Shown here piece by piece: positions 1 to 64,000 of a stretch of 64,000 nucleotides of DNA. The notes under the pieces are model-generated. The model ran no database searches. It had not been told where the DNA came from and saw only the letters and a list, made by a program, of their open reading frames with translations. Position 1 is the first letter of the stretch. Every line of letters starts with the position of its first letter. The position numbers and the translations under genes are program-made. The DNA comes from Kutzneria viridogrisea (GTDB lineage: Bacteria > Actinomycetota > Actinomycetes > Mycobacteriales > Pseudonocardiaceae): the NCBI GenBank assembly GCA_014138725.1, contig JACJID010000004.1:620001-684000 (forward strand). Reading direction: 5' to 3'.

Positions 1-34
1 AGACGTTGGGCGTCTCGAAGGGCACCTTCATGAC
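1..34. repeat. Right half of a CATGAAGGTGCC-family palindrome
   Basis: The first bases show loop core GACGTTGGGCGTC followed by the arm GAAGGGCACCTTCATGAC. This matches the right half of the complete palindromes at 39542, 49302 and 59870. The left arm lies outside the window. It begins 8 bases past the hisG stop codon, so it probably terminates the hisE-hisG transcript. Confidence 0.7.
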
Positions 35-41
35 ACGGGGC

Positions 42-887
42 TCACAGGCGGCAGGAGCGGATGTCGGAGGCCAGGATCGCCTTGGCGCCCAGCGCGGACA
101 GCTTGTCCATCACCGGGTTGGCCTCGCGCCGGGACACCATCGCGCGCACCGCGACCCAGTTCTCGTCGGCCAGCGGGGCCACCGTGGGCGACTCCAGGCC
201 GGGGGTCGTCTTCAGCGCCACGTCCAGCAGGGCCTTGGGGCAGTCGTAGTCCAGCATCAGGTACTGCTGGGCCAGCACCACGCCCTTGAGTCGGTTGGTC
301 AGCTGGGCCTTGGCCGCGCACTCCTCGGCGCCCTTGCGCTGCACCAGGATCGCCTCGGACCGGCAGATGACCTCACCGAAGGCGACCAGGTTGTGCTGGC
401 GCAGGGTGCGGCCGGAGCCCACCACGTCGGCGATGGCGTCGGCGACCCCGAGCTGCACCGAGATCTCCACCGCCCCGTCCAGGCGGATCACCTCGGCCTC
501 GATGCCGTGCTTGGCCAGGTCCTCGCGGACCAGCCGGGGATAGGCGGTGGCCAGCCGCTTGCCGTGCAGGTCCTTGACCTCCCAGGTCTGACCCGCGGGC
601 GCGGCGTAGCGGAACTGCGAGCCGCCGAAGCCCAGCTCCAGCCGCTCGTCCACGGTGGCCCCGGAGTCCCTGGCCAGGTCGCGGCCGGTGATGCCCAGGT
701 CCAGTTCCCCGGAGCCCACGTAGATCGCGATGTCCTTGGGGCGCAGGAAGAAGAACTCGACCTCGTTGGGCTGGTCGAGCACCGTGAGGTCGCGCTGCTC
801 ATGGCGTCCCCGGTACCCCGCCTCGGCCAGCATCGCGGCGGCGGTCTCGGCAAGCGCGCCCTTGTTGGGCACGGCAACGCGCAGCAT
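42..887 (-). CDS. hisG: ATP phosphoribosyltransferase, long form
   Basis: This is the first enzyme of histidine biosynthesis; it joins ATP and PRPP to give phosphoribosyl-ATP in the cytoplasm. The 281-residue product begins [12 protein letters not shown] and carries the PRPP-binding stretch [11 protein letters not shown] near residue 155. Its length fits the long form, which has a C-terminal ACT-like domain for histidine feedback (family knowledge). I chose ATG at 887 because GGGAG lies seven bases upstream. An ATG at 911 overlaps the hisE stop as ATGA but has no ribosome binding site and would add eight residues. It lies directly downstream of hisE in one operon. Confidence 0.95.
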
Positions 888-907
888 CTGTGCACTCCCG
901 GTGGTGG

Positions 908-1171
908 TCATAGGTGGCGGTAGACGTCGTCCAGGCCCAGCCCCCGGCCCAGCATCAACACCTGAAGCCGGTACAGCAGCTGGGAGATCTCCTCGGCCAG
1001 CCGCTCGTCGGACTCGTGCTCGGCGGCGATCCACACCTCGCCGGCCTCCTCCAGGACCTTCTTGCCCTGGGCGTGCACCCCGGCGTCCAGCGCCGCCACG
1101 GTGCCCGAGCCCTCGGGCCTGCTCCGCTGGCGGTCGCTGAGCTCCGCGAACAGCTCGTCGAACGTCTTCAC
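908..1171 (-). CDS. hisE: Phosphoribosyl-ATP pyrophosphatase
   Basis: HisE hydrolyses phosphoribosyl-ATP to phosphoribosyl-AMP, the second step of histidine synthesis. The 87-residue protein has the MazG-like helical signature [14 protein letters not shown], whose acidic residues bind metal in the family. GTG at 1171 is preferred: GGGAGG lies about ten bases upstream, and that Shine-Dalgarno overlaps the only upstream ATG (1189), making the ATG unlikely. hisG follows after 20 bases. The upstream neighbour is a divergent monooxygenase gene, so the promoter must lie in the roughly 110-base gap before 1285. Confidence 0.93.
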
Positions 1172-1284
1172 GGGACGTGATCCTCCCATCCTCCGTTCGG
1201 CGGCTTCCGCTCCGGGGTCCCTGCCTGTGACCAACGTGACTCCGCCAGGGGAAGCACCTGGCAGTCCGGGCCGTTGCACGGGTC

Positions 1285-2352
1285 GTGATCGGCACTCGTG
1301 AGGTGGACGCGCTGGTGGTCGGGGCCGGGCAGGCGGGCCTGTCCACCAGTTACCACCTGCGCAGGCTCGGCGTGCGCCACCTCGTGCTCGACGGCAACGA
1401 CGGTCCCGGCGGGGCGTGGCGGCACAGGTGGCCCTCGCTGCGACTGGGCAAGGTGCACGGCATCCACGACCTGCCGGGACTCGCGCTGGGGCACGCCGAT
1501 GACGACCGGCCCGCCTCGGAGGTCGTGGCCGACTACTTCGCCGCCTACGAGCGGAGGTTCGACCTGCCGGTGCTGCGCCCGGTGCGGGTCCGCGCCGTGC
1601 GCGAAGGCGAGGGCGGCCGCCTGCTGGTGCGGACCGACCACGGGGACTGGGCGGCCCGCGCACTGGTCAACGCCACCGGCACCTGGGACCGGCCGTTCTG
1701 GCCGCGCTACCCGGGCCAGGACACGTTCACCGGGCGCCAGCTGCACACCGCCGACTACCTGGGGCCCGAGGAGTTCGCGGGCAGGCACGTGGTGGTGGTC
1801 GGCGGTGGCGCGTCGGCCGTGCAGCAGCTGGCGGAGATCTCCGAGGTCACCAGCACGACCTGGGTGACGCGCCGGCCGCCGGTGTGGCACGAGCGGTTCG
1901 ACCAGGAGGCGGGTCGTGCCGCCGTGGCACTGGTGGACCAGCGCGTGCGCGCCGGGCTGCCCCCGGCCAGCGTGGTGAGCGTGACCGGGCTGGGCCTGAC
2001 CCCGCAGGTGCTGGCCGCGAGGGAGCGCGGGGTGCTGACCCGGCTGCCCGTCTTCGACCGGATCACCCCGGAGGGCGTCGCCTGGGACGACGGGCGGTTC
2101 GTGCGCGCGGAGGTGATCCTGTGGGCCACCGGCTTCCGCGCGGCCATCGACCACCTCGCCCCGCTGCACCTGCGCGGCCCCGGCGGCGGCATCGTCATGG
2201 ACGGCACGCGGGTGGTGGCCGACGCCCGGCTGCACCTGGTCGGTTACGGCCCGTCAGCGAGCACGATCGGCGCGACGCGGGCCGGCCGGGAAGCGGCGCG
2301 CGCGATTGCGGCCCTTCTTCGGGACGAATCGGGTATACGAACGCCCGCATAA
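1285..2352 (+). CDS. Flavin-containing monooxygenase / NAD(P)-binding oxidoreductase
   Basis: A single-chain flavoprotein of 355 residues. An FAD-binding GAGQAG motif (residues 13-18) follows the first beta strand, and a second dinucleotide-binding GGGASA motif (173-178) is expected to bind NAD(P)H. The closing ATG motif (WATGF, near residue 285) is typical of this family. Homologues hydroxylate small molecules or oxidise N or S atoms; the substrate cannot be read from sequence. The GTG start has only a weak ACGGG upstream; an internal GTG seven codons in (VDALVVGAG) is possible. It is the first gene of the accessory block inserted after hisE and could act on a product of the lux-like genes (inference). 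Confidence 0.8.
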
Positions 2353-2602
2353 CGATCCGCACGAGGGGCGAAGATTCCGGGATTTGTGCCCGGATACAAC
2401 TGGTCACGGGTGATCCCGCTCTCGCTCGAACGCCATTTTCGCAGCTCAGCGGGGTCATGAACCAAACGGAGCAGTTGCCATCGCGGGGTAGCGTCAACGC
2501 AGCGTGCCACTCTGCCAGGCCGCACTGGGAATTCTTCTCACCAACTGAGTCAGCCGGGGTTGCTTTGTGCCCTCGGCCGGTTTTGCGCGCCTAGGAGGAA
2601 GA

Positions 2603-3733
2603 GTGGACGCGGTTTTCCGCCGTGCCCGGCTCGAGGACATCGACCAGCTGTTGACGCTGTACCGCCACGTCTACGGCAAGGACTACAAGCTGCCACTGGG
2701 CACCGACCCGGTGGTGATGGCGGCCGAGATCACCCGCCCGACCACGACCTGGCTGGTGGCGGAGCAGCCGGGCAGCGGCCGGATCGTCGCCTCGATCATG
2801 GCCACGGTGGAGCCCGCCGACCGGCTGGGCAAGCTGCAGGGCCTGGTGGTGCACCGGGACTGCCGGGGCACCGGCATCGCGCACGAGGCGGTCCGCCAGC
2901 TCAGTGAGACCCTGCTCAGCGAGCAGCGGCACCAGGTGGACTCGGTGTACGCCACCGCGCGCACCACGGCCACCGCCCCGCAGCGGATCTGCCTGCGCAA
3001 CGGCTTCCGGCCACTGGGCATGCTGCCGAACCTGCGCAAGGCGGCCCGTCAGGAGACGATGGTGCTGCTGGCCAAGCACCGCGAGGGGGTGCTGGAGCGG
3101 CGGCACCCCGTGCCCCGCATCCCCGCCGCGCTGGCCAACCTGGTCAGTGCGCTGGACGGCCCGGACCGCCTGCCCGAACTGGTCGACGCCGTGCCCGCCC
3201 CGGCGCCGGGCCGTTCGGTGCCCGCCGAACTGGTCGACGCCCCGCAGTTCGTGCTGCGGCGGTTCCGCGAGGTGGTCACCGACCCGACGCGGCGGTTCTA
3301 CCCGTTCCACTCCCCCAACGTGCTGGTGGCCGCCGAGGACGGGTCCTACGAGCTGTACGCGCACCTGAGCCGCTGCGACGGCTACTGCACGCTGATCGGG
3401 GCCGCGCCCAGCGCGCTGGCGCTGGCCGACCACCTGGAGAGCCTGATCGAGCAGTTGGCCGGGCTCGGCGCGGGCTACGTGGAGACCCTGCTGCCGCTGG
3501 ACTGCCTTGAGGAGCTGAACCTGTTGCTGGCGCACGGGTTCCTGCCCGCGGCGGCCTATCCGGCGATGCGCCGTGACGGGGAGGGCTTCCGCGACTACGT
3601 GGTGATGGCCAGGACCATGCAGCCGCTGGACTTCCGCGGCCTGGCCATCGACGAGACGTTCCGGCCGTTCACCGAGCAGTACGTGGACCTGTGGAAGCGG
3701 CGGTACCTGGACACGGGGGCGGTGTACCGGTGA
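2603..3733 (+). CDS. GNAT-family acyltransferase, first gene of the lux-like operon
   Basis: The N-terminal 170 residues look like a GCN5-related acyltransferase: a beta-strand/helix pattern with acyl-CoA-binding-loop-like LVVHRDCRGTGIAHEAVRQ and a closing ICLRNGFRPLGM. The remaining 200 residues are less clear and include another GNAT-like segment (GAGYVETLLPLD ... LLAHGFLPAAAYP). So it may be a tandem GNAT protein of 376 residues. GTG at 2603 is chosen because AGGAGG lies four bases upstream; a GTG at 2567 lacks one. The stop overlaps the LuxE-like start as GTGA, so the two are probably translated together. It may supply or capture the acyl group handled by the next two enzymes, as LuxD does in luminescence operons (inference). 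Confidence 0.8.
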   Translation: MDAVFRRARLEDIDQLLTLYRHVYGKDYKLPLGTDPVVMAAEITRPTTTWLVAEQPGSGRIVASIMATVEPADRLGKLQGLVVHRDCRGTGIAHEAVRQLSETLLSEQRHQVDSVYATARTTATAPQRICLRNGFRPLGMLPNLRKAARQETMVLLAKHREGVLERRHPVPRIPAALANLVSALDGPDRLPELVDAVPAPAPGRSVPAELVDAPQFVLRRFREVVTDPTRRFYPFHSPNVLVAAEDGSYELYAHLSRCDGYCTLIGAAPSALALADHLESLIEQLAGLGAGYVETLLPLDCLEELNLLLAHGFLPAAAYPAMRRDGEGFRDYVVMARTMQPLDFRGLAIDETFRPFTEQYVDLWKRRYLDTGAVYR

Positions 3734-4881
3734 GCCGCTACCTCGACCCGGTGAGCGTGCCGGATCCTGTTGCGCTGTCCCAGGTCCAGGCATTGCTGGA
3801 CGTGCCCGACCCGTACTGGTGGGGCGCCGGGGCCGATGAGCTGTTCCTGGCGGCCATGGCCCAGTCCAACGCCTGGCACGCACAGCGCTCGGAGTTCTTC
3901 GGCTCGCTGTGGCGGGCCAGCGGGGAACCGACCGAGTTGGCCGCTTTCCCTTACGTGCACGCCAACTTCTTCAAGCAGCACGAGGTCACCTCGCTGCCCG
4001 CCGAGCAGATCGCGCTGCACGTGACCTCCTCCGGCACGACCGGTCAGAAGTCGCAGATGTTCTTCGACGACTGGACCCTGCGCAGCGGTCAGCGCATGGT
4101 CGCCAGGACCTTCGACCACCACGGCTGGCTGGGTTCCGCGGAGCCGGTGAACTACCTGCTCTACAGCTACCAGCCGCGTCCCGGGCTGAACCTGGGCACC
4201 TCCTTCACCGACGACTACCTGTGCGACTTCGCCCCGGTGCGCTCGGTGGAGTACGGGCTGCCCAACACCGGTTCCGGGCACGAGTTCGACGTGTTCGGCT
4301 GCGTGCGCGCGCTGCTGCGCTTCGCCGAGGAGGGCGCCCCGGTGCGGATCTTCGGCTTCCCCGCGTTCCTGTCGTTCACCCTGGACCGGATGCGGGCGCT
4401 GGGCCTGCCCCCGGTGCGGCTGCACCCCGATTCGCTGGTGGTCTTCGGCGGCGGCTGGAAGGGCAACGCGGACAAGCAGGTGGCCAAGTCCGAGCTGTAC
4501 CGGCGGATCCACGAGCAGCTGGGCATCCCCGACGCGCGCATCCGGGACGGGTTCGGCGCGGTGGAGCACGCCGTGCTGTACCTGGAGTGCGAGCGGCACA
4601 ACCTGCACGTGCCCACCTGGGCCCGGGTGCTGATCCGCTCGGTGCGCGACCTGGAGCCGGTGCCGATGGGCGAACCCGGCTTCCTGCAACTGGTCTCGCC
4701 CTACATCACCTCGGTGCCCGCGCAGAGCGTGCTCATGGGCGACCTCGCCTCCCTGCACTCCCCGCAGGAGTGCGGCTGCGGGCTGCCCACCCCGTGGTTC
4801 ACCGTGCACGGCAGGGCCGGGGTCAGCCGCAACCGCAGTTGCGCCGTGGCCGCGGCCGAACTCCTCAAGGGACGGTCATGA
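3730..4881 (+). CDS. LuxE-like acyl-protein synthetase (adenylate-forming)
   Basis: This 383-residue protein resembles LuxE, the synthetase subunit of the bacterial luciferase fatty-acid reductase, which adenylates a fatty acid and passes it through its own cysteine to LuxC. Visible support: the ATP-binding loop SSGTTG at residues 100-105, the family-like stretch FGGGWKGNADKQ, and a C-terminal GRAGVSRNRSCAVAAAELL with Cys371. That position matches the acylated cysteine near the LuxE C-terminus (Cys364 in Vibrio LuxE). It overlaps the GNAT gene by GTGA and the LuxC-like gene by ATGA. No luxA or luxB is present, so luminescence is not implied; an aldehyde or thioester intermediate for another product is more likely. 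Confidence 0.88.
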   Translation: MSRYLDPVSVPDPVALSQVQALLDVPDPYWWGAGADELFLAAMAQSNAWHAQRSEFFGSLWRASGEPTELAAFPYVHANFFKQHEVTSLPAEQIALHVTSSGTTGQKSQMFFDDWTLRSGQRMVARTFDHHGWLGSAEPVNYLLYSYQPRPGLNLGTSFTDDYLCDFAPVRSVEYGLPNTGSGHEFDVFGCVRALLRFAEEGAPVRIFGFPAFLSFTLDRMRALGLPPVRLHPDSLVVFGGGWKGNADKQVAKSELYRRIHEQLGIPDARIRDGFGAVEHAVLYLECERHNLHVPTWARVLIRSVRDLEPVPMGEPGFLQLVSPYITSVPAQSVLMGDLASLHSPQECGCGLPTPWFTVHGRAGVSRNRSCAVAAAELLKGRS

Positions 4882-7379
4882 CCGAGTCGCAGCAGCACTT
4901 CTGGCAGGGCGAGTGGATCGACGACGCCGAGGCCGACCGCAGGCTGGACCGGCTCGACGAGCTCGTGCAGCCCGCGCTGGCCCAGCGGCTGAGCCCGCTG
5001 GTGGTGGTCTCCGCCTGCGCGCTGCTCGCCGAGCTGCTGTCCGATGTGGACAGCCCGGCACGCGGTGAGCTGGCGGCACGGCTGCGTCGCACCGGCGTGT
5101 CCGAGGCCGAGGTGGAGCGCACCTTCGCCGACCTGGTTGAGGCCATGGGCCGGGAGTCCTTGGAGCGCAAGCTCACCCGCGAGCTGGGTGGGACCGATCC
5201 CGGCCGCCTGGCCAGGGCCGACTTCCGCGCCGAGGTCTTCGAGGCCTGGGTCCCGGTGGGCGTACTGGCGCACGTGGCCCCGGGCAACGCCCCAGCGGCC
5301 GGGGCGATGAGCGTGGTGGAGGGCCTGCTCGCGGGCAACGTCAACGTGGTCAAGACCAGTGGTGAGGACCCGCTGTTCACCCACCACCTGCTGGCGGCCC
5401 TCGCCGACCAGGACCCGACCGGGCGCATCGCGCGGCGGCTGGTGGTGCTGCGCTTCTCCTCGGCGCGGACCGACTGGCTGGCGCGGATGTGCGCGCCCGC
5501 CGACGCGGTGGCGGCCTGGGGCGGTGAGGAGGCGCTGGCCGGTGTCGCCGAGCACGTGCGGCCCGGCTGCCGGCTCGTGGACTGGGGGCCGAAACTGTCG
5601 TTCGCCTACCTGACGGCCGACAGCTGGAGCCAGGACGAGCAGCTGCGGGGTGTGGCCGAGGACATCTGCCGCCTGGACCAGCAGGCCTGCTCCAGTCCGC
5701 AGGTGATCTACCTGGACACCGAGTCCCCGGAGGACCTGTTCGCGTTCAGCGAGCGGTTCGCCCGCGTGCTGGCGGCCACCGTCGTAGAGCCCGGCGAGCC
5801 GGGTGCCGCGGAGCGGGCGGAGATCACCAGCACCGTCCTGCTCGCCCGGCTGGAGGAGCACCTGGGGCTGACCCGGGTGCATGCCGCGCCGGACGGCAGC
5901 TGGCACGTGCTGGCCGACACCAGGCCCGCGCTGCGCGCCTCACCGCTGTACCGGACCGTGTGGGTCAAGCCCTTGCCCCGCAAGGACATCGTCCGCGTGC
6001 TGCGACCGATGCGCCGCTACCTCCAGACAGTCGGCATCGGGGCGAGCCGCCCGGACCTCGCCGAGCTGACCCGCGCCGTGCTCACCGCGGGGGCCCAGCG
6101 CGTCACCGCGCTCGGCGGCATGCTGGGCAGCTACGACGGTGAGCCGCACGACGGCGTGTACGCCCTACAGCGCTACAGCCGCCGCGTGGACGTGCAACTG
6201 GACGAGCGGTTCGCCGAGGACGCGAGCCTGGACGACCTGCTGGCCGCCGAGCAGTTGCCCGCGCCGCGCGTGCCGATCACGCCGAAGGACCGGTTCGAGC
6301 AGCTGCAACGGGGTTCGGACCGCGCCGAGGTGTTCTTCCGCAGCGGGGGCAGTTCCGGTGCGCCCAAACTCTCGGCGTTCAGCTGGGACGACTACCGCGA
6401 GCACATGCGCTTCGGCGCGGAGGGCCTGCTGGCGGCCGGGTTGCGGCCCGGTGCGGACCGCACGATGAACCTGTTCTTCGGCGGGCAGCTCTACGGCGGG
6501 TTCACCAGCTTCTTCTCGGTGTTGGAGACGATGGGCGCGGTGCAGCTGCCGATGGCCGCGCACGAGGACCACGCCGCCGTCGCCAAGTCCATTGTGGACA
6601 ATCGAGTGAACACCCTGCTGGGTATGCCGAACTACCTGCTGCGCGTGTTCGCGGAAGGCGCCGAGCCGCTGCGCGCTTACCGGGGCGTGCGCAAGGTCTT
6701 CTTCGGCGGGGAGCAGATGCCCCGGCGGCAGCGGGACTGGCTGCGCGAGGAGTTCGGGGTCGAGGTGATCCGCTCGGCGGCCTACGGCAGCGCCGACGCC
6801 GGGCCGCTGGGCTACCAGTGCCCGCACTGCCCGGAGCGGGTGCACCACCTGTTCACCGGCATCCAGACGCTGGAGATCCTCGACGTGGCCGAGGACCGAC
6901 CGGTGGCGGTGGGCCAGACGGGGCGGCTGGTGTTCACCGCGCACACCCGGCGCGGGCAGCGGCTGGACCGCTACGAGATCGGCGACCTGGGCCGCTGGGT
7001 GGACGGCGCCTGCGGCTGCGGGCGGCGCAGCCCCCGGTTCGAGCTGCTGGGCCGGTTCGGCGACGTGTTCCGCAGCGGCACGTACTTCCTCAACTACCGC
7101 CGGTTCACGAGCATCGCCGAGGACGCGCTGGACTACAGCGGGGCGGTGCAGGTCGTGCTGGAGGGCTCGCACGACGGGGAGACGCTGCGGGTGCGGCTGG
7201 AACGCGGCAAGGTCGACCCGGGCGCCGCGACCGAGGCCCTGCTGGCGGGCTACCCCGACCTGAACGCGGCGGTGACCCAGGACCGCACGCTGGCGCTGCG
7301 CGTGGAGCCGACCGAGCCGGAGGCGTTCGACCGGACCCCGGGCAGCGGCAAGCTGCTCGCCGTGATCGACAACCGCTGA
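4878..7379 (+). CDS. LuxC-like acyl-CoA reductase fused to PaaK-like adenylation domain
   Basis: An 833-residue two-domain enzyme. Residues 1 to about 440 form a LuxC domain, the NADPH-dependent reductase turning an acyl thioester into an aldehyde. The catalytic cysteine motif DQQACSSPQ places Cys271, close to the LuxC cysteine. Residues about 460-833 form a phenylacetate-CoA-ligase/CoF-synthetase-like adenylation domain, with RSGGSSGAPK at 488-497, FFGGEQMPRRQR, the AYGSADAGPLGYQCPHC region and the ending TPGSGKLLAVID. LuxC proteins are normally about 480 residues without this extension. The ATG overlaps the luxE-like stop (ATGA). One reading is a self-loading reductase that activates an acid and reduces it; another is that the second domain modifies the aldehyde's partner. 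Confidence 0.88.
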   Translation: MTESQQHFWQGEWIDDAEADRRLDRLDELVQPALAQRLSPLVVVSACALLAELLSDVDSPARGELAARLRRTGVSEAEVERTFADLVEAMGRESLERKLTRELGGTDPGRLARADFRAEVFEAWVPVGVLAHVAPGNAPAAGAMSVVEGLLAGNVNVVKTSGEDPLFTHHLLAALADQDPTGRIARRLVVLRFSSARTDWLARMCAPADAVAAWGGEEALAGVAEHVRPGCRLVDWGPKLSFAYLTADSWSQDEQLRGVAEDICRLDQQACSSPQVIYLDTESPEDLFAFSERFARVLAATVVEPGEPGAAERAEITSTVLLARLEEHLGLTRVHAAPDGSWHVLADTRPALRASPLYRTVWVKPLPRKDIVRVLRPMRRYLQTVGIGASRPDLAELTRAVLTAGAQRVTALGGMLGSYDGEPHDGVYALQRYSRRVDVQLDERFAEDASLDDLLAAEQLPAPRVPITPKDRFEQLQRGSDRAEVFFRSGGSSGAPKLSAFSWDDYREHMRFGAEGLLAAGLRPGADRTMNLFFGGQLYGGFTSFFSVLETMGAVQLPMAAHEDHAAVAKSIVDNRVNTLLGMPNYLLRVFAEGAEPLRAYRGVRKVFFGGEQMPRRQRDWLREEFGVEVIRSAAYGSADAGPLGYQCPHCPERVHHLFTGIQTLEILDVAEDRPVAVGQTGRLVFTAHTRRGQRLDRYEIGDLGRWVDGACGCGRRSPRFELLGRFGDVFRSGTYFLNYRRFTSIAEDALDYSGAVQVVLEGSHDGETLRVRLERGKVDPGAATEALLAGYPDLNAAVTQDRTLALRVEPTEPEAFDRTPGSGKLLAVIDNR

Positions 7380-7477
7380 ACGGGACTCACACGCCCGTGA
7401 GCGGGACACGCCGAGAACCCGGCGTGTCCCGCTCTGAGGAGCGCGAGTCCCGCCCACACGAGCGCGAGTCCCGCTCA
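7378..7477. repeat. 21-bp repeat array, two reverse and two forward units
   Basis: Units with core CGGGACTC (reverse) run from the LuxC stop codon; units with core GCGAGTCCCGC (forward) run up to the facing permease stop at 7475-7477. A perfect palindrome lies in the middle. The array fills the whole gap between two convergent genes. Confidence 0.75.
7399..7434. terminator. Bidirectional hairpin between convergent genes
   Basis: Perfect 15-base arms, GAGCGGGACACGCCG at 7399-7413 and its complement at 7420-7434, with a six-base AGAACC loop. It lies 20 bases after the LuxC-like stop and about 40 bases before the convergent permease stop. There is no U-tract, as usual in high-GC actinobacteria. 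Confidence 0.75.
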
Positions 7478-8112
7478 GCCGATGGCCCAGCCGGGTTGGT
7501 TGGCGGCGGGATTGGCCGTGCGGATCACGGTGCGGCGCAACACCGGCACGGTGGCCGCGAACCCGGCGGCGGCCAGCAGCACCGAGACCAGTGCCGCGAC
7601 GGGCAGCGGCACGGTGAGCAGGCGCACGGCCCCGAGCCAGCCCGCCGACAGGAGCAGTTCCGTGCCCGCGGCGGGGATCAGCGCGGGCAGCAGCAGGTAC
7701 AGGCCGCGCACCCCGTAGCGGTAGAAGCAGGCGCCGATCAGCATGCCGCTGCTGACGTGTCCCAGCAGCAGCACCGCGGTTTCCAGCAACACCAACGGGA
7801 TCTGCCCGGTGGAGCGGTCAGCACCAGGCCGCCGATGGCCCCGAGCGTGAAGGCCCGCCGGGTGCTGTCGTTGGCCACGTACACGCGCAGTTGCACCGGC
7901 ACGGTCATGATCGCCAGGGCGAGCGGGAAGTACAGCGCCGCACCGACGGCGATCTTCTCCCAGATGCTGTGGTTGAGCGCCGCGGAAACGGTCGCGAGCA
8001 CACCAACCAGTACCGCCACGGCCGCGGCCAGCGCCAGGAACCAGAACAGGAACCGTTGGCAGGAAAGGTAGACCAGCTTCGCGATGAGGCGGGCCTGTGC
8101 GTTCTGGGTCAT
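7475..8112 (-). pseudogene. ABC transporter permease, frameshifted
   Basis: Two overlapping reading frames encode one membrane protein of about 212 residues. The first frame starts at ATG 8112 (MTQNAQARLIAK) and contains three hydrophobic helices. It then runs off into a Cys/Trp-rich nonsense tail. The second frame resumes with IPLVLLETAVLLLGHVSSG and holds three more helices, ending PGWAIG. The switch lies near 7800-7820, just after the GLVLT codons. The start overlaps the ATPase stop (ATGA), so it was built as that ATPase's membrane partner in a YtrA-type antibiotic or peptide exporter (inference). It is either a real loss-of-function mutation or a sequencing error; the adjacent ATPase is also shifted. 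Confidence 0.72.
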
Positions 8113-8988
8113 CGCGGGCTCCCCTGCTCGCGGGTGAGGTGCACGAAGAGGTCCTGCACGGAGATCGGCCCCAGGTCCAGCCCCTCGGCGCGGGCCTGCC
8201 TGCGCCTGTCCTCGGCCAACTCGCCGTAGACGGTGACCGCCTTCGTACCGCCCAACCGCTTCTCCCCCACCACGGTCAGGCTCGCGACGAACCGGTCCAC
8301 CGCCTCGGCCGGCCCGGTGACGGTCTGCCCGCGTGCGCGCAGCACGTCGGTGTCCTCGTGCAGCAGCAGCCGTCCCCCGTCGAGGATCAGCACCTGCTCG
8401 AACAGGGCGTCGACCTCCTCGATCAGGTGCGAGGAGAGCAGGACCGTGCGCGGGTGGCGGCCGTAGTCGGCGATCAGCTCCTCGTAGAAGGTGTACCGGG
8501 CGGGCGCGTCCATACCGAGGTAGGACTCGTCGAAGATGGTCAGCGGCGCACGCGAGGCCGGGCCGATGGTCACGCCCAGCGCGGACTTCATGCCCCGCGA
8601 CAGGGCGCCGACCCGCTTGTCCGGCGACAGACCGAAGCGAGCGGCCAGGGCTTGGGCGTAGGTGTGGTCCCAGGTGGGGCGAAACCGCCCCGCGAAGCGC
8701 AGGACCCGGTCCACTGTGGACGGAACCAGGTCGGGCTCGTCGCGGATGAAGCAGGTGCCCGCCGCGGTCCTCGGGTTCTCGAACGGGTCCTCGCCGTCCA
8801 CGAGCACCGTGCCCGCCGAGGCCGGGCGGTAGGCCGCCAGAGTGGACAGCAGGCTCGTCTTACCCGAGCCGTTGCGGCCGATCAGCCCGTGGATCCTTCC
8901 CCCGGCCAGGGTGCAGGACAGGCCGTCCCACGGCGGTGGTGCCGCCGTGGCGCACCGTCAGCCCGGACAGCGTGATCTCGTAGGTCAT
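8109..8988 (-). pseudogene. ABC transporter ATP-binding protein, frameshifted near 8927
   Basis: The start at ATG 8988 gives MTYEITLSGLTVRHGGTTAV, a normal ABC N-terminus. The frame is lost at a GGG run (8927-8929) and resumes as DGLSCTLAGGRIHGLIGR with Walker A GRNGSGKTS. Removing one G would restore a continuous protein of about 292 residues. Downstream are a degenerate signature (LSRGMKS), Walker B with TIFDES, and H-loop SSHLIEEVD. The short active-site pattern is typical of YtrB-like ATPases controlled by GntR/YtrA repressors. The start overlaps the GntR stop and the stop overlaps the permease start (both ATGA). An internal GTG at 8807 would give only a Walker-A-less fragment. Confidence 0.75.
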
Positions 8989-9368
8989 CGCGGCTGCTCC
9001 CCCTCGGCGCGCCGCAGCCGATCGATGATCTCGCCGAGCGGGATGCCGATCATCCGCGCCTCGGCCACCATCGCGTCGACCACCTCGACGTAGAACAGTT
9101 CCTGGCGGCGCTCCCGCAGCCGCTGCCTCGCGTCCTGGCTGACGAACATGCCAATCCCCCGCTTCTTGTACAGCACACCTTCCTCGATCAACAGCGCGAA
9201 ACCCTTGGCAGCCGTGGCCGGGTTGATCCGGTAGAAGGCCGCGTACTGGTTGGTGGACATGACCTGCTCGTCCGCGTGCAGCGTGCCGCGCAGGATGTCG
9301 GCTTTGATCTGGTCGGCGATCTGTTGGTAGATCGGGCTCCGGTCGTCGAACACGAAGAGCCCCCTCAC
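8985..9368 (-). CDS. GntR/YtrA-family transcriptional repressor
   Basis: A 127-residue regulator with the N-terminal winged helix PIYQQIADQIKADILRGTL, helix-turn-helix STNQYAAFYRINPATAAKGFALLIEEGV and wing RGIGMFV. The short C-terminal helical tail (about 45 residues) is the YtrA subfamily form, which represses adjacent ABC exporter genes and is released by cell-envelope-active compounds in known members. The GTG start at 9368 directly follows a promoter-like region carrying an inverted repeat. It is the first gene of a three-gene coupled operon with the ATPase and permease. Confidence 0.88.
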   Translation of the reverse strand: MRGLFVFDDRSPIYQQIADQIKADILRGTLHADEQVMSTNQYAAFYRINPATAAKGFALLIEEGVLYKKRGIGMFVSQDARQRLRERRQELFYVEVVDAMVAEARMIGIPLGEIIDRLRRAEGEQPR

Positions 9369-9374
9369 TTCGTT

Positions 9375-9398
9375 GGTTCGTTACTTGACTAGTGAACC
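9375..9398. promoter_or_regulatory. Candidate GntR/YtrA operator
   Basis: An inverted repeat GGTTC-14-GAACC with inner matching TA/TA pairs lies seven bases upstream of the GntR gene start. The position suits autorepression. No binding site consensus is known for this protein, so the assignment is inference. Confidence 0.4.
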
Positions 9399-9427
9399 GC
9401 AGAGGGCATGGGGTGTCCACAAACAGG

Positions 9428-9486
9428 TGAGCGGGAGTCGCGCGCGCCAGAGCGGGACTGGCGCGCGCCAGGACGGGACTCGCGGG
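9428..9486. repeat. 21-bp repeat array, three units
   Basis: Three units of exactly 21 bases with core GCGGGA(C/G)T. The last unit runs into the ketoacyl synthase stop codon (GGGTCAG). It lies between the 3' end of that gene and the promoter of the GntR operon, which is read on the same strand. Confidence 0.7.
9440..9468 (-). terminator. Hairpin downstream of ketoacyl synthase III
   Basis: Perfect 11-base arms GCGCGCGCCAG and CTGGCGCGCGC with a seven-base loop. The hairpin forms from two neighbouring 21-bp units. It starts about 18 bases beyond the stop codon of the gene read toward it. Confidence 0.65.
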
Positions 9487-10503
9487 TCAGGGCAGGGTGA
9501 CGACCTGGCCCGCGAAGCTCAGGCCGGCACCGAAGCCGAGCAGCAGGGCCAGGTCCCCGGACTTGGCACGGCCCGAGTCGAGCAGGCTGTCCATGGCCAG
9601 CGGGATCGAGGCCGCCGAGGTGTTGCCCTGCTCCACGATGTCGCGGGCGACCACCACCGAGTCGGGCAGCCTGAGTGAGCGCACCAGCGCGTCGGTGATC
9701 CGGTCGTTGGCCTGGTGCGGGATGAACACGTCCAGGTCCTCGGGCGAGAGCCCGCTGGTCCGCAGGGTCCGCCTGGCCACCGCGCCCATGCTGACCGAGG
9801 CCCAGCGGAACACCGCCTGCCCCTTCATGCTCAGCACCGGGAACGGCGCGTCGGGGTCCTTGTCCAGCTCGTCGCGCCACTCCAGCCAGCTGCGGTCCTG
9901 GGTGATCGTGTCGGCCTGCTCCCCGTCGCTGCCCCACACCACCGGACCGATGCCGGGCTCCGCCGAGGCGCCGACCACGGCGGCCCCCGCCCCGTCGGCG
10001 AACAGGAACGCGGTGCCTCGGTCCCTGGGGTCGATCATGTCGGTCATCCGCTCCACGCCGACGACCAGCACGGTGGAGGCGCTGCCGCCGCGCACGAAGT
10101 CCTTGGCCACGGCCAGCCCGTAGCAGAAGCCCGCGCAGGCGGCGGACACGTCGAAGGAGCCCGCGTTCACCGCGCCGATCCGGTGCGCGAGCACGCTGGC
10201 CGCGGCCGGGGTCTGCCGGAAGTGCGAGATGGTCGCCAGCACCACGCAGCCGATCTGCTCGGCGGGCACCCCACTGCGCTCCAGCGCCTGGCGGGCGGCG
10301 GCCTCGGCCATCTCCAGCACGCCCTCGTCAGCGCTGGCCCAGCGCCGGGACCGGATGCCCGAGCGGGTGCGGATCCACTCGTCGGTGGAGTCGATCAGCC
10401 CGGCGATCTCCTCGTTGCCCACGCCCATCCGGGGCCGGTAGGCGCCGATGCCGAGAATGCGAGCGTGGCGGGGCTCCGAACCCTGCTGGATGGACGCCCT
10501 CAC
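9487..10503 (-). CDS. 3-oxoacyl-[acyl-carrier-protein] synthase III (KAS III)
   Basis: A thiolase-fold condensing enzyme of 338 residues joining an acyl-CoA starter to malonyl-ACP. The full catalytic triad is visible: Cys123 in SAACAGFCYG, His in FIPHQAN near residue 257, and Asn in GNTSAASIP near residue 288. The ending GFGAGLSFAGQVV is the usual KAS III C-terminus. It could be the housekeeping FabH, but it has no fabD-acpP-fabF neighbours. It lies among acyl-activating genes, so a dedicated role making the acyl chain for the LuxC/LuxE-like enzymes is plausible (inference). GTG at 10503 is the only good start in frame; no strong Shine-Dalgarno was seen. Confidence 0.9.
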   Translation of the reverse strand: MRASIQQGSEPRHARILGIGAYRPRMGVGNEEIAGLIDSTDEWIRTRSGIRSRRWASADEGVLEMAEAAARQALERSGVPAEQIGCVVLATISHFRQTPAAASVLAHRIGAVNAGSFDVSAACAGFCYGLAVAKDFVRGGSASTVLVVGVERMTDMIDPRDRGTAFLFADGAGAAVVGASAEPGIGPVVWGSDGEQADTITQDRSWLEWRDELDKDPDAPFPVLSMKGQAVFRWASVSMGAVARRTLRTSGLSPEDLDVFIPHQANDRITDALVRSLRLPDSVVVARDIVEQGNTSAASIPLAMDSLLDSGRAKSGDLALLLGFGAGLSFAGQVVTLP

Positions 10504-10911
10504 CAGGTAACTCCCGAAAGACGTGAATTCCGGTCACGTCGCCGCCGGCGTCCCGCACCGCGGAACGAACACCATCACACTGCTTACCGGCGGGTAAATC
10601 AAACAGCGGCCCGCCGATAAACTACCCACGACCGTTCCGGAAATACCCAGGTCAGCTCACCGTAAGGTTGTGACCGACCTCACTATCGAAAGATACATCC
10701 CTGCCTCGGAATGTGCACCCACAACCAGAAAAGCGCCAGTTCATTACATGGCGCGACACACGGAACGGCGTGGCGGGCTTGCGATTGACGTCGAAGCGCC
10801 CTACTCCAAAAAGCGGAGGATCAATGCAGGGCATTCGTCGCACCGCATTCCTCGCCGCCCCCCACCGACCACGGCAGCATCGGTACCGGCCTGCCCTGCC
10901 TGTGCACAGCG
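10504..10911. other. Non-coding gap with AT-richer promoter region
   Basis: No convincing gene. The stretch 10560-10760 is markedly richer in A and T than its surroundings and probably holds the promoter of the ketoacyl synthase gene. A strong GGAGGATCA precedes an ATG at 10824 on the plus strand (MQGIRRTAFLAA, like a signal-peptide start). That frame then runs antisense through the next gene, so it is more likely a decayed gene start than a real CDS. Confidence 0.4.
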
Positions 10912-10939
10912 GCGGGGGCGCCACGCCCGGCGCCCCCGC
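10912..10939 (-). terminator. Hairpin downstream of PaaK-like ligase
   Basis: Perfect arms GCGGGGGCGCC and GGCGCCCCCGC with loop ACGCCC. It begins seven bases past the stop codon of the ligase gene read toward it. Confidence 0.75.
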
Positions 10940-10945
10940 TCGCGT

Positions 10946-12187
10946 TCAGCGCTGGTCGACCAACCGCACCAGCTTGCCGGTGCGGGGGTTGACCTCCAGC
11001 TCACCGGTGGCCACCCGCTCCACCGCCAACGGGTGGATCAGCCCGGCGGCCACGTGCTCGGCGAACATCGGCCGCGTGTCGTCCAACCGGGCGGCCAGCG
11101 CCTCCCGGTCCACCGGGTCACCGGCCAGCCGCAGCACCAGCTCGTCCTTGGCCTGCCTACGCCGCAGCACCACCTGCATACCGGTGACGCGCAGCCCCTC
11201 CGTGGCCGATTCCACGATCGTGCGCAGGTCCTCCAGGTACAGCGTGACCGGGCCGACCCTGGCGCCCTCCTCGGCGCGGCCCAGCAGCCGGAACGTGCGC
11301 TGCCGCACGTCCACCCACTCGGCCATGTCGCCCACCGGGTAGCGCAGCACCGGCATCAGCCGCCGGGTCAGGTCGGTGGCCACCACCCGGCCCGCCCGCC
11401 CCGGCACCTCGATCGGCTGGCCGGTCTCCTGGTCGAGGAGCTCCACCACCTTGTCCTCGGTGAACACCCGGTGCACCCGCACGTCGGGCTCACCGGCCAC
11501 CGGGGCGCCCAGGATCCCGGCGTCCACGCTGGCGTACCCGATCGAGCGCACCTCGGCGTTGGGGAAGGCCGAGGCCAGCAGGGCGCGCTGGTCGGCGTAG
11601 AACGCCTCGCCGCTGAACAGCACCAGGTGCACGTCCGGCAGCTGCTGGCCGGTGTCGGACAGGTGCACCGCGAGGCGGCACAGCGAGGTCGGCGGCGCGG
11701 TGACCACGGTGGCCGAGAAGTCGCGCAGGGTCAGCGCCACGAAGTCCAGTGGGGCGCTGCCCGCGATCGGCAGCTGCACGTTGGGCACCGGGGTGTCCTG
11801 CAGGGTGTTCAGGGTGAACACGAAGCTGGAGTACAGCTCACCGGCGTAGAACAGGTTGGCGACCCGGTCCCCGGGCAGCAGTCCCGCCGCGGCCAGGCCG
11901 GTGCCGAAGGTGCGGCTCATCCGTGCCCACTCGGGCCGGGTGTAGACCGACACCTTGGGCGCGCTGGTCGTGCCCCCGGTCTTGAACACGATGCCGTCGG
12001 TGTGCGGCCCGGTGAGCACCCGGCTGTCCGGGAAGGAGTTGGCCGCCCAGAACGCGGTGTGCTCGACCAGCGGCAGCTCGGTCAGCGCGAGGGGGCCGTC
12101 GGGCAGACCGGCGTACAGCTCGCGGTAGAACGGCGAGTGCTCACGGGCGTGGGCGACGAGTTCGGCCAGGTCGTGGACCTGCACCAC
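10946..12187 (-). CDS. PaaK/CoF-synthetase-like adenylate-forming ligase
   Basis: A 413-residue adenylating enzyme of the phenylacetate-CoA ligase family, which activates a carboxylic acid with ATP and usually transfers it to CoA or a carrier protein. Motifs: FKTGGTTSAPKVSVYT (ATP loop), VLFSGEAFY, the IGYASVDAGILG region, YPVGDMAEW and the C-terminal NPRTGKLVRL. It resembles the second domain of the LuxC-like fusion at 4878 more than ordinary acyl-CoA ligases do. GTG at 12187 has GGAGG six bases upstream; a second GTG follows at once. The Zn-binding Cys of some PaaK-like proteins is absent. Substrate unknown; likely part of the same acyl pathway (inference). Confidence 0.82.
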   Translation of the reverse strand: MVQVHDLAELVAHAREHSPFYRELYAGLPDGPLALTELPLVEHTAFWAANSFPDSRVLTGPHTDGIVFKTGGTTSAPKVSVYTRPEWARMSRTFGTGLAAAGLLPGDRVANLFYAGELYSSFVFTLNTLQDTPVPNVQLPIAGSAPLDFVALTLRDFSATVVTAPPTSLCRLAVHLSDTGQQLPDVHLVLFSGEAFYADQRALLASAFPNAEVRSIGYASVDAGILGAPVAGEPDVRVHRVFTEDKVVELLDQETGQPIEVPGRAGRVVATDLTRRLMPVLRYPVGDMAEWVDVRQRTFRLLGRAEEGARVGPVTLYLEDLRTIVESATEGLRVTGMQVVLRRRQAKDELVLRLAGDPVDREALAARLDDTRPMFAEHVAAGLIHPLAVERVATGELEVNPRTGKLVRLVDQR

Positions 12188-12374
12188 CGGGTACCTCCAT
12201 CGGTGTCGTGGGCGCAAACCGTCCCACAGTAGCCGCCGAGGGCACCACGACCTGGCGCGAAGGTCCCCGAAACCCCGCCGGCCGTGGTGCCCGTTCCCGT
12301 CCCCGGTAGTACCGGCCAGCCTGGCAGCAGGCGCGGTGTTTTTCCACCCGAACTCTCAGGTGCTGAGCGAACTC

Positions 12375-13037
12375 TCAGGAGAGCAGGGAGCCGAGCAGGG
12401 CCACGTCCACCCCGACCAGGGACTCGCGCAGCACCCTGCGCTCCCCGCCGGGCACGTCCACGTCGCAGGGCACGACCAGCACCGTGCAGCCCGCGGCGAC
12501 CGCGGCCTTGGTCCCGGTCGGCGAGTCCTCCACGGCCACGCAGGCCGCCGGGTCCACGCCCAGCAGGCGCGCCGCCTTCAGGTAAGGCTCGGGCAGCGGC
12601 TTGTTCAGGCCGTCCACCTCGTCACCGCACACCGTCACGTCGAAGAACTCGCGGCCGATGGTGTCCAGCGCCACCTCGGTGAGCGCGCGCTCGGTGGAGG
12701 TGACCAGCGCGGTGGGCACGCCAGCCTCGCGCACCGCGCGCAGCAGCTCGGCGGCGCCGGGCCGCCAGGGCAGACCCTCGTGGAACAGCTCCTCGGTGCG
12801 CTTGGCCAGGTACCGGCAGCCCTCCTCCATCGCGCAGACGTCCAGTTCCAGCCCCAGATCGGTGAACATCATCCGCATGGTGTTGTCCATGTTCGACCCG
12901 ATCATGAGGTCCCGGGTCCTCGGGCTGAGCACGCCGCCGAGGCGGGTGGCCAGGTCGGCCAGGGACACGTCCCAGACCTTCTCGGAGTCGATCAAGGTGC
13001 CGTCCATGTCGAACAACACCGCCGCCGGCCTGGTCAC
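12375..13037 (-). CDS. HAD-superfamily hydrolase (phosphoglycolate-phosphatase/beta-PGM-like)
   Basis: A 220-residue cytosolic HAD phosphatase with motif I VLFDMDGTL (nucleophile Asp), motif II LVTSTERAL (Ser/Thr), a conserved Lys in NKPLPEPY and motif IV VAVEDSPTG. The helical cap between motifs I and II marks subclass I. GTG at 13037 has GGGAG four bases upstream. Substrates of this group are small phosphorylated metabolites and cannot be named here. It neighbours the PAC2 gene and mshC, an arrangement seen in other actinobacteria. Confidence 0.88.
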   Translation of the reverse strand: MTRPAAVLFDMDGTLIDSEKVWDVSLADLATRLGGVLSPRTRDLMIGSNMDNTMRMMFTDLGLELDVCAMEEGCRYLAKRTEELFHEGLPWRPGAAELLRAVREAGVPTALVTSTERALTEVALDTIGREFFDVTVCGDEVDGLNKPLPEPYLKAARLLGVDPAACVAVEDSPTGTKAAVAAGCTVLVVPCDVDVPGGERRVLRESLVGVDVALLGSLLS

Positions 13038-13214
13038 GGATCTCCCTGGAGGTGGTGGGGACACTCGCGACCCACGGTAGCCCAGCGGCACCGGCTGCCG
13101 GGGGTCCTCGGCGCCCGGTGCGGCCAGCGCCACATCGGGCACGTTCGCCACGCGCACAACCCCATAGGGGTGCGCCGCACGTACTCCGCGGTGGACGGGC
13201 CGTAGGCTGACCCG

Positions 13215-14126
13215 GTGACCGATCCGGACTACAGCCCCGAGGACGCCTTGGCCGACCAGCGACAGCTGACCGACCCCGTGATGGTGGCTGCCTTCGAGGG
13301 GTGGAACGACGCTGGCGACGCCGCCAGCACCGCGATCGAGCACCTGGAACTCACCTGGGACGCCACCCCGCTGGCGGAACTGGACCCCGACGACTACTAC
13401 GACTTCCAGGTGACCCGGCCGACCGTGAAGCGGGTCGACGGGATCACCAGGCGGATCGAGTGGCCGACCACTCGACTGTCGGTGTGTCGCCCGCCGGGTT
13501 CTTCGGTGGACGTGGTGCTCGTGCACGGCATCGAGCCGAACATGCGCTGGCGAAAATTCTGCGCGGAACTCATCGAGCACGTGGACCGGCTGGGGGTGAC
13601 CACCGTGGTGACGCTCGGCGCGCTGCTCATGGACACCCCGCACACCCGGCCCGTGCCCGTCAACGGCATGGCCTACGACGCGGCCTCCGCGGCCAAGTTC
13701 GGGCTGGAGAACTCCCGTTACGAGGGGCCCACCGGCATCGTCGGGGTCTTCCAGGACGCCTGCGTGCAGGCCGGGGTCCCCGCGATCTCGTTCTGGGCCG
13801 CCGTGCCGCACTACGTCTCGCAGCCGCCCGCGCCCAAGGCCACGCTGGCCCTGCTGCACCGGGTCGAGGAGGCCCTGGACGTGGAGGTGCCGCTCGGCGC
13901 GCTGCCCGAGCAGGCCGAGGAGTGGGAGCAGACCGTCACGGAGATGGCGGAGGAGGACGAGGACGTCCGCAACTACGTGCGGGCCCTGGAGGAGCGCGGG
14001 GACGCCACCACGCAGCTCACCGAGACCAGCGGGGACGCCATCGCCGCGGAGTTCGAGCGCTACCTGCGCCGCCGCGGTCGCGGTGGCCCAGGCGGCCCGC
14101 GTGGTGAGGGCCCGCTGGGGCGCTGA
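13215..14126 (+). CDS. PAC2-family protein
   Basis: A 303-residue member of the PAC2 (proteasome-assembly-chaperone-like) family, with characteristic MVAAFEGWNDAGDAAS at the N-terminus, a core VVLVHGIEPNMRW and an acidic helical C-terminal part. Actinobacterial members are widespread, and their exact role is unsettled. A TAGGCT hexamer seven bases before the GTG suggests transcription may start at or next to the start codon (leaderless; inference). It converges on mshC across a strong palindrome. Confidence 0.85.
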   Translation: MTDPDYSPEDALADQRQLTDPVMVAAFEGWNDAGDAASTAIEHLELTWDATPLAELDPDDYYDFQVTRPTVKRVDGITRRIEWPTTRLSVCRPPGSSVDVVLVHGIEPNMRWRKFCAELIEHVDRLGVTTVVTLGALLMDTPHTRPVPVNGMAYDAASAAKFGLENSRYEGPTGIVGVFQDACVQAGVPAISFWAAVPHYVSQPPAPKATLALLHRVEEALDVEVPLGALPEQAEEWEQTVTEMAEEDEDVRNYVRALEERGDATTQLTETSGDAIAAEFERYLRRRGRGGPGGPRGEGPLGR

Positions 14127-14136
14127 GCTCACGCCG

Positions 14137-14181
14137 TGAAGGTGGCTTTCACTGCGCCCAACGCAGTGAAAGCCACCTTCA
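14137..14181. terminator. Bidirectional 20-bp-stem hairpin
   Basis: Perfect 20-base arms (14137-14156 and 14162-14181) around the loop CCCAA. It lies between the convergent PAC2 and mshC genes. Its outer bases TGAAGGTG/CACCTTCA match the CATGAAGGTGCC repeat family, of which it is a diverged member. Confidence 0.82.
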
Positions 14182-14192
14182 TGGCATTCGGG

Positions 14193-15431
14193 TCAGAGCG
14201 CGATGCCCAGCAGGGCGTCCACGGCGGTGCGCACCAGGCCGGGGGCCGAGGTGTCCGAGCCGCCGTGGGTCAGTGCCTGCTCGGCCCACGCGTCCACGGC
14301 GGCCAGCGCGGCCGGGGTGTCCAGGTCGTCGGCGAGGTGGTCGCGCAGCCGCGCCACGGTGTCGGTGGCCTCGGGACCCGAGTCCAGCGCGACGGCCTGC
14401 CGCCAGCGGGCCAGCCGGGCCTTGGCCTGCTCCAGCAGCGCGTCGGTCCACGCCCGGTCGCTGCGGTAGTGCCCGGCGAACAGGGCGAGCCGGATCGCGG
14501 CCGGGTCCACCTGGTCGGCACGCAGGCGCGAGACGAACACCAGGTTGCCCCGCGACTTGGACATCTTCTCGCCGTCCAGGCCGATCATGCCCGCGTGCGC
14601 GTAGTGCCGGGCGAAGGGGTGCCGCCCGGTCAGCGCCTCGGCGTGCGCCGCGCTGAACTCGTGGTGCGGGAACACCAGGTCCGAGCCGCCGCCCTGCAGG
14701 TCGAAGGCGTCGCCGAGCCGGTTGAGCGCGATGGCCGAGCACTCGATGTGCCAGCCGGGACGGCCCGCGCCCAGCTCGCTGTCCCAGGAGGGCTCGCCGG
14801 GCCGGGCCATCCGCCACAGCAGCGCGTCCAGCGGATGGCGCTTGCCCACCCGCTCCGGATCCCCGCCGCGCTCGGCGAAGAACCGGGTCATGGTCTGCTC
14901 GTCGTAGTTGGACTCGTAGCCGAAGTGGCCGGTCACCGAGCGGTCGAAGTACACGTCCGGGTACTCGGGGTCCTCGGCCCGGTAGGCGGCCCCGCTGGCC
15001 AGCAGCTTGCCGATGGCCTCCACGATCTCCGGGATGGCCTCGACCGCGCCCACGAACTCGCGCGGCGGAAGCACCCGCAGCGCCTCCATGTCCTCGCGGA
15101 ACAGGGCCGTCTCGCGCATGCCAAGGACCACCCAGTCGTCCTGGTCGCGCGCGGCCCGCTCCAGCAACGGGTCGTCGATGTCGGTGACGTTCTGCACGTA
15201 GTGCACCTCGTGGCCGTTGTCCAGCCACAGCCGGTGCACCAGGTCGAAGGCCAGGTAGGTGGCGGCGTGCCCGAGGTGGGTCGCGTCGTACGGGGTGATG
15301 CCGCACACGTACATGGTGGCCGTCGCGCCCGGCGCGGTGGGGCGGACCTCGCCGGCGGCGGTGTCGTGCAGCCGCAGGGGCCGGGGGGTGCCGGGAACCC
15401 GGGGTACCGGGGTGGATGACCAGGTCTGCAT
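14193..15431 (-). CDS. mshC: Cysteine:glucosaminyl-inositol ligase (mycothiol synthesis)
   Basis: MshC joins cysteine to GlcN-Ins using ATP in the third step of mycothiol synthesis. It is a class I aminoacyl-tRNA-synthetase relative derived from CysS. The 412 residues are the usual MshC length, shorter than CysS. Visible motifs are [19 protein letters not shown] (zinc Cys and HIGH-like site) and KMSKS near residue 290, plus CysS-like [13 protein letters not shown] at 15431 fits the family N-terminus [10 protein letters not shown]. Its presence places the organism among the mycothiol-producing actinobacteria. Confidence 0.95.
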
Positions 15432-15540
15432 GAGTCCGACCCTAATCGGGTGATGCCGGGGTGGGCAGCCGGACCCAGCCAACTGGGTCAACCAGCCGCC
15501 CACGATGTGGTCGGCACGCCCCTGCGGGAATACTTCCGGC

Positions 15541-16227
15541 ATGACCAGTCGCGTGGACGAGGTGGGCGGTTTCGAGCTCCCGGTGTGGCTGCCCGCGGCG
15601 GGCCGCGGGCCGGGGCTCGTGCTGGTGCAGGAGATCTTCGGGCTGGACGCATACCTGCGGTCGGTGGCTTCGGAACTGGCCGCGATGGGCTACGTGGTCG
15701 GGGTGCCGGACCTGTTCTGGCGCACCGATCCCGGCTGGAGCAGCGGGCACGACGAGCAGGGCGTGGCGGCGGCGATGGCCGTGGCGGGCCGGTTCGACCA
15801 CGCCGACGGGGTCGCCGACCTGACCGCCGCGGTGGCCCACCTGCGCGCGCTGCCCGAGGTCACCGGCAAGGTCGGCGCGCTGGGCTTCTGCCTGGGCGGC
15901 TCGCTGGCCTTCGCACTGGCCGCGCACGCCGATCCGGACGTCGTGGTGTCCTGCTACGGCTCGACCGTGCCCGACCAGGTCGACCTGCTCGACCGGGTGC
16001 GCTGCCCGGTGCAGTTCCAGTTCGGCGGCAGCGACCCGTACATCCCGCGCGAGGCCGTGGCCCGCGTGGAGCGGGCCGTGGCTGGCCGGGAGGGCGTCGA
16101 GATCCACGTGGAGGAGCAGGCCGGGCACGCGTTCCTCAACCACGGTGCGCCACAGTTCTTCCAGCCCGAGCCCGCCGCACGCGCCTGGCCGCGCGCCGTG
16201 GACTTCCTCGCGCGGCACCTGGGCTAG
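15541..16227 (+). CDS. Dienelactone hydrolase family protein
   Basis: A 228-residue alpha/beta hydrolase of the dienelactone hydrolase family. The triad is visible: Cys in GFCLGGS near residue 118, Asp in GGSDPYIP and His in AGHAFLN. Family members open lactones such as dienelactone, but many actinobacterial copies have unknown substrates. ATG at 15541 is chosen over the in-frame ATG 12 codons upstream because the family N-terminus fits; an AATACT hexamer just upstream suggests a short or absent leader. Its TAG stop shares the tetramer CTAG with the convergent lipoprotein gene's stop. Confidence 0.88.
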
Positions 16228-16784
16228 AACGCCACCACGCCCTGCGAACTCGGTTGCAGAGAACCGATCTGCGCGGACTTGGCCACCAGCTGGTAGTTCG
16301 TGGCCGGTTTGCCGTCCGTGCCGACCAGCGTCACCGGCAGGGTCGCCGCCCCACTGGGCGTGGTCAGTTGCAGACCGGTGGCCACGTAGGCGCTGGCGTC
16401 GGCCTTGTCGCCGACCTCCCACTTGACCCCGGCGAACGCCGTGGTGCCCGGCTTGAGCGGGATCGCTGGCCCCTCGCCGGGGATCTTCACGTTGCGCGAG
16501 GGCACCTGCAACGCCTTGCCGTTCGCACTGAGCCACGTCAGCCGCACCCAGCCCTGCACGGTCACCGGCTCGGTACCCGAGTTGGTCAGCGTCAGCAGGC
16601 CGAGCCCGGCCTGCTGAATGGTCAGTTCCGCCTTGTAGGACGGTTTCACGGCGGGTGCGCTGCTGCTGGTCGGCGGAGTGGTGGTGCTCGTGCCGCTCGT
16701 GGCCGTGGCACCGCCGCCACCGCAGCCGCTGAGCAGGACCACCAGCGCCAGTGCCGTGACAGTCTTCACCCGCATGTGGGCCAT
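16224..16784 (-). CDS. DUF4232-like secreted lipoprotein
   Basis: A 186-residue protein with a lipoprotein signal (MRVKTVTALALVVLLSGC; lipobox LSGC) followed by a Gly/Thr/Ser-rich linker and a beta-rich domain like DUF4232, common in actinobacterial cell-surface lipoproteins. Function unknown. ATG at 16784 or the ATG three codons later is possible; neither has a good Shine-Dalgarno. The stop overlaps the stop of the convergent hydrolase by CTAG. Confidence 0.75.
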   Translation of the reverse strand: MAHMRVKTVTALALVVLLSGCGGGGATATSGTSTTTPPTSSSAPAVKPSYKAELTIQQAGLGLLTLTNSGTEPVTVQGWVRLTWLSANGKALQVPSRNVKIPGEGPAIPLKPGTTAFAGVKWEVGDKADASAYVATGLQLTTPSGAATLPVTLVGTDGKPATNYQLVAKSAQIGSLQPSSQGVVAF

Positions 16785-16838
16785 CGTCGGGGCCGTACCG
16801 GTCCGCCGCCAGCCGAGCGGGGGTCTCGTTGGGGTGAA

Positions 16839-18785
16839 CTACCGGCGGGACCTCCGGTTGCGCAGGTAGTCGCCGACCACGGCCGCGCCCAGCCCGTCCT
16901 CGTCCGGGGCGATCACCCGGCCGCCGCCACGGCGGGCGACCAGGTCCACGAAGGAGGCCAGCCTCGGGTCATCGCCGAGCCGGAACACCGTGATCGAGGC
17001 GCCCAGCTTGGCCAGCCCGTCCACCTCGGCCACGGTCTTGGCCAGGGTCCTGGGCAGCGGCGGGTAGTTGAACTCCGCTGAGCCGTCGGACTCCAGGTGC
17101 GCGGTCGGTTCCCCGTCGGTGACCACCAGCACCACCGGTTGGGCGTCGGGGTGCCTGCGCACGTGCCGCCCGGCCAGCAGCAGCGCGTGGTGCAGGTTCG
17201 TACCCTGCTCCCACACACCCTCCAGCGCGGTCAGCTCACCAATGTCCACAGTGGACGCATGTCGGCCGAAGGTGATCAGCTCCAGCGCGTCGGTGCGGAA
17301 CCGGGTGCGGATCAGCTGGTGCAGCGCCAGCGCCGTGCGCTTCATCGGCACCCAGCGCCCGTCCTGCACCATCGACCAGGACGTGTCCACGCACAGCGCC
17401 ACGGCCGCGCGCGCCCGCTGCTCGGTCTCCACCACCTCCACGTCCTCGACCTCCAGGCGCACCCGCCCGCCACCGGCCGAGGCGGTCCGCAGCACGGCGT
17501 TGCGCACCGTGCGCGAGACCTCCCACGGCTCGGTGTCGCCGAACTGCCAAGGCTTGCTCGCACCCGTGGGCTCGCCCGCCGCGCCGGACCGGTCGCTGTC
17601 GCGCTCACCACGTCCGCGCAACTGGTCCACGACCTGGCGCAGCGCCGTCTCCCCCAGGCGCCGCAAGGCCTTCGGCGTCAGCCGCAGTCCCCCGTCGGGC
17701 GCCCGCTCCAGCAGACCCTGTTGGCGCAGTTCGCGTTCCAGCTCCGCCAGCCTGCGGGCGTCCACACCGGACTCGTCACCGAGTTGGCGCACCAGCGACT
17801 CGATGTCGATGTCCTCCAGGCGCGCACCGGGGTAGGACTGCGCGAGTTGCTCGGCGAGCCCGTCCAACTCGGCCAGATCGGCCATGGCCTGCGCGCCCTC
17901 GCCCAGCCCCAACGGGTTCTTGCCCCGGAACCGCCCCGAGGAGGTCCAGTCCTCCCCCGGCCGCATGCCGCGCAGGTGCGCGTCGAGCAGGTCCAGTTGC
18001 GCGGCCAGGTTCGGGTCGCCCAGCGCCTGCTGGGTGAGCTGCGCCAGCTCCGCGCGCTGCTCGGCGGTCATCGAGTTCAGCATGCGCTGGGCCGCGGCCG
18101 ACCGTGCCGCGAGCGCGTCCACGAGTTCGTCGGTGTTCCGCGGGTTCTCCGGGAAGTACTGCCCGTGCTGGCGCATGAACTCCGCGAACCGCTCGCCGGT
18201 GTCCTCCCCCGCGGCGTGCGCCGACAACAGGGAGTTGAGGTCGGACAGCATCTGCTTGATCTGCTCGACGTCCTGCGGGGTGGCGTTCTGCAGCGCCTGC
18301 TTCATGCCCTGGAACCGTTGCTCCAGCAGCTCACCGCCGAGCAGGTCCTGGATCTGCCGGTAGGACTCGCGCCCCTGCTCGGACCGCCAGTCGTACTCGG
18401 CCAGCTCGGTCACCGCGGCGGCCGTGCCCGGCGGCAGCGCGTCCAGCTGCGCCTCACGGAACCGCGCGTCGTCGCTGGGGTCGGGGAACAGCTCGCGCCG
18501 CTCGGCCTCCAGTGCCTGGTCCAGTAGCCGCCGGACCTCCTGCAGGGTGCCGTCGAGCCGGTGCCGCCGTTGGATCTGCGAGCGCCGCTCCCACACGCGC
18601 CGGGTCAGCTCGTCCAGGCCACGGGTGCCCGGCATGCCCCTGCGCAGCAGTTCGCGCAGCGCCGACTGCGGTGAGGCGCCCTCCATGACCTCACGGCCCA
18701 GCTCGTCCAGCGCGGCGCGCAGGTCCGCGGGCGGCGCCAACGGGTCGGCGCCGCCGGACCAGCGGCCGTAGCGGTAGCGGGCCAT
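16839..18785 (-). CDS. VWA-domain protein, partner of the AAA ATPase
   Basis: A 648-residue cytosolic protein. The first 400 residues are helix-rich and charged (coiled-coil-like, many Gln/Glu/Arg). The C-terminal 200 residues form a von Willebrand factor A domain with an intact metal site: DTSWS near residue 455, TFGRH and VVTDGEPT. It starts one base into the stop of the upstream AAA gene (TGATG), so the two are translationally coupled. This AAA plus VWA pairing resembles magnesium-chelatase I/D subunits and MoxR/VWA chaperone systems that remodel protein complexes. No cobalamin or bacteriochlorophyll genes are near, so metal chelation is unlikely. Confidence 0.85.
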   Translation of the reverse strand: MARYRYGRWSGGADPLAPPADLRAALDELGREVMEGASPQSALRELLRRGMPGTRGLDELTRRVWERRSQIQRRHRLDGTLQEVRRLLDQALEAERRELFPDPSDDARFREAQLDALPPGTAAAVTELAEYDWRSEQGRESYRQIQDLLGGELLEQRFQGMKQALQNATPQDVEQIKQMLSDLNSLLSAHAAGEDTGERFAEFMRQHGQYFPENPRNTDELVDALAARSAAAQRMLNSMTAEQRAELAQLTQQALGDPNLAAQLDLLDAHLRGMRPGEDWTSSGRFRGKNPLGLGEGAQAMADLAELDGLAEQLAQSYPGARLEDIDIESLVRQLGDESGVDARRLAELERELRQQGLLERAPDGGLRLTPKALRRLGETALRQVVDQLRGRGERDSDRSGAAGEPTGASKPWQFGDTEPWEVSRTVRNAVLRTASAGGGRVRLEVEDVEVVETEQRARAAVALCVDTSWSMVQDGRWVPMKRTALALHQLIRTRFRTDALELITFGRHASTVDIGELTALEGVWEQGTNLHHALLLAGRHVRRHPDAQPVVLVVTDGEPTAHLESDGSAEFNYPPLPRTLAKTVAEVDGLAKLGASITVFRLGDDPRLASFVDLVARRGGGRVIAPDEDGLGAAVVGDYLRNRRSRR

Positions 18786-20188
18786 CAGCCGTAGACCGCC
18801 CTGTCGTCCTCCTCGTCCTTGCCCAGCTGTCGGCTCAGATAGAGGAACTCCAGCGCGAACTCCACGGCCGAGGCGATCCAGCCCGCGGGCTGCCCGGGGC
18901 TGACGTCCAGCCGCTTGGCCACCTCGTGCAGCACCGGCAGTTCGGGCAGCGCGGCAAGCACCTCGGCCGCGGGCACCCGCTCGCCGGTGGCCACCGGGTG
19001 TCCGTCCACCACGGCCTCGGCCAGCGAGCGCAGGTCCAGACCGGCCAGCCTGCCGCGTGCCGTGTCGGCCACCGAACGGCGCAGCAGGTGGTGCAGGACC
19101 TCCTGCTCCCGCCCCTCCTCGCCGGACTCGAACTCCAGCTTGCCGCGCAGCACGGCCGGGATGGACTCCAGGTCCACCGGGCGGGCCACCGCGGGCGACT
19201 CCCCGGTCAGCGCGGAGCGGCGCAGCGCCGCGGCGGCCACGGTCTCGGCGGCGGCCACGGCGAACCGGGCGGACACACCGGAGCGCTGGTCGATGGAGTT
19301 GGACTCGCGCAGGTACCGCACGAAGCGCGCCACCACCTCCAGCAGGTGCTCACCCACCTCGGCGACGAGCTGGGCCTCCTGCTCGACCAGCGCGATCTCC
19401 TGGTCCAGCTCCAGCGGGTAGTGCGTGCGGATCTCCGCGCCGAACCGGTCCTTGAGCGGGGTGATGATCCGGCCGCGGTTGGTGTAGTCCTCGGGGTTGG
19501 CGGTGGCCACCAGCAGCACGTCCAGCGGCAGCCGCAGGGTGTAGCCGCGGACCTGGATGTCGCGCTCCTCCATGACGTTGAGCAGCGACACCTGGATGCG
19601 CTCGGCGAGGTCGGGCAGCTCGTTGATGGCGACCAGGCCGCGGTGCGCGCGGGGCACGAGTCCGAAGTGGATGGTCTCCGGGTCGCCCAGCGCGCGGCCC
19701 TCGGCCACCTTGACCGGGTCCACGTCCCCGATCAGGTCGCCGACGGAGGTGTCGGGGGTGGCCAGCTTCTCGGTGTAGCGCTGGGAACGGTGCAGCCAGG
19801 TCACCGGCAGCTCGTCGCCCAGTTCGGCGGCGCGGCGCAGCGAGGCGGGCGTGATCGGCTCCAGCGGGTGCTCGGCCAGCTCGGCGCCCTCGATGACGGG
19901 GGTCCACTCGTCGAGCAGTCCGACCAGGGTGCGCAGCAGGCGGGTCTTGCCCTGTCCGCGCTCGCCGAGCAGGACCACGTCGTGCCCGGCCAGCAGCGCG
20001 CGCTCCAACTGGGGCAGCACGGTGCGGTCGAAGCCGACGATGCCCGGCCACGGGTCGGCGCCCGCGCGCAGGGCGGCGACGAGGTTGTCGCGCAGTTCGG
20101 CCTTGACCGGGCGGGGCAGGTGGCCCGCGGCCCGGAGCTCACCCGCGGTGCGCGGCAACGACGGTGCAGGTGTGGGGACGGCGTTCAC
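18785..20188 (-). CDS. AAA ATPase, magnesium-chelatase/MoxR type
   Basis: A 467-residue AAA+ ATPase with Walker A GERGQGKT near residue 70, Walker B-like LVAINELPDL, sensor ATANPEDY and an arginine-finger segment GRIITPLKDRFGAEI. The C-terminal part is helical. It acts with the VWA protein encoded immediately downstream (TGATG overlap). GTG at 20188 or 20191 is the best start; only a weak GAG-rich site precedes them, and the longer open frame upstream has no family support. It diverges from a nucleotidyltransferase gene 69 bases away. Confidence 0.86.
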   Translation of the reverse strand: MNAVPTPAPSLPRTAGELRAAGHLPRPVKAELRDNLVAALRAGADPWPGIVGFDRTVLPQLERALLAGHDVVLLGERGQGKTRLLRTLVGLLDEWTPVIEGAELAEHPLEPITPASLRRAAELGDELPVTWLHRSQRYTEKLATPDTSVGDLIGDVDPVKVAEGRALGDPETIHFGLVPRAHRGLVAINELPDLAERIQVSLLNVMEERDIQVRGYTLRLPLDVLLVATANPEDYTNRGRIITPLKDRFGAEIRTHYPLELDQEIALVEQEAQLVAEVGEHLLEVVARFVRYLRESNSIDQRSGVSARFAVAAAETVAAAALRRSALTGESPAVARPVDLESIPAVLRGKLEFESGEEGREQEVLHHLLRRSVADTARGRLAGLDLRSLAEAVVDGHPVATGERVPAAEVLAALPELPVLHEVAKRLDVSPGQPAGWIASAVEFALEFLYLSRQLGKDEEDDRAVYG

Positions 20189-20257
20189 CACCTCGACGCT
20201 AGTCAACAACGGGCCGCCGGTCGATGTGGAGCTGCTCCACCCGCGATACTCGTCAGC

Positions 20258-21040
20258 ATGATCGATCTGGAGGTACTGGCCGCGCGGATCGGCGGCGTGC
20301 GCGGCGTGATCGGCGTGGTGCTGGGCGGATCCCGAGCTCGGGGCACCGCCGACGAGCACTCCGACGCCGACCTCGGGGTGTACCGCCGAGGGGCCGAACT
20401 GGACCTGTCCGCTCTGCGCGAACTCGCCGCGGAGCACCCCGGTTCGGTGGTCGCCGAGCCCGGTGAGTGGGGGCCCTGGGTGGACGGCGGGGCCTGGCTG
20501 GCCACCCCCGGCGCCAAGACCGACCTGTTGTGGCGGGACCTGGACCGGGTCGAGCAGGTGCTCGCCGAGGTGCGGTCCGGGGTGGTGCGCTGCGAGCAGC
20601 AGAATGGCCACCCGCTCGGCTACTTCTCGCACGGCTACCTCGCCGAGCTGGCGACCGCGCAGGTGCTGCACGACCCCAGCGGCCAGCTCGCCGCCGTGCA
20701 GGCCCAGCTGAGGCCCTACCCCGTGGAGCTGGCCGAGGCCATTGAGCGGGTCTACGGCTGGGAGGCGGGGTTCAGCCTGGCCAACGCCGAGACCCCGGCC
20801 AAACGCGGGGACTGGTTGTTCGTCAGCGGCTGCGTGTTCCGTGCCCTCGGCTGCCTGGTGCAGGTCCTGCACGCCCGCGAACACGTGTGGCTGGCCACCG
20901 AGAAGGGCGCCGTGGCCTCAGCGGCCCGCCTGGCGCGGGCCCCACGGGGTTTCGCCGCACGCGTCGCCGAGGCCCTGCACCCCTCCGCCGCCGGCCTGGC
21001 CGCCGCCCACGCCCTGCTCGCCGACTGCGCCCTGGCCTGA
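20258..21040 (+). CDS. Nucleotidyltransferase-domain protein
   Basis: A 260-residue protein with the polymerase-beta-like nucleotidyltransferase motif LGGSRARGTADEHSDADLGV near residues 22-41, holding the GS and D-x-D catalytic signature. The C-terminal helical half (DUF4037-like) is common in stand-alone nucleotidyltransferases that modify small molecules or proteins. No toxin-antitoxin partner such as HEPN or MNT antitoxin is adjacent. A GATACT hexamer seven bases before the ATG suggests a leaderless transcript. It is followed at once by a large 21-bp repeat array. Confidence 0.78.
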   Translation: MIDLEVLAARIGGVRGVIGVVLGGSRARGTADEHSDADLGVYRRGAELDLSALRELAAEHPGSVVAEPGEWGPWVDGGAWLATPGAKTDLLWRDLDRVEQVLAEVRSGVVRCEQQNGHPLGYFSHGYLAELATAQVLHDPSGQLAAVQAQLRPYPVELAEAIERVYGWEAGFSLANAETPAKRGDWLFVSGCVFRALGCLVQVLHAREHVWLATEKGAVASAARLARAPRGFAARVAEALHPSAAGLAAAHALLADCALA

Positions 21041-21053
21041 CCTCTGCTCTGGG

Positions 21054-21220
21054 GCGCGCGAGTCCCGGCCTGACGTCGGCGAGTCCCGGCCTGGTGCACG
21101 CGAGTCCCGCTCCGGGGTGCGCGAATCCCGCCCACCGGCAGGCGAATCCCGCCCTGGTGCACGCGAGTCCCGCCCTGGCGTCGGCGAATCCCGGCCAGGG
21201 GCGAACGAATCGCGCTCAGG
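21054..21220. repeat. 21-bp repeat array, eight units
   Basis: Eight consecutive units with core GCGA(G/A)TCCCG in one orientation, period 21. The array fills the gap between the nucleotidyltransferase stop and the convergent AfsR-like gene, whose stop codon (21216-21218) lies in the last unit. Because 21 is divisible by three, the array is stop-free in several frames. Confidence 0.85.
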
Positions 21221-24047
21221 CGAGCGTCGCGGCCAGCCGCTCGCGGACCTGGTCGGCGCGGGGGTCGTCCACCTCGTCCAGGATCTTCAGCGCGGCGCGC
21301 CACTGCTCACGGGCCTGCGCCAGGTGGCCGCCGTTGTGCAGGGCGTCGGCGAGTTCGTGCAGCGACCAGCCCTCACCCGCGCGCCCGCCGAAGCGTCGGA
21401 ACAGGCCCGCAGCCCTGCGGAAGCAGTCGGCGGCCGCGTCGTAGTGGTGGAACCGCACGTGCGCACGGCCCAGTTCCCGGTACGCCTTGAGCTGCGAGGC
21501 CTGGTCGGTCAGTTGCTCGAACAGCTCCAGCGCACGCTCGTAGTTGGCCACGGCCTGTTCGTGGTTCCCGCGTTCCCGCGCGTACCCGCCGAGGTTGCAC
21601 AGGGCCATGCCCTCACCCCAGCGGTCGCCGCGAGCCCGGTACCCGGCCAGCGCGCGGGTGGTGTGGTCCAGTGCCTCCTCGATGCGGCCCATGCCGAAGT
21701 AGGCGGCGCCGAGCGCACCGAGCATGACGTCCTCGGCGGGCCGGTCAGGCAGCTGGTCGTGCGCGGACTTGGCCCGCAGCAGGCAGTCCAGCGCCTGCTG
21801 CGGACGGTGCAGCTCCTGGTAGGCGAAGCCGAGGCTGATCAGCAGGGTGGCTTCGCCGTAGTGGTCGCCACCGGCCGAGGCGGCGGCGATTCCCGTGCGG
21901 TGACTGGACATCCACTCCACCCAGGGCGTACGGATGGCGAGGAACGCCCACATGGCACCGGGAATGCGGGTGGCGTGGAAGGTGTCGCCCAGCTGTGCGG
22001 CCTGTTCGACGGCGGCGACCAGGTTGGCCAGCTCCAGCTCACCCCAGGCCAGGGCCGCACCGGGGTTGTCGAACCGCTCGGGCACGCAGTCGGCGGGCAC
22101 CTCGGGCAGCTGTGGGCGCCGCCGGAACGGGGCCAGCACGCGGTCCACGGCGTCCGCGCTGTGCAGGTAGTACTGGAGCATGCGGGTGGCGGACTCGGCA
22201 CGGGCCTGGTCGCCGTCGTGCTCCACGGCGACCTCGGCCGAGTACACCTTGAGCAGGTCGTGCAACCGGTACCGGTCGCGGCCGACCTCCTCGATGAGGT
22301 GGCCCGCGGCCAGCACGTCGAGCAGCCGCCGGGTCCTGGCCAGCGGGGCGCCCGCGAGCGCCGCGGCGACCGGGGCGCTGAACTCGCCGCCCGCGTGCAG
22401 CCCGAGCTGGCGGAACAGTTGTGCCGCATCGGGTTTGAGGGCGTGGTAGGACCAGGACAGCACGGCGCGCACAGCAGTGGTCTCGTCGTCCACCGCGAGC
22501 ACGTCCAGGCGGGCGCGCTCGTCCGCCAGCTCCTCGCGCAGGTCGGCGAGGGTCAGGTGCGGGCGGTCGGTCAGCTGTGCCGCCGCCACGCGCAGCGCCA
22601 GCGGCAGGTGCCCGCACAGCGCGGCGAGTTCGGCGGCGGCCTCGCGCTGGGCCCGCACCTGCGCGTCGCCGACCAGCCCGGCGAGCATGCACACCGATTC
22701 GGCCGGGCTGAGCACGTCCAGGGTGATCCGGTGCGCCCCGTCCCTGGCGACCAGCCCGCCCAGCCGGTTGCGGCTGGTCACCAGTACCGAGCAGGTCGGG
22801 CTGCCGGGCAGCAGCGGGCGCACCTGGTCGGTGCTCGCGGCGTTGTCCAGCAGCACCAGCATGCGCTTGCCCGCCAGCTGACTGCGGTAGAGCGCGGCCA
22901 ACTCGTCGGCCTCGCCGGGGATCGTCGCGGCGTCCACGCCCAGCCCGCGCAGCAACTGCCCCAGCGCGGACGCGGGCTGCAACGGCGGCTGGCGCGGGTC
23001 GAAGCCGCGCAGGTTGACGTAGAGCTGGCCGTCCGGGAACCGCTCGGCGATGCGGTGCGCCGCGTGCACGGCGAGCGCGGTCTTGCCGATGCCCCCGGAG
23101 CCGTCGATCGCGGAGATCACCGCGACCGGGCGGTCGGTGGCCGCGAGCAGTTCGGTCAGCGCGGCCAGTTCCCGCTCGCGCCCGGTGAACCCCGGCACGT
23201 CGTGCGGCAGTTGGGCGGGCACGGGGGTCCTGGGCCGGACCGAGGGCGGAGCCGCCGAGGGTGCGTCGGACACCATCGAGGCGTGCAGGGTGCGCAGCTG
23301 CGGTCCCGGCTCGATGCCCAACTGCTCCACCGTGACGCGGCGGCCCTCCTCGTACAGCTCGAGCGCTTCGGCTTTGCGCCCGGAACGGTACAAAGCGGTC
23401 ATCAACAGCGCACGCGGCCGTTCCCGCAACGGTTGCCTGCGGACGATCGGGTCCAATTCCGCAACAGCGTCATCAAATCGTTCGGCGGCCGACAGGGATT
23501 CGGACAGGGATTCCGTGGTGGCCAGCCGCAGTTCGTCGATCCGCGTGCGTTCACCGACCACGAACGGGCAACTGATCCCGTCGAAGGGCTGGCCGCGCCA
23601 CAGCGCGAGGGCCTCGCGCCAGCGCTCGGCGGCGAGGTCGAACCCGCCCGCGTCGTGGGCCTGCCTGGCCCGCTCGCGGTGCGCCTCGGCACGGTGCAGG
23701 TCCACCGCGTCCTCGGGCAGTCGCAGCAGGTAGCCGGCCCCGGAACCGGCCGAGACCAGCACGCTGCCCGGCGCGCGGCTGGGCCGGTCGGGTTCCAGCA
23801 CGCGGCGCAGCGCCGACAGATATGTGGACAGGCTGCCCTGAGCCGTGGCGGGCGGGTCCTCACCCCAGATGGCGTCAACCAGCTCGGCGCGCGAGGCGGC
23901 ACGGTTGGGGCGCAGCGCCAGCAGCGCCACGACGGCGCGTTGCAACGGCGGCCCGAGCGGGAGTTCGTCACCGTCGAGCAGAACCCTGACGGGTCCGAGG
24001 ATTTCCACCCGAATCGGTACGGGAACGCCCACGCCCACGTTCACCAC
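21216..24047 (-). CDS. AfsR/SARP-type regulator with NB-ARC and TPR domains
   Basis: A 943-residue pathway regulator. The order is an OmpR-like winged helix (about residues 1-90), a bacterial transcriptional activator domain (95-245), an NB-ARC ATPase (about 270-530; P-loop DGSGGIGKTALAVH) and C-terminal tetratricopeptide repeats (about 680-930). This is the AfsR layout; such proteins activate secondary metabolite or morphological genes in response to phosphorylation or ligand binding. GTG at 24047 has GGAG four bases upstream; a TTG at 24089 extends the frame without support. No biosynthetic cluster is adjacent. A near-perfect palindrome upstream may be its own operator. Confidence 0.9.
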   Translation of the reverse strand: MVNVGVGVPVPIRVEILGPVRVLLDGDELPLGPPLQRAVVALLALRPNRAASRAELVDAIWGEDPPATAQGSLSTYLSALRRVLEPDRPSRAPGSVLVSAGSGAGYLLRLPEDAVDLHRAEAHRERARQAHDAGGFDLAAERWREALALWRGQPFDGISCPFVVGERTRIDELRLATTESLSESLSAAERFDDAVAELDPIVRRQPLRERPRALLMTALYRSGRKAEALELYEEGRRVTVEQLGIEPGPQLRTLHASMVSDAPSAAPPSVRPRTPVPAQLPHDVPGFTGRERELAALTELLAATDRPVAVISAIDGSGGIGKTALAVHAAHRIAERFPDGQLYVNLRGFDPRQPPLQPASALGQLLRGLGVDAATIPGEADELAALYRSQLAGKRMLVLLDNAASTDQVRPLLPGSPTCSVLVTSRNRLGGLVARDGAHRITLDVLSPAESVCMLAGLVGDAQVRAQREAAAELAALCGHLPLALRVAAAQLTDRPHLTLADLREELADERARLDVLAVDDETTAVRAVLSWSYHALKPDAAQLFRQLGLHAGGEFSAPVAAALAGAPLARTRRLLDVLAAGHLIEEVGRDRYRLHDLLKVYSAEVAVEHDGDQARAESATRMLQYYLHSADAVDRVLAPFRRRPQLPEVPADCVPERFDNPGAALAWGELELANLVAAVEQAAQLGDTFHATRIPGAMWAFLAIRTPWVEWMSSHRTGIAAASAGGDHYGEATLLISLGFAYQELHRPQQALDCLLRAKSAHDQLPDRPAEDVMLGALGAAYFGMGRIEEALDHTTRALAGYRARGDRWGEGMALCNLGGYARERGNHEQAVANYERALELFEQLTDQASQLKAYRELGRAHVRFHHYDAAADCFRRAAGLFRRFGGRAGEGWSLHELADALHNGGHLAQAREQWRAALKILDEVDDPRADQVRERLAATLA

Positions 24048-24080
24048 CTGACTCCGCGGCACCGGCCCGTGAGCATACAG

Positions 24081-24109
24081 CGCGATCAAGAATGCGAATT
24101 CTGATCGCG
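24081..24109. promoter_or_regulatory. Candidate operator upstream of the AfsR-like gene
   Basis: A near-perfect palindrome: arm CGCGATCAAGAAT, centre GCGA and arm ATTCTGATCGCG, differing by one unpaired base. It lies 34 bases upstream of the regulator start, inside the divergent promoter region shared with the YcxB-like gene at 24217. Confidence 0.5.
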
Positions 24110-24216
24110 TCTGACGGATCGGAGTAGGTCACGAATCGGCGCGGCGGGGTGGCTAACGATCACTCGGTTGGAGCAGACTGTCGCATCCTGTGTGTGACGC
24201 AGCTAACGGAGGACCC

Positions 24217-24699
24217 GTGTACGTCGAGTTCAGTTGGGAGCCGGAACCGGCGGATCGGCGGGACGCCCTGCGCGCCGTCGCGCCGGTCGTGCGGTGGGCT
24301 CCGTGGTTCGCAGCGGCGCTGGCCGCGATGTCCGCTGTGCTGCTGGTGGCGGGCAACGCGTCCTCCGGCGCGCTCGGCATGATCGCCGCGGCCGCCGTGC
24401 TGGTGATCGTGCCGTGGCAGGCGCGGCTGCTCTACCGCGACAACCTGCCCGCCAACCAGTTGGTGCTGGCCAGCGCCGACGAGTTCGCGCTGCGCATGAG
24501 CGGTCCCGCGAGCGCACCCAGCGAGCTGGCCTGGACGGCCCTGCGCGGCTGGCAGGAGACCGAGCACGGTATCGTCCTGCGCACCGGTTCCCGGCCCTAC
24601 AGCCCGGTCTACTCGGTGCCGCACCGCGCCTTCGCCGCGCCCTCCGACGAGCACGGCTTCCGGGAGCTGCTGATCCGCCGCGTCGGACCTGTTGGCTGA
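24217..24699 (+). CDS. YcxB-like membrane protein
   Basis: A 160-residue protein with two adjacent hydrophobic helices (about residues 30-70: APWFAAALAAMSAVLLVAG and MIAAAAVLVIVP) and a C-terminal soluble domain resembling the YcxB-like family. Function unknown. GTG at 24217 has GGAGG four bases upstream; a GTG at 24190 lacks one. It shares a divergent promoter region with the AfsR-like gene. Confidence 0.7.
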   Translation: MYVEFSWEPEPADRRDALRAVAPVVRWAPWFAAALAAMSAVLLVAGNASSGALGMIAAAAVLVIVPWQARLLYRDNLPANQLVLASADEFALRMSGPASAPSELAWTALRGWQETEHGIVLRTGSRPYSPVYSVPHRAFAAPSDEHGFRELLIRRVGPVG

Positions 24700-24700
24700 C

Positions 24701-24717
24701 AGCACCGCGACGGTGCT
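24701..24717 (+). terminator. Short hairpin after YcxB-like gene
   Basis: AGCACCG, loop CGA, then CGGTGCT directly after the stop codon. A second imperfect CCACCACA/TGTGGTG hairpin follows at about 24722. Together they may form a weak terminator. Confidence 0.4.
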
Positions 24718-24790
24718 CCGGCCACCACAACTGTGGTGTCAGCACCGAAACCCGCGTGCCCCGCGTGTGCATCCGCCGCTGGGCCACGTA

Positions 24791-25597
24791 ATGTCATCCG
24801 ACGTGTCTTGTCCGAGCGCGACGCTGGTCGTCTGGACCTCAGCCTGGCTGCACGGCGCAGCCGCGGCCGACGACGTCCTGGACGCCCTGCAGGTCTGGGC
24901 CGAGTTGCACGAGGTCGTCGCTGATGACGACGGCACCGCAACCGCCCTCGACCTCCCTGGCCCCGATGAGTCCCCCGCCGCACCGGCGCTGCTGCTGGCC
25001 GCGCTGCGCAGGACACAGGCCGGTGACGGCCGCCTCGTCCTGCCGGTACCCGGCGACGTGCGAGGACTGGGTGGCAACGGCCCGCTCAACGCCTGCGCCC
25101 TGCGCGCGGGGCAGGCCGTGGTGCTGCCCGACGCCGGTGTGGGCATCGTGCCCCGGCTCGTGGCCGACCAGGTGATCCGCTGGACCGTGTTCGACCTGCC
25201 CTCGGCGACCCCGCCCGAGCACGTGCCGATCGGCGAGGCCGAGCACGGGCTGGCCGGGGCGATGCGGCAGGCCGCGACCACCCTGGTGGACCTGGACGTG
25301 GCCCGGCACCGGCCGAACGTGCGCAAGGAGATCGAGAACGCGGTCGCCGCCCAGCCGAGGCTGGCCTGGCCCACGGGCATGCCGCCCCGGTCGCTGCGCG
25401 TGCTCCAGCGGGCCACCGAGGTCGCCGCGATCCTGGAGGTCGCCGCCGGGGACGCACCCGGTGGCGCGGTCTCCGCCTCCGCCACCCGTGCCAGGGCCGA
25501 GGCGCTGCGCCCGCTGTCCGACGCCGTGCGCCGTGCCCGGTGTGCCGCCATCGACGAGGCGGTGCGTGTGCTGTCCGACCACGCCGGGAGGCACTGA
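24791..25597 (+). CDS. Protein of unknown function (actinobacterial type)
   Basis: A 268-residue soluble protein that I do not recognise. The N-terminal half is a compact alpha/beta region (VVWTSAWLHGAAAADDVLDAL ... VVLPDAGVGIVPRLVADQVI). The C-terminal half is helical and Arg/Ala-rich, ending LSDAVRRARCAAIDEAVRVL. No signal peptide or membrane segment. ATG at 24791 has no clear Shine-Dalgarno. Codon usage is that of the neighbours, so it looks resident. A small membrane protein gene follows after two bases, suggesting an operon. Confidence 0.65.
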   Translation: MSSDVSCPSATLVVWTSAWLHGAAAADDVLDALQVWAELHEVVADDDGTATALDLPGPDESPAAPALLLAALRRTQAGDGRLVLPVPGDVRGLGGNGPLNACALRAGQAVVLPDAGVGIVPRLVADQVIRWTVFDLPSATPPEHVPIGEAEHGLAGAMRQAATTLVDLDVARHRPNVRKEIENAVAAQPRLAWPTGMPPRSLRVLQRATEVAAILEVAAGDAPGGAVSASATRARAEALRPLSDAVRRARCAAIDEAVRVLSDHAGRH

Positions 25598-25599
25598 CC

Positions 25600-25791
25600 G
25601 TGCGGCCGTGGGTCTTCACCCTGCTGGGCGTGCTCGCCGTGCTGCTCGGCGGGCTGTGGACCCTGCAGGGGCTGGGGTACGTCACCGGAAGTTTCATGAC
25701 CGGGTCCAAGCTGTGGCTGACCATCGGCCTGCTGCTGGCCCTGGCCGGGATCTGGTCGCTGGTCACCGGCATCCGGCGTTCCAGGGGCTGA
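25600..25791 (+). CDS. Small two-helix membrane protein
   Basis: Sixty-three residues with two hydrophobic helices (WVFTLLGVLAVLLGGLW and LWLTIGLLLALAGIWSLV) and a basic tail IRRSRG. The GTG start lies two bases after the upstream gene's stop, so it is co-transcribed and perhaps coupled. Similar small proteins are common in actinobacteria and have no assigned role. Confidence 0.65.
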   Translation: MRPWVFTLLGVLAVLLGGLWTLQGLGYVTGSFMTGSKLWLTIGLLLALAGIWSLVTGIRRSRG

Positions 25792-25795
25792 GGGT

Positions 25796-26242
25796 GTGAA
25801 CTCCGCTCGGGACGACATCGTCGAGACCTCCGACTACGTCTGGCAGCGGCTGAGTTCCCGGCTGGCCGGGCTCACCGAGGCGGAGTTCCACTGGCAGCCC
25901 GAGGTCACCACGTTGAAGTGGCGGCTCCGCCACATCGTCGACTTCCTCTCCATGGAGCGGAACTGGACCTGGCTCGGCCTGGAGCCCTCGGGCGTCACCA
26001 TCGCCGAGCCGACCACCGCGGCCGGTGCCCTGTCCGCGCTCGATCAGGCTTACGCCGCCTGGAGTTCCGTGCTGGCCGCCAGCACCGACTCCTCGCTCCA
26101 GGAACCCATCGGCCCGCTCGGCGGTCCCTACGCCACCGCCACCCGCCGCGCGTTCGTCCTGCACATCCTGGACGAGCTGGTGCACCACGGCGCCGAAGCC
26201 GCCCTCATGCGCGACCTGTACGCGGCGCGACAGCGCGGCTAG
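25796..26242 (+). CDS. DinB-family protein
   Basis: A 148-residue four-helix-bundle protein of the DinB/YfiT class. Typical metal-site histidines appear in WRLRHIVDFL and in ILDELVHHGAEAALMRDLY. Members include mycothiol- or bacillithiol-dependent transferases and uncharacterised metal-binding proteins; a mycothiol-dependent role is possible here given mshC (inference). The GTG start follows the previous stop by four bases. Its 3' end overlaps an antisense Rhs remnant. Confidence 0.75.
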   Translation: MNSARDDIVETSDYVWQRLSSRLAGLTEAEFHWQPEVTTLKWRLRHIVDFLSMERNWTWLGLEPSGVTIAEPTTAAGALSALDQAYAAWSSVLAASTDSSLQEPIGPLGGPYATATRRAFVLHILDELVHHGAEAALMRDLYAARQRG

Positions 26243-26504
26243 CGAGCTGTCCCGCACCGGACTGGTCGAGTTGGCTGACCGGGGTGCGCCAGCCGGGTTG
26301 GTGGTCCCAGGTGGTGGTGTGCCCGCTGGGGTGGGTCTGTTCGGCGACCTGGTTGTCAGGGGTCAGGCGTAGCTTCGAGACACGACGACCGAGGGGGTCG
26401 TAGGTGTAGCGCCAGGAGATGTTGTCAGGGGTGGTGGTGCCGATAAGTCGATCATCACAATTTCATGGGTAGCGCCAGATCCGGGTCTGGCCGGACAAGG
26501 TCCG
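26205..26504 (-). pseudogene. Rhs/YD-repeat protein fragment
   Basis: Read on the minus strand, 26462 down to 26205 gives an open stretch with DDRLIGTTTPDNISWRYTYD followed by PLGRRVSKLRL and HPSGHTTTWDHQPGWRTPVS. This is a classic YD repeat from the C-terminal half of an Rhs toxin-delivery protein. Just upstream (26465-26504) the same frame reads TLSGQTRIWRYP before a TGA, a second decayed repeat. There is no start, secretion region or toxin tip. It is a remnant, probably of a polymorphic toxin locus whose remainder was lost. Its distal codons run antisense into the DinB gene. Confidence 0.72.
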
Positions 26505-26625
26505 CACGTGCCGGGCGGCCAAGGTTGCGGCCGAAGTCCGCGAGCTGCCGCCCGAGCCGCGCAGGTGCCCAGGATTGGTGTGGATCTTGCTCGCGGGGCA
26601 CGACCTCACAAACCGAGCGGTTCTC

Positions 26626-27672
26626 TCACGCCGGGCGCCGTCGGGCGGGCGGCTCGCAGCAGGCGGTGGCGCAGAACGTGCCGTTGGCGGTGCACCCGGC
26701 GGAGGGCAGCGCGGACAGCTTGCGCGCGGGCGCGTCGGCGACGTGTTCGCGGATCAGCTCGACGACGAGCTGGGCGAAGCGCGGGTCGGGGCCGGGGGTG
26801 GCGGCGCGGGCGAAGGCCATGCCGTGTTCCTCGGCGCGCTCACGGGCCTCGGTGTCCAGGTCCCAGACGACCTCGAGGTGGTCGCTGACGAAGCCGACCG
26901 GGCACACGAGGACCGCGCGGACCCCGTCGGCGTGCAGGGCGTCGATGTGGTCGACGATGTCGGGCTCCAGCCACGGCACCTGCGGCGGGCCAGAGCGGGA
27001 CTGCCACACCACGTCGTACTCGGCGACACCGGCCGCGGCGGCGACGAGCCTGGCGGCCTCGGCGATCTGCCGTGAGTAGCGGTGCCCACCCTCCTCGCGG
27101 GGACCGGCCGTGGCGTCGAAGGACACGGGGATGGAGTGCGCGGTGAACACGAGCCGGAACGGCACGTCCCGCGGCAGCTGCTCGCGGGCGGCGAGCACGG
27201 CGTCGGCGAAGGGCTCGACGAACAGCGGGTGGTCGAAGAACTGGCGCAGCTTCACCAGGTCCGGGGCGTTGTCGCCGACGCTGGCGCGGGCACGGGTGAT
27301 GTCCTCGTCGTACTGGCGGCAGGCCGAGTAGCCACCATAGGCGCTGGTCGGGAACACCAACGCGGTCCGGACCCCGTCGGCGACCATCTTGCCCACGGTG
27401 TCCTCGACCATCGGGTGCCAGTTGCGGTTGCCGAAGTACACCGGCAGGTCGATGCCCTGCGCGGCCAGCTCGGCACGCACCGCCTCGATGATGTCCCGGT
27501 TGAGCTGGTTGATCGGCGACACACCACCGAAGTGCAGGTAGTGCTGGGCGACCTCGTCCAGTCGCTCCGGCGGCACACCTCGCCCCCGGGTGACGTTCTC
27601 CAGGAACGGACGGACGTCCGCCTCACCTTCCGGTCCGCCGAAGGACAGCAGCAACAACGCGTCGACACTCAC
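26626..27672 (-). CDS. hemH: Ferrochelatase (coproporphyrin-type)
   Basis: Inserts ferrous iron into coproporphyrin III (the actinobacterial substrate, by established knowledge), the penultimate step of the coproporphyrin-dependent haem pathway. The 348 residues include [10 protein letters not shown] at the N-terminus, the active-site [27 protein letters not shown] and [11 protein letters not shown]. The C-terminus ends with a cysteine cluster ([14 protein letters not shown]) and there is an upstream [10 protein letters not shown], resembling the ligands of the [2Fe-2S] cluster in mycobacterial ferrochelatase. GTG at 27672 matches the family start [13 protein letters not shown]. It is in the same orientation as inhA and fabG, as in mycobacteria, but separated here by an inserted block. 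Confidence 0.94.
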
Positions 27673-27717
27673 CGCACCATCTTCACCCCACGCCGCGGGC
27701 AACGCCCGACGGGGTCG

Positions 27718-28506
27718 TCACTCGGGGATGATCGAGGGCTTCTTCTTGGGGCGCAGCCGCCGCACGAACGGCACGGCGATCGCGCCCGCGGCCATCACCG
27801 CGGCGATCACGAACACCCCCAGCGAGGTGTTGTTGTTCGAGGTGACCTGCGCGGCGGTGGGCACGGGCACCGGGGGCGGTGCCGTCGGCGAGGGCAGCGC
27901 CTCGTAGTTCACCAGCCCGGTGCGCTCCATCATGGTGATGTGGTCGAGCACGACCACCATGCAGCGGTTGGCGAAGTCCCTGATCATCGAGTTGCGGGTG
28001 CCCGCGCGAACCTGGGCCAGCAGCTGGTAGACCGCGCCGTGCTGGTCGCGCAGCACCCCGGCGAAGAACTTGTCGAAGGCCGTGCCGCTGGCGTTGGTCA
28101 TCTCGGTGAGGAAGCCCTGCTGCTCGGGCAGCGGGGTGGTGGGGATCGGCACGTTCAGCTCGGCCGCGATCTTGGTGTCGGTGGCGTTGAGCTCGGTGTG
28201 CCCGTCGATGAGGTGGGTTCCGGCGTCGCGCACCGCCTGCGAGACGCCCTTCTTCAGCGCCATCTCCCCGGAGGGCAGCTCCCAGGCACCGGCCAGCCGC
28301 ACCTTGACCAGCATCAGCCGGTCGGCGGGCCCGAGCGGGCCCCACTGGGTCTGCGTGACCTCGGTTCCCACGTCCAGCGGGTTGCCGGTGTTGGCGGTGT
28401 TGCTCACCTGAGTCGTGCCACTGGCACACCCGGCCAGGGGCGCGGACAGCACGCCCAGACCCACCACCAGCATCGCGGCCCTTCTCCGCATCGCCGCTGT
28501 GATCAC
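27718..28506 (-). CDS. DUF4142-like exported lipoprotein with C-terminal helix
   Basis: A 262-residue protein with an N-terminal signal and lipobox (LSAPLAGC), a helical ferritin-like DUF4142 domain (about residues 55-190, with repeated TxxDxxxAxxL patterns), a Pro/Thr-rich linker and a C-terminal hydrophobic helix followed by RRLRPKKK. The double anchoring is unusual. The role of DUF4142 proteins is not established. GTG at 28506 has a GGTGGGTG stretch before it; an ATG five codons later is possible. Confidence 0.75.
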   Translation of the reverse strand: MITAAMRRRAAMLVVGLGVLSAPLAGCASGTTQVSNTANTGNPLDVGTEVTQTQWGPLGPADRLMLVKVRLAGAWELPSGEMALKKGVSQAVRDAGTHLIDGHTELNATDTKIAAELNVPIPTTPLPEQQGFLTEMTNASGTAFDKFFAGVLRDQHGAVYQLLAQVRAGTRNSMIRDFANRCMVVVLDHITMMERTGLVNYEALPSPTAPPPVPVPTAAQVTSNNNTSLGVFVIAAVMAAGAIAVPFVRRLRPKKKPSIIPE

Positions 28507-28601
28507 CGGTCACCCACCTCTCGTCCAACGCAAACGCTGTCCTGGACTACGGGTGGGCACCGGTGATCCGCTCAGCCCCGAGTGGCCGCGTTATCCAATC
28601 G

Positions 28602-29939
28602 TTACCTGACTACTTCGGTGAAGGCCGCGGCCAGCACATCCAGGCCCTCGGTGAGCACCGCGTGCGGGATCACCAGCGGCGGCAGCAGGCGCAGCACGTT
28701 GCCGTAGGTGCCCGCGGTGAGCACGACGACTCCCCTGGCGTGGCAGGCCTTCGCGATGCGGGCGGTCAGGTCGGCGTCCGGCTCGGTGGTGCCGGGCCGG
28801 ACCAGTTCCACGGCGATCATCGCGCCGCGGCCCCGCACCTCGCCGATCACCGGGAACCGCCCGGCCAGGTCGCGCAGCCGGGCCAGCGCGATCCGCTCGA
28901 TCTCGGCGGCCTTGGCGCACAGGTCCTGTTCGCGCATCACCTCGATCGTGGCCAGCGCGGCGGCGCACGCGATCGGGTTGCCGCCGTAGGTGCCGCCCAG
29001 CCCGCCGCCGTGCACCGCGTCCATGATCTCGGCGCGGCCGGTGACGGCGGCCAGCGGCAGACCGCCCGCGATGCCCTTGGCGGTGGTGATCAGATCGGGC
29101 ACCACGCCCTCGTGGCCGCAGGCGAACCAGGTGCCGGTGCGGCAGAAGCCGGTCTGGATCTCGTCGGCCACCAGCAGCACCCCGCGCTCGGCGCACCAGC
29201 GGGCGATCTCCGGCAGGAAACCGGGCGCGGGCACCACGAAGCCGCCCTCACCCTGGACCGGCTCGATCAGCACGCAGGCCAGGTTGTCCGCGCCGACCTG
29301 CTTGTCGATCATGTCGATGGCGCGCGCGGCGGCCTGCTGCCCGGTCAGGCCCTGCGGGTCCCGCAGCGGGTAGGACATCGGCACCCGGTAGACCTCCGGC
29401 GCGAACGGCCCGAACCGGTGCTTGTACGGCATGTTCTTGGCGGTCAACGCCATCGTGAGGTTGGTGCGCCCGTGATAGGCGTGGTCGAACACCACGACCG
29501 CCTGCCGCCCGGTGGCGTGCCGGGCGATCTTCACCGCGTTCTCCACCGCCTCGGCGCCGGAGTTGAACAGGGCGGAGCGCTTGGCGTGCGTGCCCGGGGT
29601 CAGCTCGGCCAGTTCCTCGCACACCCGCACGTAGCCCTCGTAGGGCGTGACCATGAAGCAGGTGTGCGTGAAGCGGGATGCCTGCTCCTGCACGGCGGAG
29701 ACCACGGCGGGCGCGGCGGCGCCCACGCTGGTGACCGCGATGCCCGAGCCGAGGTCGATCAGGGTGTTGCCGTCCACGTCGTGCAGCAGGCCGGGACTGG
29801 CCGACTCCACGAACACGGGCAGCACGCTGCCCACGCCCTTGGCCACGGTGTCGAGCCTGCGGCGCTGGGCGTCCAGCGAACGCGGTCCGGGGATCTCGGT
29901 GACGAGTCGGCGGGCGGTGGGCGCGGTGGGCGTTGCCAC
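28602..29939 (-). CDS. gabT: 4-aminobutyrate aminotransferase
   Basis: A PLP-dependent class III aminotransferase of 445 residues, converting 4-aminobutyrate and 2-oxoglutarate to succinate semialdehyde and glutamate. Marks: NSGAEAVENAVKIAR, EPVQGEGGF, DEIQTGFCRTG and the PLP lysine in TTAKGIAGGLP near residue 297. AGGAAAGGA precedes the GTG start. That start overlaps the permease stop by one base (TAGTG), so uptake and breakdown are coupled. No succinate-semialdehyde dehydrogenase (gabD) lies next to it. Confidence 0.93.
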   Translation of the reverse strand: MATPTAPTARRLVTEIPGPRSLDAQRRRLDTVAKGVGSVLPVFVESASPGLLHDVDGNTLIDLGSGIAVTSVGAAAPAVVSAVQEQASRFTHTCFMVTPYEGYVRVCEELAELTPGTHAKRSALFNSGAEAVENAVKIARHATGRQAVVVFDHAYHGRTNLTMALTAKNMPYKHRFGPFAPEVYRVPMSYPLRDPQGLTGQQAAARAIDMIDKQVGADNLACVLIEPVQGEGGFVVPAPGFLPEIARWCAERGVLLVADEIQTGFCRTGTWFACGHEGVVPDLITTAKGIAGGLPLAAVTGRAEIMDAVHGGGLGGTYGGNPIACAAALATIEVMREQDLCAKAAEIERIALARLRDLAGRFPVIGEVRGRGAMIAVELVRPGTTEPDADLTARIAKACHARGVVVLTAGTYGNVLRLLPPLVIPHAVLTEGLDVLAAAFTEVVR

Positions 29940-31336
29940 TACTGGTCCTTTCCTGGGGAGGTGGCGGTGAAAGCGGGCACTCGGGAACTCGTGCGGTGGC
30001 GCCACAGGCCGACGGCCACCACCACGGCGGCCACGACCAGGCTGAGGGCCATCTGCGGCCGGGCGTCGGCGTCGAAGAGCATGCCGACCAGCAGCGCCAC
30101 CATCGCCAGGATGGCGATCCAGGTCAGGTAGGGGAAACCCCACATCTTCAGGGTCAACCGCTCGGGGGCCTCACGTTCCAGGCGGCGGCGCATCCGCAGC
30201 TGGGAGACGGCGATCGCCAGCCAGACGAACACCGCGATCGCACCGGAAGCGTTGGTGAGGAACAGGAACACCGTGTCCGGCGAGACGTAGTTGAAGAACA
30301 CGGCGATGAAACCGACCACAGTGGACACCAGCACGGCCGCGACCGGCACACCGGAACGGGAGATGCGACCGAGCAGCGCGGGCGCGTCCCTGCGACCGGC
30401 CAGCGAGAACGCCATGCGCGAGGAGGTGTACAGCCCGGAGTTCAGGCAGGACAGCACCGAGGTCAGCACGATCACGTCCATCACCGCGCCCGCACCGGGC
30501 AGGCCGATGCGCTCCAGCACCGCCACGTACGGGCTCTTGGCGATGCCCGCGTCGTCCCAGGGCAGCAGGGTCAGCACGATCGCGATGGAACCCAGGTAGA
30601 ACACCAGGATCCGCCACACCACCGAGCGCACGGCCGAGCGGACCGCGTGCACCGGGTCGGCCGACTCGCCCGCGGCGACGGTGGCGATCTCCGCGCCGAA
30701 GAAGGAGAACACCACGACGAACATCGCGGCCACCACGGGCGGGAAGCCGTTGGGCAGGAAGCCGCCGTGCCCGGTGAGGTTGTGTAGGCCAGGTGAGGCG
30801 AAGCCCGGAACCAGTCCGAGCAGCGCGGCCACACCGACGAGCAGGAACACGGTGATCGCGGCGACCTTGATCGCGGCGAACCAGAACTCGAACTCACCAT
30901 AGGAGCGGACCGAGAACAGGTTGGTGGCGGTCAGCAGGGCCATCAGCACCAGGGCCCAGGTCCACTGTGGCACGCCGGGCACCCAGCGGTGCACGATCGC
31001 CGCACCGGCCGAGGCCTCCACCGCGAGCACGATCACCCAGAAGAACCAGTACAGCCAGCCGATGGCGAAGCCCGCCCACGGGCCGATCGCGCGGTCGGCG
31101 TAGGCGGAGAACGAGCCGGTCTCCGGGGTGGCCGCCGACATCTCGCCGAGCATGCGCATCACCAGCACGACGAGCACGCCCGCGACCGCGTAGGAGATCA
31201 GCACGCCGGGACCGGCCTGCTTGATCGCCGCCCCGCTGCCGACGAACAACCCGGCCCCGATCACGCCCGCGATGGCGATCATGCTCAGGTGCCGTTTGGC
31301 CAGCGTGGCGGCGAGCTTGGGCGGTGGTGCGCTCAT
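29939..31336 (-). CDS. gabP: Amino acid/GABA permease (APC family)
   Basis: A 465-residue transporter with twelve predicted membrane helices. The first helix motif IAIAGVIGAGLFVGSGAAI and the GEMSAATPETGSFSAYA stretch place it in the amino acid transporter branch that includes GabP, proline and aromatic permeases. GABA specificity rests on coupling to gabT. AGGAGG precedes ATG 31336. It is the first gene of the gabP-gabT operon and is divergent from a PucR regulator, with a palindrome in the gap. Confidence 0.88.
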   Translation of the reverse strand: MSAPPPKLAATLAKRHLSMIAIAGVIGAGLFVGSGAAIKQAGPGVLISYAVAGVLVVLVMRMLGEMSAATPETGSFSAYADRAIGPWAGFAIGWLYWFFWVIVLAVEASAGAAIVHRWVPGVPQWTWALVLMALLTATNLFSVRSYGEFEFWFAAIKVAAITVFLLVGVAALLGLVPGFASPGLHNLTGHGGFLPNGFPPVVAAMFVVVFSFFGAEIATVAAGESADPVHAVRSAVRSVVWRILVFYLGSIAIVLTLLPWDDAGIAKSPYVAVLERIGLPGAGAVMDVIVLTSVLSCLNSGLYTSSRMAFSLAGRRDAPALLGRISRSGVPVAAVLVSTVVGFIAVFFNYVSPDTVFLFLTNASGAIAVFVWLAIAVSQLRMRRRLEREAPERLTLKMWGFPYLTWIAILAMVALLVGMLFDADARPQMALSLVVAAVVVAVGLWRHRTSSRVPAFTATSPGKDQ

Positions 31337-31404
31337 CAACCAGTCCTCCTGTCGGGTGCAGCCAGCGTGGTCGGCGTCACTGCCACCGGCCAAGTAGCCT
31401 GTTT

Positions 31405-31439
31405 GGACAAGTTGTCCTCCAGTCTTGGCCGGATTGTCC
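31405..31439. promoter_or_regulatory. Candidate PucR/GabR operator
   Basis: A perfect 13-base palindrome GGACAAGTTGTCC at 31405-31417, with a further half site TTGTCC at 31434-31439, 17 bases or more from the PucR start and about 70 bases from gabP. The position in the divergent gap suits control of both units. The palindrome is seen directly; the assignment is inference. Confidence 0.5.
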
Positions 31440-31450
31440 AGAGGTGCCGG

Positions 31451-32908
31451 GTGACCACCACGCTTGCCGCCCTGCTGCGGCGCCCCGAGCTGGGGCTCGT
31501 GGTGCGGGCCGGTGCGCGTGGGCTGGACCGGCCGGTGCACTGGGTGCACACCAGCGAGCTGATCGACCCGGTGGACTTCCTGGAGGGCGGCGAACTGCTG
31601 CTGACCACCGGGATCGGCGCGGGCAGGACCAGGTCCGCGCAGGTGGAGTACGTGCGGCGGCTACACGCGGCTGGGGTCGCGGGTCTCGGCGTGGGCACCG
31701 GGCTGACCTGGTCGCGGGTGCCCGCCGCGCTGGCCACCGAGGCGGAGGACCTGGGCCTGCCGGTGCTCGAGGTGCCCCGCGAGGTGCCGTTCATCGCGAT
31801 CAGCAAGGCCGTGGCCGCGGCAGTGGCCGCCGAGCAGTACGCCGAGGTAACCCGTGCATACCAAGCACAGCGTGCGCTGACCTCGGCCGCGGTGCGTACC
31901 GATGGCGCGAACGCGGTCGTGCGTCAGCTCGCGAGGCGGCTGTCGGCCTGGGTGCTGTTGCTGGACCACCGAGGTGCCGTCCGCACCGGACGTGCCGAGC
32001 ACGCCGAGGCCCTGCGCCCCGAACTGGCCAGACTACGTGCGGCGGCACCACCGTCCAGTTCGACCTTTTCCTTGGGCGGCAACGAGATCACCGTGCAGGC
32101 TTTGGGCGCGGGCCGCCGGGTGCGAGGCTTCCTCGCCGTCGGCAGGCAGCACCGCCTGTCGCCGACCGAGCAGCACGTGCTCACCACCGCGGCCGCCCTG
32201 TTGACCGTCGGCTTCGAACGGTCCAACGCCCTGGACGCCGCGCAGCGCACGCTGCGCACCGGCCTGCTCCGGCTCGCGCTCGGCGGGCAGCACGAGCTCG
32301 CGCTGTCCGTGGCGGGCGAGTTGTGGGGGGATCCGCCCGCGGCGCCGCTGCACGTGGCGGTGCTCGGCGGCACGGGCCGTGGCGCGGCGATCGACCTGCT
32401 CGAAGATCGGGGCGACGCCCTGTTCCACGCCGACCTAGACGGGGAGCTGGTCGTGCTGCTCGCCGAGGTCACGCCCCTGGCCGAGCTGCGTGAGGTGCAC
32501 GTCGGTGTGTCGGAACCGACCGACTACGCGGATCTGGGCCGTGCCCACGAGCAGGCTCGTCGCGCGCTGGGCGCGGCACGGCGATCCGGCGCCCCGCTGG
32601 TGCACTTCGCCGAGTTGGCCGCGGGCGGGGTGCTGCACCTGGTGGACGAGTCCGCGGCGCGGGCCTTCGCGGAGTCACTGCTCGCGCCGCTGCTGGCGCA
32701 CGACGCCACCGGCCGGGGTGAGCTGGTGACCTCGCTGCGTGCCTGGCTTGGGCAGCACGGGCAGTGGGACCCCGCGGCGGCCCGGTTGGGCGTGCACCGG
32801 CACACGCTGCGGCACCGGATCGGGCGGGTGGAGCAGCTGCTCGGGCGCAGCCTGGACTCCGCAGACCTGCGTGCCGAGCTCTGGCTCGCCCTCCGCGCCC
32901 TGCCCTGA
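31451..32908 (+). CDS. PucR-family transcriptional regulator
   Basis: A 485-residue regulator with an N-terminal PucR ligand domain (about residues 1-125; WVHTSELIDPVDFLEGGELLLTTG split by the usual loop), a central GGDEF-like CdaR region and the C-terminal PucR helix-turn-helix ARLGVHRHTLRHRIGRVEQL near residue 450. PucR-type GabR proteins activate gab genes in corynebacteria, which fits its position divergent from gabP-gabT. GTG at 31451 was chosen from the domain start; it lacks a strong Shine-Dalgarno. Confidence 0.9.
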   Translation: MTTTLAALLRRPELGLVVRAGARGLDRPVHWVHTSELIDPVDFLEGGELLLTTGIGAGRTRSAQVEYVRRLHAAGVAGLGVGTGLTWSRVPAALATEAEDLGLPVLEVPREVPFIAISKAVAAAVAAEQYAEVTRAYQAQRALTSAAVRTDGANAVVRQLARRLSAWVLLLDHRGAVRTGRAEHAEALRPELARLRAAAPPSSSTFSLGGNEITVQALGAGRRVRGFLAVGRQHRLSPTEQHVLTTAAALLTVGFERSNALDAAQRTLRTGLLRLALGGQHELALSVAGELWGDPPAAPLHVAVLGGTGRGAAIDLLEDRGDALFHADLDGELVVLLAEVTPLAELREVHVGVSEPTDYADLGRAHEQARRALGAARRSGAPLVHFAELAAGGVLHLVDESAARAFAESLLAPLLAHDATGRGELVTSLRAWLGQHGQWDPAAARLGVHRHTLRHRIGRVEQLLGRSLDSADLRAELWLALRALP

Positions 32909-32918
32909 GGCCGATCCA

Positions 32919-33168
32919 AACGCGAGTCCCGTCCTGAGTAGCGCGAGTCCCGCCCAGCCGCGCACGAATCCCGGTCACAGGCGCGCGAGTCCCGTGCTGA
33001 GCCGCACGCCCCAAACCGGAGAGCGGGACTCACGCGCCACAGGACGGGACTCGCGCCCTACACAGCGGGACTCGCGCGCCGCAGAGCGGGACTCGCGCCC
33101 CACAGAACGGGACTCGCACGCCTCACAGCGGGACTCGCGCGCCGCAGAACGGGACTCGCCGGGGGCGG
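32919..33168. repeat. 21-bp repeat array, four forward and seven reverse units
   Basis: Four units with core GCGAGTCCCG run from the PucR stop to about 33003. After a short switch, seven units with the reverse core CGGGACTCGCG run to the stop of the convergent response regulator. Every unit is 21 bases. Forward and reverse halves can pair over long stems. This is the largest array in the window. Confidence 0.87.
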
Positions 33169-33169
33169 G

Positions 33170-33793
33170 TCAGTGCCCGGCCATGTGTAGCGCCAGCTGG
33201 GTGCGGTCGCGCAGGCCTAGTTTGCGCAGGGTGCTGGACACGTGGTTCTTCACCGTGCCCTCGGTGATGAACAACCGTGCCGCGATCTCGCGGTTGGACG
33301 AGCCCCCGGCGACCAGCCTGGCCACCTCGGCCTCACGGGTGGACAGCACGGTGTGCGACACCGGCCCGGGTCCCTTGAGCTGGGCCACGACCCGGGCGGC
33401 GACCTGGCCGTCCAGCACGGTTTCCCCGGCTGCGGCCTTGGCGATCGCGGCGACCAGTTCCTCCGGGGAGGCGTCCTTGAGCAGGAAGCCGCGCGCCCCG
33501 GCACGTAGCGCGCCGAACACGTACTCGTCCTCGTCGAAGGTGGTGAGCACGATCGCGGCGACCTCGGGGTGGTCCCTGCTCAGCCGGGTGATCAGCTCCA
33601 CCCCGTCCATCCTGGGCATCCGGGCGTCGACCAGCGCCACCTGCGGCCGGTGCCGGGCCACCTCGGCCAGGGCCTGCACCCCGTCGGCGGCCTCGGCGAC
33701 GACCTCGACCCCGTCCTCGATCTCCAACAGCTTGCGCAGCCCGCTGCGCATCAGCACCTGGTCGTCCACCAGCAGCACGCGCACCGCGGTCAT
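33170..33793 (-). CDS. NarL/FixJ-family response regulator
   Basis: A 207-residue regulator with a receiver domain (residues 1-120; phosphoacceptor Asp in ALVDARMPRMDG near residue 56, and the K of FLLKDASPEE) and a C-terminal LuxR-type helix-turn-helix (LSTREAEVARLVAGGSSNRE). Its start overlaps the upstream kinase stop (ATGA), making a cognate pair. Targets are unknown; no transporter is adjacent in the operon. Confidence 0.92.
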   Translation of the reverse strand: MTAVRVLLVDDQVLMRSGLRKLLEIEDGVEVVAEAADGVQALAEVARHRPQVALVDARMPRMDGVELITRLSRDHPEVAAIVLTTFDEDEYVFGALRAGARGFLLKDASPEELVAAIAKAAAGETVLDGQVAARVVAQLKGPGPVSHTVLSTREAEVARLVAGGSSNREIAARLFITEGTVKNHVSSTLRKLGLRDRTQLALHMAGH

Positions 33794-35070
33794 GCCCGGG
33801 CCACCGGCAGCTCGACCCGCAGCAGGAAGCCGCCCCGATCGGCGTTGTGCGCCACCAGGCCCCCGCCGAGGGACTCGGCGCGCTCGGCCAGCGAGGACAG
33901 GCCGAACCCGCGCTCGCAGTCCCCGGGGCCCGTGCCGCCACCGTCGTCGCTCACGGCCAGGCTCACCCGGTCCTCGGTGAAGTGCAGCACGGCCTCGGCC
34001 CGGCTCGCACCGGCATGGCGCAGCACGTTGGTCAGTCCTTCCTGCAACACCCGGTACAGCACCAGCTCAGTGTCGCCCAGTAGCGGCAGTTCGCGTCCCC
34101 GCACGGAGAATTCGACCCGGACCCCGGTGCCGTCGAAGGAGCGGGCCAGTTCGGCGAGCGCGGCGCTGCCCGAGGCGCCCTCCAGCCCCAGCGGGCGCAT
34201 CGCGCGCACCCAGCGCCGGGTGTCGGCCAGCGCGAAGCCGGTCAGCTCCTTGGCCTGGCGCACCTCATCCCACGCCTGCTCGGGGCGCAGGGTGCGGAAG
34301 CGCTCCGCGTTGGTCAGCCCGACCTTGATCACGGTCAGGTAGTGCCCGATCGAGTCGTGCATCTCGCGGGACATCCTGGCCCGTTCCTCGGCGACGGCCA
34401 GGTCCCGCATCTGCTCGGCGTGCGCGCGCAGCTCGGCATGTGCCGCGGCGAGCTCCCCGAGCAGTCGCTGGCTCTCCTCGCGCCGGGCCCGCGCCTCGGT
34501 GACGGCGTGCACCAGGCCCACCACGAACACCGCCAGCGCGGGCACGACCAGCGCCTGGACCAGTGCGAAGACCAGGCTGTGCCCCGGGTAGACCAGCGAG
34601 CCGCCGAAGGAGACCAGCATGAGCGCCGTGCACAACGCCACGGCACCGCGCACCCCGAACAGGAACGTGCAGTTGGCCAGCGCCAGCAGCAACCACACCA
34701 CGATCGTGTTGTAGGAGGTGACGAAGTTGAGCAGCAGCGCAACGGCGACGAACAGCGGGTGCATCGCCTTGCGCCACAGCGGAGCGGTCGGTTCCCACGG
34801 CAGCACCAACCACAGCGCCACGAGCGCGCACGAGCAGGCGAGCACGGGCCACAGGCCGTAGGGCTGCTCCAGGTTGAGGTAGTTCGCCGACACCGCAACG
34901 GGAAGCACCAGCACGGTGATCCAGAAGACCAGGCCGCAGAACAACGGCCGGGCAGGATCGATGGCCCGGTCGGCGAGCCACCGGACCCGACCGGGCCATG
35001 GAGACTCCGCTGGCGCTGGAGAGGTGGAGTCCACGCGACAGACAGTAACGGCCGGGCGCGCGGTGGGCAT
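33790..35070 (-). CDS. NarL-type sensor histidine kinase
   Basis: A 426-residue kinase with five or six N-terminal membrane helices and little extracellular loop, a coiled-coil region (ARREESQRLLGELAAAHAEL), the HisKA_3 phosphoacceptor in SREMHDSIGHYLTVIK and a HATPase domain (LQEGLTNVLRHAGASRAE, DDGGGTG, GFGLSSLAERAESLGGG). The lack of a sensor domain is typical of kinases sensing membrane or cell-wall stress. The start at 35070 has no clear Shine-Dalgarno; an internal GTG 13 codons later is possible. Confidence 0.9.
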   Translation of the reverse strand: MPTARPAVTVCRVDSTSPAPAESPWPGRVRWLADRAIDPARPLFCGLVFWITVLVLPVAVSANYLNLEQPYGLWPVLACSCALVALWLVLPWEPTAPLWRKAMHPLFVAVALLLNFVTSYNTIVVWLLLALANCTFLFGVRGAVALCTALMLVSFGGSLVYPGHSLVFALVQALVVPALAVFVVGLVHAVTEARARREESQRLLGELAAAHAELRAHAEQMRDLAVAEERARMSREMHDSIGHYLTVIKVGLTNAERFRTLRPEQAWDEVRQAKELTGFALADTRRWVRAMRPLGLEGASGSAALAELARSFDGTGVRVEFSVRGRELPLLGDTELVLYRVLQEGLTNVLRHAGASRAEAVLHFTEDRVSLAVSDDGGGTGPGDCERGFGLSSLAERAESLGGGLVAHNADRGGFLLRVELPVARA

Positions 35071-35147
35071 CGAGCCCGGGACACATGACTTTGGTCATGG
35101 CCGGGGCGGGCACACTGGTGCGCTGCGCCCGCCCCGGCCGGACGCGA

Positions 35148-35915
35148 CTACATGCCGACGGCGTGCAGACCGCCGTCGACCCACACCATCGAGCCGGTGG
35201 TGGCCGGGAGCCAGTCCGACAGCAGGACGCACACGGACTTGGCCACCGGCTCGGGGTCGGTCGGGTCCCAGCCCAGCGGGGCGCGCTCGGCCCACATCTT
35301 GTCCAGGTCGGTGAACCCGGGGATGGACTTGGCGGCCATCGTGCGCACCGGGCCCGCCGCGACCAGGTTCACCCGGACCTTGCGCGGGCCCAGGTCGCGG
35401 GCCAGGTAGCGGGTCACCGACTCCAGCGCGGCCTTGGACACGCCCATCCAGTTGTAGGCGGGCCACGCGACGCGCGCGTCGAAGTCCATGCCCACCACGG
35501 AGCCGCCCTCGCTCATCAGCGGCAGCAGCGCGACGGCCAGCGACTTCAGCGAGTACGCCGAGACCTGCACCGCGGTGGCCACGTCCTCCCAGGGCGCGTC
35601 CAGGAAGTCCGCGCCCAGCGTGGAGGGCGGGCCGTAGGCGATGGAGTGCAGGACCCCGTCCACCCCGTCGAGGTGCTCGCGCACCTTGCCGGGCAGGGCC
35701 TCCAGGTGTTCCGGGTTGGTGACGTCCAGCTCGATCACCGGGGCCGGGTTGGGCAGCCGCTTGGCGATGCGCTCGACCAGGCTCATCCGGCCGAAGCCGG
35801 TCAGCACGACCTGGGCCCCCTGCTCCTGCGCCACCTTGGCGACGTGGAAGCCGAGCGAGGCATCAGTGATCACCCCCGTGATCACCAGCCGCTTTCCCTG
35901 GAGCAGTCCGCTCAC
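35148..35915 (-). CDS. inhA: Enoyl-[acyl-carrier-protein] reductase (InhA type)
   Basis: Reduces the trans-2-enoyl-ACP double bond with NADH in the type II fatty acid cycle. The 255 residues carry the FabI/InhA nucleotide-binding start GKRLVITGVITDASLGFHVA and the active-site YNWMGVSKAAL, which aligns with Tyr158 and Lys165 of Mycobacterium InhA. It lies 32 bases after fabG in the same operon, as in mycobacteria. GTG at 35915 is the natural start. Confidence 0.95.
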   Translation of the reverse strand: MSGLLQGKRLVITGVITDASLGFHVAKVAQEQGAQVVLTGFGRMSLVERIAKRLPNPAPVIELDVTNPEHLEALPGKVREHLDGVDGVLHSIAYGPPSTLGADFLDAPWEDVATAVQVSAYSLKSLAVALLPLMSEGGSVVGMDFDARVAWPAYNWMGVSKAALESVTRYLARDLGPRKVRVNLVAAGPVRTMAAKSIPGFTDLDKMWAERAPLGWDPTDPEPVAKSVCVLLSDWLPATTGSMVWVDGGLHAVGM

Positions 35916-35947
35916 ATCCGGTCCTTTCGTACGTGTGGTGGTGGAGG

Positions 35948-36691
<744 letters not shown>

Positions 36692-36763
36692 CTATCTGCA
36701 CGGTCCTGCGGCCGACGCATCGGCGTGGCCAGAGAAGACGCGCGGATTTGGTAGGGATTGCAC

Positions 36764-39505
36764 ATGGCGACCGGGTTGATCTCGCGGCTACGTGCCGAGG
36801 TGGACGGGGACGTGCTGGCCGATGCCACCGCACGGGCGGTGTACGCCGCCGACGCCTCCAACTACCGGCACGTCCCGCAGGTGGTGGTGTGCCCGCGTAC
36901 CCCGCAGGCCGTGGTGGCCGCGGTGGGTGTGGCGGCCGAGTTGGGCGTGCCGATCACCAACCGGGGTGCGGGCACCAGCATCGCGGGCAACTCCTGCGGC
37001 ACGGGGCTCGTACTCGACTTCTCTCGACACTTGAACCAAGTGCTAAATGTTGATCCGGAGCGGCGCCTGGCCACCGTGCGGCCAGGTGTGGTGCTGGACA
37101 CGCTCAACGCCGAAGCCGGTCGGCACGGGCTGACCTTCGGCCCCGACCCGTCCACGCACAGCCGCTGCACGCTCGGCGGCATGATCGGCAACAACGCGTG
37201 CGGGGCGCACTCGGTGGCCTTCGGCAGGACCGTGGACAACGTCGAGTCCTTGGACGTGCTGCTGCCGGACGGCACCCGGTTCACCGCGGGCACCGACGAG
37301 TCCCCCGTGCACGGCGCGCTGCGCGAGCTGATGAGCACCTCGGCGGAGGCGGTGCGGGCCGGGTTCCCGCGGCTCACCCGCCGGGTCTCCGGCTACAACC
37401 TGGACCAGCTGCTGCCCGAGAACGGCTTCCACCTTGGCCGTGCGCTGGTCGGCAGCGAGGGCACCTGCGTGACGTTGCTCGGCGCGACCCTGCGGCTGGT
37501 CGAACTGCCCCGCGAGCGCACCCTGGTCGTGCTGGGCTTCCCCGACGCCTACGCCGCCGCCGACCAGGTCGTGGCGCTGCTGTCCCTGGACGCGCTGGCC
37601 ATCGAGGGCATCAACGGCGAACTGGTCGACGTGGTGCGCATGCGCAAGCCGCACACCCCGGGCCTGGCCGCGCTGCCCGTGGGCCAGAGCTGGCTGTTCG
37701 TGGAGACCGTCAGCGCCGAGGCGGCACACCGCGTGGTGGCGGCGATGCCGGGTGCCACCGGCTCGGTGATCGTGTCCGATCCCGCTCGGGCCCGGGCCCT
37801 GTGGCGCATCCGCGAGGACGGAGCCGGGCTGGTCACCCGCACCGCCGACGGGGCCGAGGCGTGGTCGGGCTGGGAGGACGCGGCGGTGCCGCCCGAGCGG
37901 CTGGGCGCCTACCTGCGCGAGTTCGACGCCCTGCTGGGCAGGCACGGCAGGCGCGGCCCCACCTACGGGCACTACGGGGACGGCTGCCTGCACGTGCGCA
38001 TCGACTTCGACCTGCGCGGATCGGGCTTTCGCCAGTTCATGGAAGAAGCCGCCGACCTGGTGGTCTCGCACGGCGGCTCGCTGTCGGGCGAGCACGGTGA
38101 CGGGCAGGCCAGGTCGGAGCTGCTGCCGAGGATGTACCCGCCGGAGGTCATGGCGGCCTTCGCCCGGTTCAAGTCGGTGTTCGACCCGCGCGGGCTGATG
38201 AACCCGGGCCGCATCGTGGACCCGCTGCCGCTGGACGCCGACCTGCGCGTGGTCATCGCCCCGGCCAAGCTGCCGACCAGGACCTCGCTCGCACTGCACG
38301 CCGACGGCGGCGACCTGGCCGCCGCCACGCGGCGCTGCGTGGGCGTTGGCAAGTGCCTGGCCGCCGGCGGCGGGGTGATGTGCCCGAGCTACCGCGTGAC
38401 GCGGCAGGAGCAGCACTCCACCCGTGGCCGTGCCCGGTTGTTGTTCGAGATGCTCGCGGGCGAGGTCGTGCCCGGCGGGTGGCGCTCGCGCGAGGTCCGT
38501 GACGCGCTGGACCTGTGCCTGTCCTGCAAGGGCTGCAAGCGGGACTGCCCGGTGGACGTGGACATGGCCGCGTACAAGGCGGAGTTCCTGCACCGGCACT
38601 ACCGGGGCAGGCCGCGGCCCGCATCCCACTACTCCATGGGCTGGCTCCCGCTCTGGCTCGCGATCACGCCCGCGCGGCTGATCAACGCCGTCCGCGGCTC
38701 CGCACTGGTCAAGCGCCTCGGCGGCATCGCACCCGAACGCACCGTGCCCGCCGTCGCCCCGCGCAGCTTCCAGGCCCAAGTCGTGAACAAAGCCGTGTCC
38801 CAAGGGGTTGTGCTGTTCCCCGACACCTTCACCAACCGCTTCTCCCCCGAGGTCGGCGCCGACGCGCTCGCCGTGCTGGAACACCTCGGCTTCGCCGTCA
38901 CCGTGCCCCGCCAGCGAGTGTGCTGCGGGCTGACCTGGATGTCCACCGGGCAGCTCGGCACGGCTCGCCGGGTGCTGCGCCGCACCGCCCGCCTGCTGGA
39001 CGGCACCGATCCCGTGGTGGGTCTGGAACCCAGTTGCACGGCGTTCCTCCGCAACGACGCGCTGGAGCTGTTGCCCGAGGACCCCGCCGTGCGCCGCCTC
39101 GCCCGGCGGACCCGCACGCTCGCCGAGCAACTCGCGCCCACTGTGGACGATTGGCCCGCACCCTCGTTGCCCCGCAAGGCTTTGATGCAGCCACATTGCC
39201 ATCAGTACGCCGAACTCGGCGTGGACGCCGACCGCACGGTGCTGGCCGCCGCCGGGGTCGACGCCCAGGTGCTCGACGCCGGGTGCTGCGGGCTCGCGGG
39301 CAACTTCGGCTTCGAGCGCGGCCACTACGAGGTGTCCGTCGGCGCCGCCGAACTCGCCCTCGCCCCCGCCGTGCGCGCCGCCGCCCCCGACACCGCGATC
39401 CTCGCCGACGGCTTCAGCTGCCGCACCCAGCTCGCCCACACCACCGACCGCCCCGGCACCCACCTCGCCACCCTGCTCGCCGAGGCGTTCGACCTACGCC
39501 GCTGA
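36764..39505 (+). CDS. FAD-linked oxidase fused to FeS (GlpC-like) oxidoreductase
   Basis: A 913-residue fusion. The first 500 residues are an FAD-binding PCMH/GlcD-like oxidase (ITNRGAGTSIAGNSCG, GGMIGNNACG, TYGHYGDGCLHVR, SLSGEHGDGQARSELL). Next come two ferredoxin-type clusters (CVGVGKC ... MCPSYR and CLSCKGCKRDCP) and two CCG domains (VCCGLTW, DAGCCGLAGNFGFE). This is the YdiJ/D-2-hydroxyglutarate-dehydrogenase-like layout, oxidising a 2-hydroxyacid and passing electrons to the respiratory chain. The ATG at 36764 has TAGGG upstream. The exact hydroxyacid cannot be told from sequence. Confidence 0.88.
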   Translation: MATGLISRLRAEVDGDVLADATARAVYAADASNYRHVPQVVVCPRTPQAVVAAVGVAAELGVPITNRGAGTSIAGNSCGTGLVLDFSRHLNQVLNVDPERRLATVRPGVVLDTLNAEAGRHGLTFGPDPSTHSRCTLGGMIGNNACGAHSVAFGRTVDNVESLDVLLPDGTRFTAGTDESPVHGALRELMSTSAEAVRAGFPRLTRRVSGYNLDQLLPENGFHLGRALVGSEGTCVTLLGATLRLVELPRERTLVVLGFPDAYAAADQVVALLSLDALAIEGINGELVDVVRMRKPHTPGLAALPVGQSWLFVETVSAEAAHRVVAAMPGATGSVIVSDPARARALWRIREDGAGLVTRTADGAEAWSGWEDAAVPPERLGAYLREFDALLGRHGRRGPTYGHYGDGCLHVRIDFDLRGSGFRQFMEEAADLVVSHGGSLSGEHGDGQARSELLPRMYPPEVMAAFARFKSVFDPRGLMNPGRIVDPLPLDADLRVVIAPAKLPTRTSLALHADGGDLAAATRRCVGVGKCLAAGGGVMCPSYRVTRQEQHSTRGRARLLFEMLAGEVVPGGWRSREVRDALDLCLSCKGCKRDCPVDVDMAAYKAEFLHRHYRGRPRPASHYSMGWLPLWLAITPARLINAVRGSALVKRLGGIAPERTVPAVAPRSFQAQVVNKAVSQGVVLFPDTFTNRFSPEVGADALAVLEHLGFAVTVPRQRVCCGLTWMSTGQLGTARRVLRRTARLLDGTDPVVGLEPSCTAFLRNDALELLPEDPAVRRLARRTRTLAEQLAPTVDDWPAPSLPRKALMQPHCHQYAELGVDADRTVLAAAGVDAQVLDAGCCGLAGNFGFERGHYEVSVGAAELALAPAVRAAAPDTAILADGFSCRTQLAHTTDRPGTHLATLLAEAFDLRR

Positions 39506-39541
39506 GCGGGTGGCGTGAGCGGCTCACGCCACCGCCCGAAC

Positions 39542-39594
39542 GTCATGAAGGTGCCCTTTGAGACGTTGAACGTCCTGAAAGGCACCTTCATGAC
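39542..39594. repeat. CATGAAGGTGCC palindrome, copy A
   Basis: Left arm GTCATGAAGGTGCCCTTT and right arm AAAGGCACCTTCATGAC around a GACGTTGAACGTC centre, with small mismatches. It lies 37 bases past the oxidoreductase stop and can act as its terminator. Confidence 0.75.
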
Positions 39595-39652
39595 AGGAAC
39601 GACCTACGCTCCGCAAGATTTGATCGTCACTGAAGCCATAGCGGCCCACAAC

Positions 39653-39705
39653 GTCATGAAGGTGCCCTTCACGACACTGGGCGTCCCAAGGGGCCCCTTC
39701 ATGGC
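39653..39705. repeat. CATGAAGGTGCC palindrome, copy B
   Basis: Left arm GTCATGAAGGTGCCCTTC and right arm GGGGCCCCTTCATGGC around a centre ACACTGGGCGTC. It lies 58 bases after copy A in the same intergenic stretch. Confidence 0.7.
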
Positions 39706-39782
39706 GGTGGGGCGAGCGAGCCTCCGTGCCACCTTCACGGCGCGAGGAGCCGGGGCACCCGAGGCTTGACACCCGCGTATCG

Positions 39783-39795
39783 TTGACTCAGTCAA
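39783..39795. promoter_or_regulatory. Candidate MarR operator
   Basis: Inverted repeat TTGAC-TCA-GTCAA, 23 bases upstream of the MarR-GNAT start. A TTGACA hexamer at 39766-39771 may be the -35 box. The position would let the regulator block its own promoter. Confidence 0.45.
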
Positions 39796-39818
39796 TGGAT
39801 CTGTTGAGGTGGTCAACG

Positions 39819-40730
39819 ATGGGTGATCGGGTCAGCGAGGTGCGGGCCTTCAACCGCTTCTACACCGGCGTGGTCGGCGCCCTGGGCGAGGTGCACCTGG
39901 ACACGCCCTACTCGCTGACCGAGTCACGGCTGATCTTCGAACTGGCGCAGCGGGAGTCGGTGCCGGTACCGGAACTGCGGCGCGGGCTGGACCTGGACGC
40001 GGGCTACCTGAGCAGGCTGCTGGCCAGGTTCGAGGCGGACGGGCTGGTGGCCCGGCAGCGCGACGAGCAGGACGCGCGGCGGCAGGTGGTGCGGCTGCTG
40101 GGGCCGGGGCACGAGGCGCACGACCTGCTGGAGGAGCGCACGGTGGACCGGGTCGGCGCGCTGCTGGCGGACCTGTCGGAGGAGGAGCAGCGCGAACTGC
40201 TGGGCGCGATGGCCAGGATCCAGCGGCTGCTGGGCGGAGGCCACCGGGCAGCGGGCTACGTGCTGCGGGCGCCGAGGCCGGGGGACCTGGGCTGGGTGGT
40301 GCACCGGCACGGGGTGCGCTACGCGGAGGAGTACGGCTGGGACGAGCGGTTCGAGGCGATGGTCGCGCGGATCGCGGCGGACTACCTCACCGGGTTCGAC
40401 CCGCGCAGGGACGCCGGGTGGATCGCGGAGGTGGACGGGCAGCGCGCGGGCTGCGTGTTCTGCGTGCACAAGGACGACATGACGGCGCAGCTGCGCATGT
40501 TGCTGGTGGAACCGGCGGCGCGGGGCATGGGGCTGGGGTCGCGCCTGGTTGAGGAGTGCCTCAGGTTCGCGAGGACGGCCGGGTACCGGGACATGGTGCT
40601 GTACACGGACAACTCGCTGTCGACGGCGCGACACATCTACCAGCGCGCGGGTTTCACGCTGGTGGACGAGTACGAGCACGCGGACTACGGCAGCGGCCAG
40701 GTGGCTCAGAACTGGGCGATGACCTTGTGA
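39819..40730 (+). CDS. MarR-type regulator fused to GNAT acetyltransferase
   Basis: A 303-residue two-domain protein. Residues 1-145 form a MarR winged helix (YSLTESRLIFELAQRESVPV, GYLSRLLARFEADGLVARQ, then DARRQVVRLL). Residues 155-303 form a GNAT acetyltransferase with acetyl-CoA loop VEPAARGMGLGSRLVEECLRF. This fusion is known in several bacteria; the acetyltransferase may modify a small amine or peptide that is also sensed. ATG at 39819 is supported by GAGG ten bases upstream; an in-frame ATG at 39795 falls in the operator. Its last 25 bases overlap the convergent glycosylase gene. Confidence 0.88.
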   Translation: MGDRVSEVRAFNRFYTGVVGALGEVHLDTPYSLTESRLIFELAQRESVPVPELRRGLDLDAGYLSRLLARFEADGLVARQRDEQDARRQVVRLLGPGHEAHDLLEERTVDRVGALLADLSEEEQRELLGAMARIQRLLGGGHRAAGYVLRAPRPGDLGWVVHRHGVRYAEEYGWDERFEAMVARIAADYLTGFDPRRDAGWIAEVDGQRAGCVFCVHKDDMTAQLRMLLVEPAARGMGLGSRLVEECLRFARTAGYRDMVLYTDNSLSTARHIYQRAGFTLVDEYEHADYGSGQVAQNWAMTL

Positions 40731-41779
40731 TCGGCCGCGTCGGGTTCGAGGAACCGTGACAGGCCAAGGGCTTCGCGCTCGACCTCGGCGGGTACCTTGG
40801 CGGTGAACGGGGTGAGGGTGACGGTGGAGACCGGCCCCTCGCGCACGGCGGTCCAGGTGCCAGCGACGAGCCCGTCGACGAGGTAGCTGGCGAGGAACTG
40901 GCCGTTGACCTTGACGATCACGCGGCTGGCGTGCTCGGCGGGCAGGATGCGCGAGCGGTCCCTGTAGGACAGGATCGCGGCGTCCCACTTGGGCAGGAAC
41001 CGAACGGGCACAACGACGTCCTCGGCCGGACGCGGGGCGCGGGGCAGGTCGAGCAGCTCGCGGCCGTCGGGATCGGTCAGCCGCACCAGGTCCGTGCCCA
41101 GCGCGGGGTCGAGTTGCTTGTAGCGCAGGTAGGTGAAGGCGGCGAGGTCCTCGCGGCTGGCCGGGCCGAATGCGGCGAGGTAGCGGCGCACCAGCAGAGC
41201 GGTGGCCGCGGGCTCGGGCGGCAGGGTGTGCTCGGGCCAGGCCACCAGGGAGAACTTGCCGTGCTGGCGCCAAGCTCCGGACGGGTACACGTGCCGCATC
41301 GGCACCAGTGCCCGCGCGCAGTTGAGCAGGTCGTTGGCGGCGATGACGTCCCCGCACAGCTCCCCCACCCGCTCGCGGATCTCGTCGGTGCTGCGGGGCA
41401 CGGCGGTGAACTCGACCAGCGCGCGGTGCACCGCCTGCTCGTCCCACACGGCGTTGCGGTACTTGCCACGGAACTCGGCCCGAGCCTGCTGGTGGTAGGC
41501 CACGGCGAAGGACGGGTAGTCCGCGGCGGACACCAGGTGCAGGGTGCCGCGCATCAGCGTGGACTTGACCACGCTGCCCCGGCGCAGCGCACCCTCCAAC
41601 TGTGCGGGCGAGAAGCCCGCGAGTCGTGAGAACAGTGCCACGTAAGGGGATGGCGAGTACTGGGCCTGTAGGGCGGCCAGCCTGCGCACCGCCGTGGCCA
41701 CCGGCACCGACTGCCGCTCCAGCAGCATCTGCCTGGCCAGGGAGGCGACCGCCAACTCGCGGTGCGACACGCGCTTCAC
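40706..41779 (-). CDS. Winged-helix DNA-glycosylase-like protein (AlkZ family)
   Basis: A 357-residue member of the HTH_42/AlkZ family, tandem winged helix proteins that unhook DNA interstrand crosslinks or excise alkylated bases. The family's catalytic QxQ motif appears as Gln38-Ala-Gln40 in ALQAQYSPSPYVALF. Some members give self-resistance to DNA-damaging antibiotics such as azinomycin; this copy has no biosynthetic cluster next to it. GTG at 41779 is the start. It diverges from a truncated TetR gene 34 bases away and overlaps the MarR-GNAT gene tail to tail. Confidence 0.83.
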   Translation of the reverse strand: MKRVSHRELAVASLARQMLLERQSVPVATAVRRLAALQAQYSPSPYVALFSRLAGFSPAQLEGALRRGSVVKSTLMRGTLHLVSAADYPSFAVAYHQQARAEFRGKYRNAVWDEQAVHRALVEFTAVPRSTDEIRERVGELCGDVIAANDLLNCARALVPMRHVYPSGAWRQHGKFSLVAWPEHTLPPEPAATALLVRRYLAAFGPASREDLAAFTYLRYKQLDPALGTDLVRLTDPDGRELLDLPRAPRPAEDVVVPVRFLPKWDAAILSYRDRSRILPAEHASRVIVKVNGQFLASYLVDGLVAGTWTAVREGPVSTVTLTPFTAKVPAEVEREALGLSRFLEPDAADHKVIAQF

Positions 41780-41801
41780 CGCCGCATCCTAGACCGGCCA
41801 G

Positions 41802-41807
41802 TACAGT
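41802..41807 (+). promoter_or_regulatory. Candidate -10 box of a leaderless TetR gene
   Basis: TACAGT lies six bases before the GTG at 41814, the distance expected if transcription begins at the start codon. There is no Shine-Dalgarno. The -35 would lie inside the divergent gene. Confidence 0.4.
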
Positions 41808-41813
41808 GACGGC

Positions 41814-42266
41814 GTGTCCCGACCCCGCACCCTCAACCGCGAGCTCGGCGTCAGCCACAACCTGATCCACCAGCGCTTCGGCAGCAAGCAACAACTGTGG
41901 CGGGCCACCGTGGACTGGGCCTTCGGCAGGCTGGCCGCCGAGGTGGGCTTCGAGGTGGACGAGTCTGCCGATCCGCTGGACCAGCTCCGCGCGGCGGTGC
42001 GCGGGTTCCTGCTGTTCTCCGCACGGCACCCCGACCTGTTGCGGCTGATGAACACCGAGTCCGGGCTGGACAGCGGGCGGCTGGACTACCTCTTCGAGAC
42101 CTACGTGCGCGAGATCCCCGCCAGCACACTGTTCTTCCTGCTGGCGCACGGGGCCGCCGCCCCGTTCAGCAACGAGCCGCTGGCCAGGCGGTTCGGCGAC
42201 ACCGTGGACGCACAGCGGCACGCGGACCTGGTCGCCGACCTGCTGGTGGCGGGCCTGCGCACGTGA
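41814..42266 (+). CDS. TetR-family protein with shortened DNA-binding domain
   Basis: A 150-residue protein that joins a TetR helix-turn-helix only at its second helix (LNRELGVSHNLIHQRFGSKQQLW), followed by a normal ligand-binding domain. The first helix of the DNA-binding domain, about 35 residues, is missing. Upstream, an in-frame TAG at 41790 leaves no room for it. It may be a truncated and defective regulator, or one with an altered start. The divergent AlkZ-like gene occupies the place of the missing part, suggesting a deletion joined them (inference). Confidence 0.7.
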   Translation: MSRPRTLNRELGVSHNLIHQRFGSKQQLWRATVDWAFGRLAAEVGFEVDESADPLDQLRAAVRGFLLFSARHPDLLRLMNTESGLDSGRLDYLFETYVREIPASTLFFLLAHGAAAPFSNEPLARRFGDTVDAQRHADLVADLLVAGLRT

Positions 42267-42268
42267 GA

Positions 42269-42307
42269 CGTGCCGGTCGTCCCCTCCCCACGTGGACGAC
42301 CGGCACG
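42269..42307. terminator. Bidirectional hairpin
   Basis: Perfect 13-base arms CGTGCCGGTCGTC and GACGACCGGCACG with a 13-base loop. It lies between the convergent TetR and MHS transporter genes. Confidence 0.78.
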
Positions 42308-42318
42308 CATGAGCGGAC

Positions 42319-43638
42319 TCAGTCCTTCGTGTCGAGCACCGAGTCCTTCGAGGTCTCCCGCATCGTCAGGTAGACGATCAGCGACACCAGGATGCAGCCC
42401 GCGACGTAGTAGAAGAAGACCGTCTCGTGCCCGGCCTGCTTGAGCCACAGTGCGATGTACTCCGCCGTACCGCCGAAGATCGCGACGGTCAGCGCGTAGG
42501 GCAGGCCGACCCCCAGTGCGCGGATCTTGGTCGGGAACAGCTCAGCCTTCACGATGGCGTTGATCGAGGTGTAGCCGGTGACGATCACCAGCGAGCCCAG
42601 CATGATCAGGAAGGCGATCACGGGCTGCTGGGTGCCGGAGAGCACGGTCAGCAGCGGCACGGTGAGCAGGGTGCCCGCGACACCGAAGAACAGCAGCAGC
42701 GGGCGTCGGCCGACGCGGTCGGAGAACCGGCCCGCGATGGGCTGGAGCACCACGAAGACCAGCAGGGCGAAGAAGTTGATCCAGCTCGCCGTGACCTCGT
42801 TGATCTTGCTGGTGTTCACCATGAACTTCTGCAGGTAGGTGGTGTAGGTGTAGAAGGCCACCGTGCCGCCCAGGGTCAGCCCGCAGACCAGCAGACACTC
42901 CTTGGGGTACTGCAACAGGGTGCGCAGCGTGCCCCGGTTGCCGCGTGCCGCGTCTTTGTTCAACTCGCGAAGATAGTTCTCCGACTCGTCCATGGTGGCC
43001 CGCAGGTACATCACCACGGCCGCGCCCAGCGCACCGATGACGAAGGCGATGCGCCAGCCCCAGGAGCCCATCTCCTCTTTGCTCAGGAGTTGTTGCAAGA
43101 CGATCTGCACGCCGAGCGCGAGGAGCTGGCCGCCGGTCAGCGTCACGTACTGGAAGCTGGAGTAGTAACCGCGCTTGCCCTCGGTGGCCACCTCGGACAG
43201 GTACGTGGCGGAGGTGGCGTACTCACCGCCGACCGAGATGCCCTGCAACAGGCGGGCCAGCACCAGCACGACCGGGGCGGCCACGCCGATCGTGGCGTAG
43301 CCGGGCGTGAAGGCGATGATCAGCGAGCCCGCCGCCATCAGCGTGACCGAGAGGGTCAGCGCGGCGCGGCGGCCGAACCGGTCGGCGTAGCGGCCCATGA
43401 GCCAGCCGCCGATGGGGCGCATCAGGAAGCCGACCGCGAACACGCCCGCGGTGTTGAGCAACTGCGCGGTCTGGTCGCCAGCGGGGAAGAACACCTTGGC
43501 GAAGTAGATGGTGAACGCGGTGTAGGCGTACCAGTCGTACCACTCGATCAGGTTGCCCATCGACCCGCGCAGCACGTTGCCGATGACCCGGCGCTCCGAC
43601 CGTTTGCCGCTCACGTCCGCGTTGACGTCCAGACTCAT
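42319..43638 (-). CDS. MFS transporter, metabolite:H+ symporter family
   Basis: A 439-residue twelve-helix transporter of the MHS branch (alpha-ketoglutarate/proline-betaine type). Marks: NLIEWYDWYAYTAFTIYFAK at helix 1, MGRYADRFGRR between helices 2 and 3, and ARLLQGISVGGEYATSATYL. It probably imports an organic acid or zwitterion with protons; no adjacent catabolic gene indicates which. ATG at 43638 is preceded by GGAGGGCAGGG. It is transcribed alone and stops at a shared hairpin. Confidence 0.88.
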   Translation of the reverse strand: MSLDVNADVSGKRSERRVIGNVLRGSMGNLIEWYDWYAYTAFTIYFAKVFFPAGDQTAQLLNTAGVFAVGFLMRPIGGWLMGRYADRFGRRAALTLSVTLMAAGSLIIAFTPGYATIGVAAPVVLVLARLLQGISVGGEYATSATYLSEVATEGKRGYYSSFQYVTLTGGQLLALGVQIVLQQLLSKEEMGSWGWRIAFVIGALGAAVVMYLRATMDESENYLRELNKDAARGNRGTLRTLLQYPKECLLVCGLTLGGTVAFYTYTTYLQKFMVNTSKINEVTASWINFFALLVFVVLQPIAGRFSDRVGRRPLLLFFGVAGTLLTVPLLTVLSGTQQPVIAFLIMLGSLVIVTGYTSINAIVKAELFPTKIRALGVGLPYALTVAIFGGTAEYIALWLKQAGHETVFFYYVAGCILVSLIVYLTMRETSKDSVLDTKD

Positions 43639-43713
43639 TGCCCTGCCCTCCCTGGTGACCGGGCTCACGATCACCGCTCACCGGCGGGCGGGGCAAGGCG
43701 CGGGCTGGTTTGT

Positions 43714-44166
43714 TTACAGCCGCTTAGGGTTGGGCCACCCGGCTAGGCCGAACGGGGTCCCGTCCAGGTAGCCGCGGATGCCGCCCGCCGAGTACTCGAT
43801 CAGCGGGGTGGGCAGCTCGCGCAGCTCGAACCAGCCCAGTTCCGAGCACTTCGCGGGCTCCCGGTTGACCGGCTCGCCCGCCCACCGGGTCGTGGCGAAG
43901 AACAGGCCCAGGCGCGGTTCCAGGCCGCTGGCGGTGACGTGCCGGGTGTGCACCAGGCTCAGGTCGGCCTGGTCGATGCGCACGCCGACCTCCTCCAGCG
44001 CCTCACGTGCCGCGGCGGCCAGCACCGACTCGCCCGCGTCGAGCTTGCCGGAGGGCAGGTGCCACTGGCCGTCGAAGGCCGGGATCGGGTCGCGGCGCCT
44101 GCTCAGCAGCACCTGCTCACCGCGGATCAGCAGCAGGTGCACGTCGATCAGGTGGCGGTCGGGCAC
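43714..44166 (-). CDS. NUDIX hydrolase
   Basis: A 150-residue NUDIX protein with a complete box, GKLDAGESVLAAAAREALEE followed by VGV. It hydrolyses nucleoside diphosphates linked to another group; the substrate is not predictable here. The GTG start at 44166 has no good ribosome binding site and lies just beyond the lipase terminator. Confidence 0.87.
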   Translation of the reverse strand: MPDRHLIDVHLLLIRGEQVLLSRRRDPIPAFDGQWHLPSGKLDAGESVLAAAAREALEEVGVRIDQADLSLVHTRHVTASGLEPRLGLFFATTRWAGEPVNREPAKCSELGWFELRELPTPLIEYSAGGIRGYLDGTPFGLAGWPNPKRL

Positions 44167-44185
44167 GTGCCGGATGGTAGCGGCG

Positions 44186-44213
44186 GGGTGCCCGCCCGGC
44201 CGGGCGGGCACCC
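44186..44213 (-). terminator. Perfect hairpin after the lipase gene
   Basis: GGGTGCCCGCCC and GGGCGGGCACCC with the loop GGCC. It starts seven bases past the lipase stop codon. Confidence 0.8.
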
Positions 44214-44219
44214 CCGGGT

Positions 44220-45173
44220 TCAGCCGCTGTTGCGGGGCAGGCCGAAGCAGTTGACCGGCACGGTGTGCGCCGGGTCCAGCGCGTTGAGGATGTCCTGGCC
44301 GACGACCGGGTCCACGGCCTCCAGGACGTGCTCGCTGAGGTCGGTCGGGCACTGGTCCTGCAACACCAGGTTGGTGATATTCGGACCGGCCGGGGCGATG
44401 CCGCTGGTGTAGGGCACCACGGCCTCGTCGTACCTGGTGACGATGGTGGTGAAGTGCACCTGGTGCGGGAACGCCTCGCCGGAGTTGACCGAGTTGAGGA
44501 AGTCCGAGCCGGTCAGGAACTGCGGGCCGGACTCGGAGACCGCGCCGATGAGCGGGTCGACCACCGGGCGCAGCCCCAGCTTCTCCGCCAGCTGGTACAG
44601 GTTGGCCAGGCCCAGCACGTTGCTGCCCTGGTAGAGCGGGGTCATCGCCACGTACTTGTCCACCTTCTCCGCCCCGCCCAGGTAGCGCAGGTAGTAGCGC
44701 GGCATGACGGTGCCCTCGGAGTGGCCGACCAGGTCGACCTTGGCGGCCCCGGTGGCCGCGAGCACCTTGTCGATGAACGGGGCGAGGTCCTTGCTGGCAC
44801 TGGTCTGCATGGCCGCCATGCCGCCGACCGGCACGCGCCCGTTGAGCCCGTAGGTCAGCGAGAACACGCAGTACCCGTTGTTGGCCAGCATCGGCGCGAA
44901 CACGTGCCAGTTCAGCGCCTGGTTCGCGCCCGCGCCGTGCACCAGCACGACCGGGTTGGGGTGTTGGCTGCCCGGCTTGCAGGAGAAGTCGTTGCTGCCA
45001 GGAGGGGAGCTGGTCAGGTCCAGCGTGTGCTGGATGGCGCCGAGGCCACCGGCAAGTCCGTAGGTGACCTTGAACCGGACCTGGCTGGTCGCCGCGGCGG
45101 CGGGACCGGCCAGCAGGGAGACGAGCGCCGCGACCATGATCACGACGGGTCCAGCCCATCGCAGAGCGCGCAT
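44220..45173 (-). CDS. Secreted lipase/esterase (alpha/beta hydrolase)
   Basis: A 317-residue exported enzyme with a Sec signal (ALRWAGPVVIMVAALVSLLA, cleavage near AAAATS). Oxyanion loop PVVLVHGAGANQALNW and nucleophile motif GHSEGTVMPRYYLRYLGGAE (Ser in GHSEG) mark it as a class 2-type lipase. Paired Cys residues suggest disulfides. It diverges from a TetR regulator with an operator-like inverted repeat between them, so the regulator probably controls it. ATG at 45173 is preceded by AGAGGA. Confidence 0.88.
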   Translation of the reverse strand: MRALRWAGPVVIMVAALVSLLAGPAAAATSQVRFKVTYGLAGGLGAIQHTLDLTSSPPGSNDFSCKPGSQHPNPVVLVHGAGANQALNWHVFAPMLANNGYCVFSLTYGLNGRVPVGGMAAMQTSASKDLAPFIDKVLAATGAAKVDLVGHSEGTVMPRYYLRYLGGAEKVDKYVAMTPLYQGSNVLGLANLYQLAEKLGLRPVVDPLIGAVSESGPQFLTGSDFLNSVNSGEAFPHQVHFTTIVTRYDEAVVPYTSGIAPAGPNITNLVLQDQCPTDLSEHVLEAVDPVVGQDILNALDPAHTVPVNCFGLPRNSG

Positions 45174-45205
45174 GGGTCGTTGTCCTCTCGACGGTGAGAA
45201 GGAGC

Positions 45206-45226
45206 CGATCACATAGGAAGTGATCG
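45206..45226. promoter_or_regulatory. Candidate TetR operator
   Basis: Perfect inverted repeat CGATCAC-7-GTGATCG between the divergent lipase and TetR genes, 33 bases from the lipase start and 76 from the TetR start. Arm length and spacing fit TetR-type dimers. Confidence 0.55.
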
Positions 45227-45301
45227 TTTCCTTACTGGACCACGCCCCGGCGGACACCGTCAATGACCATTTCGCTCGTTCGTCGGCGAGAATCCACAGC
45301 C

Positions 45302-45901
45302 ATGACCCGACGCACCCAGCAGGAGCGCCGCGAGGCCACCGTGGCCAAGCTGGTGGACGCCACGATCAGCGCCATCGTGGAGCTGGGCTACCACCGCACC
45401 TCGGTGCAGGCGATCTGCGGGCGGGCCGGGCTCTCGGTCGGCGCGATGTTCCGCCAGTTCGACAGCAGGCTGGACCTGGTCGTGGCCGCCGTGGAGGAGG
45501 TCGTCGCGCGGCACCTGGCGCACTTCCGCGAACACCTGGCCGCGCTGGCCGCCGAGGAGGACGTGATCACGGCCTCGCTGCGCTTCCTGCGCCAGGCCAC
45601 CGGGTCCCCGCTGACCCACGTGCTGCGCGAGGTGCTGATCGCCGCACGCACCGAGCAGGAACTGCGTTCCCGTGTCAGGCCGACGATCCACCGCTACTAT
45701 TCGGCGATCTTCGCCGACGCGGAGCACGCCGGGGTGCTCGCGCCGCTACCGCCGGAGCACAGGGAGAACGTGGTGCACATGATGGTCCACCTGTTCTCCG
45801 GCGAGGCCCTGATCACCGGGGTGGACCCGCGCCCCGAGCAGGCCGAGGCACAGTTGCAGCTGGCCCGGCGCATGCTGCTGACCCTGGCGGGGACCGACTG
45901 A
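45302..45901 (+). CDS. TetR-family regulator
   Basis: A 199-residue TetR protein with the helix-turn-helix VDATISAIVELGYHRTSVQA followed by ICGRAGLSVGAMFRQFDSR and a helical ligand domain. ATG at 45302 is preferred to the ATG at 45263, which lacks a Shine-Dalgarno and adds a sequence atypical of the family. Its stop overlaps the next start as TGATG. So it heads an operon with a response regulator, kinase and binding protein while facing a lipase gene. Confidence 0.87.
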   Translation: MTRRTQQERREATVAKLVDATISAIVELGYHRTSVQAICGRAGLSVGAMFRQFDSRLDLVVAAVEEVVARHLAHFREHLAALAAEEDVITASLRFLRQATGSPLTHVLREVLIAARTEQELRSRVRPTIHRYYSAIFADAEHAGVLAPLPPEHRENVVHMMVHLFSGEALITGVDPRPEQAEAQLQLARRMLLTLAGTD

Positions 45902-46560
45902 TGCGGGTGCTGCTGGTCGAGGACGACGACGGGGTCGCGGGCGCGCTGGTCGACGCACTGGGTGCGGCGGGCCACCAGCCGACGCGGCTGCACCGGGGCG
46001 CCGACGCGCTGACCCGGCACCACAACGCCGACATCGTGCTGCTCGACCTCGGGCTGCCCGACGGGGACGGCCTGGACGTGCTGCGCAAGCTGCGCAAGGT
46101 CACCGACCTGCCGGTGCTGGTGCTGACCGCGCGCAGCGACGAGCGCTCGGTGGTGCGCGGACTCCGCCTGGGCGCCGACGACTACCTGGTCAAGCCGGTA
46201 CGGCTGGCCGAGCTGCTGGCCAGGATCGAGGCCGTCACCCGGCGGGCCACCGCCCGGGGCGGTGCCGATCAGGGCACCGTGCAGGTCGGCGACGTGCGGA
46301 TCGACCTGCACGCCAGGCAGGTGCACGTGGGCAGCGAGCTGATCGCGTTGACCTCCAAGGAGTTCGACGTGCTCGCCGCGCTGGCCAGCAGGCGCGGCAC
46401 CGCGGTCAGCCGCCAGCAGCTGATGGACGAGGTGTGGGGCGATGCCTACCTGGCGATCTCCCGTTCCCTGGACGTGCACGTGGCCCAGTTGCGCGGCAAG
46501 CTGCGCCGCCCGGGGCTGCTCACCACCATCCGAGGCTTCGGCTACCGGTTGGACGGCTAG
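45901..46560 (+). CDS. OmpR-family response regulator
   Basis: A 219-residue regulator with receiver domain (acidic pocket VEDDD, phosphoacceptor Asp in VLLDLGLPDGDG, K in YLVKPVR) and winged helix (ALTSKEFDVLAALASR ... GFGYRLDG). It closely resembles TctD-type regulators that respond to tricarboxylates. The start overlaps the TetR stop. The kinase follows after two bases. Confidence 0.92.
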   Translation: MRVLLVEDDDGVAGALVDALGAAGHQPTRLHRGADALTRHHNADIVLLDLGLPDGDGLDVLRKLRKVTDLPVLVLTARSDERSVVRGLRLGADDYLVKPVRLAELLARIEAVTRRATARGGADQGTVQVGDVRIDLHARQVHVGSELIALTSKEFDVLAALASRRGTAVSRQQLMDEVWGDAYLAISRSLDVHVAQLRGKLRRPGLLTTIRGFGYRLDG

Positions 46561-46562
46561 CG

Positions 46563-47954
46563 GTGCGCACCCGGCTGCTCGTGGTGCTGCTGGCCTTCTC
46601 CGCGACGGCCGTGGCCGCGTTCGCCTGGCCGCTGCTGATGGTGACCGCCAGCGAGCGCACCCAGCAGTTGCTGATCAGCCGCAACGCCGACCTGGACCGG
46701 TTCGCCGTGCTCGCCCAACAGGCCGAAACCACGGGTGATTCGGGACAGCTGGTCGCGGAGGTGCTGCGCTACTCCTCCCTGTACGGCGAGCCGGTCGTGG
46801 TCGCCAATGCGGCGCGTAAGGCCGTGGTGGAATCCGGCGGCATGCACCTCGACGACCCCGCCGTCACCAACCTGATCGACGGCGCCCTGCGCAACGAGCC
46901 CGCGCCCCCGGTGCCGACCGTGCAGCCCTGGTCCACCGAGGACGTGCTGCTCGCCCGCCCCGTGGGCACCGGCACCCGGGTCGCGGGCGCCGTGGTGCTG
47001 CGCGCCTCCGTGCGGGCCGCCGCCGAGGACGTGGCCAAGGGCTGGTCGACCATCGTGGCCGGTGCGCTGACCGCCGCCGCGGGCTGCGTGCTGCTGGTGC
47101 TCGCGCTGTCCCGGTGGGTGCTGCGGCCGATGGCCGAGCTCGCCCGCGGTATGCGCGCCATGACCGAGGGCGAGCGCTGGGCGCACGTCACCGGCAAGGC
47201 CGGTCCTCGGGAGATGCGCTCGCTGGCCGAGCAGTTCAACCGGATGTCCGACGCCGTCAGCGAAGCCGCCGAGCAGCAGCGCAGGTTGATCAGCGACGCC
47301 TCGCACCAGCTGCGCAACCCCATGGCAGCACTGCGGTTGCGGGTGGACTCGCTGGCCCCGCGCGTGGACGAGCAGGGGCAGCGGTCCTACCGCAGTGCCG
47401 TGGCCGAGGTGGAACGCCTGGAGTCCCTTTTGGACGGTCTGCTGGCGATGGCCTCCGCGGAGAGCACGGCCACCAGGCTGGCCGCCGACGGGGACAGCGA
47501 GTCCTGCCTGGCCGACGAGGTCGTCGAGGCCGGGGTCTACGCGTGGACCCCCGCCGCGGAACAGGCCGGGGTCGAGCTGGTGACCGCGGAGATCACCGCC
47601 GACCTGGCCGTGCAGTGCTCGGAGAGCGATCTCGGTCAGGTGCTGGACGTGGCCGTGGACAACGCGATCAAGTACTCGGGGCGCGGCGCACGGATCGAGG
47701 TGTCCTGTGTGGACATAGACGGTTCGGTACGGATCACCGTGTCGGACAACGGTCCTGGTCTTCCCGCCGAGGAACTGGCCATGGCCACCGAGCGGTTCTG
47801 GCGCTCCACCAGCACCGCAGGGGCCCGCGGCACCGGGCTCGGCCTGCCGATCGCCCAGGCGCTGGTGACCGCGCGCGGGGGAACCCTGCGGCTGGAGAAC
47901 CGCCAGCCGCAGGGGTTCGCCGTGGTCGTGGAGCTGCCGGAGGCGCGCGAATGA
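46563..47954 (+). CDS. Sensor histidine kinase (TctE-like)
   Basis: A 463-residue kinase with two membrane helices (about residues 5-25 and 165-185) flanking a periplasmic sensor region, a HAMP domain, HisKA with ISDASHQLRNPMAALRLRVD and HATPase (DNAIKYSGRGARIEV, VSDNGPGLP, GTGLGLPIAQAL). The stop overlaps the binding protein's start as ATGA. This suggests kinase and binding protein are made together and may interact across the membrane. Confidence 0.9.
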   Translation: MRTRLLVVLLAFSATAVAAFAWPLLMVTASERTQQLLISRNADLDRFAVLAQQAETTGDSGQLVAEVLRYSSLYGEPVVVANAARKAVVESGGMHLDDPAVTNLIDGALRNEPAPPVPTVQPWSTEDVLLARPVGTGTRVAGAVVLRASVRAAAEDVAKGWSTIVAGALTAAAGCVLLVLALSRWVLRPMAELARGMRAMTEGERWAHVTGKAGPREMRSLAEQFNRMSDAVSEAAEQQRRLISDASHQLRNPMAALRLRVDSLAPRVDEQGQRSYRSAVAEVERLESLLDGLLAMASAESTATRLAADGDSESCLADEVVEAGVYAWTPAAEQAGVELVTAEITADLAVQCSESDLGQVLDVAVDNAIKYSGRGARIEVSCVDIDGSVRITVSDNGPGLPAEELAMATERFWRSTSTAGARGTGLGLPIAQALVTARGGTLRLENRQPQGFAVVVELPEARE

Positions 47955-48898
47955 GACAGGTCGGCAGACGAACTGCCTTGGCAGCACTGGGAATCGGCCT
48001 GCTCAGCGCATGTACCACCGAGGGCTACCAGGGGTCGGAGCGCACCGTGGGCATCGCCGCCGGCGAACAAGGCGGGTTCTACCTCGCGTTCGGGCAGTTG
48101 CTGGCCCAGCAGTTGTCCGCAGCCCAGCCGCTGCTGCACGGCAAGGCGCTGGAGACCCCCGCCAGCCTGGCCAACATCGACCTGTTGCGCAGCGGCAAGG
48201 CCGACATGGCCCTGGCGCTCACCGACACCGCTCGTGCCGCCGTCAACGGGCAGGATCCGTTCCGGGGCAAGGTGGAGCTGTGCGCGCTGGGCCGCGTGTA
48301 CGAGAACTACCTGCAACTGGTCGTGCGCAACGACTCCCCCGTGCGGACCGTGGCCGATCTCGCCGGACGCACGATTTCGCTGGGCGCCAACGGTTCCGGC
48401 GCCTCACTCACCGGCGAGCGGATCCTGGACGTCGCCGGGATCCGGCTCGCCGTGCGCCACCTCGCGCTGGCCGATGCCGTTGCCGCGCTGGAATCGCGCG
48501 CCGTGGACGCCGTGCTGTGGTCCGGCGGTGTGCCCACGCCGAAACTGGCCGAACTGGACACCCGCGTCGGGATCCGCCTGCTGGCGCTGGACGGGGTGCT
48601 GCCCGGCATGCGTGCCCGCTTCGGCGCCGTGTACGAGCAGGTGCCCGTGCCCAGCGGCGGCTACCAGTTCGTCCACGAGGTGCCCACCATCGGCGTCGCG
48701 AACCTGTTGGTGTGCCTGCCATCCCTGCCCGACGAGGTCGCCGCCGCCGTGGTCGGCGTGCTGGTCAACCGCGCCGACCAGCTCGTGCCCCAGCAGGCGC
48801 TCGGCACCCAGTTCCTCGACGTGCGCACCCTCATCGGCACCGTGGACGTGCCACTGCACCCCGGAGCCGCGGCGGCGTACCGCGCCCTGCACGGCTGA
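47951..48898 (+). CDS. TAXI-family solute-binding lipoprotein
   Basis: A 315-residue periplasmic-type binding protein. It has a lipoprotein signal (LGIGLLSAC, with a twin Arg at its start) and the TAXI signature: GIAAGEQGGFYLAFGQLLAQ, LLRSGKADMALALTD and LAGRTISLGANGSGASLTGE. TAXI proteins normally serve TRAP transporters for dicarboxylates or glutamate. No TRAP membrane subunit is present, and the gene is coupled to a kinase. It may act as the sensory subunit of the two-component system (inference). Confidence 0.88.
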   Translation: MRQVGRRTALAALGIGLLSACTTEGYQGSERTVGIAAGEQGGFYLAFGQLLAQQLSAAQPLLHGKALETPASLANIDLLRSGKADMALALTDTARAAVNGQDPFRGKVELCALGRVYENYLQLVVRNDSPVRTVADLAGRTISLGANGSGASLTGERILDVAGIRLAVRHLALADAVAALESRAVDAVLWSGGVPTPKLAELDTRVGIRLLALDGVLPGMRARFGAVYEQVPVPSGGYQFVHEVPTIGVANLLVCLPSLPDEVAAAVVGVLVNRADQLVPQQALGTQFLDVRTLIGTVDVPLHPGAAAAYRALHG

Positions 48899-48903
48899 CC
48901 CCA

Positions 48904-48945
48904 CCCCCGCGAGTCCCGCTGAACCGTCAGCCGAGTCCCGCCGAG
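48904..48945. repeat. 21-bp repeat array, two units
   Basis: Two forward units with core CGAGTCCCGC, 21 bases apart, starting about six bases after the TAXI-protein stop codon. Confidence 0.65.
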
Positions 48946-48962
48946 CCGGATACGCTGCCCGC

Positions 48963-49247
48963 ATGGAGATCCAGGTGGACCGGGTCAGCGTGCACGCCGG
49001 TGACGACACGCACAGCCACGTGTGGACCCTCACCCTGCCCGATGACGCCACGCTCGGCGAGGCCGTGCGGCACGTGTGGGACGCCAGCTACCTGCCCCAC
49101 TTCGTGAACGGCCGCGGCGACTGGACCGTCCGCCCGTCGCGTGCGAGCGAACAGCGCTACGCCGAGGTCAACGAGCAGCGCGTCGAGTACCTGGTGGACC
49201 CGAACACCCGTTTGACCGAGCTGACCAGCACGTTGTTCTGGGGCTGA
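48963..49247 (+). CDS. Small protein of unknown function
   Basis: A 94-residue protein, not recognised. It begins MEIQVDRVSVHAGDDTHSHV and looks like a single alpha/beta domain with many Asp, His and Arg residues (VRHVWDASYLPHFVNGRGDW ... VEYLVDPNTRL). No membrane or signal segment. A TACGCT hexamer six bases before the ATG suggests a leaderless transcript. Confidence 0.68.
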   Translation: MEIQVDRVSVHAGDDTHSHVWTLTLPDDATLGEAVRHVWDASYLPHFVNGRGDWTVRPSRASEQRYAEVNEQRVEYLVDPNTRLTELTSTLFWG

Positions 49248-49301
49248 GGGCCGCGCGTCTCGGCGCCGCGGGACCTGAGCGGGCGCCGGGCTTGGGCCGG
49301 T

Positions 49302-49354
49302 GTCACGAAGGTGCCCCTCATGACGCTGGGTGTCCCAAAAGGCACCTTCGTGGC
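49302..49354. repeat. CATGAAGGTGCC palindrome, copy C
   Basis: Left arm GTCACGAAGGTGCC and right arm GGCACCTTCGTGGC around the centre GACGCTGGGTGTC. The outer T:A of other copies is C:G here on both arms, a compensated change that keeps the stem paired. Confidence 0.75.
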
Positions 49355-49387
49355 ATGTGGGGCGGGGCGAGGCGTGCGCCCCGTGCT

Positions 49388-49410
49388 GTCACGAAGGTGC
49401 CCTTCATGAC
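49388..49410. repeat. Half copy of the CATGAAGGTGCC palindrome
   Basis: Only the left arm is present (GTCACGAAGGTGCCCTTC ATGAC). It lies 15 bases from the stop of the facing VWA gene. Confidence 0.6.
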
Positions 49411-49424
49411 GAAGCGGTGCGGAT

Positions 49425-50405
49425 TCAGGGAAGTCGCTGGGTGAGCAGGAGGGCGGCGGCGACGGAGGCCAGGGCGGTGAGGGCGCCGAGAACGAGCCAG
49501 GAGCGGCTGGCGTCGGCCTGCTTGGTCTCGTAGCCGATCTGCTCGGCGAGGGTGCCGTAGACCTGCTGCAACTGACCGGCGTCCTGGGCGCGGTAGAAAT
49601 CGCCGCCGGACAGGGCGGCGATCTGGCGCATGGACACCTCGTCGACGGGCACGGGGGTGGACTGGCCGTCCTGGGTGATGCTGCCGCCACTGGTGCCGAA
49701 GGAGATGGCGGACACGGGCATCTGCGCGGCCTTGGCGGCACGGGCCTGGGTGAACGCCCCGCGCTCGGCGTTGAGGTCGGCGGGGGTGTTCTCCTTGCCG
49801 TCACTCATCAGCACGATCCGGGCGGGCGGCGGGCCGTCGACCCCGCTGATCAGCTTGCCGAAGGACTGCACGGCCTGCACGGCGGCGGCGATGGCCTCGC
49901 CGGTGGCGGTGCCCTGGGAGAGCTTGAGCGCGTCGATGCCCTGGCGTACCTGCTCGCGGTCGTTGGTGGGCGAGACGAGCACGGTGGCGGACCCGGCGAA
50001 GGAGACGAGTCCGAGGTTGACCCCGGGCGTCAACTTGTCCACAAAGGACTTGGCGGCCTGCTGGGCGGCGGCCAGCCGGGAGGGCGCGACGTCGGTGGCG
50101 GCCATGGACTCGGACACGTCCACGGTGAGCATGACGGTCGCCCGGTTGCGCGGCACCTTGAGTTCAGCGGTGGGACCTGCCAGTGCGACGGTGAGCAACA
50201 CCAGTGCCACCAACAACAACGCGGGCGGCACGTGCCGCTGCCAGCCGGGACGCACGGGGGCGACACGGTCCAACATGGACAGATCGGTGTAGCGGGCCGT
50301 GTCGCGGCGACGGCGCCGCAGCATCCACAGGTAGCCAAGGCCCAGCGCGGCGACGAGGATCAGCAACAGGAACCACAGCGGGTCGGCGAACCCGGTAAGA
50401 CTCAT
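49425..50405 (-). CDS. VWA-domain membrane protein (BatA-like)
   Basis: A 326-residue protein with two N-terminal membrane helices (WFLLLILVAALGLGYLW and ALLLVALVLLTVALAG), a cytosol- or exterior-facing VWA domain with metal site DVSES, TGEAI and LMSDGKENT, and a C-terminal helix. It is the third gene of the MoxR-DUF58-VWA group. This corresponds in order to Rv1479-Rv1481 of M. tuberculosis, a chaperone-like system linked to envelope integrity. Confidence 0.9.
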   Translation of the reverse strand: MSLTGFADPLWFLLLILVAALGLGYLWMLRRRRRDTARYTDLSMLDRVAPVRPGWQRHVPPALLLVALVLLTVALAGPTAELKVPRNRATVMLTVDVSESMAATDVAPSRLAAAQQAAKSFVDKLTPGVNLGLVSFAGSATVLVSPTNDREQVRQGIDALKLSQGTATGEAIAAAVQAVQSFGKLISGVDGPPPARIVLMSDGKENTPADLNAERGAFTQARAAKAAQMPVSAISFGTSGGSITQDGQSTPVPVDEVSMRQIAALSGGDFYRAQDAGQLQQVYGTLAEQIGYETKQADASRSWLVLGALTALASVAAALLLTQRLP

Positions 50406-50478
50406 GCTGCCGCCTCGCTGACGCTCGGCGGCGGCATTCGCCGAAGCCCTGTGCTCAATGGTGAGCTCGCAAGCTCGC

Positions 50479-51407
50479 TCACGCCACCCCTCCGGACCAC
50501 CTGCGCTTGCGAGCGACCACGAACCGCACCACGTCGGCGATCCAGTCGGAGTCGGTGCGCAGCACCAGGTGCGCGCACCCGGCCTGGCGCAGCCCGGCGG
50601 CCACCGAGGAGCGGTGGTGGGCCGCAGCGGCGGCGAACTCCCTGCGCAGCAACGGGGAGACGTGCACCTCGCGCTGCCTGCCGCTCTCCGGGTCGGCGAG
50701 CACGACCGTGCCCACCTCGGGCAGGTCCACGTCGCGCGGGTCGACCACCTCGACGGCGACCAGGTCGTGCCGGGCGGACAGCCCGCGCAGCGGTCGCTGC
50801 CAGTCCAGCTCGCCGAGGAAGTCGGAGACGACAACGACCAGGCCCCGTCGGCGCGGCGGCCGACGCAGTTGCTCCAGCAGCACGGCCAGATCGCCACGAA
50901 CGCCCTCGGGGGCGCGCGGGGTCTGCGCGACGCGGCGCACCAGGCCCCTGGCGTGGGCGAGACCGCCCCGCGCGGGGACGCGGTCGATCCGCTCCCCGGT
51001 GGACAGCACGGCGCCGATCCGGTTGCCGCCGCCCCCGGTCAGGTGGGTGAAGGCGGCCACGGCGGCCACGGCCAGGTCGCGCTTCTCGCAGGCGGCCGTG
51101 CCGAAGTCCAGGCTCGCCGACAGGTCGACGGCGAGCCAGGTCTCCAGCTCACGATCGGCCACGGTCTCGCGGATGTGCGGCACCGTCGTGCGTGCGGTGA
51201 CGGCCCAGTCCATCCGGCGCACGTCGTCACCGGGCTGGTAGGTGCGCGCCTCACCCGGCTCGGTACCCGGACCGGGCACCAGGCCGAGGTGGTTGCCCTG
51301 CAACAGCCCGTCCAGGCGGCGGCGCACGTCCATCTCAAGCGTGCGCAGTGCCGGTTCGAGCCGGTTCTCGTCCAGTGCGGGCGGGGCCCAGCGGGGACGC
51401 GGGTCGG

Positions 51408-51411
<4 letters not shown>
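50479..51411 (-). CDS. DUF58-domain protein
   Basis: A 310-residue protein with the DUF58 signature EARTYQPGDDVRRMDWAVTA near residues 54-73 and a VWA-like fold afterward (WLAVDLSASLDFGTA, VVVVSDFLGELDW). It is the middle member of the MoxR system. The start overlaps the MoxR stop by ATGA. It presumably acts with MoxR on envelope or periplasmic complexes. Confidence 0.9.
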
Positions 51412-52505
<1,094 letters not shown>

Positions 52506-52595
52506 TGGCGATCCTCCTACTAAGGCAGGGCAGGTGACGGCGTGATCCGCCAACGCTAGGTAACCCGACCGGCGGTAGGAACACTGTAAAGCCCG

Positions 52596-53153
52596 TCACG
52601 GCGCGTCGCGGTGCCGCTCCAGGTCCTCGACCGTGTCCACATCGGAGGATTCGCCCGGCTCGGCGGCGACCCGCGCCAGCGCGAGCCCGCCGAGTACCGA
52701 GCGCAGCGGGCGACCGGCCGGGTCGGCGGGCAGCGCGGCGCGCAGGGACCCGGTCCGCCAGCAGCCGATGAGCCACTGGGGGTGCCCCTGCTCGTCGACC
52801 AGCACGGCGCCGTCCGCCTGCGGGGACACGGCGGCGCGCAGTCGCGCCACGGTGCCGGGGCGGATCCCGGCCAGGTCGGCGGCCAGCACCGCGACGAACT
52901 CGGCGTCACCGACCAGCGCCAGCCCGGCGGCCAACCCGGCCACCGGCCCGCCACCGGGCGGGTCCTCCCTTGCCCAGGTCACCGGCGTACCGGTGGGCGT
53001 GCGCGGGCCGACGACCACGATCGGGTCGGCACCGGGCACGGCGTGCAGCGCGCGGTCGAGCAGGGTCCGGCCGCCGACCAGCAGCCCCGGCTTGTGCACC
53101 CCGCCGAGACGACGGCCGCCACCACCGGCGAGCACCACGGCTGCGAAGGTCAT
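52596..53153 (-). CDS. Molybdenum-cofactor guanylyltransferase-like (MobA) protein
   Basis: A 185-residue nucleotidyltransferase fold protein with the N-terminal motif VVLAGGGGRRLGGVHKPGL and metal site AADLAG. This is the MobA pattern, adding GMP to molybdopterin; a similar sugar or cofactor nucleotidyltransferase cannot be excluded. The ATG overlaps the YjbR-like gene's stop (ATGA). The pair is inserted between the NlpC/P60 and MoxR genes relative to the mycobacterial order. Confidence 0.82.
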   Translation of the reverse strand: MTFAAVVLAGGGGRRLGGVHKPGLLVGGRTLLDRALHAVPGADPIVVVGPRTPTGTPVTWAREDPPGGGPVAGLAAGLALVGDAEFVAVLAADLAGIRPGTVARLRAAVSPQADGAVLVDEQGHPQWLIGCWRTGSLRAALPADPAGRPLRSVLGGLALARVAAEPGESSDVDTVEDLERHRDAP

Positions 53154-53536
53154 GTCGCTTCGAGGTACTTCCTGACCAGGGTCTTCGGCGCGCGGCACAG
53201 CCAGGCCTCGGTGATCAGCTCGGTCAGCTCGGCCTCGCCGATCCGTTCCAGCAGCACCAGTACGGCCGGGTAGCCCTCGAAGTGCGGGATGGTGAAGTAG
53301 ACCGCCGGGTCGTCGGCGATCAGCGCCTCCTTGACGCCGAGGTCGGCGACGCGGGCACCGAGGATCGGACCGTCCGGCGCGTCCTCACCGAGGGCCTTCA
53401 GGTCCGACTTGCGCAGCGGGCGTTCCCACACGACGCCCTTGTCGCGCACGCGCCAGTGCGCCTGACCGCGTGAGGTCGTCTCGCTCGTCTCGGGCAGCGC
53501 CGACACGATCCGGCGCACGTCCGCCCAGGTGGCCAC
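53150..53536 (-). CDS. MmcQ/YjbR-family protein
   Basis: A 128-residue protein of the MmcQ/YjbR (double-wing DNA-binding-like) family, with VVWERPLRKSDLKALG and the ending TEAWLCRAPKTLVRKYLEA typical of the group. No established function. The GTG start is directly downstream of the NlpC/P60 gene's 3' end on the opposite side of a nine-base gap, and its stop is coupled to the MobA-like gene. Confidence 0.82.
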   Translation of the reverse strand: MATWADVRRIVSALPETSETTSRGQAHWRVRDKGVVWERPLRKSDLKALGEDAPDGPILGARVADLGVKEALIADDPAVYFTIPHFEGYPAVLVLLERIGEAELTELITEAWLCRAPKTLVRKYLEAT

Positions 53537-53545
53537 GGCCGGAGC

Positions 53546-54883
53546 CTAGAGCATGCGGGTGGCGTACGGCATGATCTCGCCCCAGCGCACGGGCACGACC
53601 CGCACCACCCCGCCGGAGTACGGGGCCTCGATCATCTGACCGCCGCCCACGTACATGGTCACGTGGTGGATGTTGCTGGGGTTGCCGTAGAACAGCATGT
53701 CGCCCGGTGCCATCTGGGACAGCGGCACGTGCTGCCCGGCGTAGTACTGGTAGCCACTGTAGTGCGGCAGGTAGATGCCGACCCCGGCGAAGGCGTAGAC
53801 CATCAGGCCCGAGCAGTCGAACCCGATCCGGTTGTAGTCACCGAAGTAGTCGGCATCGCCGCCCCCGTCGGAGATGCCGCGACTGGGGCCGCTCGGCGTG
53901 CCACCGCCCCACGCGTAGGTGATGCCGAGCTGGGCCATCGCCCGCTGCACCACGATGTTCGCCCGGCTGCCGGACGGGGCGGCCACCGGCCTGGGCGCCG
54001 GGGCGCCACCACCGCCGCCCCCGCTCGGGCGTGCGGCGGCGGCCTGCGCGGCGGCCTGTGCCGCGGCCTCGTCCTCGCGGCGCTTCTGCTCCTGCCAGTC
54101 CTGGTAGCGCTGGCGCTGCGCCTGGAGGTCGCTGACCTTGTCCTGGGCGGCGGCGAGCTGGTTCTCCACCTCGGCCTTGGCCGACTGCAACTGCTTGGTC
54201 TGCTCGGCCTGGCTCTGCCGCGCGGCGACCGCGGCGGCCATCGCGGAGTCGACCCGCTTCTTGGCGATGGCCGCCTCGTCCTGCTTCTGCTTGGCCAGGT
54301 CCAGGGCCTTGCGGCTGGCCGACTCCTTGTTGGCCTTGTCCACGTTGGCGCGCTGCATGACGTCCATGGCGCGCAGCTGGGACCGGCTGATGTCGCTGAG
54401 CAGCTGGGCCCGGTCGATCAGGTCCTTCGGGTCGTTGGCGTCGATCAGCGCGGAGATCGAGCCGACCGCGGAGCCCTGCTGGAGACTGGCCGCCGCGAAC
54501 TCGTCGAGCTGGTGCCGGGCCAGGTCCACGGCGTCCCCGGCGGCGGTGGCCTCCACCTTGGCGGCGCTGGCGGCGTCCTGGGCCTTGCGCGCGGCCTCCT
54601 GGGCGGCCTGGAGGTCGACCAGCGCCTTGTTGACCTCTTCCATCTTCTGCTCGACCTGGCTCTGCAACTGGGTGAGCCGGGCGTCGGCGGCGGCGAGCTG
54701 GTTGGTCAGGTCCCCGACCTGCGCGGCCTTGTCCTTGACCTGGGACTGGCCCGCGCTGATGTCGGAGTCGGAGGGGTTGTTCGGCGGGGGCGGCACGGCC
54801 AGCCCCATGCCCACCGTGCTCAGCGCGAGTACCAGCGCCAGACCGCTCGCCACCAGCCCGCGAAGCACCGTTGCTCGGTTCAT
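53546..54883 (-). CDS. RipA-like NlpC/P60 peptidoglycan endopeptidase
   Basis: A 445-residue exported hydrolase that cuts peptide stems of peptidoglycan for daughter-cell separation. Order: signal peptide (residues 1-30), long Ala/Gln/Lys-rich coiled coil (about 45-285), Gly/Pro linker (290-310) and NlpC/P60 domain. The triad matches RipA: Cys in FDCSGLMVYAF, His in IHHVTMYVG and Glu in GQMIEAP (Cys383, His432 and Glu444 in RipA). Activity in RipA is controlled by the coiled coil; the same is likely here. ATG at 54883 follows AGGTGGTGGGAG. It occupies the ripA position next to moxR. Confidence 0.93.
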   Translation of the reverse strand: MNRATVLRGLVASGLALVLALSTVGMGLAVPPPPNNPSDSDISAGQSQVKDKAAQVGDLTNQLAAADARLTQLQSQVEQKMEEVNKALVDLQAAQEAARKAQDAASAAKVEATAAGDAVDLARHQLDEFAAASLQQGSAVGSISALIDANDPKDLIDRAQLLSDISRSQLRAMDVMQRANVDKANKESASRKALDLAKQKQDEAAIAKKRVDSAMAAAVAARQSQAEQTKQLQSAKAEVENQLAAAQDKVSDLQAQRQRYQDWQEQKRREDEAAAQAAAQAAAARPSGGGGGGAPAPRPVAAPSGSRANIVVQRAMAQLGITYAWGGGTPSGPSRGISDGGGDADYFGDYNRIGFDCSGLMVYAFAGVGIYLPHYSGYQYYAGQHVPLSQMAPGDMLFYGNPSNIHHVTMYVGGGQMIEAPYSGGVVRVVPVRWGEIMPYATRML

Positions 54884-55059
54884 CTCCCACCACCTCCGGA
54901 CCCGCGCGCGCTAGACCGTTCGGCCCAATCAGGCATAACCCGAACGGCGTCAACCGGGCGTGGTTCGACTGTGCCACTCCCGCCACGTTGCCGCCAGGCG
55001 TCACGGGAAAAACTCACCCACCGTCAACCACATGTGTCACAAATGCCACTCTGAGTAGC

Positions 55060-55124
55060 AGGAGTCCCGCCCAGCCACTGCGGCTGAGCGGGACTCGGGG
55101 TCCTGCGAGCGGGACTCGCGGGTC
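55060..55124. repeat. 21-bp repeat array, one forward and two reverse units
   Basis: One unit with GGAGTCCCGC faces two 21-base units with GCGGGACTCG. The last unit reaches the acyl-CoA ligase stop codon (GGGTCAG), as at the ketoacyl synthase gene. It ends the acyl-CoA ligase transcript. Confidence 0.7.
55062..55096 (-). terminator. Hairpin downstream of acyl-CoA ligase
   Basis: Arms GAGTCCCGCCCAGCC and GGCTGAGCGGGACTC, one mismatch, loop ACTGC. It is formed by opposing 21-bp repeat units, showing how the array works as a terminator. Confidence 0.7.
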
Positions 55125-56658
55125 AGTTGACCTGGCGGTCGCGGCCCTCCCAGTAGGTCTGGCGCAGCTTGTACTTCTGGATCTTGCCGGTGGCCGTGCG
55201 CGGGATCGCCGCGCGGAACTCCACGCTGGTCGGCGCCTTGTACCCGGCCAGCCGCGCCTTGCAGTGCGCGATCAGCTCGGCCTCCCCGGCCTGCGCGCCC
55301 TCGGCGAGCACGACCAGGGCCTTGATCGTCTCGCCCCACTTCTCGTGCGGCACGCCGATCACCGCGACCTCGGCCACCGCGGGGTGGCTGAACAGGCAGT
55401 CCTCCACCTCGATCGAGGACACGTTCTCCCCGCCGGTGATGATCACGTCCTTCTTCCGGTCGGAGATCACCAGGTGGCCCTCGGAGTCCAGCCAGCCGCC
55501 GTCCCCGGTGTGGAACCAGCCCTCGGCCAGCGCCTCACCGCTGGCCTCCGGATTGGTCCAGTACCCGTCCATGACCACGTTGGAGCGGGCCAGCACCTCC
55601 CCCGACTCCGCGATGCGCAGCCGCGCGCCCAGCGCCGGTCCGCCCGCCCGCGACAGCTTGCGGGCCCGCTCCTCGGCGGGCAGGTCCACGTCCTGCGGAC
55701 GGGTCCGGTTGAACGTCAGCAGCGGGGAGGTCTCGGTCAGGCCGTAGATCTGCTGGAACTCCCAGCCCAGCTCGTCCTGCATGCGGGCGATCGTCCTGGT
55801 CGGCGGCGGGGCGCCCGCGCACACGACCCGGACCCGGTCGCGGCCGGGGATCTCCCCGGTCCAGGACTGGGCGGCGTCCAGCACGGCGTTCCACACCGCG
55901 GGCGCCCCGCACATCAGCGTCACCCCGTGCTGCTCGACCCGGCGCAGGATCTCGGTGCCGTCCACCTTGCGCAGCACCACGTGCTTGACGCCCAGGCCCG
56001 CCAGCCCGAAGGGCATGCCCCAGCCGTTGCAGTGGAACATCGGCAGGGTGTGCATATAGACGTCGCGCTCCCAGGCCCTGGTGTGCATGGCGAAGGTGAC
56101 GGCGTTGATCCAGATGTTGCGGTGGGTCAGCTGCACGCCCTTGGGCCGCGCGGTGGTGCCCGAGGTGTAGTTGATGGTCGCCGTGGCGTCCTCGTCGGGC
56201 TCGCGCCAGGGCCTGGGCTCGGTGTCGAAGCGCAGCAGCGCCTCGCTGTCCGCGCCGAGCACGACCCGGTGCCGCGCGCCGATCCCGGCCAGGGCCTCGT
56301 CCAACTCCGGGTCGACCAGCAGCAGGGAGGCCCCGCTGTGCTCGACGATGTAGCGGACCTCCTCGGGCTTGAGCCGGAAGTTGACCGGCACGCAGACCCG
56401 CCCGCTGGCGGGCACGGCGTGCAGCAACTCCATCAGCCGGGCCGAGTTGTGGCTGACCACGGCCACCCGCTCGCCCTCGGCCAGGCCCAGTTCGTCCAGT
56501 CCGGCCTGCCAGGCGCGGACCCGGCGGCCGAACTCGCGGTAGGTGGTGGTCTGGACGGGCGCTGCCGGTTGCACCGGCTCGTCGACGACGGCGGTGCCGT
56601 CCGGGAAGACCGTCTCGGCACGGTCCAGGAAATCCGCAACGGTGAGGGGTACCCGCAT
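55123..56658 (-). CDS. Fatty acid/acyl-CoA ligase (AMP-dependent)
   Basis: A 511-residue acyl-CoA synthetase that activates a carboxylate with ATP and CoA. Motifs: INYTSGTTARPKGVQLTHRN (ATP loop), YGLTETSPLL, GWFHTGDGGWLDSEGHL, SDRKKDVIITGGENVSS and catalytic Lys in RTATGKIQKYKLR. Similar to medium/long-chain fadD-like ligases; specificity unknown. The sirtuin gene upstream on the same strand is 19 bases away. Sirtuins deacylate the catalytic Lys of such ligases in known bacteria, so the pairing may be functional (inference). Confidence 0.9.
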   Translation of the reverse strand: MRVPLTVADFLDRAETVFPDGTAVVDEPVQPAAPVQTTTYREFGRRVRAWQAGLDELGLAEGERVAVVSHNSARLMELLHAVPASGRVCVPVNFRLKPEEVRYIVEHSGASLLLVDPELDEALAGIGARHRVVLGADSEALLRFDTEPRPWREPDEDATATINYTSGTTARPKGVQLTHRNIWINAVTFAMHTRAWERDVYMHTLPMFHCNGWGMPFGLAGLGVKHVVLRKVDGTEILRRVEQHGVTLMCGAPAVWNAVLDAAQSWTGEIPGRDRVRVVCAGAPPPTRTIARMQDELGWEFQQIYGLTETSPLLTFNRTRPQDVDLPAEERARKLSRAGGPALGARLRIAESGEVLARSNVVMDGYWTNPEASGEALAEGWFHTGDGGWLDSEGHLVISDRKKDVIITGGENVSSIEVEDCLFSHPAVAEVAVIGVPHEKWGETIKALVVLAEGAQAGEAELIAHCKARLAGYKAPTSVEFRAAIPRTATGKIQKYKLRQTYWEGRDRQVN

Positions 56659-56677
56659 CCCCAGACCCTAGCCGCGT

Positions 56678-57478
56678 TCACCAGGTTGAGGGATCGCCCC
56701 AAGTGCTGAATCGTCCCAGTGGGCGTGTCGAGCGGGCCGCGACCAGTTCCGGCAGCGCCTCGCCAAGCGGCTCGCGGACCACCGCGTCGGCCACCTCGTC
56801 GTACGGGGTGGGCTCGGCGTTGCAGATGACCACGGCGGCGCCCGCCTTCGCCGCGAGCCCCACCAGCCCCGCGGCCGGTTCCACGCTCAGCGAGGACCCG
56901 GCCGCCAGCAGCAGGTCGCAGTCGATGGCCGCCTGCCTGGCCCTGCGCAGCACCACGGGGTCCAGCGCCTGTCCGAACGAGATGGTCGCCGCCTTGAGGA
57001 TGCCGCCGCAGACCAGGCACGGCGGATCGGGTTCACCCGCACGGACCCGTTCCAGCGCCTCGGCCATCGACCCGCGCGCGTCGCAGTCCATGCACTGCGT
57101 GCCGTACAGGGATCCGTGCAGTTCCACCACGAGCCCGGGATCCGAGCCCGCCCGCTGGTGCAGCCCGTCGATGTTCTGGGTCAGCAGCGCGCGCAACCGC
57201 TCGGACCGCTCCAACTCGACCAGCGCGCGGTGCGCCGCGTTGGGCTGGGCGGCCCACGCCGGGTTCTCCGCACGGTTGAGCCAGCTCCGCCTGCGCACGT
57301 CCGGATCGGACAGGTAGGCGCTGAGCGTGAACATCCGCTCGGCCTCCGGGTCCCTGGTCCACACCCCGTTGGGCCCCCGGAAGTCGGGGATGCCCGAGTC
57401 GGTGGAGACCCCGGCGCCGGTCAGCACGCACACCCGTCGCGCGGCACCGACAAGCTCCAGGGCCTGTTGGCTCGTCAT
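56678..57478 (-). CDS. Sir2-family NAD-dependent protein deacylase
   Basis: A 266-residue sirtuin: NAD-binding TGAGVSTDSGIPDFRG, TQNIDGLHQRAG, catalytic His in VELHGSLYGTQC, and a zinc site of two CxxC pairs (CMDC and CLVC). It removes acetyl or longer acyl groups from lysines using NAD. It is transcribed with the acyl-CoA ligase gene, a known sirtuin target type. ATG at 57478. Confidence 0.93.
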   Translation of the reverse strand: MTSQQALELVGAARRVCVLTGAGVSTDSGIPDFRGPNGVWTRDPEAERMFTLSAYLSDPDVRRRSWLNRAENPAWAAQPNAAHRALVELERSERLRALLTQNIDGLHQRAGSDPGLVVELHGSLYGTQCMDCDARGSMAEALERVRAGEPDPPCLVCGGILKAATISFGQALDPVVLRRARQAAIDCDLLLAAGSSLSVEPAAGLVGLAAKAGAAVVICNAEPTPYDEVADAVVREPLGEALPELVAARSTRPLGRFSTWGDPSTW

Positions 57479-57523
57479 CCCCCTTGGCTACGCCATCCGC
57501 GCCGCCGTGTCCAGTTCAGACCG

Positions 57524-57553
57524 CGACGCCGGCGGATCGCTCCGCCGGCGTCG
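57524..57553 (-). terminator. Hairpin downstream of small membrane protein gene
   Basis: Perfect arms CGACGCCGGCGGA and TCCGCCGGCGTCG with loop TCGC. It lies about 70 bases past the stop at 57622, before the sirtuin gene on the same strand. Confidence 0.68.
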
Positions 57554-57621
57554 TGGCCCCCTCCCCCTGCACACCTGGCCGACCGGCACCCCGACACCGG
57601 TGGCCAGGTGGTCGTGTGTGG

Positions 57622-57963
57622 TCAGACAGCTACCTCGTCACGGCCCGGGATCCGCTTGCGCACCGGGAAGATCTGCTCGATCGTGTGGTCCCTCGTCCAC
57701 TCGACCGGCTCGGCGGGGCGCTGCTCCTCGCTCGCGGCGAGCCTGCTGTGCTCGCGCACCTCCTGCCAGCCCGACAGCGCGGCGAGCACGGCGCCGCTGA
57801 TCACCGCGGCGAGCGCGACGGCCACCACCCCGTCCACGTGGAGCTGGGTCAGCAGTACCACGATGGCCCACAGCTGCACTGCGGAGAACAGCGCGGTCCA
57901 CACGACCCTGGCGAAGACCCGGCCGTAGGACTTCGACGCCGGGCGGAAGTTCTGGCTGCTCAT
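57622..57963 (-). CDS. Small membrane protein
   Basis: A 113-residue protein with two hydrophobic helices (VVWTALFSAVQLWAIVVLLT and VVAVALAAVISGAVLAAL) and a charged C-terminal tail (REHSRLAASEEQRPAEPVEW ... FPVRKRIPG). Not recognised. ATG at 57963 is preceded by GGAGGGG. It stands alone between hairpins. Confidence 0.7.
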   Translation of the reverse strand: MSSQNFRPASKSYGRVFARVVWTALFSAVQLWAIVVLLTQLHVDGVVAVALAAVISGAVLAALSGWQEVREHSRLAASEEQRPAEPVEWTRDHTIEQIFPVRKRIPGRDEVAV

Positions 57964-58060
57964 CTTCGGTCCCCTCCTCGTACCGCCTTGTGTTGGCGGT
58001 ACTGAAGTTGTATCCCCGACGCGGTTGTGCTACTGCGTCAGGTGACACACCTCGGGGAAC

Positions 58061-58729
58061 TCAGCGCCCCATGGCGCGCAGATCAGCCAATCGGTGGATG
58101 ACGATCCACCTGCGCCCGGTCGTGATCAGGCCCTTCGCGCGCAGCGAACGCAGCACCCTGGCCATGGACTCCCGCGAGGTGGACGCGGTCTCCGCCAACT
58201 TCTGTTGTGTGGCAGGGGTGTCGATGCGGACGCCGTCGGCCACCTGCTGTCCCCAGCGCTCGGCAAGGTCCAGCAGCAGCGCGACGACCCGTTGGGTGGA
58301 AGTGCCGCCGCTGTACTCGGCGCGCTGCTGGTCGGTGTCGCGCAGGCGGCGCACCACCACCTGGAGCAGTGACCAGGCGATGCGCGGGTAGGCGTCGCAC
58401 AGGCTCGGCAGCCGCGCGTCCGGGATGAGCAGCACGTCCACGGTGTCCACGGCCTGGAGGGTGGCGGAGCGGGGCCGGCCGTCGATGGCGGAGAGCTCAC
58501 CGAGGATCTCGCCGGGACCGCACACCGCGAGCACCACCTCGCGGCCGTGCGCGGACCCCGCCATGACCCGGATCTGCCCGTGCAGCACCACGTAGAACTG
58601 CTTGGAGTCCTCACCCTGGCCCGTGATCATCGCGTTGGGCGCGAACTGCCGTCTGGTCGCGGCGGCCCGCACCGCCGCCTGCTCGGTAGGCGACAGTCGT
58701 GCCCAGAACGTGCTCGATGCGGCGCTCAG
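58061..58729 (-). CDS. Crp/Fnr-family transcriptional regulator
   Basis: A regulator of about 222 residues with a cyclic-nucleotide-binding fold (GQGEDSKQFYVVLHGQIRVM ... GPGEILGELSAIDGRPRSATL) and a C-terminal helix-turn-helix (TPATQQKLAETASTSRESMA). The phosphate-binding cassette region GELSAIDGRPRSATLQA retains the conserved Gly-Glu and Arg-Ser-Ala of cAMP binders. The start is uncertain: GGGGAGGAG lies six bases before a CTG at 58729 that fits the family N-terminus; the next in-frame GTG is far upstream and overlaps the divergent gene. It is divergent from a nucleotidyl-cyclase-like protein. Confidence 0.85.
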   Translation of the reverse strand: MSAASSTFWARLSPTEQAAVRAAATRRQFAPNAMITGQGEDSKQFYVVLHGQIRVMAGSAHGREVVLAVCGPGEILGELSAIDGRPRSATLQAVDTVDVLLIPDARLPSLCDAYPRIAWSLLQVVVRRLRDTDQQRAEYSGGTSTQRVVALLLDLAERWGQQVADGVRIDTPATQQKLAETASTSRESMARVLRSLRAKGLITTGRRWIVIHRLADLRAMGR

Positions 58730-58816
58730 CTCGATCTCCTCCCCGAAGTTGACCGATGCCGGCCGCAGTCGACAATACGGAGCGGCGCAAGGACGAATCC
58801 ACGGAAGTGGTGAAGA

Positions 58817-59851
58817 ATGGGGCACGATCACGCGGCGCACCGGGGCATCCTGGTGGTGGACGTGGAGGGGTTCAGCGGTCCGGATCGCAGCGAGGACCAC
58901 CGGAAAGTGGTACGGGACCGGTTGCGGGCCATCCTGCGCGAGTCGCTGTCCGAGATCGGTGTGGACCTGGATCGGTGCTTCGTCAACGACACCGGGGACG
59001 GCACGCTGGTGCTGCTGGGCCCCGAGGTGCCCGAGCAGTCGCTGGTGCACCCGCTGCCCACGGCGATGGAGGCCAGGCTGCGCCTGCACAACAGCAGGCA
59101 CGCCGACGGGGCCCGGATCCGGTTGCGGGTGGCGCTGCACCACGGGCAGGTGCACTTCGACGGGGCCGGGGCCACCAGCGCCGCCGTGATCCACGCGTTC
59201 CGGCTGTTGGACTGCGCGCCGCTCAAGCAGGGGCTGCGCCAGGCCAGCGGCCCCCTGGCACTGGTCACCTCCGAGCAGTTCTACGCCGAGGTGGTGCTCG
59301 GTGTGCCCGCCGCCGCGCCGGAGAACTACCTGCGCGTGTCGGTGTCGGAGAAGGAGACCACCGGCACGGCGTGGATGTTCGTGCCCGGTGGGCTGCCCAG
59401 TGGGGCGCTCACGCCCTCGCTGCCGGTGTGGCTGGGCGAGGACGTGCCCGTGCCCGGTGGTGAGCGCCTCGCCGGGCAGCTGGTGCTCGCGATCCGCCAG
59501 TCCCCCGCCCTGCTCGACGCCGCGCGCGAGCACTGGTCCCCCGGTGGGCGGATCGCCGTTGCCGACGCCGTGCACGCCCTCACCGACGCGCTGCTGCTCG
59601 TCCCCGCGATGGGCGAGGACGCCAGCCGCCGTGTGGTCCTCGCGGAACTGCCCGTGCAGATCCGCACCTCGATCGCCCGCAGCCCCGTGCCGCGCCGTGA
59701 CGTGCTGGAGATCGTCCGCACCTGCCTGAACCGCAACGGCGGCCTGGGCGCCCTGCTGGCCGCGGTCGCCCGCACCGAGGGCGACACCCTGGACCTGGCC
59801 GACCTGCACGTGGCCGTGGTGCGCGTGCTCGGGGCGCTGGTCGGCGACTGA
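58817..59851 (+). CDS. Nucleotidyl-cyclase-like protein with effector-associated (EAD2-like) domain
   Basis: A 344-residue two-domain protein. Residues 1-185 resemble a class III nucleotidyl cyclase catalytic domain: GILVVDVEGFSGPDR has the first metal Asp, VNDTGDGTLVLLG the second (GDG), and RIRLRVALHHGQVHFDG follows the usual fold. The strand AAVIHAFRLLD aligns with the cyclase VNLAARL, keeping Arg but replacing the catalytic Asn, so activity is doubtful. Residues about 255-344 match effector-associated domain 2 (DALLLVPAMGED, LPVQIRTSIARSPVPRRDV, RTCLNRNGGLGALL), an adaptor of predicted NTP-dependent conflict systems. It faces a Crp/Fnr gene. Confidence 0.78.
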   Translation: MGHDHAAHRGILVVDVEGFSGPDRSEDHRKVVRDRLRAILRESLSEIGVDLDRCFVNDTGDGTLVLLGPEVPEQSLVHPLPTAMEARLRLHNSRHADGARIRLRVALHHGQVHFDGAGATSAAVIHAFRLLDCAPLKQGLRQASGPLALVTSEQFYAEVVLGVPAAAPENYLRVSVSEKETTGTAWMFVPGGLPSGALTPSLPVWLGEDVPVPGGERLAGQLVLAIRQSPALLDAAREHWSPGGRIAVADAVHALTDALLLVPAMGEDASRRVVLAELPVQIRTSIARSPVPRRDVLEIVRTCLNRNGGLGALLAAVARTEGDTLDLADLHVAVVRVLGALVGD

Positions 59852-59869
59852 CCGGCTCCGCCGACGTGT

Positions 59870-59918
59870 CATGAAGGTGCCGTTCGGGACGTTGGGTGTC
59901 GCGAACGGCACCTTCATG
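59870..59918. terminator. CATGAAGGTGCC palindrome, copy D
   Basis: Perfect 16-base arms ATGAAGGTGCCGTTCG (59871-59886) and CGAACGGCACCTTCAT (59902-59917), extended by GAC/GTC around a GTTGGGT loop. It ends the cyclase-like gene and contains the stop codon of the facing hydrolase (59914-59916). The inner C-to-G change relative to other copies is compensated on the other arm. Confidence 0.8.
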
Positions 59919-60708
59919 GTGTCTCGGCGCGCAGGAACCGCACCACCTCGCGGTAGAACTGGCGCTTGACGTTCACGCTGTGGCCGGTCCTCGGGTACAG
60001 GACGAGGCGGCCACGGGGCAGGAGCCGAGCGGTCTCGGCGAACATGTCGGGGGTCCAGAAGTAGTCGCGGGCACCGGCGATGACCAGCGTGGGGGTCGTG
60101 ACGGTGGGCAGGCGGTCGTGGACGTCGAACGCGTCCTCAGCGAGCAGCATGCGGATGAGGTCGGTGGCGTCACGGGGCTTGGTGAGCGAGCCGACGGCCC
60201 ACATGGCCGCGGTGAGCAGTGGGCGCAGCACGGGGTTGCGGGTGATGCCGGGGGCGAGCAGGTGGTAGCCGGGCCGGTTGGCGCGCAGGCGGTGTGCCCA
60301 GCCCAGTTGGGCCCGCTTGGCGACGGGTCCGAGCCGGTAGGCGGCGCTGGCGACGACGGCGCGGTCGATGACCTCGGGGTGGTCGGCCAGCAGTTGCAGC
60401 ACAAGGGATCCGCCGCTGGAGTGGCCGAGCACGTGCACGGGACGCCCGAACCGCTCGCGGATGGCGGTGGCGTAGTCGGTGGCGGCGTCGGCCATGGCGT
60501 AGCCCTCGGGTACCCCGGGTCGGCGGTTGACCAGGTGCACGGCGAACCCGGCGTCAGCGAAGGGCTTGAGGGTGCTGATGGCGATGCGGCGGGCGAGTCC
60601 GGTGGGGTTGCGGTGTTCGACCGCGGTGCCGGGCACGTACACCAGCGGGGTACCGGAGCCAACGGTCAGGCAGGGCAGGCCGCCGGGCAACGAGTCCTCG
60701 CGGATCAT
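59914..60708 (-). CDS. Alpha/beta hydrolase
   Basis: A 264-residue hydrolase: oxyanion region PLVYVPGTA, nucleophile GHSSGGS, Asp in IAGARDYFW and His in TGHSVNV. Substrate unknown. The ATG overlaps the permease stop as ATGA, so both come from one transcript that starts at or before the WD40 gene. Its stop codon lies inside a repeat palindrome. Confidence 0.87.
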   Translation of the reverse strand: MIREDSLPGGLPCLTVGSGTPLVYVPGTAVEHRNPTGLARRIAISTLKPFADAGFAVHLVNRRPGVPEGYAMADAATDYATAIRERFGRPVHVLGHSSGGSLVLQLLADHPEVIDRAVVASAAYRLGPVAKRAQLGWAHRLRANRPGYHLLAPGITRNPVLRPLLTAAMWAVGSLTKPRDATDLIRMLLAEDAFDVHDRLPTVTTPTLVIAGARDYFWTPDMFAETARLLPRGRLVLYPRTGHSVNVKRQFYREVVRFLRAETP

Positions 60709-61883
60709 GCCTGGAGCACCAGTACACCGGTGGCGGCGACCAGGCAGGCCAGCGCCGTGACGGCTCCGGTGCCGAGGAAGCGTCGCCAGTTGACCGACAC
60801 CCCGGCGGACTGGCAGCGCTCGTACCAGAGCAGGGTGGCCAGCGAGGCCCAGGGCACCACGATCGGGCCCACGTTGGTGCCGATGAGCAACCCGAGCAAC
60901 TGCTCGTGGTTGGCCAAGGGCACGACGGCCTCGCCGGCGGCGTAGGCGGGCAGGTTGTTGAGCAGGTTCGACAGGCCCGCACCGGCACCGGCGGCGCGGA
61001 AGACCCCGGGCCCGCCGGGGTCCGAGCCGATCACGGCGTGCACGACCCCGGCGAGCCCGTGGTCGCTGATGGTCTGCACGACCAGGAACAGCCCGGTGAC
61101 GAACACCAGCAGCCGCCAGGGCAGCAGGCCCCAGCGCAGCGAGGACCGGGACCGCAGCAGGAACACCAGTGCGACCACGGCGGCGCAGACCGGGGAGACG
61201 ATCTCCAGCGGCACACCGGTGACCACACCGCCGACGAACACCACGCAGGCCGCCGAGCACACCCCGAACAGCACGCGGTCCCGCGGCCGGGCGGGCGCGG
61301 GCGGCTCGTAGCGGTCCATGCCGCGGCGCTTGCGGCGCCAGTAGAACAGCCACAGGCACCCGGCGGTGGCGGCGACCGAGGCCAGTTCCGGCAACGCCAT
61401 GCGGGCGGCGAACTCCGGGGCGCTCAGCGCGACCCGGTTCATGGCAAGCAGGTTGGTCAGGTTGGACACCGGCAGCAGCAGGCTCGCGGTGTTGGCCAGC
61501 CACACCGTGGTCATCGCCAGCGGCATACCGGGGATCGCCAGCTTGCGGGCCACCGCGAGCATGACGGGGGTCAGCAGCACGGCGGTGGTGTCCAGGTTGA
61601 GCGTGGCGGTGGTGATCGCCGCGAACAGCACGCACAACACGAACAGCGCGCCGAAACTGCCGCCCGCCAGGATGGTCAGCCGCACCGCGATGACGTCGAA
61701 CACCCCGGCTTCTGCGGTCAGCTCGGCCAGCACGATCACCGCGCCGAGGAACACCAGGATCGGCGCGATCCTGGCCACGGTGGCCTGCGCCTGCCCGACC
61801 GGCAGCAGCCCGGTGGCCAGGAACACCAGTCCCAGCAGGAAAAGCCCGATCGCGATCCAGTCGAGCACTGACAGACGCCGCAC
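60705..61883 (-). CDS. ArsB/NhaD/SLC13-type permease
   Basis: A 392-residue membrane protein with about eleven helices, resembling the ion transporter superfamily of ArsB, NhaD and citrate transporters: an N-terminal half with LVFLGAVIVLAELTAEAGVF and a central TLNLDTTAVLLTPVML (the re-entrant-loop Asn/Asp/Thr motif), and a C-terminal repeat LSNLLNNLPAYAAGEAVVPL. The likely cargo is an anion, arsenite or sodium; no ars genes are near. The GTG start lies three bases after the WD40 gene's stop, with AGGTGAGAA as ribosome binding site inside the WD40 end. Confidence 0.86.
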   Translation of the reverse strand: MRRLSVLDWIAIGLFLLGLVFLATGLLPVGQAQATVARIAPILVFLGAVIVLAELTAEAGVFDVIAVRLTILAGGSFGALFVLCVLFAAITTATLNLDTTAVLLTPVMLAVARKLAIPGMPLAMTTVWLANTASLLLPVSNLTNLLAMNRVALSAPEFAARMALPELASVAATAGCLWLFYWRRKRRGMDRYEPPAPARPRDRVLFGVCSAACVVFVGGVVTGVPLEIVSPVCAAVVALVFLLRSRSSLRWGLLPWRLLVFVTGLFLVVQTISDHGLAGVVHAVIGSDPGGPGVFRAAGAGAGLSNLLNNLPAYAAGEAVVPLANHEQLLGLLIGTNVGPIVVPWASLATLLWYERCQSAGVSVNWRRFLGTGAVTALACLVAATGVLVLQA

Positions 61884-61886
61884 TTC

Positions 61887-64000
61887 TCACCTGACCGTCA
61901 TCCGGGACACGGGGTCCCACAACAGGAAGTCGCCGTCATCACTGGCGCTGGCCACCATCGGCTGGCCGTCCACCAGCACCCCGGTCAACGCGCGAACAGT
62001 ACCCGCGTGCGCGTGGAAGGATCCGGCCAACCTGCCCTCCCGCACGTCCCAGAACTGCACCACACCACCGAAGCCCCCGCTGGCCAGCAGCAGCCTGCCG
62101 CCCACGCGGACCGGGGCCATCGCCCCGACGTACCCGGTCCCGCCGTCGAGCAGGCGGACCGAGCCGTCCGGGTCGCACAGCGCGATCGTGCCGTCCTGGC
62201 AGCCCGCGGCGAGCCGCTCCTGCACCACGGTCAGCGCCACCACACCCGCCAGTTCGGACCCGAGCCTGCGGTGCACCTCACCGCTGACCGGGTCCCACAT
62301 CAGCACCCGGCCGTCGCTGTCCGCGCTGACCAGCAGCGCACCGGCCAGCCCCTCGAAGGCCACCAGCGAGGCGATCTCGGCGTTGGGCCCGCGCAGCACG
62401 GTGGTCGGCCCAGAGCGGTCCACCGGCCAGACCCGGATCGTGCCGTCCGCGCTGCCGCTGGACAGGTGCCGCTCCCCCGCGATCAGCAGCGGGGCGACCG
62501 TCCACACCTCGCCGGTGTGCTCGGCCCTGGTGGACAGGTGCTCACCGGTGTCGGCGTCCCACACCCGCACGGTGCCGTCCGCGGAGCCGGTGGCCAGCAG
62601 CACCGGGCCGGGGCCGGGCACGGCCGCCAGCGCGCGGATCGTGCTGCGGTGCCCGGTGAGCGTGCGCTCCTCGGCGTAGCTGGACAGCTCGTGCAGGTGC
62701 ACCGCCCCGTCCAGCGCGCCGCTGGCCAGCAGGGTGCGGTCGGGCAGTTGCACCGAGGCCAGCGCCCACACCGCGCTGGAGCGCACCGACTGGAGCTCGT
62801 CGGTCTGGAAGGTCACCGGGTCGGCCAGCCGGATCGTGCCGTCCACGCCCCCGCTGGCCAGGTGCACCCGGCCACCGACCTCGACCGGGGCCATCGCCCA
62901 GACCTCGCCGGTGTGGTGGCCGAACCGGTGCTGCACCCCGTCGTTGCCGGTGTGCGGGTTCCACAGCCGCACGGTGCTGTCCGCGCTGCCGCTGGCCAGC
63001 AGCTCGCCCTCGGGGGTGGGCACGACCGCCAGCGTGCGGATCGTGCTGACGTGGCCGACGAAGGAGTTCACCAGCGCCCCGGAGCGCGGGTTCCACAGGT
63101 GGATCATGCCGTCGGCCCCGCCGCTTGCCAGCAGGGTCTGCCCGGCCACGGTGATCGTGGCCAGCGCCCAGACCGTGCTGCGGTGTGCCTGGATGGTGCG
63201 CAGCACGACACTGGTGTCGGTGTCCCACAACCGGATCGTGCCGTCCGCGCTGCCGCTGGCCAGCAGCTCGCGCTCGCCGAAGGGCACCGCCGCCAGCGCC
63301 CAGACCCGGCCGCCCCGCCGGGTCAGCGTGCGCAGCCGCTGCCCGGACTCGGGGTCCCACAACTGGATCGTGCTGCCCGCGCCCGTGCCCGCCAGGTAGG
63401 TGCGGTCCCCGGAGCGCACGGCGACCAGCGCCCACACCTCGCCCTCCAGGAACCGGGTCTCCTTGAGCAGCACGCCAGTGGCCAGTTCCCAGGTGCGCAC
63501 GATGCCGTCCACGCCACCGCTGGCGATCAGCGTGTGCTCCTCGCCCGGCCGCGCCGCGATGGTCGCCAGCACGCGCACCGGCCCGGTGTGCCCCGCCAGG
63601 GTGCGCACGGTCTGCCCGGTGGGCACGTCGATCAGCCGCACGGCCCCGTCCGCCCCGCCGCGCGCCAGCAGGGCCCGCTCCGCGGAGCGCACCTCGGCCA
63701 GCACCCACACCGGGCCCTGCGCCCCGGGTCCGGCCAGGTGCGTGTCGTCACCGGGGTAGGGCGGAGGGGGCAGCCGCAGCAGTTCCGGCGGTCCCTGGCG
63801 GGCGGGTCGCGCACCGGCCCGACGCAGACAGTCCACAATGGACGACAGCGCGGTGCGGGCGTCGCGGTCCTCGAAGGTGGCCCCGTCGATGCGCTCCACC
63901 ATCTCCTGCAACAACAAGCCCGCGTGCACGGTGCAGGCCAGCACGCGCAGCCCGCTGCCCGGGGAGTCCAACAGGGCCTGCAACCAGGCCTCGCCGGCAT
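61887..64000 (-). CDS. WD40 double beta-propeller protein, 5' end outside the window
   Basis: At least 704 residues, truncated by the window edge at its N-terminus. After about 85 helical residues (VHAGLLLQEMVERIDGATFE ... RQGPPELLRLPPPPYPG) come 14 WD40 blades ending in motifs such as TIRLWD, TVRVWD and VVQFWD, enough for two seven-bladed propellers. Blades keep the SGSADGT loop. WD40 tails of this kind are common on actinobacterial NACHT, STAND and kinase proteins; the missing N-terminus decides which. It is read first in a three-gene operon with the permease and hydrolase. Confidence 0.85.
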   Translation of the reverse strand, partial: AGEAWLQALLDSPGSGLRVLACTVHAGLLLQEMVERIDGATFEDRDARTALSSIVDCLRRAGARPARQGPPELLRLPPPPYPGDDTHLAGPGAQGPVWVLAEVRSAERALLARGGADGAVRLIDVPTGQTVRTLAGHTGPVRVLATIAARPGEEHTLIASGGVDGIVRTWELATGVLLKETRFLEGEVWALVAVRSGDRTYLAGTGAGSTIQLWDPESGQRLRTLTRRGGRVWALAAVPFGERELLASGSADGTIRLWDTDTSVVLRTIQAHRSTVWALATITVAGQTLLASGGADGMIHLWNPRSGALVNSFVGHVSTIRTLAVVPTPEGELLASGSADSTVRLWNPHTGNDGVQHRFGHHTGEVWAMAPVEVGGRVHLASGGVDGTIRLADPVTFQTDELQSVRSSAVWALASVQLPDRTLLASGALDGAVHLHELSSYAEERTLTGHRSTIRALAAVPGPGPVLLATGSADGTVRVWDADTGEHLSTRAEHTGEVWTVAPLLIAGERHLSSGSADGTIRVWPVDRSGPTTVLRGPNAEIASLVAFEGLAGALLVSADSDGRVLMWDPVSGEVHRRLGSELAGVVALTVVQERLAAGCQDGTIALCDPDGSVRLLDGGTGYVGAMAPVRVGGRLLLASGGFGGVVQFWDVREGRLAGSFHAHAGTVRALTGVLVDGQPMVASASDDGDFLLWDPVSRMTVR

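Follow-up and report, generated by a model that had tools for sequence, protein, structure and literature searches.

The stretch of DNA analysed here, a window of 64,000 nucleotides from the soil actinobacterium Kutzneria viridogrisea, raises the question of what a group of acyl-activating and acyl-reducing genes does between hisE and hisG on one side and HAD, PAC2, and mshC genes on the other (flank names were assigned by reading). The original prediction treated the whole group as one specialised pathway, in which KAS III would assemble an acyl chain for reduction by LuxE- and LuxC-like enzymes to an aldehyde or a derived product, with an ABC transporter as its own exporter. Based on the gene families observed, their co-conservation, conserved catalytic residues, and a cassette-free site in congeners, we consider it likely that the group instead represents a leupeptin-type cassette for an NRPS-free peptide aldehyde, with KAS III and the flavin monooxygenase as bystanders.

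Gene Families and Catalytic Residues

Ten sequences were scanned against Pfam and NCBIfam, comprising nine genes (ORFs of at least 100 amino acids), with the permease entered as two pieces. The scan agreed with all predicted enzyme families. On the forward strand, an ArsO-like flavin (FAD) monooxygenase (1285–2352) is followed by a GNAT acetyltransferase (2603–3733), a LuxE-type acyl-protein synthetase (3730–4881; PF04443, 3.4e-22; PDB 7xc6_E, 3.3e-25), and a LuxC acyl reductase fused to a PaaK-type AMP ligase (4878–7379; LuxC at residues ~51–435, PF05893, 2.2e-85; ligase at ~485–833, PF00501). The reverse strand carries genes for an ABC permease (7475–8112), an ABC ATPase (~8109–8988), a PmtR-like GntR regulator (8985–9368), KAS III (9487–10503), and a second PaaK-type AMP ligase, PaaK2 (10946–12217). 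PaaK2 reached no Pfam model at 0.001 and was assigned by an NCBIfam PaaK-like model (2.7e-21) and by PDB 2y4o (3.2e-24); its gene is set apart from those of GNAT, LuxE, and LuxC-PaaK by KAS III and the GntR-ABC set. The ORFs of GNAT, LuxE, LuxC-PaaK, and PaaK2 are open and similar in length to their relatives. As predicted, Pfam detected no luciferase in the ten sequences, and neither a LuxD-type nor an NRPS domain was found in them; the LuxE and LuxC genes are not accompanied by the luciferase LuxAB and LuxD of a lux operon.

The window LuxE and LuxC match chains of the solved LuxC-LuxE reductase PDB 7xc6, and the LuxC-PaaK fusion matches both 7xc6_A and 4r1l (profile search and Foldseek); its predicted structure, of intermediate confidence (pLDDT 79, pTM 0.67), served for fold class only. 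Alignments comprised 85 rows, i.e., 83 other loci, one Salmonella record, and the window. LuxE Cys371, which aligns with a LuxE cysteine, LuxC Cys271, and Lys825 of LuxC-PaaK are invariant in 85/85 sequences, and PaaK2 Lys415 is present in all 79 rows used (the L119 row was left out). The aligned LuxE and LuxC cysteines presumably form the acyl relay of LuxE-LuxC. Homology and residues thus point to a putative ATP- and NAD(P)H-dependent, aldehyde-forming reductase. Matches of the PaaK units include NatL2, AjiA1, and ClxA, which we take to be natural-product ligases.

Pfam Acetyltransf_1 covers the first half of the GNAT. In its AF2 model (mean pLDDT 90.3), a GNAT-like secondary-structure pattern occurs twice, and the protein is probably a tandem, two-domain GNAT. 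Its top 50 Foldseek matches include histidine and phosphinothricin acetyltransferases and the clavulanic acid tandem GNAT, but also many spermidine acetyltransferases, polyamine acetyltransferases being as many as amino-acid ones. A role as an amino-acid (leucine) N-acetyltransferase is proposed.

Co-Conservation of a Four-Gene Cassette

We compared the best 80 of 125 relatives (two peptide patterns, named genomes), three further loci, and the window. Since L034 and L056 are identical in sequence, these 84 loci comprise 83 distinct ones, and L057 and G402:C1 probably represent one genome. By tblastn, GNAT, LuxE, and LuxC-PaaK were each matched in 84/84 loci (83/83 without the window), with the LuxE of L034/L056 matching in two frames. 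PaaK2 was matched in 79/84 loci (78/83 without the window; cut by the locus edge in L048), in which both PaaK units are present as separate AMP-dependent ligases, as in a leup-type cluster without NRPS. Five loci gave no PaaK2 match. Three of these may or may not have the gene, as their sequence starts close to the cassette (less than 1 kb upstream of the GNAT gene in L085 and L092, and a short way upstream of the MFS gene in L121). In L100 and L101, a different predicted ORF occupies the position of PaaK2. KAS III, the flavin monooxygenase, and the ABC ATPase were matched in none of the 83 other loci, and GntR gave two weak matches near locus edges. What is conserved is a cassette of four genes interspersed among native neighbours, smaller than the block first described; the proposed partners travel with the LuxC-PaaK fusion, except for KAS III.

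Outside the actinobacterial loci, all four families also occur together within 5,759 bp of a Salmonella plasmid. The plasmid search in distant mode returned two Salmonella records only; no further gammaproteobacterial copies were found in the viral contigs or E. coli genomes searched, and no Klebsiella or Xenorhabdus copy in the viral, E. coli, and plasmid sequences searched. Relatives of parts of the cassette do occur alone, which applies to a truncated LuxC fragment without partner genes (G330) and a LuxE/LuxC pair on a Streptomyces plasmid.

Genes around the cassettes were additionally clustered into families (ORFs below 120 amino acids left out). The clustering undercounts, with GNAT in 46 loci versus 84 by tblastn, and many of the families are antisense ORFs. 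Once the cassette and MFS genes are set aside, the most frequent family that looks real was terpene-cyclase-like (by reading; 10 loci).

These neighbourhoods bear on an alternative in which a carboxylic acid, for instance a small aromatic one, is reduced to the aldehyde during natural-product biosynthesis, similar to EhpF/EhpG, which presumably perform the acid-to-aldehyde reduction in griseoluteic acid biosynthesis. Many solved PaaK relatives act, judged by their titles, on aryl or small acids, and EhpF itself is a weak PDB match (3l2k, 3hgu). However, three adenylating units and an N-acetyltransferase travel together, and no aromatic-precursor gene set was recognised by reading among the 40 commonest neighbour families. 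We therefore rejected this alternative as quite unlikely.

KAS III, the Flavin Monooxygenase, and the Exporter Genes

The pathway originally envisaged, with KAS III building the acyl chain, LuxE and LuxC reducing it to an aldehyde or derived lipid, and the ABC transporter exporting the product, draws on several observations: KAS III sits between cassette genes, it matches FabH models, and the solved LuxC-LuxE complex 7xc6 is a fatty acid reductase. Nor is KAS III the only FabH of the genome, a possibility that the prediction had raised against itself, as a second one lies within a fab cluster. The comparison with congeners argues against this pathway. KAS III orthologues (72–74%; one split in two frames) were found in five congeners together with HAD and PAC2, and in four of these loci also with the flavin monooxygenase, which adjoins hisE-hisG there. 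None of the five 20-kb stretches contains any cassette gene. In both congeners that do have a cassette, it sits elsewhere, away from the KAS III site. The predicted conservation of the flanks was borne out for hisE, hisG, HAD, and PAC2, while mshC had no match in the congener stretches. The best NCBIfam model for the flavin monooxygenase was ArsO (343 bits, cut-off 425). Absent from the 83 other cassette loci and present at cassette-free congener sites, both proteins were rejected as pathway enzymes; they are most likely ordinary native residents of the site, and entry of the cassette into this native locus makes them bystanders.

The ABC exporter fares no better. The GntR and ABC genes are present as predicted, but both ABC ORFs look frameshifted, probably near 7840 in the permease and near 8920 in the ATPase, judging from the reading frames. 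For the permease, the alignment to a relative in L167 switches frame near 7840 (joint E 2e-27 for the two frames). The ATPase ORF is read as frameshifted because its frame has no start codon upstream of the P-loop, the first lying downstream at 8807, and because relatives align only from ~8930 on, three of them from their residues 18–23. The first 31 residues of one relative match the other ATPase frame, only with E 0.32. The ATPase had no match at 1e-30 in 6/6 congeners, and given its absence from the 83 other cassette loci as well as the frameshifts, the GntR-ABC set was discarded as a conserved exporter. Moreover, the ten scanned sequences (ORFs of at least 100 amino acids) contain neither an acyl carrier nor a thioesterase family. 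Taken together, this makes the KAS III-dependent pathway very unlikely. What stands of it is a specialised acid-to-aldehyde route, as its genes travel together, and not the construction of the chain by KAS III.

A liposugar or surface-glycan modification set, resembling the LuxE and LuxC genes of flagellin glycosylation islands, was dismissed as extremely improbable, since the islands reported on encode ACP, FabG, and a ligase separately (PMC4875605, PMC7874193) and the 40 commonest neighbour families (ORFs of at least 120 amino acids, which misses small carriers) showed no recognisable glycosyltransferase family.

Proposed Pathway and Product Range

For the leupeptin-type cassette, we infer substrates, bond order, product, and export as follows. 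The GNAT would transfer an acetyl group from acetyl-CoA to the alpha-amine of leucine or a comparable residue, and PaaK2 and the LuxC-fused PaaK domain would make two amide bonds, yielding a peptide acid, e.g., Ac-Leu-Leu-Arg. LuxE would adenylate the C-terminal carboxylate, the acyl group would pass via Cys371 to Cys271 of LuxC, and LuxC would use NAD(P)H to convert the thioester into an aldehyde able to trap serine and cysteine proteases. Export by an MFS protein is proposed for many actinobacterial cassettes, as such a gene was matched in 60/84 loci; there was no match in the first 24 kb of the window. With PaaK2 cut off from the other genes by KAS III and the GntR-ABC set, and with no MFS gene close by, the cassette may be non-functional in this organism.

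The actinobacterial cassettes fall into two large clades of 27 rows (SH-aLRT 100) and 52 rows (99), and a small third one of 3 rows (100). Several residues differ between the two large clades, each more than 90% constant within its clade; no specificity code emerged from this comparison. Three genomes have two cassettes from different clades (L045 and L094, L044 and L119, L075 and L100); Streptantibioticus ferralitis is an example of a two-cassette genome. We tentatively suggest an NRPS-free family of protease inhibitors that differ in sequence. The product of the window clade might be a peptide aldehyde distinct from leupeptin, L100 and L101, lacking an adjacent PaaK2, might yield a shorter one, and the LuxE/LuxC module might also act on ribosomal peptides.

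Comparison with Known Systems

Leupeptin, a short peptide with a terminal aldehyde, has long been in use to inhibit proteases and was originally discovered in actinomycetes. The cassette is present in Streptomyces roseus (L112) and S. albireticuli (L122), which we take to be classical leupeptin producers. Li et al. (2020) reportedly described leupeptin biosynthesis by leupABCD in Klebsiella michiganensis, Xenorhabdus, and Photorhabdus. According to the parts of the literature consulted, separate AMP-dependent ligases are followed by conversion of the peptide acid to the aldehyde (PMC11212599, PMC8283571, PMC7714073), a step that needs NADH and ATP (PMC7714073). The leupABCD genes of K. michiganensis CAV1374 (CP011636.1, 315,353–321,183; locus tags AB185_06775 to AB185_06790) comprise four genes within 5,831 bp, adjoined by a transporter (PMC8283571, in part). 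As far as the consulted sections of PMC11212599, PMC8283571, and PMC11480411 describe it, this system resembles the window set in its non-NRPS, separate AMP-dependent ligases and aldehyde-forming reductase, a likeness in described activities. The statement that no described pathway has this set is therefore probably wrong. In contrast to leupABCD, the window set is actinobacterial, has its PaaK2 gene apart from the remaining three, and lacks a nearby MFS gene. Among the matches listed from the open-licence leupeptin literature, no title or abstract covered actinobacterial leup genes. The gene set found described is gammaproteobacterial, and a set predicted to have the same kinds of activities is now recognised in many actinobacteria, which makes an actinobacterial leupeptin pathway directly testable and indicates which neighbouring genes to leave out. 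Antipain and MAPI belong to the same product class; these peptide aldehydes are NRPS-made (PMC11212599, in part), whereas the ten window sequences scanned have no NRPS domain.

With the LuxC-LuxE fatty acid reductase of luminous bacteria (7xc6), the window shares families and aligned cysteines; it differs in the fusion of LuxC to a PaaK ligase, the presence of GNAT and PaaK2, and the lack of a luciferase domain. Both ligase units share the fold and C-terminal lysine of PaaK-type AMP ligases (4r1l, 2y4o), with amide bonds to amino acids proposed instead of CoA esters. Outside the cassette, the closest relatives of its LuxE and LuxC that were found (44% and 48% identity) lie on the Streptomyces europaeiscabiei plasmid NZ_CP109155.1, where no fused ligase, PaaK2, or GNAT is annotated within 13 kb. 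Their neighbours are DUF692, MBL, and YcaO-like genes and a 51-residue ORF, by reading a RiPP-like locus, which would make a peptide carboxylate a natural substrate for this branch.

Gene content of the window

Family searches confirmed the main genes of the predicted block in the window (G000:C4:620001-684000), which lies in a host genome of 10.25 Mb. A flavin monooxygenase (FMO; 1285-2352), a GNAT protein (2603-3733), a LuxE-type synthetase (3730-4881), and a fusion of a LuxC reductase with a PaaK-type ligase (4878-7379) are followed on the opposite strand by a GntR regulator, an ABC ATPase, KAS III (9487-10503), and a second PaaK-type ligase (PaaK2; 10946-12217). ORF coordinates revealed a 4-base overlap at both the GNAT/LuxE and the LuxE/LuxC-PaaK junction. 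Judged from sequence, both ABC ORFs (permease and ATPase, 7475-8988, beside GntR) look frameshifted. The ATPase lacks a start codon 5' of the P-loop within its own frame, three of its relatives align from their residues 18-23 onward only, and two frames of the permease match one relative (joint E 2e-27). Unlike these, the GntR-ABC sets of two other loci (L167 and L168) are single ORFs; either sequencing error or decay could account for the apparent frameshifts.

Conservation of a four-gene cassette

Four aligned LuxC-PaaK proteins served as the query for a scan of named genomes, which yielded 125 relatives. The best 80 of these, three further loci, and the window formed a set of 84 loci (83 distinct), which was searched by tblastn. 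GNAT and LuxE were matched in 84/84 loci each and PaaK2 in 79/84, whereas KAS III, FMO, and the ABC ATPase had no match in the 83 loci besides the window; GntR gave two weak matches near locus edges. The expectation that partner genes travel with the fusion therefore held for GNAT, LuxE, and PaaK, but not for KAS III, and the ABC exporter, with its ATPase matched in the window alone and its ORFs apparently frameshifted, drops out of the proposed pathway unit. An MFS gene was matched in 60 of the 84 loci and had no match in the first 24 kb of the window; the usual order in Streptomyces is PaaK2-MFS-GNAT-LuxE-LuxC/PaaK. Among 397 sampled genomes of the order, four carry the fusion in full, and a fifth carries a truncated fragment; among 396 of the phylum, two carry the full fusion. 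The fragment (L036:9129-9701 in G330) lacks partner genes and is probably a remnant. More distant LuxC proteins at other loci of the order (L037-L041; 29-32% identical, with a LuxE match as well in L040) probably belong to different systems. In L034, LuxE was matched in two frames (8255-9405 and 11919-12491), and an ORF read as transposase-like lies between LuxC-PaaK and PaaK2.

In three genomes the cassette occurs twice, each copy belonging to a different clade (L045 and L094, L044 and L119, L075 and L100), and separate clades may make different peptide aldehydes. L101 and L100 lack PaaK2 beside the MFS gene and are natural candidates for a shorter product.

Origin of the cassette

The full fusion occurs in three of seven Kutzneria genomes (G000, the window's host, G397, and G402), and lies away from KAS III in G397 and G402. 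Four congener stretches (L152, L154, L155, and L156) have the order PAC2-HAD-KAS III-...-FMO-hisE-hisG and contain no cassette gene; a fifth (L153) comprises KAS III-HAD-PAC2 only, and all KAS III matches in a sixth congener (G400) were weaker. In L155 the middle of the site holds one DUF4331 and one patatin gene, and the KAS III orthologue of G398 is split in two frames (L156:9147-10161). Because congener sites carry KAS III and FMO without the cassette, both genes are most simply read as native residents, and the cassette as having inserted around KAS III. In the host, a further FabH sits between FabD- and FabF-type genes (named by reading). KAS III is thus not the only FabH there; being the only one had been considered a sign of pure housekeeping. 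In a quick tree (SH-aLRT), the window fusion clusters with Solihabitans (95) and next with Streptantibioticus, Kitasatospora, and Streptacidiphilus (96), apart from the two other Kutzneria fusions (97), which suggests that these cassettes were acquired separately.

Predicted enzymes and relatives beyond the cassette

The cassette's LuxE and LuxC each match one chain of the LuxC-LuxE reductase whose structure has been solved (7xc6). Their aligned cysteines, which we take to form the acyl relay, are invariant in 85/85 sequences, as is the ligase lysine in the fusion (85/85) and PaaK2 (79/79, one row dropped). The predicted GNAT structure (pLDDT 90.3) resembles a tandem GNAT. Amino-acid acetyltransferases are among the fold matches, but polyamine acetyltransferases are equally many, so the matches are a weak pointer to substrate.

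Beyond the cassette loci, the closest LuxE found is 44% and the closest LuxC 48% identical. These two adjoin on a Streptomyces europaeiscabiei plasmid (L170:1-7586) with no ligase or GNAT alongside, so the reductase pair also exists apart from the cassette. Its neighbours are annotated as YcaO-like, MBL fold, DUF692, and a 51-residue hypothetical protein; by reading, this looks like a RiPP locus, possibly for a peptide with its C-terminus reduced to an aldehyde. If so, this LuxE/LuxC branch may generally reduce peptide C-termini.

The same four families lie within 5,759 bp on a Salmonella enterica plasmid (L123:7656-13414), and the set therefore exists in Gammaproteobacteria. The preceding ORF is MFS-like by reading and has no Pfam match. 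LuxE, LuxC-PaaK, and PaaK2 are carried by two S. enterica IncF conjugative plasmids (L123:7656-13414 and L124:7656-12533); GNAT is annotated in the first only, with none at the locus of the second (CP053580).

Comparison with leupeptin biosynthesis

Leupeptin is Ac-Leu-Leu-argininal. The cassette would most likely provide N-acetylation, two ligations, and carboxylate reduction driven by ATP and NAD(P)H, which are the activities that leupeptin requires; the cassette's substrates, bond order, and product we infer. Streptomyces roseus (L112) and S. albireticuli (L122), presumably leupeptin producers, both carry the cassette. The window's own copy may or may not function in its host, as PaaK2 is split off, the MFS gene is missing, and the ABC set looks broken. 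In published accounts, leupeptin is made without an NRPS, by a reductase together with separate AMP-dependent ligases (PMC11212599), leupeptin acid reductase uses NADH and ATP (PMC7714073), and leupABCD of Klebsiella michiganensis forms a 5,831-bp cluster with an adjacent transporter (PMC8283571). The window's cassette, a putative actinobacterial member of this kind of system, resembles leupABCD as these papers describe it; no MFS gene was matched near it.
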